64,000 nt of DNA from Brevundimonas sp. GTDB taxonomy: Bacteria; Pseudomonadota; Alphaproteobacteria; Caulobacterales; Caulobacteraceae. The stretch covers positions 1-64,000 of the forward strand of contig NZ_SDZL01000021.1 of NCBI RefSeq assembly GCF_004210735.1, in the 5' to 3' direction. A model generated the notes under the pieces. It was not told the origin of the DNA, did not search any database, and saw only the letters and a list, made by a program, of their open reading frames with translations. The position numbers were made by a program, and so were the translations under genes. Positions 1 to 64,000 of this stretch are shown piece by piece (within the stretch, counting starts at the first letter, position 1; every line of letters begins with the position of its first letter).

Positions 1-2
1 AG

Positions 3-254
3 AAGGGGCGACGGCCGGCTCCGGCCCCGCCCGTCGGCCCCTTCTATCGTCGCCGCAAGGTTTGCCCGTTCTCGGGCGCCAACGCGCCGAAGATCGACTA
101 CAAGGACGTGAAGCTGCTGCAGCGCTACGTCTCCGAACGCGGCAAGATCGTGCCTTCGCGCATCACCGCCGTTTCCGCCAAGAAGCAACGCGAACTGGCC
201 AAGGCCATCAAGCGCGCCCGCTACCTGGCCCTCCTGCCGTACGTGGTGAAGTAA
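3..254 (+). CDS. rpsR: 30S ribosomal protein S18 (5' end outside window)
   Basis: Open frame from window start reads ...[70 protein letters not shown], a clear S18; directly upstream of rplI. Confidence 0.95.
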
Positions 255-255
255 G

Positions 256-840
256 ATGAAGGTCGTTTTGCTGGAACGCGTCGAGAACCTCGGCGCCATC
301 GGCGACGTCGTCACCGTCAAGGACGGCTTCGCCCGCAACTTCCTCCTGCCGCGCGACAAGGCGCGTCGGGCCACGGAAGCCAACCTGAAGGCCTTCGAAC
401 TCGACCGCGCCGCCATCGAGCAGCGTAACGAGAAGAACAAGGCCGAAGCCCAGAAGATCGCCGACAAGATCGACGGTCAGACCTACATCATGATCCGTCA
501 GGCTGGCGAAACCGGCCAACTGTACGGTTCGGTCGCCGCCCGCGACGTCGCCGAAGCCGTTCAGGCTGAAGGCGGCAAGATCGAGCGTTCGCAGGTCGTT
601 CTGAACACCGCGATCAAGACCCTGGGCGTCCACGAAGTGCCGGTTCGCCTGCACGCCGAGGTCTCCGCCAAGGTCAAGATCAACATCGCCCGCTCGGCCG
701 AAGAAGCCGAACGTCAGGCGAAGGGTGAAGACGTCATCCGTTCGCAGTTCGACGATGAGCGCCAGGCCGCCGAACAGGCCGCCCAGGAACTGATCGAAGG
801 CGGCGCCGGTCAACAGGAAGGCTTCGGCGACGAAGCCTGA
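256..840 (+). CDS. rplI: 50S ribosomal protein L9
   Basis: [36 protein letters not shown]... canonical L9 N-terminus; after rpsR. Confidence 0.97.
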
Positions 841-862
841 TCCTTCTACCGGATCTGAATAA

Positions 863-905
863 ATGGGCGGCGCAGGGCATGATCCTTGCGCCGCCCATCT
901 TTTTT
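863..905 (+). terminator. Rho-independent terminator after rplI
   Basis: Perfect 12-bp stem atgggcggcgca / tgcgccgcccat followed by ctttttt. Confidence 0.85.
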
Positions 906-950
906 GCGGCGCCGTCTTGACGTTTTCTTGCTGCGACGCAACATTGGTCA

Positions 951-1064
951 GGCTCATCGAGACCGGTTGAGGGAACAGGCCCTTGGACGCCGGGGCAACC
1001 TGCGGAACATCCGTAAGGTGCCAACTCCTTCGGGACCCCTCCCCGGGTCGCGGCAGATGAGAGG
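951..1064 (+). ncRNA. SAM-I (S-box) riboswitch
   Basis: P1 ctcatc(953-958)/gatgag(1056-1061); core elements gagggaacaggccc...cgccggggcaacct...aaggtgccaactcc match the S-box consensus order. Confidence 0.85.
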
Positions 1065-1134
1065 TGATCCGGCGCGACAGGCGTCGCCCCTCGAAATGTC
1101 ACCGAAGCGGTTCCCGATCGAGAGGGAGACGACG

Positions 1135-1233
1135 ATGCGTGACCATCAGCTTACCGAGTCCCTCCATACGTTCGACGTGACCGCCTGCGGCCTCATGCCT
1201 TGCGGCGGCGCACGATGTCTTTGCGCGGGCTGA
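1135..1233 (+). CDS. Cys-rich 32-aa micro-ORF / putative leader peptide
   Basis: ATG preceded by gagggaga SD; MRDHQLTESLHTFDVTACGLMPCGGARCLCAG*; lies between riboswitch and TonB receptor. Confidence 0.5.
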   Translation: MRDHQLTESLHTFDVTACGLMPCGGARCLCAG

Positions 1234-1321
1234 CCCGCGACTGACCCCGGCGGCTGACCGCCGACCTCCCGACACAATCAGGACCAGACCCACGCGGCCG
1301 AAAAGCCGTGCGCGGCCCCCT

Positions 1322-3820
1322 GTGTCCGAAATCATTCAAGAAACGATGGATCTCTCGATGACCTACAATTCCCGGACACCCCGGATCTTCAGGCACGCCC
1401 TGTTCCTGGCCGCCTCGGGGCCCGCTTTGCTGATCGCAGGCGCGGCTGTCGCGCAGACGGCGCCGCAGGACGAAACCACCAACATCGACGAAGTGGTCGT
1501 CACCGGCACCCGCGTGGCCGGCCGCTCGCGCCTGGACTCGATCGCGCCGGTCGACGTGGTCACGGCCGAGGCTTTGCAACAGCGCGGCTCGACCGAGTTG
1601 GCGACCCAGCTGGCGGCCAGCGTGCCGGCGCTGAACTTCCCACGCCCATCCGCCACCGACGGCACCGACTCCATCCGGCCCGCCACCCTGCGCGGCCAGG
1701 GCCCGGACCAGACGCTGGTGCTGGTCAACGGCGTGCGCCGGCACCCGACGGCGCTGGTGAACACCAACGGCTCGGTCGGGCGTGGCTCGGCGGCCGTGGA
1801 CCTGAACGCCATCCCCAGCACGGCGATCGAGCGGATTGAGGTGCTGCGGGACGGCGCCGCCGCCCAGTACGGCTCGGACGCCATCGCCGGGGTGCTGAAC
1901 CTGCGCCTGCGCGAAGCGGCCAGCGGCGGCGGGGCCAGCGTCACCTACGGCGCCAACGTCACCGACTTCACCGGCTTCTACGGCCGGGCGGACGAGATCA
2001 CCGATGGCGAGACCCTGACGGTCGCGGGCTGGCAGGGCTTTGCGCTGGGCGACGACGGTTTCCTGACCGCATCGGTCGAGTATCGCGACCGCGAGCGCAC
2101 CAACCGCAGCGACATCGACCCGCGCTTCACCCCCGCGCGGGTGCGGGGCGGTCAGGGCGACGCGCAGACCGAGGATCTGGCGGTCTATCTGAACGCCGGC
2201 AAGCCGCTGGGGAACGGCTGGGAGGCCTATGGCTGGGCCGGGTATCAGACGCGCGACGCCGCGGCCGCCGCCTTCTATCGGACGCCGACCGACAACGCCC
2301 AGAACCCGGACTATGGCGCCGGGCGGGTCTATCCGGACGGCTATCTGCCCCAGATCCTGACCGACACGACCGACTGGACCGCCGCGGCGGGCGTGCGGGG
2401 CCAGGCGGGCGGCTTCGACGTGGACGTCAACCTGGGCTACGGCCGGAACGAGATCAAGTTCGGGGCCGAGAACACGCTGAACCCGTCGCTGGGCCCGACG
2501 TCGCCGACCAGCTTCTACGCAGGGTCGCTGACCTATGACCAGCTGGTGCTGGGCATCGACGCCAGCCGCCAGTACGAGGTCGGTCTGGCCGGGCCGCTGA
2601 ACGTCGCCTTCGGCCTGGAGGCGCGTCAGGAAAGCTATCAGATCGGAGCTGGGGAACCGGGCTCGTATGAGCGCGGCAGCTTCCTGAACATCGGCGGAAC
2701 GGATCTGAACTGGGGCTCGCGAGGATTTACCGGCTTCACCCCCTCGAATGAGGTGGACGAGGACCGCAACAACGTCGGCGTCTATGTCGATCTGGAAGGT
2801 GAGATCTTCGAGAATTTCACCGCCTCGGCCGCCGTCCGCTACGAGAGCTATTCCGACTTCGGGGACAATGTCTCGGGCAAGGTCGCGGCGCGCTATGACT
2901 TCACGCCCGGCTTCGCCGTGCGGGGCGCGATCTCGAACGGCTTCCGGGCGCCCAGCCTGCAACAGCAGTATTTCACCCAGACGGCCATCCTCTACATCTC
3001 GAACGTGCCGTATGAGACCGGCACCTTCCCGTCCGTCAGCCCGGTGGGCCTGGCGCTGGGCGGGACGCCGCTGGAGGCCGAGAGCTCGACCAACTATTCG
3101 CTGGGCTTCGTCTGGCGAAAGGGCGCGTTCGAGCTGACGGCTGACGCCTATCGCATCGACATCAAGGACCGGATCATCCTGTCGGAGACCCTGACCGGCA
3201 GCGCGACGGCGGCGCCGGGCACAAACGCCCGCACCATCCTCGATCTGTTGCAACCGTATGGCGCCTCGGCCGCGCGCTTCTTCATCAACGGGGTCGATAC
3301 CGAAACGACGGGCCTGGACGTGGTGGCGCGCTATCGCGTGGTGTCCGAGGTCGGACGGCTGGACTTCACCCTGGCGGGCAACGTCAACGACTTCGACGTG
3401 ACCAGGACGCCCGAGACGCGATCGGGCGTCCTGCCGACGCCGGTGTCGCTGTTCGCGCGTCAGGCGACCCTGCGGTTCGAGGAAGGGACGCCGCCGTGGA
3501 AAGCCGTGTTCCAGACCGACTTCACGCGCGGCGCCGTGGGCGGCACCTTCCGGGTGACCGGCTATGGCGATGTGCTGGCGCCCGGCGCGACTGAAGCGAC
3601 CGACCTGACCATTGATGCGGCGGGCGTGGTGGACGTGGAGGCGCGCTACACACTGAGCGACCGGGTCACCCTGGCGGTCGGGGCGGACAATCTGCTGGAC
3701 CACTATCCGACGCAGATCCAGCGGGTGAACAACACCTCGGGCGCCTTCCCCTTCTCGAACTTCTCTCCCTATGGCTTCAACGGTCGGTATGTGTACGGCC
3801 GCATTGCGCTGAAGTGGTGA
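1322..3820 (+). CDS. TonB-dependent receptor (start may be 1346 or 1358)
   Basis: Signal peptide, TonB box-like DEVVVTGTR, plug domain LRGQGPDQTLVLVNGVRR / IERIEVLRDGAAAQYGSDAIAGVLN, C-terminal beta-strand ending in aromatic-rich ...RIALKW. Confidence 0.93.
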   Translation: MSEIIQETMDLSMTYNSRTPRIFRHALFLAASGPALLIAGAAVAQTAPQDETTNIDEVVVTGTRVAGRSRLDSIAPVDVVTAEALQQRGSTELATQLAASVPALNFPRPSATDGTDSIRPATLRGQGPDQTLVLVNGVRRHPTALVNTNGSVGRGSAAVDLNAIPSTAIERIEVLRDGAAAQYGSDAIAGVLNLRLREAASGGGASVTYGANVTDFTGFYGRADEITDGETLTVAGWQGFALGDDGFLTASVEYRDRERTNRSDIDPRFTPARVRGGQGDAQTEDLAVYLNAGKPLGNGWEAYGWAGYQTRDAAAAAFYRTPTDNAQNPDYGAGRVYPDGYLPQILTDTTDWTAAAGVRGQAGGFDVDVNLGYGRNEIKFGAENTLNPSLGPTSPTSFYAGSLTYDQLVLGIDASRQYEVGLAGPLNVAFGLEARQESYQIGAGEPGSYERGSFLNIGGTDLNWGSRGFTGFTPSNEVDEDRNNVGVYVDLEGEIFENFTASAAVRYESYSDFGDNVSGKVAARYDFTPGFAVRGAISNGFRAPSLQQQYFTQTAILYISNVPYETGTFPSVSPVGLALGGTPLEAESSTNYSLGFVWRKGAFELTADAYRIDIKDRIILSETLTGSATAAPGTNARTILDLLQPYGASAARFFINGVDTETTGLDVVARYRVVSEVGRLDFTLAGNVNDFDVTRTPETRSGVLPTPVSLFARQATLRFEEGTPPWKAVFQTDFTRGAVGGTFRVTGYGDVLAPGATEATDLTIDAAGVVDVEARYTLSDRVTLAVGADNLLDHYPTQIQRVNNTSGAFPFSNFSPYGFNGRYVYGRIALKW

Positions 3821-3917
3821 GATCGCCGCCTCGGGTCCGCGTGAAGGCCTGAGGCGGACGCCCTTGTTCGGCCATGAAGCGGGGCCTGAATGGCTCCGCT
3901 TCATCAGGGTGCGACAT

Positions 3918-4286
3918 ATGAAAAAGACAACGTTGCTCCTGGCGCTGGCCGCCAGCCTGTGGGCCACGGCCGTCAGCGCCATGACGGTTCAGGAGTTCCT
4001 GACCACGGCGAACGGGATCCCGCGCAATCCGACCGCCCTGCTGCGGTCCGACACCCGGCGGCTGATGGACGAGGTGAAGCTGGCGTTCCGCACGGTGGGA
4101 GAGGAACAGGATGCGGCCAGGGCGGCGGGTCGTCGGCCGGCCACCTGCGTGCCGGACAGCAAGGTCCGGATCAGCCCGGACGACATCCTGAACCGCTTCA
4201 ACGCCATCCCGGCCGCGCGCCGCAACATCAGCGTCACCCAGGCGATCCGTGAATGGATGGCCGAGCGCTATCCCTGCCCGGCCTGA
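3918..4286 (+). CDS. Secreted Rap1a/Tai-like domain protein
   Basis: MKKTTLLLALAASLWATAVSA signal peptide; small protein with CVP...YPCPA cysteine pattern resembling the Rap1a/Tai family. Confidence 0.5.
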   Translation: MKKTTLLLALAASLWATAVSAMTVQEFLTTANGIPRNPTALLRSDTRRLMDEVKLAFRTVGEEQDAARAAGRRPATCVPDSKVRISPDDILNRFNAIPAARRNISVTQAIREWMAERYPCPA

Positions 4287-4608
4287 TGGTCGCTCGTTGC
4301 AGTGCAACGCGAAAAAAACAGTGCATGCAGTGCATCAGTGCAATCCGGCGAACGGCTGTGGGGGCTGGCGAACGGTGACGGAGCGATAGTGCGGCGCCCG
4401 CCGAGCCCGGCGCGTCGTTTGGGGTCAGAATCCCGACTGTCCTTGATCGAAAAGGACAATTCAGCGCCTGCCATCGTATCCAGTGCGGCCGGCCCGGCGT
4501 CGCGTGCGGGCCGACCCGCGACCATCCACAGCCTGTCCCCGTTCATCTGACGGCGGCTGACGATTTCCGTCCGCGATTGACGCGGCGGCGCGTTAACACC
4601 TTCGGACC

Positions 4609-6108
4609 ATGAACGCCCTTGCCCCCCTGCCCTACGGATCGTCGCCGGACCCGGTGTCGATCGCCTCGATGCCGCACAATCTCGAGGCCGAGCAGGCCCT
4701 GTTGGGCGCCCTGATGTTCGACAACGCCGTGTTCGAGCGGCTGAGCGACCGTCTGCGGGGGTCGCATTTTTACGAGCCGTTCCACCAGCGCCTGTTCGAA
4801 GCGATCGAGGACCATATCCGCCAGGGCCTGCTGGCCGAGCCGACCATTCTGATGGAGCGTTTCAAGCCCGATCCGGCGTTCCAGGAGTTCGGGGGCCTGC
4901 GCTATCTGGCCGATCTGGTGGACCGCGCGCCGCCGGCAGCCAACGCCCCCGATTACGCCCGGGTCGTCTATGATCTGGCGCTGCGGCGCGACCTGATCCG
5001 CATCGGCGGCGAGATCATCAAGGAGGCGCCGAACCCCGAGACGCCCGCCGACGAACAGATCGAACAGGCCGAACAGACGCTGTATTCGCTGGCCGAGACG
5101 GGCAAGCCGTCGTCCGGTTTCGTCAGCTTCTCGGCCGCGCTGGCCGGCGCCGTCGAAATGGCGGGCGAGGCGTATCAGCGCGAGGGCAAGCTGGCCGGTC
5201 TGGCCACGCGGCTGGACGATCTGGACCAGAAGCTGGGTGGCCTGCACCCGTCGGACCTGCTGATCCTGGCCGGGCGTCCGTCGATGGGTAAGACGGCGCT
5301 GGCGACCAATATCGCCTTCAACGTGGCGCGCAACTATCGCTGGGAGCCGACGCCCGAGGGTCGCAAGACGGTCGATGGCGGGGTGGTCGCCTTCTACTCG
5401 CTGGAAATGAGCGCTGAACAGCTGGCCATGCGTATCCTGGCCGACGCGTCGGGCGTGTCGTCGGACAAGCTGCGCAAGGGCGAGATCGACGCCAGCGATT
5501 TCGGCCGCATCCGCGACGCCGCCATCGAGATCGGTGAGAGCCCGCTGTACATTGACGCCACCGGCGGCCTGTCCATCTCCAAGCTGGCGGCGCGGGCGCG
5601 GCGGCTGAAGCGGATGGAGCACGGGCTGGACCTGATCGTGGTCGATTACCTGCAACTGGTGACGACCGGCGAGAACAGCCAGAAGAACCGGGTGCAGGAG
5701 GTGTCCGAGATCACCGGCGGCCTGAAGGCGCTGGCCAAGGAGCTGAACGTGCCGATCATCGCCCTGTCGCAGCTGTCGCGTCAGGTCGAGCAGCGCGAGG
5801 ACAAGCGACCGCAACTGTCCGACCTGCGGGAATCCGGCTCGATCGAGCAGGACGCCGACTGCGTGATGTTCGTCTATCGCGAGAGCTATTATCTGGGCCG
5901 GGCCGAACCGCGCGAGGGCTCGGAAGAGCACCTGAAGTGGCAGGAAGACATGGACCGGCTGCAGCATCAGGCCGAGGTCGTGATCGGCAAACAGCGTCAC
6001 GGCCCCATCGGCATCGTCAAGCTGGCGTTCGACGCCAACACCACCCGCTTCGGCAACCTGGCCCATGACGGCCGCTATGGCGGCGCCTTTGCGGACATTC
6101 CGGAGTAG
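4609..6108 (+). CDS. dnaB: Replicative DNA helicase
   Basis: MPHNLEAEQALLGALM, Walker A GRPSMGKTALA, VDYLQLV, LSQLSRQVEQREDKRPQLSDLRESGSIEQDAD. Confidence 0.97.
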   Translation: MNALAPLPYGSSPDPVSIASMPHNLEAEQALLGALMFDNAVFERLSDRLRGSHFYEPFHQRLFEAIEDHIRQGLLAEPTILMERFKPDPAFQEFGGLRYLADLVDRAPPAANAPDYARVVYDLALRRDLIRIGGEIIKEAPNPETPADEQIEQAEQTLYSLAETGKPSSGFVSFSAALAGAVEMAGEAYQREGKLAGLATRLDDLDQKLGGLHPSDLLILAGRPSMGKTALATNIAFNVARNYRWEPTPEGRKTVDGGVVAFYSLEMSAEQLAMRILADASGVSSDKLRKGEIDASDFGRIRDAAIEIGESPLYIDATGGLSISKLAARARRLKRMEHGLDLIVVDYLQLVTTGENSQKNRVQEVSEITGGLKALAKELNVPIIALSQLSRQVEQREDKRPQLSDLRESGSIEQDADCVMFVYRESYYLGRAEPREGSEEHLKWQEDMDRLQHQAEVVIGKQRHGPIGIVKLAFDANTTRFGNLAHDGRYGGAFADIPE

Positions 6109-6197
6109 GCGTCGGCGAACGGCGGGCATGACAAAAGCTTAAGCGGCGGATCGCGGTAGCGGCGGGTAGCCTTGGCTGTCTGTCGAAAGGAACCGCC

Positions 6198-7046
6198 ATG
6201 CTTCGCCTTGTCGCGCTGTCTGTCCTGGCCCTCTGCGCCTTTGCGCAGCCCGTAGGCGCACAAGTGTTTCCGGGCGATGCGGCCCTGGTGCGGGATCGGA
6301 CGGTCGATCAACGCCCGGCCTTGATGGTGCTGGGCGCGCCGCATCTGGCCAATCACCATCGCGACGTTCAGCGCACCGACATCGCCGATGTCCTGACCCC
6401 CGCGGGTCAGGCGGAGGTCGAGACGGTGGTGGCGCGGCTGGCGGCCTGGCGGCCCACGCGTATCGCAGTCGAAATCCAGGCGGGCGATCAGGCGGAGTTG
6501 GACAAGCGCTATGCCGATTTCCGCGCGGGGCGATATGCGCTGTCCGCCAGCGAAGTCGATCAGTTCGGTCTGCGCCTGGCCGCCCTTCTGGGACACGAGC
6601 GGGTTCATGCCGTGGACTGGAACGACATGCCGCCGGGCGCCATGGACGACTATGACTGGAGCGTGGGCGCGGCGCAGCGGGGCGAAGAAGCCCGCATGGC
6701 GGCCCTTCGCTCGCCCGAGTGGGGGCAGCGACTGACCGCGCTGGCGGCGTCGCGGCCCATGGCGGAGTGGCTGGCGGTGATGAACGGGACCGACTTCCTG
6801 ATGCAGTCGCACCGCCGATATTACGACTATGCCCTGCTGGGCGACCAGGGCGCCAACTGGGTCGGCGCCTGGCACGGTCGGAACCTGAAGATCTTCGCCA
6901 ATCTGGTTCGCGTGGCGGACGCGCCGGGCGAGCGGGTTCTGGTCATCTATGGGGTGGGCCACGCCTTCCTGCTGAACCGTTTCGCGTCGGAAAGCGGCGC
7001 CTTTACCGTGCAGAGCGCATCGGACTGGCTGGCGGCGCCGCGCTGA
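6198..7046 (+). CDS. DUF5694-type secreted protein
   Basis: Signal peptide; LMVLGAPHLANHHRD near N-terminus and terminal VIYGVGHAFLLNRF are typical of DUF5694-like proteins. Confidence 0.6.
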   Translation: MLRLVALSVLALCAFAQPVGAQVFPGDAALVRDRTVDQRPALMVLGAPHLANHHRDVQRTDIADVLTPAGQAEVETVVARLAAWRPTRIAVEIQAGDQAELDKRYADFRAGRYALSASEVDQFGLRLAALLGHERVHAVDWNDMPPGAMDDYDWSVGAAQRGEEARMAALRSPEWGQRLTALAASRPMAEWLAVMNGTDFLMQSHRRYYDYALLGDQGANWVGAWHGRNLKIFANLVRVADAPGERVLVIYGVGHAFLLNRFASESGAFTVQSASDWLAAPR

Positions 7047-7086
7047 GCCTATGGCGTCGCCGGAAAGTTGAGGCATAAGGATCGGC

Positions 7087-8124
7087 ATGTCCTCCCCCGC
7101 CTCTCTGACCGTCGACCTGAGCGCGCTGGCGCGCAATTTCCACGCCTTGCAGGCCCTGACGGGCGTGCCGGTCAATCCGGTGGTCAAGGCGGACGGATAT
7201 GGTCTGGGTGCGGCGCCGGTGGCGACGCGGCTGATGGCCGAGGGGGCGCGGACCTTCTTTGTCGCGCGTGCGGCCGAGGGCGTGACCCTGAGAGCGGCGC
7301 TGGGCGCCGAGCCGGTGATCTATGTGCTGGACGGTTGTCACGGCGGGTCGGCGGGCGCGATCAAGGCGGCGAACCTGCGCCCCGTGCTGAACCAGTCCGC
7401 GCAGCTGGAGGTGTGGACGGCGGCGGGCGGCGGGCCGTGCGGCCTGCAACTGGACACCGGCATGAACAGGCTGGGTTTCCGGCTGGAGGACGCGCCGGAG
7501 CCGTTCGAGGGGCTGGCGCTGGTGATGACCCATCTGGCCTGCGCCGACGAGCCGGCCCATCCGATGAACCGGGCGCAGCGCGAGGCCTTTGCGGCGGCGG
7601 TGGGCCGCTATCCAGGCGTGACGCGGTCGTTCGCCAATTCGGGCGGGTGCTTCCTGGGACCGGACTTCGCCTTTGACGCCGTGCGGCCGGGGATCAGCCT
7701 GTACGGCGGCGGCCCCGAAGGGCGGCCCGATCACCGGATCGCGCCTGTGGCGACCCTGACGGCGCAGATCATTCAGGTGCGGGACGTGCCGACGGGTGAG
7801 ACGGTCGGCTATTCGCAGGGCTATCGCGCCGAGCGGCCGATGCGCGTGGCGACCTGCGGGGCCGGCTATGCGGACGGGGTGATGCGCAGCAACAGCCCGC
7901 GCGGTCAGGTCTGGGTCGCCGGGGAGTTGCGTCCGATCCTGGGCCGGGTGTCGATGGACGTGCTGGCGGTGGATGTGACCGGGCTGGACGTCGCGCGGGG
8001 CGACGCGGTCGAGATCTTCGGCGCCAATCGCTTGATAGACGACGCGGCGACGGCGGCGGGAACCATCAGCTACGAGATGCTGACCTCGATCACGCCGCGC
8101 GTGCCGCGCGTCTATCGCGACTAG
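7087..8124 (+). CDS. alr: Alanine racemase
   Basis: NPVVKADGYGLG PLP-lysine motif, HLACADEP, RPGISLYGG, GRVSMD. Confidence 0.95.
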   Translation: MSSPASLTVDLSALARNFHALQALTGVPVNPVVKADGYGLGAAPVATRLMAEGARTFFVARAAEGVTLRAALGAEPVIYVLDGCHGGSAGAIKAANLRPVLNQSAQLEVWTAAGGGPCGLQLDTGMNRLGFRLEDAPEPFEGLALVMTHLACADEPAHPMNRAQREAFAAAVGRYPGVTRSFANSGGCFLGPDFAFDAVRPGISLYGGGPEGRPDHRIAPVATLTAQIIQVRDVPTGETVGYSQGYRAERPMRVATCGAGYADGVMRSNSPRGQVWVAGELRPILGRVSMDVLAVDVTGLDVARGDAVEIFGANRLIDDAATAAGTISYEMLTSITPRVPRVYRD

Positions 8125-8781
8125 TTACACACCGTAAGCGGCCAGACCGGCGGCGCCGACAGCGCCCGCGGCGAAGGTGGCCGTGACCGCAGCGACGATC
8201 GTGCCGATCACGATCCAGACCACGATGGCGGCGATGATCACCACCACGGTGTAGCCCACGGCCTTGTCCTGGGGCGACTTCATCAGGATCGGCAGACCCT
8301 TGTAGAGCAGGAACAGGCTGTACAGGCCGACGATGCTGAGGATCGCCAGCATCGGGATGATGCCGAACACGCCCGCCACCCACGAGGCGGTCGAGGAATA
8401 GACCGCGACCTTCATCGCCTGCAGACGGTTCTTCTCGCCGCCGAAGCTGGGGGCCAGAGCCTCGATGATCAGGCCCAGAACATAGGTTCCAACCAGGGCC
8501 AGGACATAGGCCAGGACCGCGCCGACCACAGCGCCGACGATAGGCGTGCGGACCACGACGCCGAAGACGCTGACCGGGAACAGCTGTCCGCCGATCAGCG
8601 AGGCGATCGGGCCGATGGCGGCCAGGATCGCGGCATAGCCGGTGAACAGGCTCTTGATATCCGAGCGTTCGCCGTCGATGCGATTCCACTCGGCGGTCGG
8701 CTGCATCAGGATGCCCTTCACGCGGGCGACGAGGTTGGCGTTGCCGGCGGCCGGCGTTTCGAAGGTCATCGGGGGACTCAT
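8125..8781 (-). CDS. Yip1-family membrane protein
   Basis: VARVKGILMQPTAEWNRIDGE N-terminus plus five hydrophobic segments; stop abuts alr stop. Confidence 0.7.
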   Translation of the reverse strand: MSPPMTFETPAAGNANLVARVKGILMQPTAEWNRIDGERSDIKSLFTGYAAILAAIGPIASLIGGQLFPVSVFGVVVRTPIVGAVVGAVLAYVLALVGTYVLGLIIEALAPSFGGEKNRLQAMKVAVYSSTASWVAGVFGIIPMLAILSIVGLYSLFLLYKGLPILMKSPQDKAVGYTVVVIIAAIVVWIVIGTIVAAVTATFAAGAVGAAGLAAYGV

Positions 8782-8955
8782 TCTTATGGATTGATCGGAC
8801 GCCGATCGGCGAACGCGGAGAATGACCCTCAAAGGCCACGCTAGCAAGCAAGCCGCGACCCGGTTGCGACGAATGCTCTGCCAATTGCGACAATTGCGGT
8901 CGCACCCCGCGTTCGGCGCACTGGCGGGCGCCCCGATTCCTGATAAGCCTCGGCC

Positions 8956-10329
8956 ATGGCTCGTGACGGCGCACTTTATGTCTGTAACGCCTGTGGCGCG
9001 GTCCACAGCAAATGGTCCGGGCAATGCTCGGGCTGCCAGTCTTGGAATTCGCTGGTCGAGGAGAGCAAGGCCGCGCCCCCCGGGGCGATGAAGCCCGTTT
9101 CGACCGCGCGCAGCCGGGGCCTTCTGTTCGAAACCTTGCAGTCAGACACGCCCGAGCCCCCGCGCATCGTCACCGGCGTGACCGAGTTCGACCGGGTATG
9201 CGGCGGCGGGGTGGTGCCCGGTTCGGCGATCCTGCTGGGAGGCGACCCCGGCGTCGGCAAGTCGACGCTGCTGCTGGAAGTCACGGCCAAGGCGGCCCTG
9301 CGCGGGGCGCGCGTCGCCTATCTGTCGGGCGAAGAGGCGGTGGAGCAGATCCGCGCCCGGGCCAAGCGGATGGGCGTCGCCGACGCCCCGGTCAGCCTGG
9401 CCTCGGCCACCGCGCTGCGCGAAATCCTGACGACGTTGAAGCGCGACAGGTTCGACATCGTCATCATCGATTCCATCCAGACGCTGTGGAGCGACGCGCA
9501 CGAGGCGGGGCCGGGTTCGGTCACCCAAGTGCGGGCGTGCGCCGCCGAACTGGTTCGCCTGGCCAAGAACGGCGGACCGGCCGTGGTGCTGGTCGGTCAC
9601 GTCACCAAGGACGGCCAGATCGCCGGGCCGCGCGTGGTCGAACACATGGTGGACGCGGTGCTCAGCTTTGAAGGCGAGCGCGGCTATCCGTTCCGCATCC
9701 TGCGCGCGGGCAAGAACCGTTTCGGCGCCACGGACGAGATCGGCGTCTTTGAAATGGGCGACAGCGGCCTGCGCGAGGTGGCCAATCCGTCCGCCCTGTT
9801 CCTGGGCGAGGGCAAGGAGCGCGCGCCGGGCGCGGCCGTCTTTGCGGGCATTGAGGGATCACGTCCCGTTCTTGTGGAAATTCAGGCTCTTGTCGCACCA
9901 TCCGCATACGGTACGCCAAGACGAGCAGTCGTCGGTTGGGACTCCGGACGACTGGCCATGCTGCTGGCGGTGCTGGAGGCGCGGTGCGGACTGGGGTTCG
10001 GCGACCGGGACGTCTATCTGAACGTCGCGGGCGGGCTGCGCATCAATGAGCCGGCGGCGGATCTGGCGGCGGCGGCGGCCCTGATCAGCTCGGCCACCGA
10101 CATGCCCCTGCCCCAGGGCTGCGTCGTGTTCGGCGAGATCGGCCTGTCGGGCGAGGTCCGGGCCGTCGGCCGGGCCGAGGCGCGGCTGCGCGAGGCCCAG
10201 AAGCTGGGCTTTGACCACGCCCTGACCCCACCGCTCAACGTCAAGGAATCGGGCGTGCGCATGACCCCCGTCAATCGCGTGACCGAGGCAGTCGATAGAA
10301 TCTCGCAAAACCGCTACGGTGGCGGCTGA
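8956..10329 (+). CDS. radA: DNA repair protein RadA
   Basis: N-terminal C4 zinc motif YVCNACGAVHSKWSGQCSGCQSWN, Walker A GGDPGVGKSTLL, KNRFG, Lon-like C-terminal domain. Confidence 0.96.
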   Translation: MARDGALYVCNACGAVHSKWSGQCSGCQSWNSLVEESKAAPPGAMKPVSTARSRGLLFETLQSDTPEPPRIVTGVTEFDRVCGGGVVPGSAILLGGDPGVGKSTLLLEVTAKAALRGARVAYLSGEEAVEQIRARAKRMGVADAPVSLASATALREILTTLKRDRFDIVIIDSIQTLWSDAHEAGPGSVTQVRACAAELVRLAKNGGPAVVLVGHVTKDGQIAGPRVVEHMVDAVLSFEGERGYPFRILRAGKNRFGATDEIGVFEMGDSGLREVANPSALFLGEGKERAPGAAVFAGIEGSRPVLVEIQALVAPSAYGTPRRAVVGWDSGRLAMLLAVLEARCGLGFGDRDVYLNVAGGLRINEPAADLAAAAALISSATDMPLPQGCVVFGEIGLSGEVRAVGRAEARLREAQKLGFDHALTPPLNVKESGVRMTPVNRVTEAVDRISQNRYGGG

Positions 10330-10957
10330 CGTCCCTTTCGCCTTGAAGGATCACCCCCGCGTGACCGGCTACGACGCCTTCGCCATTCTGGTCATTCTGG
10401 CCTCCGCCGCCGCCGGCTTCGTGCGCGGCGGGGTGCGCGAACTGATCACCCTGTTCAGCTTCATCCTGGCGGCGTTCGTCGCGCTGATCGCGCTGCCGCT
10501 GACGGCGCCGTTGGGCCGGTCGCTGATCGATCCGGATTGGGCCGGCACCATCTTCGCGGCGATCCTGAGCTTCCTGCTGATCTATTTCGGCATCCGCATC
10601 TTCGGCTCGACCCTGTCGAAGCGGGCTCAGGCGCATCCGCATCTGGGCGGGGTGGACCGGTTCTTCGGGGCTTTCGTCGGCGCCGGGCGCGCGCTGGTGC
10701 TGATCGGGGCGGTGCACCTGGTCATCGCGGCGGCCATGCCGGGCGAAAAGACCCCGCGCTGGCTGACCGAAGCGGCCCTGTACAAGGTCAGCGCGGTCTC
10801 GGCCCGAACCATCCAGATCGTCCTGCCCGGCATCGGCAAGGGCGCCGACGCCTTGTCACCCGTGGTCGATTCCTCCGTACGGAAAGGGTTTTCGGACGAG
10901 GAAGCCTTGCCCCGGACGCAATCCGGGACTACCTCGCCGGGCGCTGCCCCCGAGTAG
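10319..10957 (+). CDS. CvpA family protein
   Basis: YDAFAILVILASAAAGFVRGGVRELITLFSF; multiple TM; directly upstream of purF. Confidence 0.88.
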   Translation: MAADVPFALKDHPRVTGYDAFAILVILASAAAGFVRGGVRELITLFSFILAAFVALIALPLTAPLGRSLIDPDWAGTIFAAILSFLLIYFGIRIFGSTLSKRAQAHPHLGGVDRFFGAFVGAGRALVLIGAVHLVIAAAMPGEKTPRWLTEAALYKVSAVSARTIQIVLPGIGKGADALSPVVDSSVRKGFSDEEALPRTQSGTTSPGAAPE

Positions 10958-10983
10958 ATTTCAGCCGGTCATCGGAGCCCGCG

Positions 10984-12489
10984 ATGCGCCACCATATCGC
11001 CGAACCCGTCATCCACCGCGAACACTGGCGCGAGCCGGAGGACGATCAGCTGCGGCTGGAGTGCGGCGTCTGTGGCGTCTGGGGCGCACCTGAGAACGAG
11101 GCCTCGTCCATCGTGGCGCTGGGCCTGCATGCGCTGCAGCACCGGGGTCAGGAAGCCTGCGGCATCGCCAGCGTCAGCGACGACCGTTTCCACACCGAGC
11201 GCCACCAGGGCCTGGTGGGCGAAGCGTTCGGCAACGCCGAGCTGACCACGCGCCTGCCCGGCGGCGCCGCTGTCGGCCACACCCGCTATTCCACAGCCGG
11301 CGGCAGCTTCCTGCGCAACATCCAGCCGATGTTCGCCGACCTGGATCAGGGCGGTATCGCCATCGCCCACAACGGCAACCTGACCAATTTCAAATACCTG
11401 CACGCGCAACTTGTCTCGGAAGGCGCGATTTTCCAGTCTACCTCGGACTCCGAGGCCATCCTTCACCTGATCGCCCGCAGCCGTAAGGCCAAGATCATCG
11501 ATCGGTTCATTGACGCCCTGGGCCGGATCGAGGGCGGCTACGCCCTGGTCGCCCAGACCCGCTTCAAGATGATCGGCGCCCGCGATCCGCTGGGCATCCG
11601 CCCGCTGGTGCTGGGCAAGGTCGGCGAGGCGTGGGTGCTGGCGTCGGAAACCTGTGCGCTGGACACCATCGGCGCCACCTTCATTCGCGATGTCGAACAC
11701 GGCGAGGTCGTGGTGATCGACGAGGAAGGCCTGACCTCGCTCAAGCCCTTCCCGCAGAAGGCCGCCCGCCCCTGTCTGTTCGAATACGTCTATTTCGCCC
11801 GCCCCGACAGTGTGGTGAACGGCCGCTCGGTCTACAACGTCCGCAAGGAAATGGGTCGCCATCTGGCGCGCGAACACGCGGTCGAGGCCGATGTCGTCGT
11901 GCCGGTGCCCGATTCCGGCGTGCCGGCGGCGCTGGGTTACGCCCAGGAAAGCGGCATCCCCTACGAAATGGGCATCATCCGCAGCCACTATCTGGGCCGC
12001 ACCTTCATCCAGCCCAGCCAGGGCGCCCGGCAAAAAGGCGTGCGCATGAAGCACAGCCCCAACCGCGCCGCGCTGGAGGGCAAGCGTGTGGTGCTGATCG
12101 ACGATTCCATCGTGCGCGGCACCACCTCGCTGAAGCTGGTCCGCGCCGTGCGCGCGGCGGGCGCGAAAGAGGTTCACCTGCGCTCGGCCAGCCCGCAGAT
12201 CCTGTTCCCCGACTTCTACGGCATCGATATGCCGGAGCGGACGCAGCTGATGGCCGCCACCCACACGATGGACGAGATGCGCGCCATCCTGGAAGTCGAT
12301 TCGCTAGGCTTCCTGTCGATCGACGGCCTGTATGACGCCATGGGCGTGGGCCCGCGCGACACGGCCAATCCGCAGTTCACGGACCACTATTTCACCGGGG
12401 ACTATCCGACCCGGCTGCTGGACCGCGAAATCGAGGAAGGCGGCCGTGACGCCAAGGGTCGGCAACTTTCCTTGCTGGTGAGCGCTTAG
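10984..12489 (+). CDS. purF: Amidophosphoribosyltransferase
   Basis: ECGVCGVWG nucleophile Cys region, VGHTRYSTAG, VVLIDDSIVRGTTS PRPP loop; ATG at 10984. Confidence 0.97.
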   Translation: MRHHIAEPVIHREHWREPEDDQLRLECGVCGVWGAPENEASSIVALGLHALQHRGQEACGIASVSDDRFHTERHQGLVGEAFGNAELTTRLPGGAAVGHTRYSTAGGSFLRNIQPMFADLDQGGIAIAHNGNLTNFKYLHAQLVSEGAIFQSTSDSEAILHLIARSRKAKIIDRFIDALGRIEGGYALVAQTRFKMIGARDPLGIRPLVLGKVGEAWVLASETCALDTIGATFIRDVEHGEVVVIDEEGLTSLKPFPQKAARPCLFEYVYFARPDSVVNGRSVYNVRKEMGRHLAREHAVEADVVVPVPDSGVPAALGYAQESGIPYEMGIIRSHYLGRTFIQPSQGARQKGVRMKHSPNRAALEGKRVVLIDDSIVRGTTSLKLVRAVRAAGAKEVHLRSASPQILFPDFYGIDMPERTQLMAATHTMDEMRAILEVDSLGFLSIDGLYDAMGVGPRDTANPQFTDHYFTGDYPTRLLDREIEEGGRDAKGRQLSLLVSA

Positions 12490-12495
12490 GGCTTG

Positions 12496-12837
12496 ATGAT
12501 CCAGCTCGGCTATTTCACCCTCGACACCCCCGACATAGAGAAGGCGCGCGCCTTCTATTCGGCCCTGTTCGGTTGGCGCTTTGACGACGCGTCCTCGCAT
12601 CCGACCTATGCCCATGTCGCCGACAGCGCGCCGGCGTTCGGCATCTGCAAGGGCGAGCGCGTCGATTTTCCGCACCTGTATTTCCGCGTGCCGGACATCC
12701 ACGACGCGTGCCGGCGCGTGACCGAGCTGGGCGGCAAGGCCGCCATCCCCGCCGAAAGCGCATCGGGTCTGAGCGCCGTCGTCAGCGACGATCAGGGCGT
12801 CAGCTTCAGCCTGTGGCAACCCGCGCAGGGTCTCTGA
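12496..12837 (+). CDS. VOC (glyoxalase/bleomycin resistance) family protein
   Basis: IQLGYFTLDTPDIEKARAFYSALFGW...GVSFSLWQP. Confidence 0.8.
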   Translation: MIQLGYFTLDTPDIEKARAFYSALFGWRFDDASSHPTYAHVADSAPAFGICKGERVDFPHLYFRVPDIHDACRRVTELGGKAAIPAESASGLSAVVSDDQGVSFSLWQPAQGL

Positions 12838-12882
12838 CCGCGTCAGCCTTTCGCCGATGATGAGGGCGCGCTATCAGGCGCC

Positions 12883-13641
12883 ATGTCCGACACCTCCCTC
12901 CCCCTCAAGGATCGTATCGCCCTGGTCGTAGGGGCGTCGCGCGGCATTGGTTACGAAAGCGCGCTGGCGCTGGCCAAGGCCGGCGCCCACGTCGTCGCCA
13001 CCGCTCGCACGCAGGGCGGGCTGGAGGAACTGGACGACGCCATATTCGCCGCCACCGGCCAGCACGCGACCCTGGTCCCGTTCGATCTGGTGGACGGTGG
13101 CGCTATCGACCGACTGGGCGGCGCCATCTTCGAGCGCTTCGGCAAGCTGGACATCTGGGTGCAGGCGGCCGCCACCATGGGGCCGTCGGGCCTGACGCCG
13201 GTCGCCCATGCCGAACCGCGCGAGTTCGCCAAGGTCGAGAAGGTCAATTTCACCGGCGTCTATCGCCTGATCCGCTCGCTGGAGCCGCTGCTGCGGGCCT
13301 CGGACGCGGGCCGGGCCATCCATCTGACCAGCAGCGTCGCCACGGCGCCCCGCGCCTTCTGGGGCATGTATGCGGCGACCAAGGCGGGCGCCGAGGCGCT
13401 GGTCAAATGCTGGGCGGACGAGATCGAGTCGACGCCGATCCGTGCGACTGTGGTCAACCCCGGCCGAATGCGCACCCAGATGCGGGCCCAGGCCTTCCCG
13501 GGCGAAGACCCGATGGATGTGCCCCACCCGTCCGAAATCGGCCCGCTGATCGTCGAATTGGCGCGCCCTGACCTGACTCCGCCGCTGACGATCAACTTCA
13601 AGGACTGGAAGCACGGGCCGTCGGCCAGCGCCCTGATCTGA
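12883..13641 (+). CDS. SDR family short-chain dehydrogenase
   Basis: VVGASRGIGYESALALAKAGA nucleotide-binding motif, YAATKAG active-site motif. Confidence 0.9.
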   Translation: MSDTSLPLKDRIALVVGASRGIGYESALALAKAGAHVVATARTQGGLEELDDAIFAATGQHATLVPFDLVDGGAIDRLGGAIFERFGKLDIWVQAAATMGPSGLTPVAHAEPREFAKVEKVNFTGVYRLIRSLEPLLRASDAGRAIHLTSSVATAPRAFWGMYAATKAGAEALVKCWADEIESTPIRATVVNPGRMRTQMRAQAFPGEDPMDVPHPSEIGPLIVELARPDLTPPLTINFKDWKHGPSASALI

Positions 13642-13731
13642 TCGCACACTGATCGCAGCCGCGGAATGACGACTTGCGCCGCCGCTTCCACCGCGCGACG
13701 CAGGGACGAACGCTCATACAGGCAGGCGCGC

Positions 13732-14181
13732 ATGGCCCCGGACACCGTCATCATCCCCATCAGCGACGATCTGGTCGCCCATGCCGACTGGCTGGCGGCC
13801 AGCGAACAACTGCATCGGCAGCTACGGCCCGATCTGCCTTCGGCCTATGCCGACTACATGCGCCAGATGTTCGCCGAGGGCGCGGAGATGGCCGTGGCGG
13901 CGGAGGGCGACAAGGTGCGCGCGGTCGCCGTCTATCACGCGCGATTGACGACGTTCCACGGGCGGCGCTTCTACATCGACGATCTGGTCGCGGACGAGGC
14001 CGAGCGGTCGCGTGGGTTCGGCGGACAACTGCTGGACTGGTGCGAGGTACGAGCGCGTGAGCGCGGCTGTGCTGCGCTGGACCTGGAATCCGGCGTGCAA
14101 CGCCAGCGCGCGCACCGCTTCTATTTCCGACGCAACCTGGTGATCCACACCTTGGGCTTCACCAAGGACCTGACCATCTAG
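13732..14181 (+). CDS. GNAT family N-acetyltransferase
   Basis: FYIDDLVADEAERSRGFGGQLLDWCEVRARERGCAALDLESG. Confidence 0.85.
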   Translation: MAPDTVIIPISDDLVAHADWLAASEQLHRQLRPDLPSAYADYMRQMFAEGAEMAVAAEGDKVRAVAVYHARLTTFHGRRFYIDDLVADEAERSRGFGGQLLDWCEVRARERGCAALDLESGVQRQRAHRFYFRRNLVIHTLGFTKDLTI

Positions 14182-14609
14182 GGCGCTGCGATCGGTTCCG
14201 GCAGGATCGGCGGGGTGGAATCGGCGAAGGTCAGGTAGTCGGTCCAGATGTCGTGGGTGCGTTGTCGTGTGAGCTCGATGCGGCAACCCAGACCCATCAC
14301 GGTGCGGATCGTGCCGCCCTTCCACCGGTCATACACGCCCCGGCAGCGGATATCGGCATAGGCGGCCCAGGCGCTCTGGCTCGCGTCCAGCCAGGCGGGG
14401 CCGAAACCGGGTTCGCCAGTGGTCCCTGCCATATCTTCGTCCAGACGCGCGTGCGCCGCCGCCAGATAGCGGTCCATCCGCGCCTCTTCCCGCGCCAGGT
14501 CCCGAGCGGCGCAGGCGTTGATTTCCTGCGTGTTCGCGGCGCGATCACAATCGACGTCGGCCGCGACCGGGGTCTGGAGGACCAGGGCGATGAACAGCGT
14601 GGCGATCAT
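14178..14609 (-). CDS. Lysozyme-inhibitor LprI-like (DUF1311) protein
   Basis: Signal peptide; DCDRAANTQEINACAARDLAREEARMDRYLAAA...SQSAWAAYADIRC. Confidence 0.8.
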   Translation of the reverse strand: MIATLFIALVLQTPVAADVDCDRAANTQEINACAARDLAREEARMDRYLAAAHARLDEDMAGTTGEPGFGPAWLDASQSAWAAYADIRCRGVYDRWKGGTIRTVMGLGCRIELTRQRTHDIWTDYLTFADSTPPILPEPIAAP

Positions 14610-14630
14610 GATGCGTCCTCGCAGGAAGAC

Positions 14631-16259
14631 TTAGCGCTTGGGACCGCTCTTCTGGCCCGTGCGGATGCGGCCGGAACGCGAAACCTGACGGGCCCCGCCC
14701 CGCGCGCCCTTCTGGATCGCGACGCTGGACCCGGCCTTTTTCGACGCGCTGGCCTTCAGGCCGCCCAAGGGTTTGATCTTGGGTTTGAAGCCGGACTTCG
14801 TCTTCTGCTCCAGCGCCTTACCCGGCAGATTCGACAGCTTTTCGGCCGCCTTCTCCGCCTTTTGCACGCGGCGCGGCGCGGTCTTGGCAGCCCCTTGGAA
14901 GCGTTCGGGGCCCGACTTGGCGCCGCCCTCGACATAGGGGTTGGCCGAGCCCGCCTTGACCGTCAGCCGGATCGGCGTGCCAGGCAGGTCGAAGCTCTCG
15001 CGCAGCGAGTTGATCAGATAGCGCTTGTAATGCTCGGGCATGTCCCCCGCGCGGCTGGCCATCAGCACGAAGGTAGGCGGGCGGGCCTTGGTCTGGGCCA
15101 TGTATTTCGGCTTCACCCGCTTGCCGTCGACGGCGGGCGGCGGGTGCCGCTGGGTCGCCATGGACAGCCAGGTGTTCAGATCCTTGGTCTTCACCTTCAC
15201 GGACCAGGTGTCATAGGCCTTGATGATCGCCGGCATCAGGCGATCGACGCCGCGTCCGTTGTGCGAGGACAGGGCGACGAAGGGCGAGCCCTTCAACTGC
15301 GGCAGCTTGTTCTCGGCCAGGGATTTCAGCTCGGCCATGCGAGCCTGGGGCTCGTCCTCAAGGTCCCATTTGGACGCGACATAGACCAGGGCTCGGCCTT
15401 CCCGCTCGACCAGGTCGGCCAGCTGCAGGTCCTGGGTGTCGAAGGCGTCGTCCTTGTCCATCACCAGGACGACGATCTCGGCGAAGGTGATGGCACGGAT
15501 GGTGTCGGCAACCGACAGCTTTTCCAGCTTCTCGTTGACGCGGGCCTTGCGACGCATGCCGGCGGTGTCGACGAAGCGGATGGCGCGACCTTCGTATTCC
15601 CAGTCGACGGAGATGGAGTCGCGGGTGATGCCGGCTTCGGGGCCGGTCAGCAGGCGATCCTCGCCCAGCAGACGGTTCACCAGCGTCGACTTGCCCGCAT
15701 TGGGGCGGCCGATGATGGCGATGCGGATGGGTTTGTCCGGCTCGTCGATTTCCTCGACGAAGATGTCAGCAGAGGCGGCGACCAGGGCCGCGTACAAATC
15801 CGCCATGCCCTCGCCGTGCTCGGCCGAGATGGCGACCGGCTCGCCGAAGCCCAGGGCATGGGCCTCGCCCACGCCGCCGCCGCTTTCGCGGCTTTCGGAC
15901 TTGTTGGCCAGCAGGATGATCGGCTTGTGCACCTTGCGCAGGCGCTCGGCGAAGATGCGGTCCAGCGAGGTCACGCCCTCGCGGGCGTCCATCATGAACA
16001 TGACCACTTCGGCGTCATCCAGCGCGGCCTCGGTCTGTTCGCGCATGCGGGATTCAAGGCTGTCGTCGGTGACGTCCTCGTAGCCCGCGGTGTCGATCAG
16101 CGTCAGGTCCATGTCGCCGATATTGCCGTCGGCATAGCGACGGTCACGGGTCACGCCCGGGCGATCATCGACCAGCGCAAGACGCTTGCCGACAAGGCGG
16201 TTGAACAGAGTCGACTTGCCCACATTGGGGCGGCCGACGATGGCGACCTTCAAAGCCAT
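14631..16259 (-). CDS. der: Ribosome biogenesis GTPase Der
   Basis: Two GTPase domains: GRPNVGKSTLFNRL and GRPNAGKSTLVNRLLGEDR; KH-like C-terminus. Confidence 0.96.
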   Translation of the reverse strand: MALKVAIVGRPNVGKSTLFNRLVGKRLALVDDRPGVTRDRRYADGNIGDMDLTLIDTAGYEDVTDDSLESRMREQTEAALDDAEVVMFMMDAREGVTSLDRIFAERLRKVHKPIILLANKSESRESGGGVGEAHALGFGEPVAISAEHGEGMADLYAALVAASADIFVEEIDEPDKPIRIAIIGRPNAGKSTLVNRLLGEDRLLTGPEAGITRDSISVDWEYEGRAIRFVDTAGMRRKARVNEKLEKLSVADTIRAITFAEIVVLVMDKDDAFDTQDLQLADLVEREGRALVYVASKWDLEDEPQARMAELKSLAENKLPQLKGSPFVALSSHNGRGVDRLMPAIIKAYDTWSVKVKTKDLNTWLSMATQRHPPPAVDGKRVKPKYMAQTKARPPTFVLMASRAGDMPEHYKRYLINSLRESFDLPGTPIRLTVKAGSANPYVEGGAKSGPERFQGAAKTAPRRVQKAEKAAEKLSNLPGKALEQKTKSGFKPKIKPLGGLKASASKKAGSSVAIQKGARGGARQVSRSGRIRTGQKSGPKR

Positions 16260-16280
16260 GGCGTCAGCCTTTTACTCGGG

Positions 16281-17657
16281 TCAGCGAATGCTGACGAGCT
16301 CCCCGTTATCGGTCAGGACGTACAGCGCGCCGTTGTAGGCGGCCGGGGCGATATAGGCGGGCGCGCCCAGCTTGATCGTCGACTGGGCGGCGCCCGTCTT
16401 GGGATCGAAGGCGACGGCTTCGCCGTACGAGTTGACCAGGATCAGGCGGTTGGACGCCAGGATCGGGCCGGACCAGATCGGCGTGACCTCGCGGTCGAAG
16501 AAGCCCAGGAAGCCGCCTTCCTTGCGCGCACGCCCTTCGTTCAGATCGCGGGTCCAGTAGACCTGGCCGTTGTCACGGCTGACCGTGGTCAGCTCGCCGT
16601 TCTTGGACACGACATACACCACGTCACCGGCCGGCAGCGGTGCATTGACGCCGGCGATGGGCAGTTGCCACTTGGGCTGACCCGAGCGCACTTCCAGTGC
16701 GGACATGACGCCCGAGTGGCTGATGGCGTAGACGAAACCGCGGCTGACGACCGGACGCCCGGCGATGTCGCGGATTTCCGACAGGGCGCTGGTGCGGCTG
16801 GTGCGGGACAGGACCTGCTGCCAGACGGCCTGGCCATTGGTCGCGCGCAGGGCGACGACCTCACCCGACGAGAATGGCGCGATCACCGTGTCGCCGGTCA
16901 CCGCAGGGCTGGAGGCCCGCAGCACGCGCGCGGTTTCCGGCAGGCCGCGATAGGACCAGGCCTGCTGGCCGTTGGCGGTGTTGAAGGCGATCATCTGGTT
17001 GTCGACGTCGATGGCGTAGACGCGCCCGGCCTGAACCGTCGGCGCGCCGTGCAACGGCACGTCCACGGCCTGGGACCAGACCACGGCGCCGGTGGCGGCG
17101 TCCAGCGCGGTCATGACGCGATAGCCCGAGGTGACGAAGACCTTGCCCTCGCCCACGGCCACGCCGCCGCCGAAACCGGCGCGCTCGCGCCCCTCGGGAC
17201 GGACATTGACCTGCCACAGGATCTGGCCGGTGCCGGCGTCGACCGCCGAAACGGTGGATTCACCGTCCAGCACGAAGACCCGATTGTCGGCGGCCACCAC
17301 CGGAGACGTGACCTGACGGGTGCGGGCCGAGCCCTCGCCGATCTTGCGCGTCCAGGCGACATTGAACGCAGGGGCCGCGATGACGTGTTCGATCGCGTTT
17401 TCGGCGTTACCGCCGGGTTGCGGCCAGGCCGTGACCGACTGAGGCCCCGGCAGGAAGAAGTCGCGGCCCGACAGGGCGGCCGAAGGGGCCAACTGCTGTT
17501 CGAACTCCAGCACCGAGATGCGTTGGCCGGCGCTGGCGGTCGCCTGGGCGTCGTCGCTGCGGCCCAGGCCGAACGGCAGGGCCCGGCGCACGGTGCCGCA
17601 TGAGGCGACGGTCATCGCCAGCCCGCAGGCCAAGGCGACTTTGAGCACTTTGTTCAT
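16281..17657 (-). CDS. bamB: Outer-membrane assembly lipoprotein BamB / PQQ-like beta-propeller
   Basis: Lipobox ...VASCGT; repeated AVDAGTGQILWQ / AATGAVVWSQ blades; adjacent to der. Confidence 0.88.
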   Translation of the reverse strand: MNKVLKVALACGLAMTVASCGTVRRALPFGLGRSDDAQATASAGQRISVLEFEQQLAPSAALSGRDFFLPGPQSVTAWPQPGGNAENAIEHVIAAPAFNVAWTRKIGEGSARTRQVTSPVVAADNRVFVLDGESTVSAVDAGTGQILWQVNVRPEGRERAGFGGGVAVGEGKVFVTSGYRVMTALDAATGAVVWSQAVDVPLHGAPTVQAGRVYAIDVDNQMIAFNTANGQQAWSYRGLPETARVLRASSPAVTGDTVIAPFSSGEVVALRATNGQAVWQQVLSRTSRTSALSEIRDIAGRPVVSRGFVYAISHSGVMSALEVRSGQPKWQLPIAGVNAPLPAGDVVYVVSKNGELTTVSRDNGQVYWTRDLNEGRARKEGGFLGFFDREVTPIWSGPILASNRLILVNSYGEAVAFDPKTGAAQSTIKLGAPAYIAPAAYNGALYVLTDNGELVSIR

Positions 17658-17680
17658 CGAGGAATTCCTGGCGACGATCG

Positions 17681-18430
17681 TCACGGGCGGGCTCCGGCGG
17701 CGGGCGCGGCGGCCGGGGCTGCGGTGCGGGCCGGCGCGGCAGGCAGGGCCGCCTGGGCCTTGAGGATGGCCGGCAGGGCTGCGGCGGTGCCCGAGTCGAT
17801 CGCCTCGATCGCGGCCTGGGCGCGCTGACGCACCTGATCCGGCACGTCCTGACCCAGTTGCAGTTGCACCAGCACCGAACGCGCCTCGGCGGTCTTGCCG
17901 TGCTGCAGACGGGCCATGGCCTGGGCTTCCTGGGCGAAGGCGCGCAGCGGGCGCTTTTCGCCGACCAGCGGCTCAAGGCGCTTTTCGATATCCGGCAGGG
18001 TCGCGGTGTCCATCAGCAGATAGACGGCCTTGAGCGCGGCGGGGTCGGACAGGATCGGATCGCGCGACGCCTTGGCGGCTTCGTCGAACAGGGCGACCGC
18101 CTCGGTGACCTTGTTCTGATCGACCGCCAGACCGGCGCGCTGCATCAGCGCCAGGGCCTTATAGGCGCCGCCGCCCTTTTCGGCGGCCTCGGCGAAGGCG
18201 GCCTCGGCGCCGGCGGCGTTGTTTGATTCGAGCGCTTCCAGCCCGCGATCATAGGCGACCGACGCCTGATCGGCGCGGCTGGTCTGCCACGACTGCCAGC
18301 CCCACCAGGCCAGGGCGGCGACCAGCGCAACCGCCAGAACGCCCGCCACGACGGGAAGCCAGGTACGGGCCAGGCGCCGGTATCGGTCGGAGCGAAGCTC
18401 CTCCTCGACCTGTTCGAAGACATCAACCAC
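17681..18430 (-). CDS. YfgM-like tetratricopeptide membrane protein
   Basis: MVDVFEQVEEELRSDRYRRLARTWLPVVAGVLAV one-TM N-terminus then Ala-rich TPR; der-bamB-yfgM synteny. Confidence 0.8.
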   Translation of the reverse strand: MVDVFEQVEEELRSDRYRRLARTWLPVVAGVLAVALVAALAWWGWQSWQTSRADQASVAYDRGLEALESNNAAGAEAAFAEAAEKGGGAYKALALMQRAGLAVDQNKVTEAVALFDEAAKASRDPILSDPAALKAVYLLMDTATLPDIEKRLEPLVGEKRPLRAFAQEAQAMARLQHGKTAEARSVLVQLQLGQDVPDQVRQRAQAAIEAIDSGTAAALPAILKAQAALPAAPARTAAPAAAPAAGARP

Positions 18431-18508
18431 GGAAACGTCGCCCCAAAAGCTCTGACAGCAAACCGGCGCGAACCCTAGAGGGTCGGCACGACGCCCGCAA
18501 CGCGGCCG

Positions 18509-19345
18509 TTACGGCGAAACCGGCTTTTTGGAGAAGTAGGTCTCGACTTCGGCAGGAAAACGGCGGGCGCGCACATCTTCGGCATAGGTTGAGACGGCCC
18601 GATCGATCTCGCCGCGCAGATCGGCGTATTTGCGGACGAATTTCGGCGTCCAGTCGAACAGGCCCAGCATGTCCGACACGACCAGTATCTGGCCGTCACA
18701 GGCTGCCGAGGCGCCGATGCCGATGGTAGGCTTGTCCACCGCTTGGGTGATTTCGCGCGCCAGACCCTCGGCCACGCCTTCGATAACGATGCAGAAGGCG
18801 CCGGCGTCGGCGGTGGCCCGGGCCTCGGCCAGGACGCGCTCGCGCTCGGCGTCGGTGCGGCCCTTGGCCTTGAACCCGCCCTCGACCAGGCTGGCCTGGG
18901 GCCGTAGGCCGATGTGGCCCATGACCGGGATGCCGCGCTGGACCAGATATTCGACGGTGGGCGCCAGCACGGCGCTGGTTTCCAGCTTCAACGCCTGGGC
19001 GCCGGTTTCCTGCATCACGCGAACGCAGTTGTCATAGGCGGCCTCGCGCCCGCCTTCATAAGAGCCGAAGGGCATGTCGACGACGACCATAGCGCGTTTG
19101 GCGCCGCGCATGACCGCCTGTCCGTGCAGGATCATCATGTCCAGCGTCACGCCGACGGTGTTGGGCAGGCCGTGGACCGCCATGCCCACGCTGTCGCCGA
19201 CCAGCAGCAGGTCGCAGTGGGCGTCCATGATCGCGGCGGTCGGGGCGTCATAGGCCGTAAGGCAGACGATCGGCTCCTGACCTTTCCGCGCCACGATATC
19301 GGGCACGGAGATTCGACGGACCGTCTCCTGCTTCTGGCTGGACAC
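18509..19345 (-). CDS. panB: 3-methyl-2-oxobutanoate hydroxymethyltransferase
   Basis: LTAYDAPTAAIMDAHCDLLLVGDSVGM..., GIGAS, GHIGLRPQ. Confidence 0.96.
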   Translation of the reverse strand: MSSQKQETVRRISVPDIVARKGQEPIVCLTAYDAPTAAIMDAHCDLLLVGDSVGMAVHGLPNTVGVTLDMMILHGQAVMRGAKRAMVVVDMPFGSYEGGREAAYDNCVRVMQETGAQALKLETSAVLAPTVEYLVQRGIPVMGHIGLRPQASLVEGGFKAKGRTDAERERVLAEARATADAGAFCIVIEGVAEGLAREITQAVDKPTIGIGASAACDGQILVVSDMLGLFDWTPKFVRKYADLRGEIDRAVSTYAEDVRARRFPAEVETYFSKKPVSP

Positions 19346-19762
19346 TCAGACCTCCTGGGACAACCTCACCGCTCCGGCCGCCAGCAGGGCCAACAGGGCC
19401 CCTGCGGTGATCCAGAACAATTGCATCCCGCCCATGGAGCCCAGGTCCACCTGGGTCAAGCCGATCCGGTCCGCCACGCCCTGGGCCGAGACCTGGGCCG
19501 CCGCGACCGAGGCGGTGAATCCCTGGCCCAACTGGGCGGACGAAGCGCCGGCGTCCGACGACAGGTTCAGGTTCAGATCGACAGCACCGCTGACCGCAAC
19601 CACACCTCCGACCAGCCCCGCCGCAGTGAGCGCCAGCGTCCGGATGCGCGAGGCCGAGGTCAGGCGCGTCTCGACGTCGGCGGCGAACAGGCCCGCGTCC
19701 TGCAAGACCGGCGTGCGCGCATACAGGCGCTCGATAAAGGGATCGAAATCATCAGCCGACAT
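19346..19762 (-). CDS. Small one/two-TM protein, putative anti-sigma partner
   Basis: Overlaps ECF sigma 3' end; soluble N-terminus then TM segments. Confidence 0.5.
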   Translation of the reverse strand: MSADDFDPFIERLYARTPVLQDAGLFAADVETRLTSASRIRTLALTAAGLVGGVVAVSGAVDLNLNLSSDAGASSAQLGQGFTASVAAAQVSAQGVADRIGLTQVDLGSMGGMQLFWITAGALLALLAAGAVRLSQEV

Positions 19763-20309
19763 TGGCCGACCTCCCGGAAAGAGCCGGCCCCGGCTGGAGC
19801 CGTGCGCGGAGTTTATCCAGACCACGTTTGACATGGCTTTTCACCGTTCCAAGCGGCAGATTCATGGCGGAGGCGATCTCCGGATGAGACATGCCCGCTC
19901 CGTGACACAGGGAGACGCAAAGCCGTTCGGCCGGCGTCAGGGTTTTCAACGCCTCGTCCAGATCAACCAGACCGGCGTGATCCTGGATCGGCGCCGCCTC
20001 TTCGCTTTCAAGTTCAGCGACATAGCGGGCGTCCTTTGCCCGACGTTTGATATACAGGCGCGCCGCGATCCGCTTGACCCAGGCCGCGAAGGTGCCTTCG
20101 CCCCTGAACTCGCTGCACCGCTGGAAGGCCTGAAGAAAGGCGTCCTGGGCGATATCGTCGGCCAGCGACGGCTCGGCCCCCATCCGGCGCAGCAGGGCGC
20201 GCACGGCCGAACCGTGACGGCGCACCAGTTCCCCGAACTCGCGCCGTCCACCCGCCGCCGCCTGGGCGGCGAGTTCGACGTCGTGGAGGTCCATAAGGCC
20301 TCTGCTCAT
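19752..20309 (-). CDS. ECF RNA polymerase sigma factor (module 1)
   Basis: DDIAQDAFLQAFQRC region 2, LGTVKSHVKRGLDKLR region 4 HTH. Confidence 0.9.
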   Translation of the reverse strand: MSRGLMDLHDVELAAQAAAGGRREFGELVRRHGSAVRALLRRMGAEPSLADDIAQDAFLQAFQRCSEFRGEGTFAAWVKRIAARLYIKRRAKDARYVAELESEEAAPIQDHAGLVDLDEALKTLTPAERLCVSLCHGAGMSHPEIASAMNLPLGTVKSHVKRGLDKLRARLQPGPALSGRSANVG

Positions 20310-20336
20310 GGCGGTGTCCCCTGCCCCGGCCCGACC

Positions 20337-20729
20337 TCAGTCCCTGTTCTTGTTGATGGCGCCCAGCACCAGGAAGGCCAGACCGATAGTCAGCGGGATG
20401 GCGGCGATGCCGACCAGACCGTCGAAGTCGTTGTCCCAGCCGCCGTTGAAGTCGTTGATCAGGCCGAACGCCGCCAGACCGATACCGATCGCCAGCCAGA
20501 TCACGCCCCGGCGGATGTCGCGGCTGCGCGAGGGCAGTTTCTGGATCACGTCCTGGCTCAACGCATCGACCAGTTCGGGCGGCAGGGGCTGTCCCTTGTC
20601 CAGGGCGGCGCGGACGGTGACCTGCATCTCCTGACGCTCGCGGCTTTTCAGCCAGGTCGGGCCGACGATGATGGCGGTGATGGTGCCGAAGACCGCGAAG
20701 ATCGCGAAGATCGGGATGAAGTCTTCCAT
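20337..20729 (-). CDS. DUF6249-like membrane protein
   Basis: N-terminal TM, RQEMQVTVRAALDKGQPLPPELVDAL, two C-terminal TMs. Confidence 0.65.
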   Translation of the reverse strand: MEDFIPIFAIFAVFGTITAIIVGPTWLKSRERQEMQVTVRAALDKGQPLPPELVDALSQDVIQKLPSRSRDIRRGVIWLAIGIGLAAFGLINDFNGGWDNDFDGLVGIAAIPLTIGLAFLVLGAINKNRD

Positions 20730-20920
20730 GATGATACCCTGTGATGCTGTGGGGCGGAGCCTGATGCGCCCGCCTTCTGATAACAAGAGGCGACGCAGCG
20801 TCCGTATGGATGCGAATGCGCATGTGAAATGTTCGTAAGGATCGCCCCGCGCAGGCAGTCCAGTTTCGCCCAATGCGCTGAAACCGGTTACAAGACAGCA
20901 ACAGAGATGGAGGATTCGCC

Positions 20921-21757
20921 ATGTCCACCCGCCGCACCGTGCTGGCCGGTCTGGCCGCCCTGCCGCTGACCGCCCTGACCCTGAACGCCTGTGTCACGCC
21001 GCAGAAAGCTCCCCCCGCGCCGGATCTGAAACTGGTGACGTTCAACATCTGGCACAATCAGGGCGACTGGGCCGCCCGCCTGCCGCTGCTGGTCTCGGCG
21101 CTGCGGGATGCGGACGCCGACGTGATCGCCCTGCAGGAAGTGCTGGAGGACGCGGCGGTCGGCCTGCCCAATCAGGCGCAGACACTGGCGGACGCGCTGG
21201 GCGGCTACAGCGTGCATTTCGTCTCGACCGACGCCGAGGGGGCGCCGCGCCGCTATGGCAACGCGATCCTGAGCCGTCTGCCCGTGGCGCAGGCGGACTG
21301 GCGCAAGCTGGCGCCGCTGGACGACTATCGCACGGCCCAGCGCCTGCGCCTGCGCCACGGCGGGCGGCTGATCGACATCGTGAACACCCATCTGCACTGG
21401 ACGGTCGAGGGTGGGGCCATCCGCGCCGAACAGGTGGCGGACCTGCTGGCCTGGCTGCCCCGGGACGGAACGCCGCTGGCGATCCTGGGCGACCTGAACG
21501 CGCCGCTGCCCAATCCGGAGTTGTCAGGCCTGCGCGCACCGCGCTTCGTCGAGGCGTTCGCCGCCCTGCACCCCAACCAGATCGACCGCACGACCCTGAA
21601 CCCCGCCAAGGGGCACAAGGGGGCGCATATCGACCAGATCATTATGGAGGCGGCGCATTTCACGCCGGTTCAGGCGGCCATCATCGGCGACCGGCCCACG
21701 AACGGCGAATATCCGTCCGATCACTTCGGGGTAGAAGCGGCCGTCAGGCTGCGCTGA
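20921..21757 (+). CDS. Endonuclease/exonuclease/phosphatase family protein
   Basis: LVTFNIWHNQG, IALQEVLED, ILGDLNAP, YPSDHFGVEA; TAT/lipoprotein-like N-terminus MSTRRTVLAGLAALPLTALTLNAC. Confidence 0.9.
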   Translation: MSTRRTVLAGLAALPLTALTLNACVTPQKAPPAPDLKLVTFNIWHNQGDWAARLPLLVSALRDADADVIALQEVLEDAAVGLPNQAQTLADALGGYSVHFVSTDAEGAPRRYGNAILSRLPVAQADWRKLAPLDDYRTAQRLRLRHGGRLIDIVNTHLHWTVEGGAIRAEQVADLLAWLPRDGTPLAILGDLNAPLPNPELSGLRAPRFVEAFAALHPNQIDRTTLNPAKGHKGAHIDQIIMEAAHFTPVQAAIIGDRPTNGEYPSDHFGVEAAVRLR

Positions 21758-22031
21758 CGCGCCGCGCGGTCCACAGGGCGGTCGCCGCCACCAGCGCGCA
21801 AAGCGCCAGCGCCGTCGCCGAGGGGGCCAGCGCGGGCCCCAGCGTCGTCAGGACGGGTTGCAGCCCCCACAGGGCCGCCGTCCCGGCGATGACCACCGGC
21901 GCGGTCGTGACGACCTGCGACACGGCGCGGCGACGGGCGATCCGTTCGGCCACGGCGGCGCGGAACGCCAGATCCCGCACGGGCGGCGTCTGGACCGAAA
22001 ACAGGGCGTGCAGTTTTTCCTCAGGCGTCAT
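21744..22031 (-). CDS. Small TM protein, putative anti-sigma partner (module 2)
   Basis: Overlaps 3' end of ECF sigma; soluble N-terminus then TM segments. Confidence 0.5.
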   Translation of the reverse strand: MTPEEKLHALFSVQTPPVRDLAFRAAVAERIARRRAVSQVVTTAPVVIAGTAALWGLQPVLTTLGPALAPSATALALCALVAATALWTARRVSAA

Positions 22032-22563
22032 CGGACCCTCCGAGCGCCACAAGCAACCGCACCCGTCCACGCGCAACATGGGACTTCACCGTGCCCAACG
22101 GCAAGCCCAGCGCCATCGACGCCTCGCCGTGCGACCAGCCGTCGGCCAGGCACAGGGCGACACAGGCCCGCACGTCGGGCGTCAGTTCCGCCATGGCGGC
22201 GGCCAGCGCCAGCCGGTCCTCGTTCGACACCCCGGCGGGCGTTTCGACGCTGTCCAGCCATTGCCTGTCGCGCGCCGCGCCCCGACGGGCCCCGCGCATC
22301 CGGTCCTGCGCCTTGCGCCAGGCGATGCCCAGCAGCCATGACCGGACCGCGCCCGGTTCCTTCAACCGGTCCAGGGTGCGCCAGGCCGTGACAAACGCGT
22401 CCTGCGCCAGATCGTCCGCCTCGGCCCAGCCGCCGCCCAGGGTGCGGCGCAGGAAACCCCGCACCACCGCCTGATGCCGCTCGACCAGCGTCGAGAAGGC
22501 GGCGTCCGAACCGGCCAGCGCGCGGCTGACCAGTTCGGCGTCTGTCGGCAATCCCCCCACCAA
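22021..22563 (-). CDS. ECF RNA polymerase sigma factor (module 2)
   Basis: ADDLAQDAFVTAWRTL region 2, LGLPLGTVKSHVARGRVRLL region 4. Confidence 0.9.
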   Translation of the reverse strand: MVGGLPTDAELVSRALAGSDAAFSTLVERHQAVVRGFLRRTLGGGWAEADDLAQDAFVTAWRTLDRLKEPGAVRSWLLGIAWRKAQDRMRGARRGAARDRQWLDSVETPAGVSNEDRLALAAAMAELTPDVRACVALCLADGWSHGEASMALGLPLGTVKSHVARGRVRLLVALGGSDDA

Positions 22564-22581
22564 CCTGTTCCTGTCCGACCA

Positions 22582-23001
22582 TCAGCCCCCGGTCCGGGCC
22601 CGACCGCGCTTGCGCAGGGCCGACACCAGGCTGGCCAGCGACAATGCGGCCAGCACGACCGTGACGATCAGGAAGGCGTCGCCGGCGCCATACATGTCCC
22701 GCGAGGCGGCATAGGCGAAACCGCCGGCCATGATCCCGAAGAAGACGACGCAGAACCAGTTGCCGTCGTTACTGTTCGAGTTGGAGGACCAGGCCTCGGT
22801 CTCGGAATCGATGGGCTTGTCCAGCACCTTCAACAGGGCCTCCGGCGGTTCCTGCCCGCGCTCGGCATAGGTCTGGATCAGCTTCAGCGTATCCTTCTGG
22901 CGGCGATAGTTCAGGAAGCTGGAAAAGCCCCCGAAGAAGAACCAGGCCATCGGGAACAGCAGCCACCAGTAGGATCGGAACAGGTCTTCCATCGTCTTCA
23001 A
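22582..23001 (-). CDS. Membrane protein resembling the DUF6249-like protein of module 1
   Basis: TM-LKLIQTYAERGQEPPEALLKVL-TM-TM architecture; upstream of ECF sigma. Confidence 0.5.
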   Translation of the reverse strand: MKTMEDLFRSYWWLLFPMAWFFFGGFSSFLNYRRQKDTLKLIQTYAERGQEPPEALLKVLDKPIDSETEAWSSNSNSNDGNWFCVVFFGIMAGGFAYAASRDMYGAGDAFLIVTVVLAALSLASLVSALRKRGRARTGG

Positions 23002-23086
23002 CCCCGTCTTGCGCCGCGATCATCGCGCGCTTTCGTCAGGTAGTCGCCGCCGGGCGCGCCGCTGGATGCGGGCGTCGTGGAATTTT

Positions 23087-23434
23087 TCAGCCGATGGCCG
23101 CCGCATACTGGTCCGGCTTGAACCCCACCAGCGTCCGCCCGCCCAGGTCCAGCACCGGCCGTTTGATCATCGACGGCTGGGCCAGCATCAGGGCGATGGC
23201 CTTGTCGCGGTTGATGTCCTGGCGGTCGGCGTCGGGCAGTTTGCGGAAAGTCGTGCCGGCGCGGTTCAGCACCACCTCCCAGCCGTGTTCGTCCACCCAG
23301 CGCTCGACATCCGCGCGGTGGGCGCCGGCGATCTTGTAGTCATGGAAGGCGTAGTCGACGCCGTGCTGGTCCAGCCAGGTGCGGGCCTTCTTCATCGTGT
23401 CACAGGCCTTGATGCCGTACAGGGTCAGGCCCAT
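23087..23434 (-). CDS. ArsC/Spx-family (YffB-like) reductase family protein
   Basis: MGLTLYGIKACDTMKKARTWLDQHGVDYAFHDYK...MIKRPVLD. Confidence 0.88.
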   Translation of the reverse strand: MGLTLYGIKACDTMKKARTWLDQHGVDYAFHDYKIAGAHRADVERWVDEHGWEVVLNRAGTTFRKLPDADRQDINRDKAIALMLAQPSMIKRPVLDLGGRTLVGFKPDQYAAAIG

Positions 23435-23593
23435 GCGCGATCTCCCTTCGATTAGCGAAGGTCAGCCTTAGATCGACTCGATCCCGGTCGGAAGTCGCGG
23501 CTCAGCCCCCGGCGAAGCCGGGTCGACCACGACCGATGCGCAATGACCTTGAAAAGGATGAGGGCGAACGGGTGCGCGCATCCGATGCTTACA

Positions 23594-23890
23594 TCAGAAT
23601 GCGAGCGGGCCGGTTTGCCAAACGATGCTTACGGCCGCGACCACGGCGCCGGTCAGGCCGACACGCCGCTCCCATCCTTCTGGTTCCGAGAGATTTGTCC
23701 TCTGACGTCCCAGCCACAAAACGACGCCGATCGTGGCCATCAGGCAGAGCACGCTGAACACGGCGCCCGCCAGCCGCCATGGCCACGCATCAGGTGCGCC
23801 CCACACGTCCGCCGCGCTGGCGATCGCATACAGCCCCATGAAATGCAGGGCCCAGATCACCAGCCCGCCGGTCATCGTCACCCAACGCAT
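23594..23890 (-). CDS. Small membrane protein of the oxidase cluster
   Basis: 98-aa three-TM ORF starting 3 bp downstream of the subunit I gene stop. Confidence 0.55.
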   Translation of the reverse strand: MRWVTMTGGLVIWALHFMGLYAIASAADVWGAPDAWPWRLAGAVFSVLCLMATIGVVLWLGRQRTNLSEPEGWERRVGLTGAVVAAVSIVWQTGPLAF

Positions 23891-23892
23891 GG

Positions 23893-26436
23893 TCACAACG
23901 CTCCGGGGAACAATCGCGTCAGCAGAACGATCCCCGCGCCCTGCGCCGCGGTAAAGGCGACGAACAGCCCGACCAGATCCACGGTCGACGGGCGCTCGGG
24001 CGCGATCAGGCCGAACAGGCGTCTCAGCACGACATAGGCGCCCATCAGGCCGCTGATCGCCGCGAACGTCGCGCCCCACGCCCACAGCGCATAGACGGTG
24101 GCCCCCTGGCTGTTCGCGTCCGGCCGCAAGCCGGTCGCCCACCAGGCCTGCCCGTCCACCAGGCTGGCCGCCAGGACTGCGCCTGCCGCCAGCGCCAGAA
24201 GAGCCGTCGCGCCTGTCGCCGCGCGCGCGCCGCCGCGTCGCAAGATCCGCGGCGCGACCACCGCGCCCGCTCCGGCGACCGCCAGCAACCCCAGCACCAC
24301 CGCCAGTGACCCGATGTCGGGCGGCGCCTGCCACAGGTCCGGGCGTCGGCTCCACAGGAAGACATAGGAGAAGCCGGCCAGCAGGCACACCATGCCGCCG
24401 ACGATCAGCAAGATCACCATGGCCCACCAGCCATGACTGGTAGGGCCAGCGACATAGTTGGGCGCCCGAATCCCACCCCCGATGTCCGTCGTCTTTCGCT
24501 TGGTCGGGCGATCCAGGAACCAGCACCAGCGCAGGATGCAATAGATCGCCAGCAGGCCGCTTATGACCGCCACGGCATAGGCCTGGACCGTCAGGATAAG
24601 GAAGAAGCCGGCCGTGAATACGGCGCCGAAGACATGCCAGCCGGACGGGCGCGGAATACGCAGCAGATACTGCGGCTCGGCGTTCAGCGGGCTGGTGACG
24701 ATAGTCTGGCGCTCACCCGTCGGGGCGCCGGGCAGAAAGTAACGCCCCGCCTCGACATCGCGTGACAGGCCAGGCTGTTCCCACAGCGGATACAGGCTTT
24801 TGACCACCGGGATCGACCGCACCGAGTACGAGCCGCTGGGCAGCCACTCCAGGCCGGGACCATCGTGGATATTGCCCGCGTCGCGTGGCCCGAACGGGCG
24901 GAAATTGCAGATCATGTCGATGACCCACAACAGCACCGCCAGCCCGAACATGAAGGCGCCGATCGTGGAGATGAAGTTGGGCAGGTCCCAGCCGCGTCCC
25001 GGCAGATAGGTATAGACCCGCCGCGGCATTCCCATCAGTCCCGTCAGATGCATGGGCAGGAAGGCGATGTTGTGCCCGGCGAACATCAGCCAGAACACCC
25101 ATTTGCCCATTCGCTCGCTCAGTGGCCGGGCGCTGGACATCGGCAGCCAGTAATAGATGGCGGCGAATAGCGGAAACACCATCCCGCCGATCAGGACGTA
25201 GTGCAGATGGGCCACGATGAAATAGCTATCGTGCGCCTGCCAGTCGAACGGGACCATGGCCACCATGACGCCGGTCAGCCCGCCCATGACGAAGATGATC
25301 AGCCCCCCGACCGCGAACAGGCCGGGCGTCGAGAACCGCATCTTGCCCGCCGCGATGGTCGCGATCCAGGCGAAGACCTGAACCCCGGCGGGCACGCTGA
25401 CCGCCATCGAGGCGGCGCTGAAGTAGTTGATGCTGATCTGCGGCATGCCGGTCGTGAACATGTGGTGCGCCCACACGCCGAAACTGATGAAGCCGGTCGC
25501 CAGCATGGCCATGACCACCAGCGAATGACCGACCAGTTTCGTGCGCGCCATGGCCGGGATGATGGTCGACATGGCCCCCGCCGCCGGCAGGAAGATGATG
25601 TAGACCTCGGGGTGGCCAAAGAACCAGAACAGGTGCTGCCACAGGACCGGGTCCCCGCCCTTCAGCGGATCGAAGAAGGGCCAGCCCAACGCCCGTTCCA
25701 GCTCCAGCAGCAGCGTCGCCAGGATGATGGACGGGAAGGCGATGATGATCATGCAGGCGAAGATCAGCATGGCCCATGCGAAGACCGGCAGCTTGTCCAG
25801 CGTCATGCCGGGGGCCCGGGTTTTCAGCACGCCGACGATGATCTCGATCGCGCCGGCGATGGCCGAAATCTCGATGAAGCCGATGCCCAGAAGCCAGAAG
25901 TCCGCGTTGATCCCCGGCGAATAGGTCATGCTGGTCAGCGGCGGATACATGAACCAGCCGCCGTTCGGCGCCAGGCCGAAAAACAGTGAGCAGAAGAAGG
26001 CCAGACCGCCCACCAGATAGGCCCAGAAGGCATAGGCCCCCAGCCGGGGAAACGGCAGGTCGCGCGCGCCCAGCATCTGCGGCAGCAGCAGCACGCCCAA
26101 CGCCTCGACCGCCGGCACGGCGAACAGGAACATCATCACCGTGCCGTGCATGGTGAAGATCTGGTTGTAGGTCTCTTGCGGCAGGAAGCCGGTCATCGGC
26201 AGCGCCAGTTGCGTGCGCATCAACAGCGCCAGCACTCCGGCCAGCACGAAGAACAGCATGGCTGCGCCGACGTAATAGACGCCGATGATGTTGTTGTTGG
26301 TCGCCGTGATCCATTCCCACGGCGAACGCGGGCCGCACCAGGCGTCCTGAAGTTGCTCCAGCTCACCCTCGGGGCGCGGTTCCTGCGTCGGGAAGCGGTC
26401 GTATTTTGCGGTGTCGAAGCCCGTCTCCGAACTCAT
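23893..26436 (-). CDS. Cytochrome c oxidase subunit I (fused to subunit III-like C-terminus)
   Basis: WQHLFWFFGHPEVYI, HDSYFIVAHLHYVL heme-copper motifs; C-terminal ~230 aa extra TM region. Confidence 0.93.
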   Translation of the reverse strand: MSSETGFDTAKYDRFPTQEPRPEGELEQLQDAWCGPRSPWEWITATNNNIIGVYYVGAAMLFFVLAGVLALLMRTQLALPMTGFLPQETYNQIFTMHGTVMMFLFAVPAVEALGVLLLPQMLGARDLPFPRLGAYAFWAYLVGGLAFFCSLFFGLAPNGGWFMYPPLTSMTYSPGINADFWLLGIGFIEISAIAGAIEIIVGVLKTRAPGMTLDKLPVFAWAMLIFACMIIIAFPSIILATLLLELERALGWPFFDPLKGGDPVLWQHLFWFFGHPEVYIIFLPAAGAMSTIIPAMARTKLVGHSLVVMAMLATGFISFGVWAHHMFTTGMPQISINYFSAASMAVSVPAGVQVFAWIATIAAGKMRFSTPGLFAVGGLIIFVMGGLTGVMVAMVPFDWQAHDSYFIVAHLHYVLIGGMVFPLFAAIYYWLPMSSARPLSERMGKWVFWLMFAGHNIAFLPMHLTGLMGMPRRVYTYLPGRGWDLPNFISTIGAFMFGLAVLLWVIDMICNFRPFGPRDAGNIHDGPGLEWLPSGSYSVRSIPVVKSLYPLWEQPGLSRDVEAGRYFLPGAPTGERQTIVTSPLNAEPQYLLRIPRPSGWHVFGAVFTAGFFLILTVQAYAVAVISGLLAIYCILRWCWFLDRPTKRKTTDIGGGIRAPNYVAGPTSHGWWAMVILLIVGGMVCLLAGFSYVFLWSRRPDLWQAPPDIGSLAVVLGLLAVAGAGAVVAPRILRRGGARAATGATALLALAAGAVLAASLVDGQAWWATGLRPDANSQGATVYALWAWGATFAAISGLMGAYVVLRRLFGLIAPERPSTVDLVGLFVAFTAAQGAGIVLLTRLFPGAL

Positions 26437-27386
26437 TTCAGGCTGTCCAGATAGGCGGCGACGTCGCGCAGTTCCTGGCCCGTCAGGACGGGATAAGACG
26501 GCATGCGGTTGCCGGGCTTGATGCCCTGGCTGTCAGCGATCCAGCCCGCCATCGTGCCCTGGTTGTTCGGCAGGATGCCGGCCCCCAGGGTCTGTCGTGA
26601 TCCGACATGCGTCAGGTCCGGCCCCGCCAGCCCGTTGGCCTGCGTTCCCCGGACGGTGTGGCAGGCGCCGCAGCCCGAGGCGGTGAAGACCCCCGCCCCG
26701 GCCGGAACAGTCGTCGCGACGGCGGGTCCCGCCTGTTTCGCGCGCCAGGCGGCGAAGGCTTCCGGCCGGTGCGCCACGACGACCAGCCCCATCAGGGCGT
26801 GCGGCCCACCGCAATATTCGGCGCACTGACCCGCATAGACGCCCGGCCGGTCGGCCTGGATGCGCATGAAGTTGCGGCGGCCGGGGATCATGTCCGTCTT
26901 GCCGCCCAGACGCGGAATCCAGACACTGTGGATGACGTCGGCGCTTTCCAGCTCCAGCACCACAGGGCGTCCGATTGGGATGTGCACCTCATTGGCGTCC
27001 TGGAGCGCCTCGGCGCCGCGCGGATCCAGATAGGCGACGCGCCACCACCACATCTCGCCGGTCACGCGCACCCGCATCTCGCCGGCCCTTGGCGCGTCCG
27101 AGACCCGTGCAGTGACCGACAGGCCATAGATCAGCAGGCCCGTCAGCACGACGACCGGAAACGCCAATCCGCCGATCCAGACCAGCCGCTCGCCCGCCAC
27201 CCGCCGCTTCCACTTACGGGGACCGAACAGCGCGACGCCCAGGGTGATCAGCACCACGGTCAGCACCACGGCGCCCATGACGAACAGCACCCAGGCGACC
27301 ACCGTCACCGGCCCGGCGAAAGGCCCTGCGGGGTCCAGCACCGGAGGCGGCCAGCCGTTCAGCACATTCAGCGTCTCAGTCGTCAT
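26433..27386 (-). CDS. Cytochrome c oxidase subunit II with fused cytochrome c domain
   Basis: CuA motif CAEYCGGPHALM and heme c motif CGACH; overlaps subunit I start. Confidence 0.92.
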   Translation of the reverse strand: MTTETLNVLNGWPPPVLDPAGPFAGPVTVVAWVLFVMGAVVLTVVLITLGVALFGPRKWKRRVAGERLVWIGGLAFPVVVLTGLLIYGLSVTARVSDAPRAGEMRVRVTGEMWWWRVAYLDPRGAEALQDANEVHIPIGRPVVLELESADVIHSVWIPRLGGKTDMIPGRRNFMRIQADRPGVYAGQCAEYCGGPHALMGLVVVAHRPEAFAAWRAKQAGPAVATTVPAGAGVFTASGCGACHTVRGTQANGLAGPDLTHVGSRQTLGAGILPNNQGTMAGWIADSQGIKPGNRMPSYPVLTGQELRDVAAYLDSLK

Positions 27387-27732
27387 CAAGCGTATACAGA
27401 TAGGCCGCGACGTCGCGGGCTTCGGTTTCGGTCAGGGGCATCGGCGGCATGGCCGTATCGGGCAGCAACGACGGCGCGTCCCGGACAAAGGCGATCATCG
27501 TGTCCGGCTGGTTCGGCAATCGCCCCGCGATAAGCGGCCGCGCACCGACCCCCGCCAACGATCCGCCTGTCCGCCCCTGCGGCCAGCGGATCCCGGGCAC
27601 GGCGTGACAGGCGGCGCAACCGACGCGCTCGATAACCTTCAGTCCCTCGGCCGGATCGCCCCGGGCGATCTGACGGGGCAGATCCGCCTTGTCGACGCAT
27701 CCCGTCGCGACGAGAGCCAGCGCCATCGTCAT
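27376..27732 (-). CDS. Small c-type cytochrome (lipoprotein-like)
   Basis: LVATGC lipobox-like, heme motif CAACH; alternative start at 27768. Confidence 0.8.
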   Translation of the reverse strand: MTMALALVATGCVDKADLPRQIARGDPAEGLKVIERVGCAACHAVPGIRWPQGRTGGSLAGVGARPLIAGRLPNQPDTMIAFVRDAPSLLPDTAMPPMPLTETEARDVAAYLYTLDDD

Positions 27733-27865
27733 GCCTCGAACAATACTGGCCCTGCCGCCTTGCCACATGCGCCCCTCGAAAGCTTCACGGGGTGCAATCC
27801 GCCCCGGCTCCTGCGGTTCCCGAGCAAATGCCGGAACCTGAGCCGTCAGCCCGTGTTCGTTCCGG

Positions 27866-28609
27866 GTGCGCGCCCTGCCCCTCCTTGCCGTATTCCTGCC
27901 GCTGGCTGCGTGCGACGCCGCACCGGGCCGAACGGATCGTGCGTTCACAGCGTCAGGCCAGATCATCGCCATGGGCGGTGGCGCGGGCGGTGCGGCCAAC
28001 GCCTGCTTTACCTGTCACGGTTTGCAGGGCCAGGGCGACGGCGTCGGAACGCCGCGCCTGGCGGGGCTGGACCAGGGCTATCTGCAAAAACAGATGGAGG
28101 ATTACGCCGCCGGCCTACGCCCCGACGACATCATGACGCAGGTGTCGAAAAATCTGGATCACGACGGACGCCGCGCGGTCGCGGCTTACTACGCCGCCAT
28201 GCCAGCCCCCGACGGCGATGCGGCCCTAACTGGCCCGCCTCCCGCCCTGTGGCTGGTCGGCGACCAGGCGCGCGGCATAGTCGCCTGCGGCAGTTGTCAT
28301 GGCGCCCAGGGCCAGGGCGGGGGCGGCGGCAATCCCGCCGTCTCGGGCCAGCCGGCTCCCTATACGCTGGAACAGATCGATCGCTGGAAATCGGGCAAGC
28401 GTCGCAACGATCCGCGCGGCGTCATGGCGGCGGCCGTGCAGCATCTGACGGACGCAGAAGCCCGCGCCATAGCCGGCTGGCTGTCCGCGCAACCCGCTGC
28501 TCCAGCGCCCGATAGCGCCGCTGCCAGCGTGTCCGCCTCGGTCGCAGCTGCGGCACGACCGGCAGCATCGCGTGAAACACGTCGTCCCGATCGATCAGAT
28601 GGTGCTTGA
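27866..28609 (+). CDS. Cytochrome c4-like diheme protein
   Basis: Two CXXCH motifs (CFTCH, CGSCH) in c4-like context. Confidence 0.85.
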   Translation: MRALPLLAVFLPLAACDAAPGRTDRAFTASGQIIAMGGGAGGAANACFTCHGLQGQGDGVGTPRLAGLDQGYLQKQMEDYAAGLRPDDIMTQVSKNLDHDGRRAVAAYYAAMPAPDGDAALTGPPPALWLVGDQARGIVACGSCHGAQGQGGGGGNPAVSGQPAPYTLEQIDRWKSGKRRNDPRGVMAAAVQHLTDAEARAIAGWLSAQPAAPAPDSAAASVSASVAAAARPAASRETRRPDRSDGA

Positions 28610-29156
28610 GCGCCGCCCCCGCGTGGACAGGGATCATCAGGATCAGGGCCGCGACCATGCCCCAATGCATCCATTCCGCCGCCGCCTCGATCATCCATAG
28701 CTGGGTGTTCGACAGGCCTTGCATCGGCAGCAGCGGCCACGGAATGAACCCGGCCGCCAACAGCGTCGTGTCCCGCGCCGTCGCCGAAATCATGGCCCAC
28801 CCCGTCAGCGGCAGGCCGAACAGGCAGGTGTAGAAGACATAGTGGGTGATGTGGGCTGCGGTGCTTTCCCACCCCGGCTTGTCGGCGTCATTGATCAGAT
28901 TGGGAGCCATCAGCCGCCACGACAACCGCCCGATCACCAGCAGCAGCATCAGCACCCCGACCGCGAAATGCACGTCATAGGCGGCGACCTTGGCGCCCCC
29001 GACGGGCAACCGGCCCATCCACCAGCCCCAACCCAGCTGGAACAGGACCAGCCCCGCCATGGCCCAGTGAAACCAGATGGCGACCGGCGAATATCGCCCC
29101 TCGTCATGGTGCCCCGCCGCCCATTCCAGCGCTTGTGCGATCAGTTTATCGATCAT
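28422..29156 (-). CDS. Cytochrome b561-type membrane protein
   Basis: YSPVAIWFHWAMAGLVLFQLGWG...AGAALKHHLIDRDDVFHAMLP. Confidence 0.85.
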   Translation of the reverse strand: MIDKLIAQALEWAAGHHDEGRYSPVAIWFHWAMAGLVLFQLGWGWWMGRLPVGGAKVAAYDVHFAVGVLMLLLVIGRLSWRLMAPNLINDADKPGWESTAAHITHYVFYTCLFGLPLTGWAMISATARDTTLLAAGFIPWPLLPMQGLSNTQLWMIEAAAEWMHWGMVAALILMIPVHAGAALKHHLIDRDDVFHAMLPVVPQLRPRRTRWQRRYRALEQRVARTASRLWRGLLRPSDAARPPP

Positions 29157-29881
29157 CCGACCGACGCCTGATCCGGCCCTCGCAGCAGGCTGTTCAGTCG
29201 CCACAGGGCGACCGCCAGATAGGCTGCCGCGGCGGGCGCCCACATGATCAAGCCCGCCGCCTGCTGATCCTCAAGCGGGGTCATGCCCCAGGCCAGGGTC
29301 GTGCCGAAATGGGGGGCGTACAGTGGCTGGCCGGCGAACACGATGATTGCGCCCAGCAGTCCCATCAGCAGCATCGCCGCCAGCAGCCCGGCCACCGCGC
29401 CCGGCGCCGACGTCGCCCGGATGGCGGCCCAGAACCAGACGGCGCTGCCCAGCAGGGTCGCCTGCATGATCCAATAGACGCCGTCATGGCTCAGTGCGGC
29501 GGCATAGAGCCCGGGCGCATGCCAGACCCAGAACACTACCGCCTGCACGGCCACCGCCGCCAGAAGGTGGACCCGTCTGGGACACGGCAAGGCCAGAGCC
29601 AGCAAGGGCGCCGCCGCCAGCACCAGCAGAAGGTGATGCAGGGTTCGCCCCGTGAACAGCGCCGAACCCAGGGCGCACAGCGGCGATATGAAGATCACGG
29701 CCAGCACGGCCAAGGCGGCGAACAGCGTAGGCCCCACTTGCCCCCGCCGCATGAACACCCACCCGGCCACCGCGCCGACCACCAGCGCCCCAAGCACCAG
29801 CGGATCCAGATTCCAGCGCCCGAGCCACTCCGCAGGGTCGGGCGCCGGACCGCAATAGGGCGTCCAGGGTCTGTCGATCAT
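29153..29881 (-). CDS. CtaG (caa3-type) cytochrome c oxidase assembly protein
   Basis: TGRTLHHLLLVLAAAPLLAL, FWVWHAPGLY, PLEDQQAAGLIMWAP; overlaps next gene start. Confidence 0.85.
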   Translation of the reverse strand: MIDRPWTPYCGPAPDPAEWLGRWNLDPLVLGALVVGAVAGWVFMRRGQVGPTLFAALAVLAVIFISPLCALGSALFTGRTLHHLLLVLAAAPLLALALPCPRRVHLLAAVAVQAVVFWVWHAPGLYAAALSHDGVYWIMQATLLGSAVWFWAAIRATSAPGAVAGLLAAMLLMGLLGAIIVFAGQPLYAPHFGTTLAWGMTPLEDQQAAGLIMWAPAAAAYLAVALWRLNSLLRGPDQASVG

Positions 29882-29936
29882 CCGACGCTAACGACGGACT
29901 GCCGTGACGGTTCAATCGGCGCCGTTTGCGTCGCGA

Positions 29937-31379
29937 TCAGCCCGCCGAGTAACTGGTTTTCGTCTGGGTATAGAAGTCGGCAGCGGCGAAGCCTTGCTCG
30001 CGCGGACCAAAGCTGGACTTCTTCGTGCCGCCGAACGGCACATGATAGTCGACCCCGGCGGTCGGCAGGTTGACCATCGTCATGCCCGCCTTCGCCCGGC
30101 GCTGGAAATCGCGCGCGTGCTTCAGCGACGAGGTGACGATACCGGCGGACAGGCCGAACTCGACCCCGTTGGCGATGGCCAGGCCCTGCTCATAATCCTT
30201 GACCCGGATGGTGGAGGCGACCGGGCCAAACACCTCTTCGGTGTTGATCCGCGCGTCCGGCAGGGTGTCGGCGATCAGGGTCGGCTGGACGTACCAGCCG
30301 GGCTTGTCCAGGCTCAGCCGCTCGCCCCCCGCCACGATCCGGCCGCCGCCGTCGCGGGCGATGTCGATATAGCGATATGAGGTCTCGCGCTGGGCCTCGG
30401 TGACCGCCGGGCCCATCTGGGTGTTCGGGTCCAGGGCGTCGCCGACGCGCAGGGCGGCGACCTTTTCGGCCAGGGCGACGACAAAGCGGTCGTGGATCCC
30501 GTCCTGAACGATCAGGCGGCTTGAGGCCGTGCAGCGCTGCCCCGTGGCGAAGAAGCTGCCGTCCAGGGCGATGGCCACCGCGCGGTCCAGGTCGGCGTCG
30601 TCCAGCACGATCAGCGGGTTCTTGCCGCCCATTTCCAGTTGCACCCGCGCCTGACGCCGGGCCGCGCCCTCGGCGACCGAGGCGCCGACACCCTGTGAGC
30701 CGGTGAAGCTGAGGCCGTCGATATCCGGATGGCCGACGATGGCCCGGCCCACGTCGCCGTCGCCGATGACCATATTGACCACGCCGGCCGGCAGGCCCGC
30801 CTCATGCAGGATCGCCACCAGCGCCTCCGCCGTGGCCGGCGTCGGGCCGGCGGCCTTCAGCACCACAGTGTTTCCAAAGGCGATGGCCGGGGCGATTTTC
30901 CACGCCGGGATGGCGATGGGGAAGTTCCACGGCGTGATCAGGCCAAACACGCCGACCGGCTGACGATAGGTCTGGATCTCGACGCCGGGCCGGGTAGACG
31001 CCAGATTCTGACCGTGCAGGCGCAGAGCCTCGCCCGCGAAATATTTCAGGATACGCCCGGCTCGCACTGTCTCGCCGATCCCCTCAGCCAGCGTCTTGCC
31101 TTCTTCGCGCGACAGCAGCCGGCCGATCTGCTCGCGCCGCTCCACGATCAGCGATCCGGCACGGTCCAGCACGTCGAACCGCACCTCGGGCGAGGCAGAG
31201 GCCCAGCCCTCGAAGGCGTCGCGCGCAGCGTTGACCGCCTGGTCCACTTCGGCCGCGCCACCCTTGGGCGTGCGCGCCACCACCTCGCGCGTGTCTGATG
31301 GATTCAGGCTTTCGCCCAGGCGATCACCCCCCACCTTCTCGCCACCAATCCAGTGCGAGAGTTCCAGCGTGTCCGACAT
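29937..31379 (-). CDS. Aldehyde dehydrogenase (NAD(P)+)
   Basis: [43 protein letters not shown] catalytic Cys. Confidence 0.93.
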
Positions 31380-31538
31380 GGGTAAGCCTTTCGCGGCAAC
31401 GATCTACAGACGGACGCCGACCTTGATAGAGCAGGCAGGATCATCCACTCGATCAGCCCATACCGTCAGACGATTGCATTCGCGACGAAAAACGAGAGCC
31501 ACTGGGTGGCGCGGTGATCGCATTAGCTTCGTCGCCAA

Positions 31539-31559
31539 AAACAGAAACAGTTTCATTTT
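31539..31559. promoter_or_regulatory. Candidate operator upstream of beta-helix lipoprotein gene
   Basis: Interrupted inverted repeat aaacaGAAACAGTTTCatttt. Confidence 0.3.
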
Positions 31560-31635
31560 CGTCTTGCGGGAATAGCGACGGTATGAAAATCTCATGTCGG
31601 GCAAATATTCAGAGCGTTCCGGAGGGGGAGAGATA

Positions 31636-32874
31636 ATGAAGATGCGCACGTGGCTGCCGATCGCGATGGTGCTGGTTCTGGGCGCTTGCGGGTCCAAACC
31701 GGATCAGAAGGGCACCGACCTCTCCAAAGCGAACACGACCTATCAGACCGAGCTGATGGAGAAGCTGATCGACGCCAAGCCCGGCACGGTGATCGAAATC
31801 CCGGCCGGCCTCTTCACCATCGACACCAGCCTGAGCCTGGCCGTCGACGGCGTGACCATTCGCGGTCAGGGCATGGACAAGACGATCCTGAACTTCCGCA
31901 ATCAGGCGGCGGGGGCCCAGGGCCTGCTGGTCACCGCCAGCAACTTCACCATTGAGAATCTGGCGATCGAGGACACCAAGGGTGACGCCCTGAAGATCAA
32001 CGAGGGCGAGAACATCGTCGTGCGCAAGGTCCGCACGGAATGGACGCAAGGACCCAAGACGGAGAACGGCGCCTATGGAATCTACCCCGTCCAGACGCGC
32101 AACGTCCTGATCGAGGACAGCGTGGCGATCGGCGCATCCGACGCGGGCATCTATGTCGGCCAGTCCAGAAACGTCGTGGTTCGCCGCAACCGGGCTGAAT
32201 ACAATGTCGCCGGGATCGAGATCGAGAACTGCATCGACGCCGACGTCTATGAAAACCTGGCCACTAACAACACCGGCGGCATTCTGGTCTTCAACATGCC
32301 CCAGCTGCAGCAGGCGGGATACCGGACGCGCGTGTTCAACAATCGCGCCGTCTCTAACAACACGCGCAATTTCGGCCATGCCGGCACCCCGGTCGCCAGC
32401 GTTCCGGCGGGCACGGGCGTGATCGTCAACTCCAACGATCAGGTCGAGATTTTCGACAACGAGATCGCTGACAACAAGACCGGAAACATCATCATCTCCA
32501 GTCTGTTCTCGGCCGGCTATTCGGACAGCGCCATGAGCGCCGATTTCGACCCCTATCCGGAAGCCATCCTGATCAAGGACAACCGTTTCAGCGGCGGCGG
32601 CAACTCGCCGGACGGCGTCGATCTGCAGGCGCTGCGCGTGGCCAAATTCGGACCCACCGGCCGCTTCCCGGACATCATCTGGGACGGCTACGTCAATCCC
32701 AAGCGTCTGGTGAACGGACAACTGCCCGCCGCCCTGCGAATCTGTATCGACAATGGCGAGGCGGGCGTTCTGAACGTTGACGGCCCGAACAAATACGCCA
32801 AGCCCAACACCGACATCGCGCCGCACCGGTGCACCCTGCCCCGTCTCTCGCCCGTCACCCTGCCGGGAGCCTGA
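31636..32874 (+). CDS. Parallel beta-helix repeat lipoprotein
   Basis: Lipobox VLGAC, right-handed beta-helix style repeats (IEDSVAIGASDAGIYVGQSRNVVVRRNRAEYNVAGIEIENC); SD ggagggggag. Confidence 0.85.
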   Translation: MKMRTWLPIAMVLVLGACGSKPDQKGTDLSKANTTYQTELMEKLIDAKPGTVIEIPAGLFTIDTSLSLAVDGVTIRGQGMDKTILNFRNQAAGAQGLLVTASNFTIENLAIEDTKGDALKINEGENIVVRKVRTEWTQGPKTENGAYGIYPVQTRNVLIEDSVAIGASDAGIYVGQSRNVVVRRNRAEYNVAGIEIENCIDADVYENLATNNTGGILVFNMPQLQQAGYRTRVFNNRAVSNNTRNFGHAGTPVASVPAGTGVIVNSNDQVEIFDNEIADNKTGNIIISSLFSAGYSDSAMSADFDPYPEAILIKDNRFSGGGNSPDGVDLQALRVAKFGPTGRFPDIIWDGYVNPKRLVNGQLPAALRICIDNGEAGVLNVDGPNKYAKPNTDIAPHRCTLPRLSPVTLPGA

Positions 32875-32883
32875 CGCGGCCTC

Positions 32884-34026
32884 ATGACCCGGTTTCGCCT
32901 GCTTACACTTTGCCTCCTGCTTGTCGCCGGGGTGGCGGCCTGCACCCGGTCGCCGCCACCGGAGCCCCTGGTCGATCCGACCTATTTCGCGACCGACAAC
33001 CCCAGGTCTCTCAAGGACTGGGGCATGGTCCAGGTGTCCGGCGGCGCCCTGGTTCTAGGCGAACGCGTCACGCCCTATGACCTGACGACGCCGCTGTTCA
33101 CCGACTATGCGCAGAAGCTGCGGACCATCTGGATGCCGGCGGGCGTCCCGGCGGACTACAGGCCGGACGACGTGCTGTCCTTCCCCGTCGGAACGGTCAT
33201 CACCAAGACCTTCTTCTACCAGACCGGCCCGGGTGGTCGGGTGCTGCAGCAGGCCGATCAGGCGCTGATCCACGACGGCGAAGGGCTGAACCTGAAGAAG
33301 GTTCGCATGGTCGAGACGCGGCTGCTGATCCATCGGCCCGACGGCTGGGCCGCCCTGACCTATCTGTGGAACGAGGCCCAGACCGAGGCCGTGCTGCACC
33401 GCATCGGCGCGGTGGTCCCCCTGACCCTGGCGCGCCAGGACGGCAAGGACGAGCGCTTCTCCTACATCGTGCCGAACGTGACCCAGTGCTCGGCCTGTCA
33501 CGCGACGGATGTCGCCACGCGCGTCATTCATCCCATCGGTCCCAAGGCGCGCCTGCTGAATCGCGACTTCGCCTATTCGGACGGAACCGAGAACCAGCTG
33601 ACCCACCTGACCAGGCTGGGTTATCTGCGCGGCCTGGCCGATCCGAAGGACGCGCCGGCGGACGTCGCATGGACGGACAAGGGCGCATCGCTGGATGCGC
33701 GGGCGCGGGCCTATCTCGACGTCAACTGCGGCCACTGTCACAACCCGGACGGCCCGGCCGACACCTCGGGTCTGTATCTGGACGCCGCCACACCGATTTC
33801 GAGGGCGTCGGGCGTGTGCAAACTGCCGGTCGCCGCGGGTCCCGGCACAGGCAACCTTCGCTTCGACATCGTGCCAGGGGACGCCAGGGCGTCGATCATT
33901 CCCTATCGCATGGCGTCGACGAACCCTGCCGTGATGATGCCCGAGATAGGCCGTTCGACCGCCCACGCCGAGGGCACAGCCCTGGTTCGCTTCTGGATCG
34001 ACTCGATGGAGGGATCATGTCGGTAG
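32884..34026 (+). CDS. SO2930-family diheme c-type cytochrome
   Basis: Lipobox VAAC, CSACH and CGHCH heme motifs, adjacent to its usual beta-helix partner family. Confidence 0.85.
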   Translation: MTRFRLLTLCLLLVAGVAACTRSPPPEPLVDPTYFATDNPRSLKDWGMVQVSGGALVLGERVTPYDLTTPLFTDYAQKLRTIWMPAGVPADYRPDDVLSFPVGTVITKTFFYQTGPGGRVLQQADQALIHDGEGLNLKKVRMVETRLLIHRPDGWAALTYLWNEAQTEAVLHRIGAVVPLTLARQDGKDERFSYIVPNVTQCSACHATDVATRVIHPIGPKARLLNRDFAYSDGTENQLTHLTRLGYLRGLADPKDAPADVAWTDKGASLDARARAYLDVNCGHCHNPDGPADTSGLYLDAATPISRASGVCKLPVAAGPGTGNLRFDIVPGDARASIIPYRMASTNPAVMMPEIGRSTAHAEGTALVRFWIDSMEGSCR

Positions 34027-35414
34027 CCACTGTTCAGCCCCCTGCCCCTGATGTCGCTGCGGTCATCGCGCCCCTGCGCGCCGCCTTCGACAGCGGCGTG
34101 ACACGTGATCTGGCCTGGCGCCAGGATCAGCTGGCCGCGTTGGAGCGGATGATGGTCGAGAACGAGGCCGCCATCGCCGAGGCCCTGAAGGCGGACCTGG
34201 GCAAGCCGTTCGGTGAGGCCAGCACTGCCGAGATCGACTTCGTTCGCAAGGAGGCGGCGCACGCGCGCAAGCATCTGCGCGGCTGGAGCCGGCCGCAACG
34301 GACCCCGACGCCCATCGCGATCCAGCCGGGCAAAAGCTTCATCGAGGCCGCGCCCTACGGCGTGACCCTGATCATCGGGGCGTGGAACTATCCCTTCCAG
34401 CTGGTGCTGGCGCCGCTGGTGGGGGCTATTGCGGCGGGCAACTGCGCCGTCATCAAGCCCTCTGAACTGGCGGTCCGGTCATCGGCTCTGCTGCAGCAAC
34501 TGGTCGAACGCTACCTGGACCCCCGCGCCTTCGCCGTGGTCCCCGGCGACGCTGACGTCTCCACCGCCCTGCTGGCCCAGCCATTCGACCTGATCTTCTA
34601 CACCGGCGGCGAACGGGTGGGCCGAGTGGTGATGGCGGCGGCGGCGAAACATCTGACGCCGGTCGTGCTGGAACTGGGTGGCCAGAACCCCTGTATCGTC
34701 GATGAAACCGCCGATCTGGCGGTGGCGGCCCGGCGTATCGTCTGGGGTCGTTTCCTGAACGCCGGTCAGGTCTGCGTGGCGCCCGATCACGTCTATGTCG
34801 CCGCCTCGGTCGAGGCCCGGCTGCTGGAAGAGCTGAAGCGCGCGGTGACGGCGATGTTCGGCCGCGACCCGAAACAGAGTCCGGACTTCGGCCGCATCAT
34901 CAACCGGCGTCATGCCGAGCGCCTGCAGGCCCTGCTGGCCGACGGGCGCGCCGTCACGGGCGGTCAGGCCGATATCGACGCCTGCTATGTCGCGCCCACG
35001 ATCCTGACTGACGTCGCCGCGGACGCGCCGGTGATGGCCGAGGAAATCTTTGGCCCCATCCTGCCGGTCCTGCCTTACCAGACGCTGGACGCGCCGCTGG
35101 CGGCTATCAACGCCCGGTCGCCGGCTCTGGCGCTGTATGCCTTCACCAGGGATACGGCGACGGCCGAACGGATCATCGCCTCAACGCGATCAGGCTCGGC
35201 CACGATCAACGACACCGTGGTCTTCATGGCCAACCCAAACCTGCCGTTCGGCGGGGTCGGGGCCAGCGGCATGGGCGCCTATCACGGGCGGTACAGTTTC
35301 GAGACCTTCAGTCACAAGCGCGCCGTGCTGAAGCGGGGCTTCGCCCTGGACGCCAGCATCCGCTATCCGCCCTTCAACAAGGCCAAGCTGGCGCTTCTGC
35401 GACGCATGGCCTGA
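34017..35414 (+). CDS. Aldehyde dehydrogenase (coniferyl/fatty aldehyde dehydrogenase type)
   Basis: IIGAWNYPFQLVLAPLVGAIAAGNCAVIKPSE, LELGGQNPCIVDETAD, NAGQVCVAPDHV. Confidence 0.92.
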   Translation: MSVATVQPPAPDVAAVIAPLRAAFDSGVTRDLAWRQDQLAALERMMVENEAAIAEALKADLGKPFGEASTAEIDFVRKEAAHARKHLRGWSRPQRTPTPIAIQPGKSFIEAAPYGVTLIIGAWNYPFQLVLAPLVGAIAAGNCAVIKPSELAVRSSALLQQLVERYLDPRAFAVVPGDADVSTALLAQPFDLIFYTGGERVGRVVMAAAAKHLTPVVLELGGQNPCIVDETADLAVAARRIVWGRFLNAGQVCVAPDHVYVAASVEARLLEELKRAVTAMFGRDPKQSPDFGRIINRRHAERLQALLADGRAVTGGQADIDACYVAPTILTDVAADAPVMAEEIFGPILPVLPYQTLDAPLAAINARSPALALYAFTRDTATAERIIASTRSGSATINDTVVFMANPNLPFGGVGASGMGAYHGRYSFETFSHKRAVLKRGFALDASIRYPPFNKAKLALLRRMA

Positions 35415-35435
35415 GACCGCGTCGCGCGGGTCGGT

Positions 35436-36077
35436 CTAGTCCGCCAGATAGGCCGACAGATACCGCTCCAGCGCCACGGTGGCCTCGGCGAACAGGCGGT
35501 CAGTCCACTCCGACTGGGCCTCGCCGCTGGTCAGGGTTTCGAACGAGGTGAAAATCTCGGTGGCCATCCGCGCGACGGCCAGGGCGGAGCCGCCGTGGAA
35601 GCCGTCCAGCCCCCGCTCCCACCGCGCCGCCAGATAGGCCGCGATCTGCGCATTGGCCTGTTCCTTGACGATGCGCAGTTCGCGCGTGGTCAGCATCAGA
35701 TGAAACAGCGGCCGATAGGCCGGGTCCTCGTTCAGCGTCTTTCGCAGGACCAGCATCACCGCCAGATGGCGCTCACGCCAGGTGGTGAACTGCGGATTCT
35801 CCAGGATGTCGGCGATGCGGGTGTGAAGCTGCGCCACCAGCGTTTCGAACAGTTCCTTGTAGATGGCGAAGACGTTCGGGAAATAGCGGTAGATCGAGCT
35901 GACCGGCACATTGGCCTCGGCGGCGATCGTGCTGGTGGTGATCGTATCGACGGACGTGGTGGCCAGAAGAGATTCGGTCGCCGCCAGAACACGGTCGATC
36001 CGGTCGCGCGCACGCTGCTGCATCGGCGCCGTGCGCCGTTCCAGTGTCGGGGTCTCTTGCGGCGCGCGCGGGCCCAC
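35436..36077 (-). CDS. TetR family transcriptional regulator (start uncertain; GTG 36077 has an SD-like aaggac)
   Basis: N-terminal HTH: IDRVLAATESLLATTSVDTITTSTIAAEANVPVSSIYRYFPNVFAIY. Confidence 0.88.
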   Translation of the reverse strand: MGPRAPQETPTLERRTAPMQQRARDRIDRVLAATESLLATTSVDTITTSTIAAEANVPVSSIYRYFPNVFAIYKELFETLVAQLHTRIADILENPQFTTWRERHLAVMLVLRKTLNEDPAYRPLFHLMLTTRELRIVKEQANAQIAAYLAARWERGLDGFHGGSALAVARMATEIFTSFETLTSGEAQSEWTDRLFAEATVALERYLSAYLAD

Positions 36078-36163
36078 TACGTCGTCCTTTTTGTCCAATT
36101 CCGCAGGGCGTCTATCACGACCTGATGGCCCTGTAAGCCACATAGGCGCACAGCCCCTTGTCA

Positions 36164-36182
36164 AACGGAATAATATTCTGTT
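36164..36182. promoter_or_regulatory. Candidate TetR operator in TetR/TonB receptor divergent region
   Basis: Interrupted palindrome AAC-g-GAAT-aat-ATTC-t-GTT. Confidence 0.45.
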
Positions 36183-36214
36183 TCGTGAAGTCTGGGGAAT
36201 AGGGAGGGGCTGTT

Positions 36215-38632
36215 ATGATAACGATAAAATTCTGCATGAAGGCCACGCTTGCGGCCGGTGTTGCGCTGGGCGCCTTGACGGCGCCGGAACTGGCCAGGGC
36301 GCAGGACGCGACGTCTCTGGATGACGTCATCGTCACCGCGCAACGGCGGGAACAAAGCCTGCAGGACGTGCCGATCACGATCAGCGTTGTCTCGGCCGAG
36401 ACGTTACAGGCGCTGGCCGCCGACGATATCGGCGACATCTCCGCCTTCGTGCCCGGCCTGTCGGTTTCGAACAGCAGCCCGACACAGGCCCGCTACAATA
36501 TTCGCGGGGTCTCGACCTCGGACTTCGGCGTCGGCACCGACCCGGCGGTCGGCGTCTATGTCGATGGCGTGTATGCGGCCCGGTCGGGCGCGGGCCTTCT
36601 GGCGTTCAGCGACGTCGCGCGGATCGAGGTGCTGAAGGGCCCCCAAGGCACCCTGTTCGGCCGTAACAGCGCCGCCGGCGCCGTATCCATCACGACCAAC
36701 AAGCCCAGCGACGAATTCGAAGCCCGGCTGGGCATCCGGTTGGGCGAATATGACAAGCGCCGCCTTGAGGGTCTGATCAACCTGCCGATCAACGACGACA
36801 TGGCCCTGCGGGTCAATGCGCTGGTGAACCGACGCGACGGCTGGCTGACCGACGCCGCCACCGGCGAGGATTATGACCGCGAAGACAACTGGGCGGCGCG
36901 GGCGGCCCTGCGCTGGGACATCGCGCCCCGGACCCGAATGATCCTGAGCTGGACTCATGACGAAATCGACCAGGATGCGCGCCCGGCGATCGGCGTGGTG
37001 GCCATCCCGGCCGCGCCCGGCCTGCCCACATATCCGGCCGATCCGGCGGACTACACCAACCCGTTCGATCTACGCGTCCTGAACGACGCCATCGACAACC
37101 ACGAGACGCGCCGCCTGGACGAAGGGGTGCTGACCATCACCCATGCCTTCGGCGACATCGATTTCACCTCCCTGACCTCGGCCCGGTCTTTCGCTACCGA
37201 GAACCGCGAGGACGAGGACGGCACCAACCGCCCGGACCTGTATTTCGACACCAACAACCGGGAAAAGAACCGGTCCTGGTATCAGGAATTCCGTTTCGCG
37301 GGCGAAAGCGGTGCGTTCAACTGGATCGCCGGCGCCAGCTACTATTCGGAACACGCCGAACAGCGCAGCGACACCTACGCCACCACCGACAGCATCAACA
37401 CCATCCTGACCAATGCGGCGGGCGCCCCGCTGTTCAGCCTGGCCGACATGATCCTGGCCGGGGCCTCTATCCCCGCCAGCACACTGGGTCACAGCTGGCA
37501 GGAGGACATGATCAACGAGGGTGATTTCGACGCGACCGCCGTCTTCGCCGATGTGATCTGGGCCGCCAATGATCGTCTGAACCTGACTTTCGGCCTGCGC
37601 TATACGCGAGACAACAAGACGTTCCAGTGGCTGAACGGTCCGCGCGTTGCGCCTGAGCTGGACGCCATACTCAACGACCCCACGATCAATTTCGTGCTGA
37701 GCACCTTTATGGGTCCGGCCCTCGACTATCTGTATGCCGACTATGTCTTCGACCTGTCCGGCCTGGCCGGCGTGCCGTGCGACAACGGCGTCACGGTCCA
37801 GGAAGGCGTGACCTGCGAGCGGTCGGATTCGTGGGAAGACCTGAGCCCGCGTTTCGTCGCCGACTACCAACTGACCGACAGCGCGATGATCTTCTTCTCC
37901 TACGCCAAGGGCTACAAGGCCGGCGGCTTCAACAGCGTCGAGGTCGCCTCGCGGTTCGACAACGAGGATGTCCAGAATTTCGAGATCGGACTGAAGAGCG
38001 ATCTGGGCGCCAACGCCCGCGTCAACGTTTCGGCGTTCCGGTATGACTATGACGGCAAGCAATCGATCCGCCTGGTTACGCCAGGCGGTGGCGGCGTGCC
38101 GCAGTATCTGATCGAGACCAGCGACGACGAGGCCTGGGGCGTCGACATGCAGCTGGAGCTGGAACCGCTCGAGGGCCTACGCCTGTTCGCCAACGCCCAG
38201 TACATCGACGCGACCTACAAGCGGAAGGTGACCACCAGCGGCGATCTGGCCGGTCAGCCCACGGGCGAGCCGCTGTGGTCGGCGTCGGCCGGCGTCTCGT
38301 ATCGCCACGACCTGGCCGAGATGGGCTCGCTGGATATGCAACTGATCCACGCCTATCGCGGCGAGGGCCGATGCAACACCACCTCCACGGGCCAGGGGTC
38401 GTGCGTGAAGACCCCCTGGTTCGATCCGTCAGAGGCCCAGAACCGAACAGACGCGCGCCTTTACTGGCGCACCCCGAGCGAGCGCTATCAGGTCGGCGTC
38501 TACGTCAACAACCTGTTCGACAACCAGTATGTGACGGGCGTCAACAACATCACCGCCTCGACCCTGGGCACGCCGTTCGTGAACATCACCGAACCCAGAA
38601 TGTGGGGCGTGGACCTGACCTACACCTACTGA
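36215..38632 (+). CDS. TonB-dependent receptor
   Basis: LDDVIVTAQRREQSLQDVPITISV TonB box/plug, RIEVLKGPQGTLFGRNSAAGAVSITTNKP, C-terminal beta strand ending VDLTYTY. Confidence 0.94.
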   Translation: MITIKFCMKATLAAGVALGALTAPELARAQDATSLDDVIVTAQRREQSLQDVPITISVVSAETLQALAADDIGDISAFVPGLSVSNSSPTQARYNIRGVSTSDFGVGTDPAVGVYVDGVYAARSGAGLLAFSDVARIEVLKGPQGTLFGRNSAAGAVSITTNKPSDEFEARLGIRLGEYDKRRLEGLINLPINDDMALRVNALVNRRDGWLTDAATGEDYDREDNWAARAALRWDIAPRTRMILSWTHDEIDQDARPAIGVVAIPAAPGLPTYPADPADYTNPFDLRVLNDAIDNHETRRLDEGVLTITHAFGDIDFTSLTSARSFATENREDEDGTNRPDLYFDTNNREKNRSWYQEFRFAGESGAFNWIAGASYYSEHAEQRSDTYATTDSINTILTNAAGAPLFSLADMILAGASIPASTLGHSWQEDMINEGDFDATAVFADVIWAANDRLNLTFGLRYTRDNKTFQWLNGPRVAPELDAILNDPTINFVLSTFMGPALDYLYADYVFDLSGLAGVPCDNGVTVQEGVTCERSDSWEDLSPRFVADYQLTDSAMIFFSYAKGYKAGGFNSVEVASRFDNEDVQNFEIGLKSDLGANARVNVSAFRYDYDGKQSIRLVTPGGGGVPQYLIETSDDEAWGVDMQLELEPLEGLRLFANAQYIDATYKRKVTTSGDLAGQPTGEPLWSASAGVSYRHDLAEMGSLDMQLIHAYRGEGRCNTTSTGQGSCVKTPWFDPSEAQNRTDARLYWRTPSERYQVGVYVNNLFDNQYVTGVNNITASTLGTPFVNITEPRMWGVDLTYTY

Positions 38633-38651
38633 GGGCGGCTGCAGGACAAGG

Positions 38652-38690
38652 CGCTGTGGGCACGGAGAGGCTCTCCGTCGCCCACAGCGT
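38652..38690. terminator. Strong hairpin between convergent genes, possible bidirectional terminator
   Basis: cgctgtgggc/gcccacagcg outer stem with acggaga/tctccgt inner stem; no clear T-run. Confidence 0.45.
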
Positions 38691-38706
38691 GTGATGACGG
38701 GCGCAT

Positions 38707-39930
38707 TCAGGCGCGGGTCAGCGCCATCTGGATCACATCGGTCCGGCCGGAGCGGAAACCAGCCTCGCAATAGGCGAGGTAGAAACGCCACAGGCGGCGG
38801 AAGCGATCATCGAAGGTCGCGTTGTCCCGAGCGATCCTGTCCCACGCATTTTCAAATCGTCGGGCCCATTCCGCGAGGGTGTCAGCATAGTCGCCGCCGA
38901 AACGCTCGACGCCTGCCGGGCTCAAGCCCGCGCCTGTCGCAACCGGCGCCATTCGCGCCTCAGACGGCAAACTGCCGCCGGGGAAGACGTACTTCTGGAT
39001 GAAGTCGGTGCGGGCGTCGTATTCGTCGAACAAATCGTCCTGAATGGTGATGATCTGAAAACCGGCGCGACCGCCGGGCTGCAGCGCGTCGTGGACTTTC
39101 TGGAAGTAGGTGGGCCAGTATTCGCGGCCCACCGCCTCGAACATCTCGATCGAGGCGACGCGGTCGAACCGGCCTTCCACGTCGCGATAGTCAATCAGGC
39201 GGATGTCGGCGCGGTCGGACAGCCCGGCCTCGAACAGGCGACGGCGGGCGTAGTCATGCTGTTCGCGCGAGATTGTAACGCCCGTGACGATGGCCCCGAC
39301 CTCACGCGCCGCGAACTCGGCGAAACCGCCCCAGCCGCAGCCGATCTCCAGCACGCTATGCCCTGACTGCAGGCCCATGATACGGGCCAGGGCGGCGTAT
39401 TTGGCATGCTGGGCCTCTTGCAGCGATTGACCCGACCGTTCGAAGCGCGCCGACGAATAGGTCATCGAGGGGTCCAGCCAGGCTCCGTAGAAAGCGTTGC
39501 CCAGGTCGTAGTGGGCGTGGATGTTGCGGCGTGACCCGCGACGGCTGTTGCGATTCAACCGGTGCCCGATCCAGTTGACCACATTCATCAATGGGTTGCC
39601 GTCGAACAGGCGCCGGATGTGATCGTAGTTGTTGACCAGCGTCTCCAGCAGAACCGCCAGATCGGGCGTGTCCCACTCGCCCGCCATATACCCTTCTGCA
39701 AAGCCGATATCCCCGCTCTTCAGCACGCGGGCGGCGACGCGCGGATCGCGGATGATCAGGACGGCGGCGTGGCCGGGGGTCGCGCCGGTCAGCTGATGGC
39801 GCACGCCGTTCGGCAAGACGAGGGTCAGCCGACCCCAGCTCCAGTTGGCCGACAGAAGGCGCAGAAACAGTCCCAGGACGGGTGACGTCATCGACCCGTC
39901 GTTTCGCTCGCCGCAGGCGGTGATGGTCAT
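38707..39930 (-). CDS. Cyclopropane-fatty-acyl-phospholipid synthase family
   Basis: HYDLGNAFYGAWLDPSMTYSSARF, VLEIGCGWGGFAE, SIEMFEAVGREYWPTYF. Confidence 0.94.
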   Translation of the reverse strand: MTITACGERNDGSMTSPVLGLFLRLLSANWSWGRLTLVLPNGVRHQLTGATPGHAAVLIIRDPRVAARVLKSGDIGFAEGYMAGEWDTPDLAVLLETLVNNYDHIRRLFDGNPLMNVVNWIGHRLNRNSRRGSRRNIHAHYDLGNAFYGAWLDPSMTYSSARFERSGQSLQEAQHAKYAALARIMGLQSGHSVLEIGCGWGGFAEFAAREVGAIVTGVTISREQHDYARRRLFEAGLSDRADIRLIDYRDVEGRFDRVASIEMFEAVGREYWPTYFQKVHDALQPGGRAGFQIITIQDDLFDEYDARTDFIQKYVFPGGSLPSEARMAPVATGAGLSPAGVERFGGDYADTLAEWARRFENAWDRIARDNATFDDRFRRLWRFYLAYCEAGFRSGRTDVIQMALTRA

Positions 39931-39966
39931 GAGCTCAGGCGACCTTGTGTTCGAGACGGCGCATGG

Positions 39967-40770
39967 TCAACGCGCGAGACGGCTGTCGCGGGCCCGCCGC
40001 TGGATGGTGACAGGTTCCGGGGCCGGTGGCGGCTGGCGGGTCAGACGGACGCCCTTGATCCAGAGTTTCAGCGCCTCCCAGTGGATGGCAGCCATGACCT
40101 TCAGCGTCATCAGAGGCAGGGTCAGCGCTGCGGCTCCCAACGCCCGGTCGTCAAGAGGCTGACGCCGACCGGACATGGCGGCGGTGATCAGAAGCCCTTG
40201 GGCGTCCAGGCCGTCGATCGTCAGATTCAGACGCTGGCCGGGCACGTGGCCGCGAAAGGCGTAATCCATCTCCATCCCCATGAAGGGCGAGACATACAGG
40301 GCCTTGGCAGCGCCCTGCCGGATCAGGCCCGCCGCCTGATCCTCCGCCGGCGCCGGAATGACATAGGCATGGCGCACGCCGAAGGTGCTGGTCACCTCAT
40401 AGACCATGGCCGCCAGTCGACCGTCGGTGTGATGGCAGTAGTAGAGGCTGATCGGGTTGAAGACATAGCCGAGCACGCGCGGCATGGTCAGCAGGCGCAC
40501 CGCCCCGTCACCAATGTCGATACCCGCGCGACCGAGGAAGGCCTCGATCTGGGGCCGCAGCGCCGCCCCGGAGCGATCGCCATGGTCCCGGTCATGAAAG
40601 GACAGCAGGTTGAACCGGTTGCGCGAAAACAGGCGCAGTCGCCGATCCAGCCCGTCAATCTCCGCCAGGTCCAGCAGCAGCCAGAAGACGCGATAGTTCA
40701 GCCGGTGCGCCCGGGGCCGCAACCGCCGGTGCGTGACGCCGCCGCGATACAGGGCTGATGCCTGGATCAC
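39967..40770 (-). CDS. DUF1365 family protein
   Basis: ALYRGGVTHRRLRPRAHRLNYRVFWLLLDL, VLGYVFNPISLYYCH; GTG start overlapping preceding gene stop. Confidence 0.88.
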   Translation of the reverse strand: MIQASALYRGGVTHRRLRPRAHRLNYRVFWLLLDLAEIDGLDRRLRLFSRNRFNLLSFHDRDHGDRSGAALRPQIEAFLGRAGIDIGDGAVRLLTMPRVLGYVFNPISLYYCHHTDGRLAAMVYEVTSTFGVRHAYVIPAPAEDQAAGLIRQGAAKALYVSPFMGMEMDYAFRGHVPGQRLNLTIDGLDAQGLLITAAMSGRRQPLDDRALGAAALTLPLMTLKVMAAIHWEALKLWIKGVRLTRQPPPAPEPVTIQRRARDSRLAR

Positions 40771-42098
40771 GCGGCCCTCTCCATGGCCTTCGCCGGCGAC
40801 AGATGGATACGCCCGCTTTCGTTCTCGACCGACCAGGGGCGCCGCACGCCGCCCAGTTGCTCGGCCACGGCCAGGCCAGATTGCAGGCCGTCCTCGTGGA
40901 ATCCCGCACCGAAGTGGGCGCCGCAGAACCAGACGCCACCCTGCCCTTGCAGGCTCCAGAGCTGCTTCTGGGCCTGGATGGCGGCGGGGTTGAAGACGGG
41001 ATGCTCGTAAATCTCGCTCCGCAGCAGGGTGTCGGGGCGCGGCGGGCGCGGGGGGTTCAGGGTGACGAACAGGTCCTGACCCGGCAGACCCTGAAGCTTG
41101 TTCATCCAGTAGGTGACGCACAGACCGTCGTCTGCGCCGATGTAATTCCAGCTGGCCCAGGCGCGGCGGCGTTGCGGCATCAGCCCGGCATCCGTGTGCA
41201 AGATGGTCAGGTTGCGGCTGTAACGGAAGGCCCCCAGCACCTCCCTTTCCCGATCCGTCGGCTCGCCCAGCATGGCCAGAGCCTGATCGGCATGGGCGCC
41301 GATGACGACATGGTCGAACCGCCGGGCGTCGCCCTGGCTGTCATGGACGACGACCCCGTTCTCGACCCGGCGCACGGCTGTCACGCCGTGGTCCAACCGC
41401 ACGTCGTCGATGGCCCGCGCCATCCGCTCGACATAGACCCGGCTGCCGCCCTCGACCGTGCGCCATAGCGGGCGCCCGACCAGTTTGAGCAGGCCGTGGT
41501 TGCCGCAGAACCTGATGAAGGCCTCGGCCGGGTAATCCATCAGGGTATGGGCGGGCGAGGACCAGATCGCCGCCGCCATCGGCAGCAGGTGATCGTCGCG
41601 AAACGCCTCGCTGAAACCTTCGCGCTTCAGATAATCGCCCAGTGTCAGGTCGGGGTCGGTCAGACCGCCCAGAGCGATCGGCGCCTCGCGATAGAAGCGC
41701 ATGATCTCACCCAGCATGGACCAGAAACGCGGTCGCACCAGGTTGCGGCGCTGGGCGAACAGACCGGGCGCGGCGTATTCGAACCGGCCGTCATCCAGCG
41801 ACACGGCGAAGGACATGTCGGTCGCGCGCGCCTGGACGCCCAGATGCGCGAACAGGGCGATCAGGTTGGGATAGGTCGCGTCGTTGAAGCAGATGAAGCC
41901 GGTGTCCACGGCCACATCCCCGGTCGCCACCCCGGCCGTCACAGTATTGGAATGGCCGCCCAGACGATCCGCCTTCTCATACAGCGTCACCCGGTGGCGC
42001 TGCGACAAAAGCCAGGCGGAAGACAGGGCCGCAACGCCCGATCCGACCACCGCGATCTGCAGCGGGCCGTCGGAAGAACGGACGGGCGAATGCGACAT
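40767..42098 (-). CDS. FAD-dependent amine oxidase-like oxidoreductase
   Basis: IAVVGSGVAALSSAWLLSQRHRVTLYEKADRLGGHSNT dinucleotide-binding fold. Confidence 0.9.
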   Translation of the reverse strand: MSHSPVRSSDGPLQIAVVGSGVAALSSAWLLSQRHRVTLYEKADRLGGHSNTVTAGVATGDVAVDTGFICFNDATYPNLIALFAHLGVQARATDMSFAVSLDDGRFEYAAPGLFAQRRNLVRPRFWSMLGEIMRFYREAPIALGGLTDPDLTLGDYLKREGFSEAFRDDHLLPMAAAIWSSPAHTLMDYPAEAFIRFCGNHGLLKLVGRPLWRTVEGGSRVYVERMARAIDDVRLDHGVTAVRRVENGVVVHDSQGDARRFDHVVIGAHADQALAMLGEPTDREREVLGAFRYSRNLTILHTDAGLMPQRRRAWASWNYIGADDGLCVTYWMNKLQGLPGQDLFVTLNPPRPPRPDTLLRSEIYEHPVFNPAAIQAQKQLWSLQGQGGVWFCGAHFGAGFHEDGLQSGLAVAEQLGGVRRPWSVENESGRIHLSPAKAMERAA

Positions 42099-42143
42099 GA
42101 CGGCTCCGAAACACGCCCGCAGAAAGACGCTGCGAGCTTCATC

Positions 42144-42173
42144 GGATTACGCAGTCACGTGGCGATCGGATTG
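42144..42173 (-). promoter_or_regulatory. Candidate RpoE-type promoter for the FAD/DUF1365/CFA operon
   Basis: Reverse strand CAATCC-N18-TAATCC, near TGATCC-N18-TAWTA style. Confidence 0.45.
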
Positions 42174-42177
42174 CGAA

Positions 42178-42206
42178 TGATCCAGACTTTTTCCTGAAGC
42201 GTATTA
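42178..42206 (+). promoter_or_regulatory. Candidate RpoE-type autoregulatory promoter
   Basis: TGATCC-N18-TATTA directly upstream of the sigma gene. Confidence 0.65.
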
Positions 42207-42212
42207 GGCTGC

Positions 42213-42842
42213 ATGGATGCCGAGGTCGCCGCTGTCACATCGTTCGCCAGGACCTCGCGCCGCATGAGCGCCGACGGCGATGCGCCCGACGTCTTTGCGC
42301 ATGACCGCCTGATCGAGGCGGTGGCCCTGCGCCGTGACCGCGAGGCCTTCTCCGAACTGTTCGCCTATTTCGCGCCGCGCCTGAAGGCCTGGCTGATCAA
42401 GTCAGGCGCCACTGCGGCGGCGGCCGAGGACTTCGCCCAGGACGCCATGCTGACGGTCTGGCGCAAGGCTGATCTGTTCGATGCCCGCAAGGCGCGCGCC
42501 GCGACGTGGATCTTCACCATCGCCCGTAACCGACGCCTCGACATGCTGCGTCGCGACGCCCGCCCGCTGCCCACGCCCGAAATCGATCTGGCCGACGCCG
42601 GGCCGCCGCGACCGGACGATATTCTGGCCACGTCGCAGGACGCGGAACGCGTGCGCGACGCGCTGTCCCGTCTCAAGCCCGATCAGGTCGAGGTCCTGCG
42701 CCTCGCCTTCTTCATGGACAGCCCACATTCCGAAATCGCCCGGCGGCTGGACCTGCCGCTGGGCACCGTGAAATCCCGTATTCGTAACGCCATGATCAAG
42801 CTCCGCCTTATTCTTGAAGCCTCGCCCCAGGCGCCCCGATGA
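42213..42842 (+). CDS. RpoE-like ECF sigma factor (start may be 42264)
   Basis: AEDFAQDAMLTVWRKADLFD region 2; DLPLGTVKSRIRNAMIKLR region 4; followed by ChrR anti-sigma. Confidence 0.93.
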   Translation: MDAEVAAVTSFARTSRRMSADGDAPDVFAHDRLIEAVALRRDREAFSELFAYFAPRLKAWLIKSGATAAAAEDFAQDAMLTVWRKADLFDARKARAATWIFTIARNRRLDMLRRDARPLPTPEIDLADAGPPRPDDILATSQDAERVRDALSRLKPDQVEVLRLAFFMDSPHSEIARRLDLPLGTVKSRIRNAMIKLRLILEASPQAPR

Positions 42843-43477
42843 ACCCAAACCGCAACCCGTCCGAAGATCGGCTGCTGGCCTATGCCGCCGGAACCCTCAG
42901 CCCGCCCGAGGCCGTGGTCGTCGCCGCCCACCTGGCGCTGCGCCCGGCCAACGACGCCTGGGTGCGCGAACTTCAGGCCGTGGGCGGAGAGCTCTTGAAC
43001 GAGACCACGCCGACATCCCTGTCCGACGACGCCCTGGCGCACGCTCTGGCGCGGATCGAGGTCGACGCCGGCGAGGCGGTTGTTCCGCCGCCGCTCAACG
43101 ACATGCCGGAATTGCCTGAACCGCTGCGGCGCTATGCGCTGGGGCCCTGGCGCTGGATCGGCCCCGGTATCCGGGCGCGCGACGTTCACGCCCCGCGCGA
43201 TGGCGCCTGCCGGGTCATCCTGCTGAGGATCGATCCTGGCCGCGAGACGCCGCGTCACACCCACGGCGGGGTTGAGCTGACCTGCGTCCTGTCAGGCGCC
43301 TACGCCACCGAAACCGAACGCTTCGACGTCGGCGATCTGGAGGAAGCGGACCATGACGTGCTGCACCAGCCGCGTGTCATGTCTGATGAACCTTGTCTCT
43401 GCGTCGTCGCCCTTGACGGCCAGATCCACCTCGACGGCTGGTTGGGGCGTCTGATGCAGCCCTTCGTGCGGTTGTGA
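42839..43477 (+). CDS. ChrR family (cupin) anti-sigma factor
   Basis: Zinc-binding anti-sigma N-terminus plus cupin motif (RHTHGGVELTCVLSGAY); overlaps sigma stop. Confidence 0.9.
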   Translation: MNPNRNPSEDRLLAYAAGTLSPPEAVVVAAHLALRPANDAWVRELQAVGGELLNETTPTSLSDDALAHALARIEVDAGEAVVPPPLNDMPELPEPLRRYALGPWRWIGPGIRARDVHAPRDGACRVILLRIDPGRETPRHTHGGVELTCVLSGAYATETERFDVGDLEEADHDVLHQPRVMSDEPCLCVVALDGQIHLDGWLGRLMQPFVRL

Positions 43478-44277
43478 TCCGTCTGCTGCCCTTGTGGGGT
43501 ACGGCGGCGCTCTTTCTCGTCGTGGTCATGAGTGCGGCCTGGCTGGTCCAGCGTCGGACGGGTCAGGGCGGCTGGGCCGACGCCTTCTGGTCCTTGGGTC
43601 TGGGTCTGGCGGGGGTCGGCGTCGCCCTGATCCCGCTAGATGGGGCCACCCCCACCGCCAGGCAGTGGCTGACCGCCGCGCTGATCGGCCTGTGGGGTCT
43701 GCGGCTGGGCCTGCACATCGCGCACCGCGCCGCCGGCGAGGCCGAAGACGCCCGCTATGCCCGACTGCGCACGGAATGGGGCGCGCGCTTTCAGGTCAGG
43801 ATGTTCGGCTTCCTGATGCTACAGGCCGGCGCCGCCGCCTTCCTGGCGCTCAGCGTCCTGCTGGCGGCGCGCAATCCGACCGCCGGCCTGACGCTGCAAG
43901 ACGGCCTCGCGACGCTGCTGTTCGTCGCCGCCCTGCTGGGCGAAGGCCTGGCCGACCGCCAACTGGCCGCCTTCAAGGCTGAACCCGCCAATCGGGGGCG
44001 CGTCTGCGACACCGGCCTGTGGGCGTGGTCCCGGCATCCCAACTACTTCTTTGAATGGCTGGGCTGGTGCGCCTGGCCGGTGTTCGCCGTCAACCTGGGC
44101 GGCGGCTGGCCGTGGGGCTGGCTGGCGCTGACCGGGCCGGCCTACATCTATTGGCTGCTGACGAAAGTGTCGGGCGTTCCCTTGCTCGAGGCCCATATGC
44201 GCCGGTCGCGGCCCGACGCCTTCGCCGCCTACGCCGCGCGCACCAGCCGCTTCTTCCCTCGCCCACCCAGGCGTTAG
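43474..44277 (+). CDS. DUF1295 (steroid 5-alpha reductase-like) membrane protein
   Basis: GLWAWSRHPNYFFEWLGWCAWPVFA; GTG start overlapping chrR stop. Confidence 0.88.
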   Translation: MIRLLPLWGTAALFLVVVMSAAWLVQRRTGQGGWADAFWSLGLGLAGVGVALIPLDGATPTARQWLTAALIGLWGLRLGLHIAHRAAGEAEDARYARLRTEWGARFQVRMFGFLMLQAGAAAFLALSVLLAARNPTAGLTLQDGLATLLFVAALLGEGLADRQLAAFKAEPANRGRVCDTGLWAWSRHPNYFFEWLGWCAWPVFAVNLGGGWPWGWLALTGPAYIYWLLTKVSGVPLLEAHMRRSRPDAFAAYAARTSRFFPRPPRR

Positions 44278-44681
44278 ATTGCGCGCAGCACGCGCATGGC
44301 GATGGCGCAGGCGATCGCGGATGAACCGGCGCTGACGCAGACGCCCCAGGCCATGTCGATCAGCGACAGCTTCAAACTCCAGGTCTTCAGCGTGGCCAGG
44401 TTGGTCAGGTCATAGGTCCCGTAGGCGAACAGACCGAACAGCCCACCCCAAAGCAGCGCCTTCTTCCACCCGCCCTCCGCAAGGCCCGGTAGAACGGCGA
44501 AGATCGTCAGGCCTGCAGCGTAGAGGGCGTAAAAGGCGACGGCGGGCGCCAACCGGAATTTCTCCGCCAGCATGGACCCGATCAGCGGGCGATAAAGCCG
44601 GTCCCCCATGCTTCCCAGCCAGACCGTATCGATCACGGCGAAGACCGCCAGGGTCAGGGTGTAGGCGATGGCTATGTTCAT
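44274..44681 (-). CDS. DUF2177 family membrane protein
   Basis: FAVIDTVWLGSMGDRLYRPLIGSML...LFGLFAYGTYDLTNLATLKTW. Confidence 0.85.
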   Translation of the reverse strand: MNIAIAYTLTLAVFAVIDTVWLGSMGDRLYRPLIGSMLAEKFRLAPAVAFYALYAAGLTIFAVLPGLAEGGWKKALLWGGLFGLFAYGTYDLTNLATLKTWSLKLSLIDMAWGVCVSAGSSAIACAIAMRVLRAI

Positions 44682-44742
44682 GGCGCAGTTCCGTCAGCAT
44701 TCCGGCCAATACGCGCGGAAGGCCTCCATGGATCACAGCCCC

Positions 44743-46102
44743 TCACTCCCACTCGATGGTGCCGGGGGGCTTGGAGGTCACGTCATAGACGACGCGGTTG
44801 ACGCCGCGGACTTCGTTGATGATCCGCGTGGCCGTTTTCGCCAGAACATCCCAGGGGAACTGGTAGAAGTCGGCGGTCATGCCGTCGGTCGAGGTGACGG
44901 CGCGCAGGGCCAGCACCTTTTCATACGTCCGGGCGTCGCCCATCACGCCGACCGTTTTGACCGGCAGCAGCACGGCGAACGCCTGCCAGATGTCGTCGTA
45001 CAGACCGGCCTTGCGAATCTCTTCCAGATAGATGGCGTCGGCGTCTTGAAGTGTGGCGACGGCCTCGGGCGTGATTTCGCCGGGGATGCGGATGGCCAGG
45101 CCGGGTCCGGGGAACGGGTGGCGTCCCACGAAGGCGTCGGTCAGGCCCAGTTCGCGGCCCAGGGCGCGGACCTCGTCCTTGAACAGTTCGCGCAGCGGCT
45201 CGACCAGCTTCAGCTTCATATAGTCTGGCAGGCCGCCGACATTGTGGTGGCTCTTGATCACCGCCGACGGACCGCCCGAGGCCGAGACGCTTTCGATCAC
45301 GTCGGGATACAGCGTGCCCTGGGCCAGGAACTCGGCCCCCTCGATCTTGGCGGATTCACGGTCGAACACCTCGATGAACAGGCGACCGATGGTCTTGCGC
45401 TTGGTCTCGGGGTCCGAAACCCCCGCCAGTGCGCCCAGGAAATCCTGTGACGCATCAACGTGCACCAGCGGAATGTTATAGTGCTCGCGGAACAGCGTCG
45501 TGACTTGGGTCGCCTCGTCCTTGCGCAGCAGGCCGGTGTCCACGAAGACGCAGGTCAGCTGGTCGCCAATGGCCTCGTGGATCAGCACCGCGGCGACCGA
45601 GCTGTCGACACCGCCCGACAGGCCGCAGATCACCTTGGCGTCGCCGACCTGTTCGCGGATCTGGGCGATCTTCTCGTCGCGATAGGCGGCCATGGTCCAG
45701 TCGCCCTTCAGCCCGGCCACGCCGAACAGGAAGTTGCGATAGATTTCGGCCGATCTCGGCGCGGCCGAACTCGCGGTGATGGCCGCCCTCGACCTTGCCG
45801 CCCAGCACGTCGCACAGCAGCTGCTGGCCGTAGCAGATGGCCAGCATCGGCAGGCCCAGATCGAACAGCTTCTTGCCGATGCGCGGGCTGTCCGCCTCCA
45901 GCACGCTGGCTGGTCCGCCCGACAGGATGATGGCCCTGGGCTTCAGCACGTCGGCCGCAGCCTCGGCCTTGTCGAACGGATGAATCTCGCAATAGACGTT
46001 CGCCTCGCGCAGGCGCCGGGCGATCAGCTGGGTCACCTGGCTGCCGAAATCGACGATCAGGACGGCTTCGTGGGCCAAGGCGGGAATGTGCGGCGCGGTC
46101 AT
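44743..46102 (-). pseudogene. guaA: GMP synthase with internal ~200 bp deletion/frameshift (or assembly artefact)
   Basis: N-terminal GATase half ([18 protein letters not shown]...CYGQQLL...[13 protein letters not shown]) and ATP-PPase half ([21 protein letters not shown]...KPPGTIEWE*) are in different frames, fused near 45750. Confidence 0.85.
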
Positions 46103-46836
46103 CAGGTCTCGGAGTCCGAAGCGGGCGTGGAGGGTGTCGGTTCTTGGCTGTCAAAGACAGCGGGATCAAGCCGCAGGGCGGGCACACAGGCCAGGGCGCT
46201 CAGCCCCTCACGGCCCATCACCTCGGTCAGCTTGTCCCAGGCCAGGGCCAGGTTGCGATCGACCTGACCCAGGGTCGCGGTCCAGTCGTCCAGGGCGGTC
46301 AGATCGGTCCGGCCGTCGCTGACGCCGCGCAGGGCGACCAGCGGCACGCCGAAGGTCTGGGCCACGCGCAGCAGGGCATAGGTCTCCATGTCCACCATGT
46401 CGGCGGCGATGGCGTCATAGGCGGCGCCGGAGATGATGTCCCCCCCGGTCGATAGCCGCGCGGTCGGAATCCCCGGCACGGGGCACGGCAGCGCCAGCAC
46501 CGACGGCAGGTCCAGATACGGCGTCACCCCCTTGGCGAAGCCCAGCGGGCTGGCGTCCATGTCGCGATAGCCGACCTGCGACACCTGATAAACGGCCGCG
46601 TGCTCCAGATCGCGCGACCCGCACGAGCCCAGCGACACGATCAGGTCCGGCATGGAATCCCCCGCCTCCAGCCGCGACAGGGTGGCGGTCAGGGCGATGG
46701 CCGCCTCGACCGGGCCGATGCCGGTGATCAGGGGCGAGATACGCTCTCGCAGGGCCGGGCCGTACTCCTGCTCGGCCGCCATGACGGGCAGGACGGCGAT
46801 TTCGCCGACGCCATCCCGGGGGCCGGCGCCCGTCAT
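46102..46836 (-). CDS. 5'-methylthioadenosine/S-adenosylhomocysteine nucleosidase-like phosphorylase
   Basis: [54 protein letters not shown]. Confidence 0.8.
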
Positions 46837-48134
46837 GCCGCCCGCTCGTACAGGGCGACGAAGAAGCCGTCGGTCCCGGCGGTGAGCGGCGACAGCCGCA
46901 GCCGATGCCCCTGCGCCAGTTCGCCCAGTCGTGCGCGGGCGGCGTCGGTCAGACCGGGCGCCGTCAGAGCGTCGGCGATCGGAACAGGCCGGAAGTCATC
47001 GTGCGCGGCCTCGAACGCATCGGCCGTGGCCTCGTTCTCGCGGCTCAGCATCGAACAGGTGACGAAGACCAGCCGCCCGCCCGGCCGCACCAGCTGCGCC
47101 GCCTGGCCCAGGATACGCACCTGCAACGCATGCAGGCGCTCGACCTCGTCCGGGGTCAGACGCCAGGCGTCCTCCGGATGACGGCGCCAGGTGCCCGAGC
47201 CCGAGCACGGCGCATCGACGAAGACCAGGTCGGCCTGATTGTTCAGATCCTCGATCCCGCCGCCGTTCTGACCCAGCAGGCGCAGGTCCGCCTCGATCCC
47301 GGCGCGCTCCAGCCGGGGCCGGATGTTGTTCAGTCGCTTCTGCACGACATCGCCGGCGACCAGAGTCCCCTGCCCGGCCATGGCCTGGGCCAGGCCCAGC
47401 GTCTTGCCGCCGCCACCCGCGCAATAGTCGACCACCGTCGTGCCGGGCTGCGCGGCCGCCAGCCAGCAGGCCAGCTGACTGCCCTCGTCCTGAATCTCGA
47501 ACCGGCCGGCCTTGAAGCCGTCCAGCGCCTGGATGTTCGGCGGCGGCTCGGACGTCAGGCGCAGCCCCCATTCGGACCACGGCGTGCGCTCGGGCGTTAG
47601 GCCCGCCGCGCGCAACTCGGCCTCGACCTCTTCCACCGTGGCCACGGCGCCGTTGACCCGCAGGTCGATGGGCGCGCGCGGGACCATCAGCTCGTGCGCC
47701 TCCTCGGCCCAGCGGTCGCCGAAGGTCGCCTTGAAATCCTCGACCACGAACTCGGGCAGGCCCGCCGCGACCCAGCCGGGCAGCTCGCCCGCCGGGGCGG
47801 TGATGCGCGACCGCTCCTGTTTCGACAGCGGGCGGGGACCATAACCCTCGCCCGAGTGCAGGGCTTCGATCTCTTCCAGAGACAGCCCGTCGATCAGCGA
47901 CAGCGAGCCGATGACCAGAGCCCGGCCATCCTCGCGGCCGCCCATGGCCCAGACCAGCCGGCCGCGGGCGCGCAGCACGCGGTACACCCGGTCGGCGACG
48001 GCGCGACGATCCTTGGACCCCGCATAACGGTTCTGCTGGCCCCAGGCTTTCAGCACGGCCTCGGCCGGCTGACGGCTCTGGGTAATGCTGTCCAGGACGG
48101 AGGCGGCGGCGGCGAGGCGGGCGGAAGGGGTCAA
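46833..48134 (-). CDS. RsmB/NOP family RNA m5C methyltransferase
   Basis: DYCAGGGGKTLGLAQAMA, DAPCSGSGTWRRHPE, VTCSMLSRENE. Confidence 0.92.
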   Translation of the reverse strand: MTPSARLAAAASVLDSITQSRQPAEAVLKAWGQQNRYAGSKDRRAVADRVYRVLRARGRLVWAMGGREDGRALVIGSLSLIDGLSLEEIEALHSGEGYGPRPLSKQERSRITAPAGELPGWVAAGLPEFVVEDFKATFGDRWAEEAHELMVPRAPIDLRVNGAVATVEEVEAELRAAGLTPERTPWSEWGLRLTSEPPPNIQALDGFKAGRFEIQDEGSQLACWLAAAQPGTTVVDYCAGGGGKTLGLAQAMAGQGTLVAGDVVQKRLNNIRPRLERAGIEADLRLLGQNGGGIEDLNNQADLVFVDAPCSGSGTWRRHPEDAWRLTPDEVERLHALQVRILGQAAQLVRPGGRLVFVTCSMLSRENEATADAFEAAHDDFRPVPIADALTAPGLTDAARARLGELAQGHRLRLSPLTAGTDGFFVALYERAA

Positions 48135-48143
48135 TACAGGCTT

Positions 48144-48536
48144 TCAGATAAAGAGGGCGGTCAGGATCATGAGCAGGCCCGCGAACGAAACCATCCAGAC
48201 CATTGACCGGACATAGGGGATGCCCAGGGCGTATATGGGCACGAAGAGCACGCGACCCCAGAAATAAAGGGCGGCGCCCCAGGCGGTCAGGGCGCCGTTC
48301 CGGTCCGCCAGATGGGCGATCAGCACGGCGCCGATGAACAGCGGCAGGGTCTCATACAGATTGGCCTGCGCCCGTTCGAAGCGGCCGGTCAGCGGCCGCG
48401 TCGAGGCGGGCGTGTCATCCCGCGCCCCCGCGTTCCATTTGGCGCCGAACTCGGCCGTTCGGGCGCCGGCAGGCAGGAAGATCTGCACCAGAGCCAGGAT
48501 CAGTGTCAGCGCCAGCCAGGTAAGCTCGATCGTCAT
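48144..48536 (-). CDS. MAPEG family protein
   Basis: RFERAQANLYETLPLFIGAVLIAHL...WGRVLFVPIYALGIPYVRS. Confidence 0.88.
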   Translation of the reverse strand: MTIELTWLALTLILALVQIFLPAGARTAEFGAKWNAGARDDTPASTRPLTGRFERAQANLYETLPLFIGAVLIAHLADRNGALTAWGAALYFWGRVLFVPIYALGIPYVRSMVWMVSFAGLLMILTALFI

Positions 48537-48539
48537 GGA

Positions 48540-50670
<2,131 letters not shown>

Positions 50671-50674
<4 letters not shown>

Positions 50675-51267
50675 ATCGACGTGCGCCGGAAGGCGTCATA
50701 GACGTGCGTCGAATCCGGAAACGCCACCCGCGAGGGCTGCCCCGCAAAATCCGTCCTGGCATATAGTTCATCGGTAAGACCCGCCGCGACCGGATCGTCG
50801 ATCCTGTCCGTATTCCATCCCAGCAGCATCAGGCCGCCCGGACGCAGTATCTTCGCCAGCGCCGTTAGCGCGCGTTGCTGATCCTCCGGCGCATCTACGC
50901 CAAAACCCAGAACCCCGTTGAAGATGATGGTGTCGAAGATCATGTCGCTGAACAGGCGGTCGATCTCGCAGACATCACCCGTGCGATGCCGCCCCGACTG
51001 GCCCCAGCGCGCGGCTTGGGGATCGACGTCGGTGGTCCAGACCTCCCCGCCGCCGGACGCCAGAACAGCGTAGTTCTCGGCGGTATAAGGACGGGTGCCG
51101 ACCCACAGAATGCGCCCGCCCGCCTCGGCCACGGCCGGCAGATAGGCATTCGCCAGCATCCGTCGATCCGGCAAATGGGCGATGTCCCGCGTCTCCTCGC
51201 GCGCACGGGCGCGATCGGCGCGCGCCGGTCCAAGGATCACTCGACTGAGTAGATAAGCCCCTCGCAT
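50671..51267 (-). CDS. SAM-dependent methyltransferase-like protein
   Basis: GRILWVGTRPYTAENYAVL, FDTIIFNGVLGFGVDAPEDQQRALTALAKILRPGGLMLLGWN. Confidence 0.7.
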
Positions 51268-51331
51268 CCGTCCCGAATAGCAAGGGTTCAAGAACAAACC
51301 CTCACCACTGCCCGGATGAGGCGATCTGCCG

Positions 51332-52042
51332 CTAGCGCTTGTTCAGCGCGACCAGAAAGACCTCGGCGCTGCCCTTGCGGCTGGATTCCGGCTTGACGTA
51401 TTTCACCGTCTCGAACTCCTCGCGCAGGCGCGCCAGCACCCCGCCGGCGTCGCCGCCCTGGAAATTCTTGGACACGAAATTCCCGCCCGGTTTCAGCGTG
51501 CGGATGGCGAAGTCGGCCGCGATCTCGATCAGGGCGATGATCTTCAGGTGATCGGTCTGGCGATGGCCGACGGTGTTGTGCGCCATGTCCGACAGCACAA
51601 GGTCCGGCCGTCCGCCGATGGCGTCGATCATCTGCTGGTCCACGCCGGGATGGGTGAAATCCGCCTGAATCAGGGTCGCGCCGGGGATCGGTTCGATCAT
51701 CAGCAGGTCGACGCCGGCCACCGCCGTGGCGCCGCGATCCAGCGCCACCTGGATCCAGCCACCCGGCGCCGCGCCCAGATCGATGACCCGTGAGCCGCGC
51801 TTTATCAGGCTGAACCGGTCGTCGATCTCAATCAGCTTGAAAGCCGCGCGGCTGCGCCAGCCCTCGGCGCGGGCGCGCTCGGACCATTTGTCGGCCAGCT
51901 GGCGCTTGATCCATTGCTGGCTGGACATCGACTTGGTGTCGGCGGTCTTGATCTTCTGGCCCATGCCGCGCCCGGCGGCCGTGCCGCCCGTGGGCGGCCG
52001 CACCATTCGGCGGCGTTCGGCAGGCTTTTCGTCTTCGCTCAT
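51332..52042 (-). CDS. rlmE: 23S rRNA (uridine-2'-O-)-methyltransferase RlmE/FtsJ
   Basis: SRAAFKLIEIDDRF, VIDLGAAPGGWIQVAL, DLVLSDMAHNTVGHRQTDH. Confidence 0.94.
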   Translation of the reverse strand: MSEDEKPAERRRMVRPPTGGTAAGRGMGQKIKTADTKSMSSQQWIKRQLADKWSERARAEGWRSRAAFKLIEIDDRFSLIKRGSRVIDLGAAPGGWIQVALDRGATAVAGVDLLMIEPIPGATLIQADFTHPGVDQQMIDAIGGRPDLVLSDMAHNTVGHRQTDHLKIIALIEIAADFAIRTLKPGGNFVSKNFQGGDAGGVLARLREEFETVKYVKPESSRKGSAEVFLVALNKR

Positions 52043-52122
52043 GCTTCCCACATAGCGGCGACAGCGTTCAGCGGCTATGACCCGCGCATAATTCTGGCCC
52101 GCACATTCACAAGGAGCGCCCC

Positions 52123-52587
52123 ATGGCCGACCAAACCCTGACCTTCACCCTGGACACCGGCGACGGCGCCGAGCGCGACGTGGTGATCAAGCTGCGCGAC
52201 GATCTGGCCCCCGGCCACGTCGCCCGCATCACCGAGCTGGCCTCGGAAGGTTTCTATGACGGCGTCGTCTTCCACCGCGTCATCCCCGGCTTCATGGCCC
52301 AGGGCGGCGATCCGACCGGCACCGGCACCTCGGGTTCGAAAAAGCCGAACCTGAAGGCCGAGTTCTCGAAAGAGCCGCACGTTCGCGGCGTTTGCTCGAT
52401 GGCCCGCACCTCGGACCCCAACAGCGCCAACTCGCAATTCTTCATCTGCTTCGACGACGCCCGCTTCCTGGACGGCCAGTACACCGTCTGGGGCGAAGTG
52501 ATCGAAGGCATGGACCACGTCGACGCCCTGCCCAAGGGCGAACCGCCCCGCGCGCCGGGCAAGATCGTCAAGGCGACCGTCGCCTGA
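52123..52587 (+). CDS. Cyclophilin-type peptidyl-prolyl isomerase
   Basis: FYDGVVFHRVIPGFMAQGGDPTGTGT, MARTSDPNSANSQFFICFDDA. Confidence 0.96.
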   Translation: MADQTLTFTLDTGDGAERDVVIKLRDDLAPGHVARITELASEGFYDGVVFHRVIPGFMAQGGDPTGTGTSGSKKPNLKAEFSKEPHVRGVCSMARTSDPNSANSQFFICFDDARFLDGQYTVWGEVIEGMDHVDALPKGEPPRAPGKIVKATVA

Positions 52588-52605
52588 TCTGATGGTGGCG
52601 GGGGC

Positions 52606-53160
52606 TCAGTCCCCCGCCCACCACTTCATCTGCACACCGTCGAAGGTCCGGTTTCCGACCTTCAGCGTTCCCGACACGACCCGGCCCTCGTCGCCCAGAT
52701 TGCGACGCGCCGTGGCCAGGGCGTCCTGATCCAGTCGCCCGTCGAACGACACCTCGCCCAGATCAGCCGACCGCCCGCTGAATCGCACCCGCCCGTCGGT
52801 GACCTCATAGGTCGAAGGCAGCACGCGCGAGCGCGGCAGGCTTTCGCCCAGCTCGCTCTGCACCGGCGTTCCGGCGGTGTTCTCGAACTCGATCATCACC
52901 GGCGCGAACGGCCCCGACCGGCCACCGCTCTCCCACGCGGTGAAATCCGCCGGCTGGCCCAGGAACAAGTGATGCAGCCGCCACTCGCCCACCGTGATGG
53001 GCCACAGCGGAATGAAATACCCCGACACATCTCCGCTCAGCGTATGGGCGAAGGCGGGCTGCGTAACCTTCGTCTCGGACGAGGCTGAACCGGGCACGGG
53101 CGAGTCGCACGCCGCCAGCGCTAGGATGGTGCCCGCCAATACGAGGGAAAGACGCTTCAT
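52606..53160 (-). CDS. Hypothetical lipoprotein
   Basis: Lipobox LALAAC; start abuts the upstream peptidase gene stop. Confidence 0.6.
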   Translation of the reverse strand: MKRLSLVLAGTILALAACDSPVPGSASSETKVTQPAFAHTLSGDVSGYFIPLWPITVGEWRLHHLFLGQPADFTAWESGGRSGPFAPVMIEFENTAGTPVQSELGESLPRSRVLPSTYEVTDGRVRFSGRSADLGEVSFDGRLDQDALATARRNLGDEGRVVSGTLKVGNRTFDGVQMKWWAGD

Positions 53161-53164
53161 CGGC

Positions 53165-54127
53165 TCAGCGATCCAGCGCCGCGTCCAGCGCCCGGAAGCC
53201 GGCGATGGCCAGTTCGGTCGCCGACTGGAACACCGACGGCGTGACCTTGTCGAAGTCGTCGCTGGGGCGGTGATAGTCATCGTGATAATTCACCCCGAAA
53301 TACAGGAACGGCAGGCCCGCCTTGTAGAAGGCGCCGTGGTCGGACGCCTCGACCCAGTTGTCGGCGCCCTTGTCTTCCGGCGTGTCCTTGCCGAACGCCA
53401 GGGCGATCGCGCCGTTGGCCGGGATCGGCGACAGGATGGGGCGCAGGTTCGGGTGCTGATAGGTGCCCGTGACCCACAGTTTGCCGTCGCTCTCGGCGCG
53501 GGCGGTCATGTCATAGTTGACGTTCAGCACGATGGACGACAGCGGCACCGGCGGCGCCTCGACGAAATGCTTGGCCCCCAGCAGGCCGCGCTCCTCGCCG
53601 TCGAAGGCGACGATCAGAACGCTGTGCTCGGGCGGCGCGGCCTTCAGACGGGCGGCCAGCTCCAGCATGGTGGCGACGCCCGAGGCGTTGTCGTCGGCGC
53701 CGTTGAAGATCTGGCCGCCGTTCAGTCCGACGTGGTCATAGTGGGCGGTGACGACGATGTATTTGTCGGTCACCCGCGTGCCGGGGATGACGCCCAGGAT
53801 GTTGGTCCCGTTGAAGGTTTTCGGCCCCTCGCGGGTGCGGCCCTGCGCCTCGAACGGTTGCAGGCGGCCCATGGCGGGGGCCGCGATGCCCAGCGCTTCC
53901 AGCCGCGAGACGATATAGGCGCGAGCCCGCTCGCCGCCGGGCGCGCCGGTGTCGCGCCCCTCCATGTCGTCCGCCGACAGGATGCGCAGGTCGGCCATCA
54001 GCTGGTCGTAGTTCGCCGCCGCGACCGGCGGCGCGCCGGGCGGCGGCGGCGCGGGCGTGGTGCAGCCGGCCAGCGTCAGGGCGACGGCGACCGAGGTCAG
54101 GGCGGCGAGTTTGGTGAAGGGACGCAT
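53165..54127 (-). CDS. M28 family metallopeptidase (lipoprotein)
   Basis: Lipobox LAGC; VVTAHYDHVG, GADDNASGVATMLELA, FDGEERGLLGAKHF. Confidence 0.93.
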   Translation of the reverse strand: MRPFTKLAALTSVAVALTLAGCTTPAPPPPGAPPVAAANYDQLMADLRILSADDMEGRDTGAPGGERARAYIVSRLEALGIAAPAMGRLQPFEAQGRTREGPKTFNGTNILGVIPGTRVTDKYIVVTAHYDHVGLNGGQIFNGADDNASGVATMLELAARLKAAPPEHSVLIVAFDGEERGLLGAKHFVEAPPVPLSSIVLNVNYDMTARAESDGKLWVTGTYQHPNLRPILSPIPANGAIALAFGKDTPEDKGADNWVEASDHGAFYKAGLPFLYFGVNYHDDYHRPSDDFDKVTPSVFQSATELAIAGFRALDAALDR

Positions 54128-54232
54128 GACGGCTCCGGCGAATTTGCCGCGACGCTAGACCCCTATGGCGACCGCGTCAGATTACATTCCTGTCATGCTT
54201 CACCGGCGACCCGGGGAACGGTCGAGTGCTAG

Positions 54233-56598
<2,366 letters not shown>

Positions 56599-56599
<1 letters not shown>

Positions 56600-57198
56600 T
56601 GCACGCCGTCGCCATCGATTTCGAAACCGCCAACGAGCAGCGCGCCAGCCCCTGCTCTATCGGTCTGGCCTGGATCAATGACGGACGGATCGAGTCTGTC
56701 GAGCATCACTACATCCGCCCGCCGGGCATGCGGTTCGCCCGCTTCAATATCGCCTTCCACGGCATCGGCCCGCAACAGGTCGAGGACGCCGAGGAATTCC
56801 CCGCCGTGCTGGCCGCCTTCGCGCCGCGCCTCAAGGGCCGGACGGTGCTGGCCCACAACGCCGCCTTCGATGTCAGCGTGATCCGCAACACCTGCGACCA
56901 TTACGGCATCGCCTATCCCGAGTTCGACTATCTGTGCACCGTCAAGCTGGCCCAGATCACCTGGCCTGATTTCGCCTCGCACAAGCTGAACAACGTCTGC
57001 GCCGAACTGGGCATCCGGTTCAAACACCACGACGCCGCCGAAGACGCCTACGCCTGCGCTTCGGTCGCGCTGGAAACCCTGCGGATGCACAGCGCAGTTT
57101 GCGCCGCCAGCCTGGCGCAAGCGGCGGGCATCAGCGTCGGCCGGCTGCAGGCGGGCGGCTACAGTCCCTGCTCCTCCGCCCGGCCCAGGAAGGTCTGA
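56599..57198 (+). CDS. 3'-5' exonuclease (DnaQ-like)
   Basis: AIDFETANEQRASPCSIG, LAHNAAFDVSVI, HDAAEDAYACA ExoI-III motifs; TGATG overlap with ligA. Confidence 0.92.
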
Positions 57199-57248
57199 CA
57201 CACGGCGGACGCCTTGATTTGGTCTCGCCAACCCTGCGCGGACTGACG

Positions 57249-57425
57249 ATGCTGCCGGGTTTCACCGGCAGCCCGACAGAATGGCGGGGCGGCTCGGTCC
57301 ATAATCCGGCAGACGGGGGCGTCTATCGCGGAACCATCACTCTGACGAACGACAATACCCTGCGCCTGCGCGGTTGCATCTTCGCGCCGCTGTGCAGGAC
57401 GCAGGTCTGGACGCGGATTCAGTAG
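57249..57425 (+). pseudogene. C-terminal remnant of a DUF2147-like protein
   Basis: WRGGSVHNPADGGVYRGTITLTNDNTLRLRGCIFAPLCRTQVWTRIQ* matches the C-terminal half of DUF2147; N-terminus missing. Confidence 0.6.
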
Positions 57426-57429
57426 CGCG

Positions 57430-59271
57430 TCAGGGCCGTTTCAGCGGCGCGGTCTGCGTCTTCAGCCAGGCCAGCGCGGCGTCATCCCGCTGAACCCCGT
57501 CGGCCAGCAGCGGTCCGACCTTGGCCAGCACCTCGGCGTGATAGGCGTCGACGTAGGCGCGCTCGTCCGCCGTCAGCATGTCCACCGCGATCAGCCGGCG
57601 GTCCAGCGGCGCCAGGGTCAGTTGCTCGAACCCGTGCATCGGCCGCTCGCCGCCCGGGATCGGCGTGGGCTCCGTCACCACCTGCAACGTCTCGATGCGG
57701 ATGCCCCAGCCGCCCTCGCGATAGTATCCCGGCTCGTTCGACAGGATCATGCCGGTCAGCAGCGGCTGGGTGTTGGCATAGGCGGCGATGCGCTGCGGCC
57801 CCTCGTGCACCCCCAGATATGACCCGACACCGTGGCCGGTGCCGTGGTCATAGTCGAAGCCCGTGTTCCACAGCGGCTGGCGCGCCACCGCATCCAGCTG
57901 GTGCCCCGTCGTGCCGACCGGGAAGCGGATCACCGCCATGGCGATATGCGCCTTCAGCACCAGGGTGAACATCCGACGCTGATCGTCGGTCCCCTCGCCG
58001 ATGGCCATGGTGCGGGTCACGTCCGTGGTCCCGTCCAGATACTGGCCGCCGCCATCCACCAGCAGCAGGCTGCCCTTCTCCATCGGCCGGATCTTGGCCC
58101 CGACCGGCTTGTAGTGCGGCAGGGCGCCGTTGGGGCCGACCCCGGCGATGGTGTCGAACGACAGGTCCTTCAGCATCCCCGTCGCCTCGCGGAATCCCTC
58201 CAGCGCCTCGACCACCGCCCGTTCGTCCGGCAGCGTCGCCTGGGCCACCGTATCGACCCAGTGCAGGAAGCGGGTCAGGGCCGCGCCGTCGCGGATGTGC
58301 GCCTGACGGCTGCCCTCGATCTCGACCGCGTTCTTCTGCGCGCGCGGCAGGGCGCAGGGGTCCATGCCGCGAACCACCGTCGCGCCCGCCGCCTCCAGCC
58401 GATCGAAATACCAGGCCGAGGATTGCGCCGGATCGATCAGCACCTTCTGGCCCGACAGCGCGTCCAGCGCGTCCGGCAGGCGTTCCGGCGCCTCCAGCGT
58501 CACGGCGTCGCCCAGCCAGGCGGGCAGTGCGTTGGTCACCTTGGCCGGATCCAGGAAGACGCTGGCCGACCCATCCGCGCGCACCACCGCCTGCCCCAGC
58601 GGCAACGGCGTGCGGATCACGTCCCCCCCGCGAATGTTGAACAGCCAGGCCAGCGACGCGGGCGCGGTCAGCAAGGCCGCGTCGGCGCCCCTGGCGGCGA
58701 TGGCCTTGCCGATGCGGGCGCGCTTGGACGCGGCGGCCTCACCGGAATAGCGGTCTTCGTGAGGGACCACCGGCGCCTGCGGCTGGGCCGGGCGGGCGGC
58801 GCCCCAGGCCAGGTCCAGCGGATTGGCGTCGACAGCCTTCAGGCTCGCCCCCGCCTTCTCGACCGCCGCCCTCAGCGCGGCCAGGGCGTCGGGGCTGTGC
58901 AGGCGCGGGTCATAGCCGATGACCGAGCCCGACGGCACGCCCTCCAGCCAGGCGACCTGACCGTTTAACGGCACGCGCTCGAACAGGGCCTCATCCGTCT
59001 GGGCCTTGGCCTGCACCGTATAGCGGCCATCGACAAAGACGGCCGCGCGATCCTTCAGCACCACCCCGGCGCCGGCCGAGCCGGTAAAGCCGCTGACCCA
59101 GGCCAGCCGCTCATTGGCGTCGGGCAGGTACTCGTTCTGGTGCTCGTCCTCGTGCGGGACCAGAAAGCCGTCCAGGCCCTGCTTCGCCATCTCGGCGCGG
59201 AGCAGCGGCAGGTGCTTGGCCCCAAAGGACGGGTCGGTGGTTTCGTCGAAGGTCTGGCGCATGGGGTTCAT
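57430..59271 (-). CDS. M24 family Xaa-Pro aminopeptidase
   Basis: LLVDGGGQYLDGTTDVTRTMAIG, DYDHGTGHGVGSYLGVHEGPQ, MILSNEPGYY. Confidence 0.94.
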   Translation of the reverse strand: MNPMRQTFDETTDPSFGAKHLPLLRAEMAKQGLDGFLVPHEDEHQNEYLPDANERLAWVSGFTGSAGAGVVLKDRAAVFVDGRYTVQAKAQTDEALFERVPLNGQVAWLEGVPSGSVIGYDPRLHSPDALAALRAAVEKAGASLKAVDANPLDLAWGAARPAQPQAPVVPHEDRYSGEAAASKRARIGKAIAARGADAALLTAPASLAWLFNIRGGDVIRTPLPLGQAVVRADGSASVFLDPAKVTNALPAWLGDAVTLEAPERLPDALDALSGQKVLIDPAQSSAWYFDRLEAAGATVVRGMDPCALPRAQKNAVEIEGSRQAHIRDGAALTRFLHWVDTVAQATLPDERAVVEALEGFREATGMLKDLSFDTIAGVGPNGALPHYKPVGAKIRPMEKGSLLLVDGGGQYLDGTTDVTRTMAIGEGTDDQRRMFTLVLKAHIAMAVIRFPVGTTGHQLDAVARQPLWNTGFDYDHGTGHGVGSYLGVHEGPQRIAAYANTQPLLTGMILSNEPGYYREGGWGIRIETLQVVTEPTPIPGGERPMHGFEQLTLAPLDRRLIAVDMLTADERAYVDAYHAEVLAKVGPLLADGVQRDDAALAWLKTQTAPLKRP

Positions 59272-59311
59272 ATACTCCCCCTGAGGACTTTGGGGAGAGG
59301 CTGACCCGCCC

Positions 59312-59461
59312 TTCTCCCTCCCCTTCATGGGGAGGGTGGCTGAGGCCGTCAGGCCGAAGCCGGGTGGGGGCGGCCCGGCTGAGCATCCGCGCGCCCAGCA
59401 TCACATCGCCCTCCCCACCCGGTCGCTTCGCGACCACCCTCCCCATGAAGGGGAGGGAGAA
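59312..59461. repeat. Palindromic intergenic repeat element (REP/BIME-like)
   Basis: Perfect 28-bp inverted arms ttctccctccccttcatggggagggtgg (59312-59339) and ccaccctccccatgaaggggagggagaa (59434-59461). Confidence 0.85.
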
Positions 59462-59469
59462 ATTACGCC

Positions 59470-60336
59470 CTATTTCTTCCGCAGTTGCAGCGCGCTCCAC
59501 GCATCGTGGTGGATCGTCTGCTCGACCACGAACCCCAGCGGCAGATACGCCTCCAGCACCCGCTCTTCCTGCGTCCGCAGCAGGCCCGACAGGATCGCGA
59601 CCCCGCCCGCCTTCAGCGCCTGACCGATGTCGGGCGCCAGATGCACCAGCGGCGCGGCCAGGATGTTGGCGAACACCAGGTCATAGGGAGCGTGCTGCGC
59701 GATGCGCGGATCGCTCAGGCCGTCGGCGAAATAGAATTCGCATTTGGCGTCGTTGATCTCGGCGTTCTCGTTGGCGATGCGGGCCGAGGGCTCGTCGATG
59801 TCGGTGCCGACTGCGACGGGCGATCCCGTCTTCGCCGCCGCGATGGCCAGCACCCCGGTGCCGCAGCCGACGTCCAGCACCTTGTCGAAGGTTTCGGTCT
59901 GCAACAGCGTGTCGAACGCCTCCAGACAGCCGACGGTCGTGCCGTGGTGACCCGTGCCGAAGGCGGCGCCCGCGTCGATCTTCAGGTTCACCCGCCCCTC
60001 GGGCACCTTGCCCTGGTCGTGCGCGCCATAGACAAAGAACCGCCCCGCCTCGACCGGCGGCAGGCCGGACAGGCTCATGGCCAGCCAGTCGGCGTCGGCC
60101 AGCTTCTCGACCACCACCTCAAGCCCGTCATGGGCGCGCAGCGTCGCCTCGATCCCGGCGGCCTCCTCGTCCGTGGTCGGGAAGGCGTCGATGCGCCAGA
60201 CGCCCCGATCCTCGTCTTCCTCGAGGATGGAATAGGTCGCGCCTTCCAGCAGCACATCGGCGTCGATGGCGGCGGCGGCGGTCTCAGCCACCTCGCGGGG
60301 GCCGCGCGCGATAACCTGAACAGCAGACTCGGACAT
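59470..60336 (-). CDS. prmA: Ribosomal protein L11 methyltransferase
   Basis: [45 protein letters not shown]. Confidence 0.92.
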
Positions 60337-60418
60337 TTCTCAAACCCCGTTATTATGCCGAATCGCAATCGCGGCGGGTGCACTTGGCATTCGCGTATTC
60401 CGAGGGGTCGGGGAGTTC

Positions 60419-60982
60419 ATGGCTAAAGCACCGTCTAAGTCGAAACCAGCGTCTGCCGCTTCCAAGCCGAAACCGGCGGCAAAGTCGAGCGTAACCGCCA
60501 AACCGGCGACGAAAGCCGCCGCGCCGAAGGCGGCTGTGAAGCCCGCCGCCAAGCCTGTCGCCGCCAAGGCGCCGGTCAAAAAAGCGGCTCCCAAGGCTGC
60601 TCCCAAGGTCGCTGCCGCCAAGGCCGCTGCGCCCAAGACCACGGCCCCGAAGGCTGCGCCCAAGGCCGCCGCCAAGCCTGCCGTGAAGGCCGTCGCGCCG
60701 AAGAAGGCTGCTGCTCCCAAGCCCGCCGCAAAAGCCGCGCCGAAAGCCGCCGCCAAGCCGGCCGCCAGGACCGCCACGCCCAAGGCTGCCCCTAAGGCGG
60801 CTGCGCCCAAGGTTGCGGCGCCCAAGCCGGTCGCCAAGCCCGTCGCCGCTCCGGTCGCTGCGCCCAAGCCGGTGGAAGCGCCCAAGCCTGCTGCCGCCGC
60901 CGCGCCCGCCGCTTCGGCCGCCAAGTCGGCGCCCAAGGGCTTCTTCGCCCGCTTCGCCGACGCCATATTCGGCAAACGCTAA
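60419..60982 (+). CDS. Ala/Lys/Pro-rich histone H1-like protein with hydrophobic C-terminus
   Basis: Repeated KAAAPKAAPKAA; C-terminal KGFFARFADAIFGKR*; followed by terminator. Confidence 0.8.
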   Translation: MAKAPSKSKPASAASKPKPAAKSSVTAKPATKAAAPKAAVKPAAKPVAAKAPVKKAAPKAAPKVAAAKAAAPKTTAPKAAPKAAAKPAVKAVAPKKAAAPKPAAKAAPKAAAKPAARTATPKAAPKAAAPKVAAPKPVAKPVAAPVAAPKPVEAPKPAAAAAPAASAAKSAPKGFFARFADAIFGKR

Positions 60983-61004
60983 GATCGGCGTCATCGCCAA
61001 AGAG

Positions 61005-61040
61005 AAAGGCCGGAGGGTTCGCCCCTCCGGCCTTTTTCTT
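61005..61040. terminator. Rho-independent terminator (bidirectional)
   Basis: aaaggccggaggg ttcg cccctccggccttttt. Confidence 0.9.
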
Positions 61041-61058
61041 GTTCGTCTGTCAGTCGGT

Positions 61059-61268
61059 TCAGGCCGGGGGCAGGTCTTCCGCGAGGATGGCCATTTCGAA
61101 CATGTAGGAGCCGGCCTCATCCTCGTCCTCGAAGACCACGCCGATGAACTCGTCATCGACATAGACCTCGGCGGAATCGGTCACCTTGCGGGCCTTCACC
61201 TGAATGCCCCCGTGGTTGAAGGTGCGCTTCAGGTGCGTCTCGACGCGCTTCAGGTCGGTGTCTTTCAC
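61059..61268 (-). CDS. DUF3126 family protein
   Basis: VETHLKRTFNHGGIQVKARKVTDSAEVYVDDEFIGVVFEDEDEAGSYMFEMAIL. Confidence 0.88.
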   Translation of the reverse strand: MKDTDLKRVETHLKRTFNHGGIQVKARKVTDSAEVYVDDEFIGVVFEDEDEAGSYMFEMAILAEDLPPA

Positions 61269-61331
61269 AGGTAGGCCTCGTTTGGTCTGTCGGCGGCGGA
61301 CCCTAGAGAAGCCGCCCGGCGATTGAAACCC

Positions 61332-62153
61332 TCAGATGACGAAGTCGTAGACGATGTCGGCCAGCGTATGGTCCATCGTCCGCGCCGGCGCCGCGTCGGT
61401 CGGGCAGTTGACCAGCCGCGCGGGCACCCCCGCCACCGTGCATCCCGCCGGCACCGGCTTCAGCACCACCGACCCCGACGCCACCTTGGCGTAGTCGCCG
61501 ACCGTGATGTTCCCCAGCACCTTGGCGCCGGCGCCCAGCAGCACGCCCTTGCCGATCTTGGGGTGGCGGTCGCCGCGGTCCGCGCCGGTCCCGCCCAGGG
61601 TCACGCCGTGCAGCATCGACACCTCGTCCCCGACCACCGCCGTCTCGCCGATCACCACGCCGGTGCCGTGGTCGATGAAGATGCCCGCGCCGAACCGCGC
61701 CGCCGGATGGATGTCGACCTGGAACAGCTCGGATATCCGGCTCTGGAAATGGAAGGCCAGGGTGTCGCGCCCCTCGCCCCACAGCCAATGCGCCACGCGC
61801 CACCCCTGCAAGGCCTGGAAGCCCTTGAAATACAGGAACGGCTGCAACAGCGACCGGATCGCCGGATCACGCTCCAGCACCGCCTGCAGATCCGCCTCGG
61901 CCGCGCGGACGATGCCCGGATCGGCCTCGAACGCCGACAGACACACCTCGCGCACCGTCATGGCGCCCAGTTCGGCGTCGGCCAGCTTGCGCGCGATCTG
62001 GAAGCTGAGCGCGCCCGCCAGGTCGTCGTGGGCCAGGATGACGGCGTTCAGCTGCGACGCCAGACGCGGCTCCTCGCGCGCGGCGGCCTCGGCCGAGGCG
62101 CGCAGCTGCGTCCACAGATCGGGTTCCGTCGGCACGACTTTCAGCTCGGCCAT
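61332..62153 (-). CDS. cysE: Serine O-acetyltransferase
   Basis: DIHPAARFGAGIFIDHGTGVVIGETAVVGDEVSMLHGVTLGGTG; SD ggagg upstream of 62153. Confidence 0.95.
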   Translation of the reverse strand: MAELKVVPTEPDLWTQLRASAEAAAREEPRLASQLNAVILAHDDLAGALSFQIARKLADAELGAMTVREVCLSAFEADPGIVRAAEADLQAVLERDPAIRSLLQPFLYFKGFQALQGWRVAHWLWGEGRDTLAFHFQSRISELFQVDIHPAARFGAGIFIDHGTGVVIGETAVVGDEVSMLHGVTLGGTGADRGDRHPKIGKGVLLGAGAKVLGNITVGDYAKVASGSVVLKPVPAGCTVAGVPARLVNCPTDAAPARTMDHTLADIVYDFVI

Positions 62154-62178
62154 GGGGCCTCCGTTTTCCGGCGCCATT

Positions 62179-62808
62179 CTACGCTTCCAGCATCGCCGCC
62201 GCCAGCGCGGGCGGCAGCTGCCCTTCCCGCGCCATATGGTAGGCCCGGTACGCCGTCGCCACCGTCAGGCTGTCCCGCACCGCCCCGCGTGCGATCTCGG
62301 CCATCAGGTCGCCGAACGGCACGCGCGCCTCGACCAGCACCTCGGTCGGGTCCGGGTCGGTCGGCACCGGCGTCAGGCCCCACGCGATCCAGGTCATCGC
62401 CCGCTCGTCGGTGATCGAGTTCGACAGGTCCACGTCCAGCGCGGGCGCCCAGTGCGCGGCCGCCAGCCCCGCCTCTTCGGCCAGTTCGCGGCGCACGGCG
62501 TCGAACGGATCCTCGTCCATCGGCGCCCCGCCCTCGGGCATCTCCCACGAATAGCGCATCAGAGCGAACCGGTGCTGGCCGATCAGGGTCACCGTCCCGT
62601 CGTCATGGATCGGCAGGACCCCGGTCCCGACGTTCTTCGGCCGCATCACGACATAGTCCGCCGCCATGCCTGTCGGCGCCGTGGCCGGGTGACGGGTGAC
62701 GGTCATCCAGGGATTTTCGAACACCACGCTGTCGCCATGGCTGGTCCAGCGTGGCGGCTCGGGCAGGTGCTCGGCCCAGCGCGGCGTGATGTCGGCGATC
62801 TTGCTCAT
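62179..62808 (-). CDS. NUDIX hydrolase
   Basis: Nudix box-like EMPEGGAPMDEDPFDAVRRELAEEAGL. Confidence 0.9.
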   Translation of the reverse strand: MSKIADITPRWAEHLPEPPRWTSHGDSVVFENPWMTVTRHPATAPTGMAADYVVMRPKNVGTGVLPIHDDGTVTLIGQHRFALMRYSWEMPEGGAPMDEDPFDAVRRELAEEAGLAAAHWAPALDVDLSNSITDERAMTWIAWGLTPVPTDPDPTEVLVEARVPFGDLMAEIARGAVRDSLTVATAYRAYHMAREGQLPPALAAAMLEA

Positions 62809-62853
62809 GTCTCGCCTATGGCGCCGGGCGCGGTGAAATCCTAGCTAGGCGTC

Positions 62854-63450
62854 ATGACTGATTTCGGCGCCGCCCTGCCCCTGCCCCGCCCGTCCGACGA
62901 ACTGAAGGCGCGACTGGCCCGGCGCCGCTCCGCCCCGGCCCAGAGCCTGATCGCGCCGGGTCCGTCCGAGGTTGAGATCGACGAGATCCTGCTGCTGGGC
63001 GCCCGCACGCCGGATCATGGCAAGCTTTTCCCATGGCGGTTCGTCGTTTTGGGCCCGCACAGCCGCGCCGAGATCGCCAAGCGGCTGGCCGCCCTGGCCG
63101 AGGCGCAGGACAGGCCGGACAAGGCCCTGGCCGTGCTGGCCAAACTGGCCAATCCGCCGCTGACCATCCTGGTCGTCTCGACCCCCATCCCGGGCCACAA
63201 GGTGCCGGTGTGGGAACAGGAGCTGTCGGCCGGCGCCGTCTGCATGAACATCGAGCACGCGGCCAACGCGCTCGGCTATTCCGCCAGCTGGATCACCGAC
63301 TGGTACGCCTATGATCCGGCCGCCGTTCCCCTGTTCGGCATCCAGCCGGGCGAAAGGATCGCGGGCTTCATCCACATCGGGACCCTGCTGGACGCCCCGC
63401 TGGAACGGCCTCGCCCCGACATGGCGACCAAGGTCACGCGACGGCCGTGA
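62854..63450 (+). CDS. Nitroreductase family protein
   Basis: LARRRSAPAQSLIAPGPSEVEIDEILLLGARTPDHGKLFPWRFVVLG. Confidence 0.9.
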   Translation: MTDFGAALPLPRPSDELKARLARRRSAPAQSLIAPGPSEVEIDEILLLGARTPDHGKLFPWRFVVLGPHSRAEIAKRLAALAEAQDRPDKALAVLAKLANPPLTILVVSTPIPGHKVPVWEQELSAGAVCMNIEHAANALGYSASWITDWYAYDPAAVPLFGIQPGERIAGFIHIGTLLDAPLERPRPDMATKVTRRP

Positions 63451-64000
63451 CTTCTTCTTCCGGCCGGTGCACCAGCGACACCAGCACGATGGAAATGATC
63501 ATCAGCAGGAACCACGACCCCAGCTTGGCCAGGGACACCATCTCCCACCCGTCCGCCTGCCCCGGATAGACCCAGGCGCGCCCCAGCGTGCCCAGGTTCT
63601 CGGCGAACCAGATGAACACCGCCACCAGCCCGAACCCCAGCAGCAGCGGCATCGACCGCCGCCGCCGGTCTGCGGTGAAGTAAAACCACCCCCGCCCGAA
63701 CAGCAGCGCCGTCGCCGCGAACAGCGCCAGCCGCACGTCCGGCAGCCAGTGGTGCGCAAAGAAGTTCACGTAAATCGCCGCCGCCAGCAGCCACGTCACC
63801 CACAGCGGCGGATACCCCCGCACCCGAATGTGAAAGATGCGCTGGACCCGCGCGATATAGCTGCCGACCGCCGCATACATGAAGCCCGAGAACAGCGGCA
63901 CCGCCCCGATCCTCAGGATGCTGTCCTCGGGATAGATCCACGACCCGTGCGCCGTCTTGAACAACTCCATGATCGTCCCGGCGACATGGAACAGGAAGAT
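63434..64000 (-). CDS. DUF817 family membrane protein (5' end outside window)
   Basis: LFKTAHGSWIYPEDSILRIGAVPLFSGFMYAAVGSYIARVQRIF; frame open to window edge. Confidence 0.85.
   Translation of the reverse strand: MFLFHVAGTIMELFKTAHGSWIYPEDSILRIGAVPLFSGFMYAAVGSYIARVQRIFHIRVRGYPPLWVTWLLAAAIYVNFFAHHWLPDVRLALFAATALLFGRGWFYFTADRRRRSMPLLLGFGLVAVFIWFAENLGTLGRAWVYPGQADGWEMVSLAKLGSWFLLMIISIVLVSLVHRPEEEVTAVA

What the first reader, a model, noticed from the sequence alone, without database searches (positions are those of the whole stretch)
951..1360. SAM-I riboswitch controlling a TonB-dependent receptor, inserted between rplI and dnaB
Seen: an S-box-like aptamer directly after the rplI terminator and upstream of a TonB receptor. 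Known: S-box RNAs normally control Met/SAM biosynthesis or inner-membrane Met transport. Inference: this outer-membrane receptor imports a methionine- or sulfur-related substrate (or its chelate), and the cassette splits the usual rpsR-rplI-dnaB neighbourhood.
Basis: partly seen in the sequence, partly recalled or inferred. Interest (0 to 1): 0.72.

Follow-up and report, generated by a model that had tools for sequence, protein, structure and literature searches.

The report
SAM-riboswitch leader of outer-membrane receptor
In this Brevundimonas genome a genuine S-adenosylmethionine-sensing RNA, followed by a tiny conserved gene ending in an arginine-cysteine codon pair, precedes an outer-membrane uptake receptor, which suggests that the bacterium turns on import of an outside sulfur compound when its internal sulfur supply runs low.

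Summary
Rfam RF00162 (SAM-I) matches window 951-1063 + full length at 73 bits, E 3.4e-15. It lies between the rplI terminator and a TonB-dependent receptor (TBDR, about 1358-3820).

The "inserted cassette" reading is wrong. rplI-TBDR-dnaB is the usual arrangement in Caulobacteraceae. The riboswitch is the variable part: it precedes this receptor in 10 of 131 Brevundimonas genomes, under two receptor types only about 55% identical, while leaders from the two types can be over 90% identical.

Its Shine-Dalgarno, not the receptor's, lies just after the aptamer. Related uORFs ending in Arg-Cys, always written CGA-TGT, precede at least 28 other Brevundimonas receptors of this family, most without the riboswitch.

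The sulfur link is supported by an independent line. Relatives in another family sit beside gamma-glutamyltransferase, and one paralogue beside a membrane dipeptidase and a cysteine-synthase-like enzyme. That favours glutathione or cysteinyl peptides over methionine.

Best model: SAM represses the uORF, and uORF translation gates an organosulfur receptor. SAM binding, direction of switching, the uORF-to-receptor step and the substrate are inferred, not shown.

The parts
256..840 (+). rplI (50S ribosomal protein L9), upstream neighbour
   Evidence: TIGR00158 143 bits, above its cut-off
863..898 (+). rplI intrinsic-terminator-like stem-loop, T run follows
   Evidence: 15-pair stem followed by CTTTTTTG
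951..1063 (+). SAM-I (S-box) riboswitch aptamer, full length; P1 strands 953-958 (CTCATC) and 1056-1061 (GATGAG)
   Evidence: RF00162 73.0 bits, E 3.4e-15, positions 1-108/108
1053..1100 (+). alternative (anti-P1) hairpin region: the P1 3' strand and the bases after it can pair with downstream CCCCTC (1087-1092)
   Evidence: conserved across the SAM-I+ leaders; weakest in the window itself
1111..1130 (+). hairpin TTCCC/GGGAG that includes the uORF Shine-Dalgarno (GGGAG 1124-1128)
   Evidence: 96% of cells paired in 9 leaders, one pair with changes on both sides
1135..1233 (+). uORF, MRDHQLTESLHTFDVTACGLMPCGGARCLCAG, 32 codons; CGA-TGT (Arg27-Cys28) at 1213-1218
   Evidence: only ORF of this kind in 128 kb of window strands; homologues in front of related receptors
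1358..3820 (+). TonB-dependent receptor (start could be 1346)
   Evidence: PF00593 138.6 bits and PF07715 74.6 bits; no NCBIfam receptor equivalog reached
3918..4286 (+). small predicted exported protein, no Pfam or NCBIfam hit, conserved between TBDR and dnaB in Brevundimonas
4609..6108 (+). dnaB, downstream neighbour
   Evidence: NF006606 716 bits, above its cut-off

Best explanation
A SAM-I riboswitch represses translation of a short upstream ORF when SAM is plentiful. That uORF ends in a conserved Arg(CGA)-Cys(TGT) pair a few codons before its stop, and its translation or stalling sets expression of the TonB-dependent receptor downstream, probably by coupling or by Rho-type attenuation, since no intrinsic terminator or conserved attenuator was found. 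The receptor imports an organic sulfur compound, most likely glutathione or a gamma-glutamyl or cysteinyl peptide, for periplasmic breakdown. Shown: SAM-I aptamer, uORF conservation and specificity, conserved alternative pairing, receptor family, sulfur-enzyme context of relatives. Inferred: SAM binding, OFF direction, uORF control of the receptor, substrate.
For: SAM-I: full-length match, 73 bits. The same pair in 9 further Brevundimonas genomes at 72-80 bits. Nearly all other SAM-I of the genus are single copies per genome; those examined lie upstream of metX or other methionine genes. The P1 3' strand has a conserved competing partner, and the next hairpin holds the uORF Shine-Dalgarno; 92% of cells pair, against 44-59% when partners are slid by 1-3 columns. 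uORF: 29 of 73 leaders have an SD+ATG ORF ending in RC plus 0-6 residues, all with CGATGT, against a mean of 0.4 and a maximum of 3 in 200 shuffles. In 2.1 Mb of strands around related receptors, 22 of 23 such ORFs lie directly upstream of the receptor. One uORF subgroup changes mostly at third codon positions (11 against 3 and 3). Sulfur: 8 loci of one other family carry gamma-glutamyltransferase beside the receptor, most with LysR and several with an S58 peptidase; the paralogue in L113 sits beside an M19 dipeptidase, LysR and a PALP enzyme. Own genome has a gamma-glutamyltransferase with a lipoprotein-like signal and no PF01507 (CysH/CysD) match.
Against: Folding does not settle the direction: opening the uORF start region costs -1.0 to +5.4 kcal/mol more with P1 than without, and -0.8 for the window. 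Covariation is thin (2 pairs changed on both sides; 12 of 500 shuffles as high on the covariation score). The window has lost part of the anti-P1 pairing. G203 carries SAM-I but no recognisable RC uORF. No conserved attenuator follows the uORF (z -2.3 to +1.5). The gamma-glutamyltransferase clusters belong to a separate receptor clade at 47-52% identity. SAM-I presence does not track loss of PF01507: 7 of the 10 SAM-I+ genomes keep it.
Confidence: 0.45

Rival explanations
1. The SAM-I riboswitch controls the receptor directly (translation or termination over the whole leader), and the uORF is incidental or merely protects the RNA.
For: Simplest S-box reading. In six SAM-I+ leaders a second CTCATCGAGA, identical to the P1 5' strand, lies just upstream of the receptor start and could pair with the P1 3' strand.
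Against: The aptamer ends about 295 nt before the receptor start; the conserved switching elements surround the uORF start. RC uORFs are kept in front of receptors without a riboswitch. The second CTCATC is absent in G000, G179, G186 and G203.
Confidence: 0.25
2. The receptor is a vitamin B12 transporter, SAM-regulated because methionine synthase MetH needs B12, as MetJ regulates btuB in Gammaproteobacteria.
For: The genome has MetH. btuB is a core member of MetJ regulons (PMC4239095). BtuB models match, though far below their cut-offs (88 bits against 599.7).
Against: The genome has a separate TBDR of BtuB type directly downstream of its only cobalamin riboswitch. The window receptor is 820 aa against about 614 for BtuB, and relatives lie next to thiol-peptide enzymes, not B12 genes.
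Confidence: 0.07
3. The receptor takes up methionine, methionine sulfoxide or Met-rich peptides.
For: SAM-I usually governs Met/SAM genes and Met transport (PMC4239095); the other SAM-I of this genome precedes metX.
Against: No methionine-specific gene found beside any homologous receptor examined; sulfur neighbours are gamma-glutamyltransferase, M19 dipeptidase and a cysteine-synthase-like enzyme. Free methionine is small enough for porins (general knowledge).
Confidence: 0.18
4. The receptor is an iron-siderophore or haem receptor and the SAM link reflects general metabolic status.
For: Weak, fragmentary matches to FepA, CirA and hemin models and to PirA in the PDB.
Against: All scores far below curated cut-offs; matches centre on the plug shared by all TBDRs; no siderophore genes recognised in the neighbourhoods examined.
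Confidence: 0.1

Closest known systems
SAM-I (S-box) riboswitch, Rfam RF00162
   Same: Full-length sequence and structure match above the gathering score
   Different: Target is an outer-membrane TBDR reached through a uORF rather than a Met/SAM biosynthesis gene or inner-membrane transporter
CruR (DUF2946) uORF upstream of the TBDR bfrG in Bordetella pertussis (PMC9426467)
   Same: A uORF with cysteine precedes a TonB-dependent transporter and is thought to control it through translation
   Different: [quoted passage not shown] here 19-35 codons, no signal peptide evident, no CXXC or RAPP; ends in RC plus a few residues
Cysteine leader peptides upstream of cys operons in Actinobacteria (PMC1262725; Canestrari et al. 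2020 cited in PMC13236596)
   Same: Short ORF with cysteine codons near its stop, in front of sulfur genes, without an obvious intrinsic terminator
   Different: Those have runs of cysteine codons; here usually one Cys in a fixed CGA-TGT pair; different phylum and gene
MetJ-regulated btuB (PMC4239095)
   Same: SAM-dependent control of a TonB-dependent receptor
   Different: Protein repressor and B12 receptor; here riboswitch and a receptor outside the BtuB family cut-offs

Membership tests
SAM-I riboswitch (RF00162) | Covariance-model match above gathering score over the whole aptamer | tested here: met
   73.0 bits against 44.4, positions 1-108/108
SAM-I riboswitch (RF00162) | P1 helix with a mutually exclusive alternative (expression platform) | tested here: inconclusive
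   anti-P1 pairing 88.9% of cells in 9 leaders, little covariation, partly lost in the window; energies do not give the direction
SAM-I riboswitch (RF00162) | Binds SAM and represses | not testable with these tools
   needs in-line probing or a reporter fusion
TonB-dependent receptor | Plug and beta-barrel domains | tested here: met
   PF07715 74.6 bits, PF00593 138.6 bits
BtuB vitamin B12 receptor | TIGR01779/NF007926 above curated cut-off | tested here: not met
   88 against 599.7 bits and 83 against 836 bits
CruR/DUF2946 copper uORF | CXXC and C-terminal RAPP in an exported protein of about 145 aa | tested here: not met
   uORF sequences against description
Cysteine leader peptide attenuator | Short translated ORF with cysteine codons close to the stop upstream of a sulfur gene | tested here: inconclusive
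   ORF and RC motif conserved; translation and cysteine response not tested
Cysteine leader peptide attenuator | Alternative terminator or antiterminator after the ORF | tested here: not met
   no conserved structure; no terminator-like site between 898 and 4754. Rho-dependent termination not tested

The most novel reading that the evidence does not exclude
A two-input sulfur gate on one mRNA: a SAM-I riboswitch controls translation of an RC uORF that itself reads cysteine (or charged Cys/Arg tRNA) at a fixed CGA-TGT codon pair, and together they control a TonB-dependent importer of glutathione-type thiols. The RC uORFs would be an undescribed class of regulatory peptide in Brevundimonas.
Probability: 0.3. 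Interest if true: 0.78.

Novelty: new variant of a known kind. Interest (0 to 1): 0.6.

Why it matters
Most TBDRs have no known substrate. A riboswitch in front of one ties it to a metabolite, and the uORF and gene neighbours agree on sulfur, so substrate and regulation become directly testable. TBDR uptake of glutathione-type thiols was not found in the papers searched, nor a SAM riboswitch on a TBDR. A riboswitch acting on a leader peptide that in turn gates a receptor would join two control layers usually studied apart.

Tried and rejected
Insertion cassette between rplI and dnaB: rejected, the receptor is syntenic across Caulobacteraceae. Loss of sulfate assimilation as the reason for the riboswitch: own genome lacks PF01507, but 7 of 10 SAM-I+ genomes have it. 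B12 receptor: rejected on family scores and a separate TBDR under the cobalamin riboswitch. Classical attenuator after the uORF: no conserved structure. Folding to fix the switch direction: inconclusive. RC uORF in other genera: none in L121-L126 by the filter used, nor in L144-L179. SAM-I or other Rfam elements at the gamma-glutamyltransferase loci examined: none. Plasmid search: only a short aptamer match. Literature: no paper found linking SAM riboswitch, TBDR and Alphaproteobacteria in this way. Structure prediction was not run; the TBDR fold is not informative for substrate.

Full report
OBSERVATION. One Rfam family reaches its gathering score in the window: RF00162 SAM-I at 951-1063 on the + strand, full length, 73.0 bits, E 3.4e-15. 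It starts 53 nt after the rplI terminator-like stem (863-898). Downstream is a TonB-dependent receptor with plug and barrel domains, then a small predicted exported protein and dnaB. The genome (2.83 Mb, 165 contigs, 95.7% complete) holds one other SAM-I, upstream of a homoserine O-succinyltransferase MetX (391 bits against a cut-off of 296). Named relatives place the genus as Brevundimonas.

SYNTENY. The receptor is not an insertion peculiar to this genome. In Brevundimonas relatives and in other Caulobacteraceae genera the order rplI - TBDR - dnaB recurs. What varies is the riboswitch. Across 131 Brevundimonas genomes, 119 have a SAM-I, but only 10 have one directly upstream of this receptor: G000, G117, G167, G179, G186, G197, G203, G212, G215, G218. 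A tree of 79 receptors puts the SAM-I+ receptors in two groups about 55% identical to each other, mixed with SAM-I-less ones (quick tree). Yet leaders from the two groups are up to 92% identical from aptamer to uORF start (for example G197 against G167). The leader has therefore behaved as a unit while the receptor beneath it was exchanged, or the leader moved; which of the two is not shown.

THE uORF. Between aptamer and receptor lies a 32-codon ORF (1135-1233) with a good Shine-Dalgarno (GGGAG 1124-1128). SAM-I+ relatives have ORFs at the same place ending in, for example, RCTGPMRCRRSL. Leaders without a riboswitch also have uORFs, with unrelated N-termini, ending in RC plus a few residues: MRMRFYADIHRPVLRPARCPARR, MSKRLQGAVFLTPRPRCRP, MSKVLTQAGPYRRGGRCSG, MKITTNIMAMPPAIARCCG. 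With one fixed definition (SD, ATG, 10-45 codons, ending RC plus 0-6 residues), 29 of 73 leaders qualify, against a mean of 0.44 and a maximum of 3 in 200 shuffles, and all 29 write the pair as CGA-TGT; CGA is 12 of 269 Arg codons and TGT 6 of 21 Cys codons in nine window genes. In 128 kb of window strands the only such ORF is this one; in 2.1 Mb of strands around related receptors 22 of 23 lie directly upstream of the receptor. The definition was set after seeing the first examples, and many leaders are related, so the shuffle comparison overstates independence; the recurrence with unrelated N-termini is the stronger point. In one subgroup variable sites fall mostly in third codon positions (3, 3, 11), in another they do not (6, 8, 5), so translation is likely but not proven.

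THE SWITCH. In nine SAM-I+ leaders the P1 3' strand can pair instead with a downstream segment (anti-P1), and a second hairpin holds the uORF Shine-Dalgarno. Together 91.7% of cells pair, against 44-59% for slid versions, with changes on both sides at two pairs. This fits a translational switch on the uORF. It is not decisive: covariation is small, the window has lost part of the anti-P1 pairing, and opening the uORF start region costs between -1.0 and +5.4 kcal/mol more with P1 formed (window -0.8). Repression by SAM is assumed from the known behaviour of SAM-I.

FROM uORF TO RECEPTOR. No intrinsic terminator and no conserved fold follows the uORF. Translational coupling or Rho-dependent attenuation is therefore inferred. 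Documented parallels are CruR, a copper-sensing uORF acting through Rho in front of the TBDR bfrG, and cysteine leader peptides of actinobacterial cys operons, which also lack terminators. The present uORFs are neither by their defining motifs.

SUBSTRATE. No NCBIfam receptor equivalog is reached and the nearest PDB chains match mainly the plug. Neighbour genes give the best clue. In one other family of the order, 8 loci have gamma-glutamyltransferase (PF01019) beside the homologous receptor, most with a LysR regulator and several with an S58 peptidase. A Brevundimonas paralogue (L113, 62% identical) sits beside an M19 dipeptidase, a LysR regulator and a PALP-family enzyme resembling cysteine synthase. 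This is the enzyme set expected for breaking down glutathione via Cys-Gly to cysteine. The own genome has a gamma-glutamyltransferase with a lipoprotein-like signal and no PF01507 protein (CysH/CysD) although all 14 control genomes do, so it may depend on reduced sulfur. That absence does not follow the riboswitch across the genus, and the gamma-glutamyltransferase clusters belong to a separate receptor clade. A sulfur compound is therefore likely (about 0.7 in my judgement), glutathione-type less so (about 0.35).

KNOWN OR NEW. The aptamer is an ordinary SAM-I. Its place, through a uORF to a TBDR, was not found in the papers searched. Leyn et al. 2014 report SAH, SAM-alpha and SAM_SAH riboswitches in Proteobacteria, and list btuB as a MetJ target. 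I rate it a new variant of a known kind.

Noticed in passing
L093 2031-4532 and L097 8527-11046: dnaB in G179 and G218 is split by about 1 kb with overlapping match ends, as an intein or other insertion in the helicase domain would give.
   Followed up: no
window 3918-4286: Small predicted exported protein without Pfam or NCBIfam hit, conserved and sometimes duplicated between the TBDR and dnaB in Brevundimonas.
   Followed up: partly
SAM-I+ leaders, e.g. L095 and L096 just upstream of the TBDR start: A second copy of CTCATCGAGA, identical to the P1 5' strand, lies near the receptor start in six of ten SAM-I+ leaders, absent in the window. Purpose unknown.
   Followed up: partly
L112, L108 and L256: Some genomes have two tandem TBDRs between rplI and dnaB; an RC uORF (MKITPRFTATPPAIARCCG) lies between the two in G132.
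   Followed up: partly
L257: The only cobalamin riboswitch of the genome precedes a BtuB-like TBDR.
   Followed up: yes
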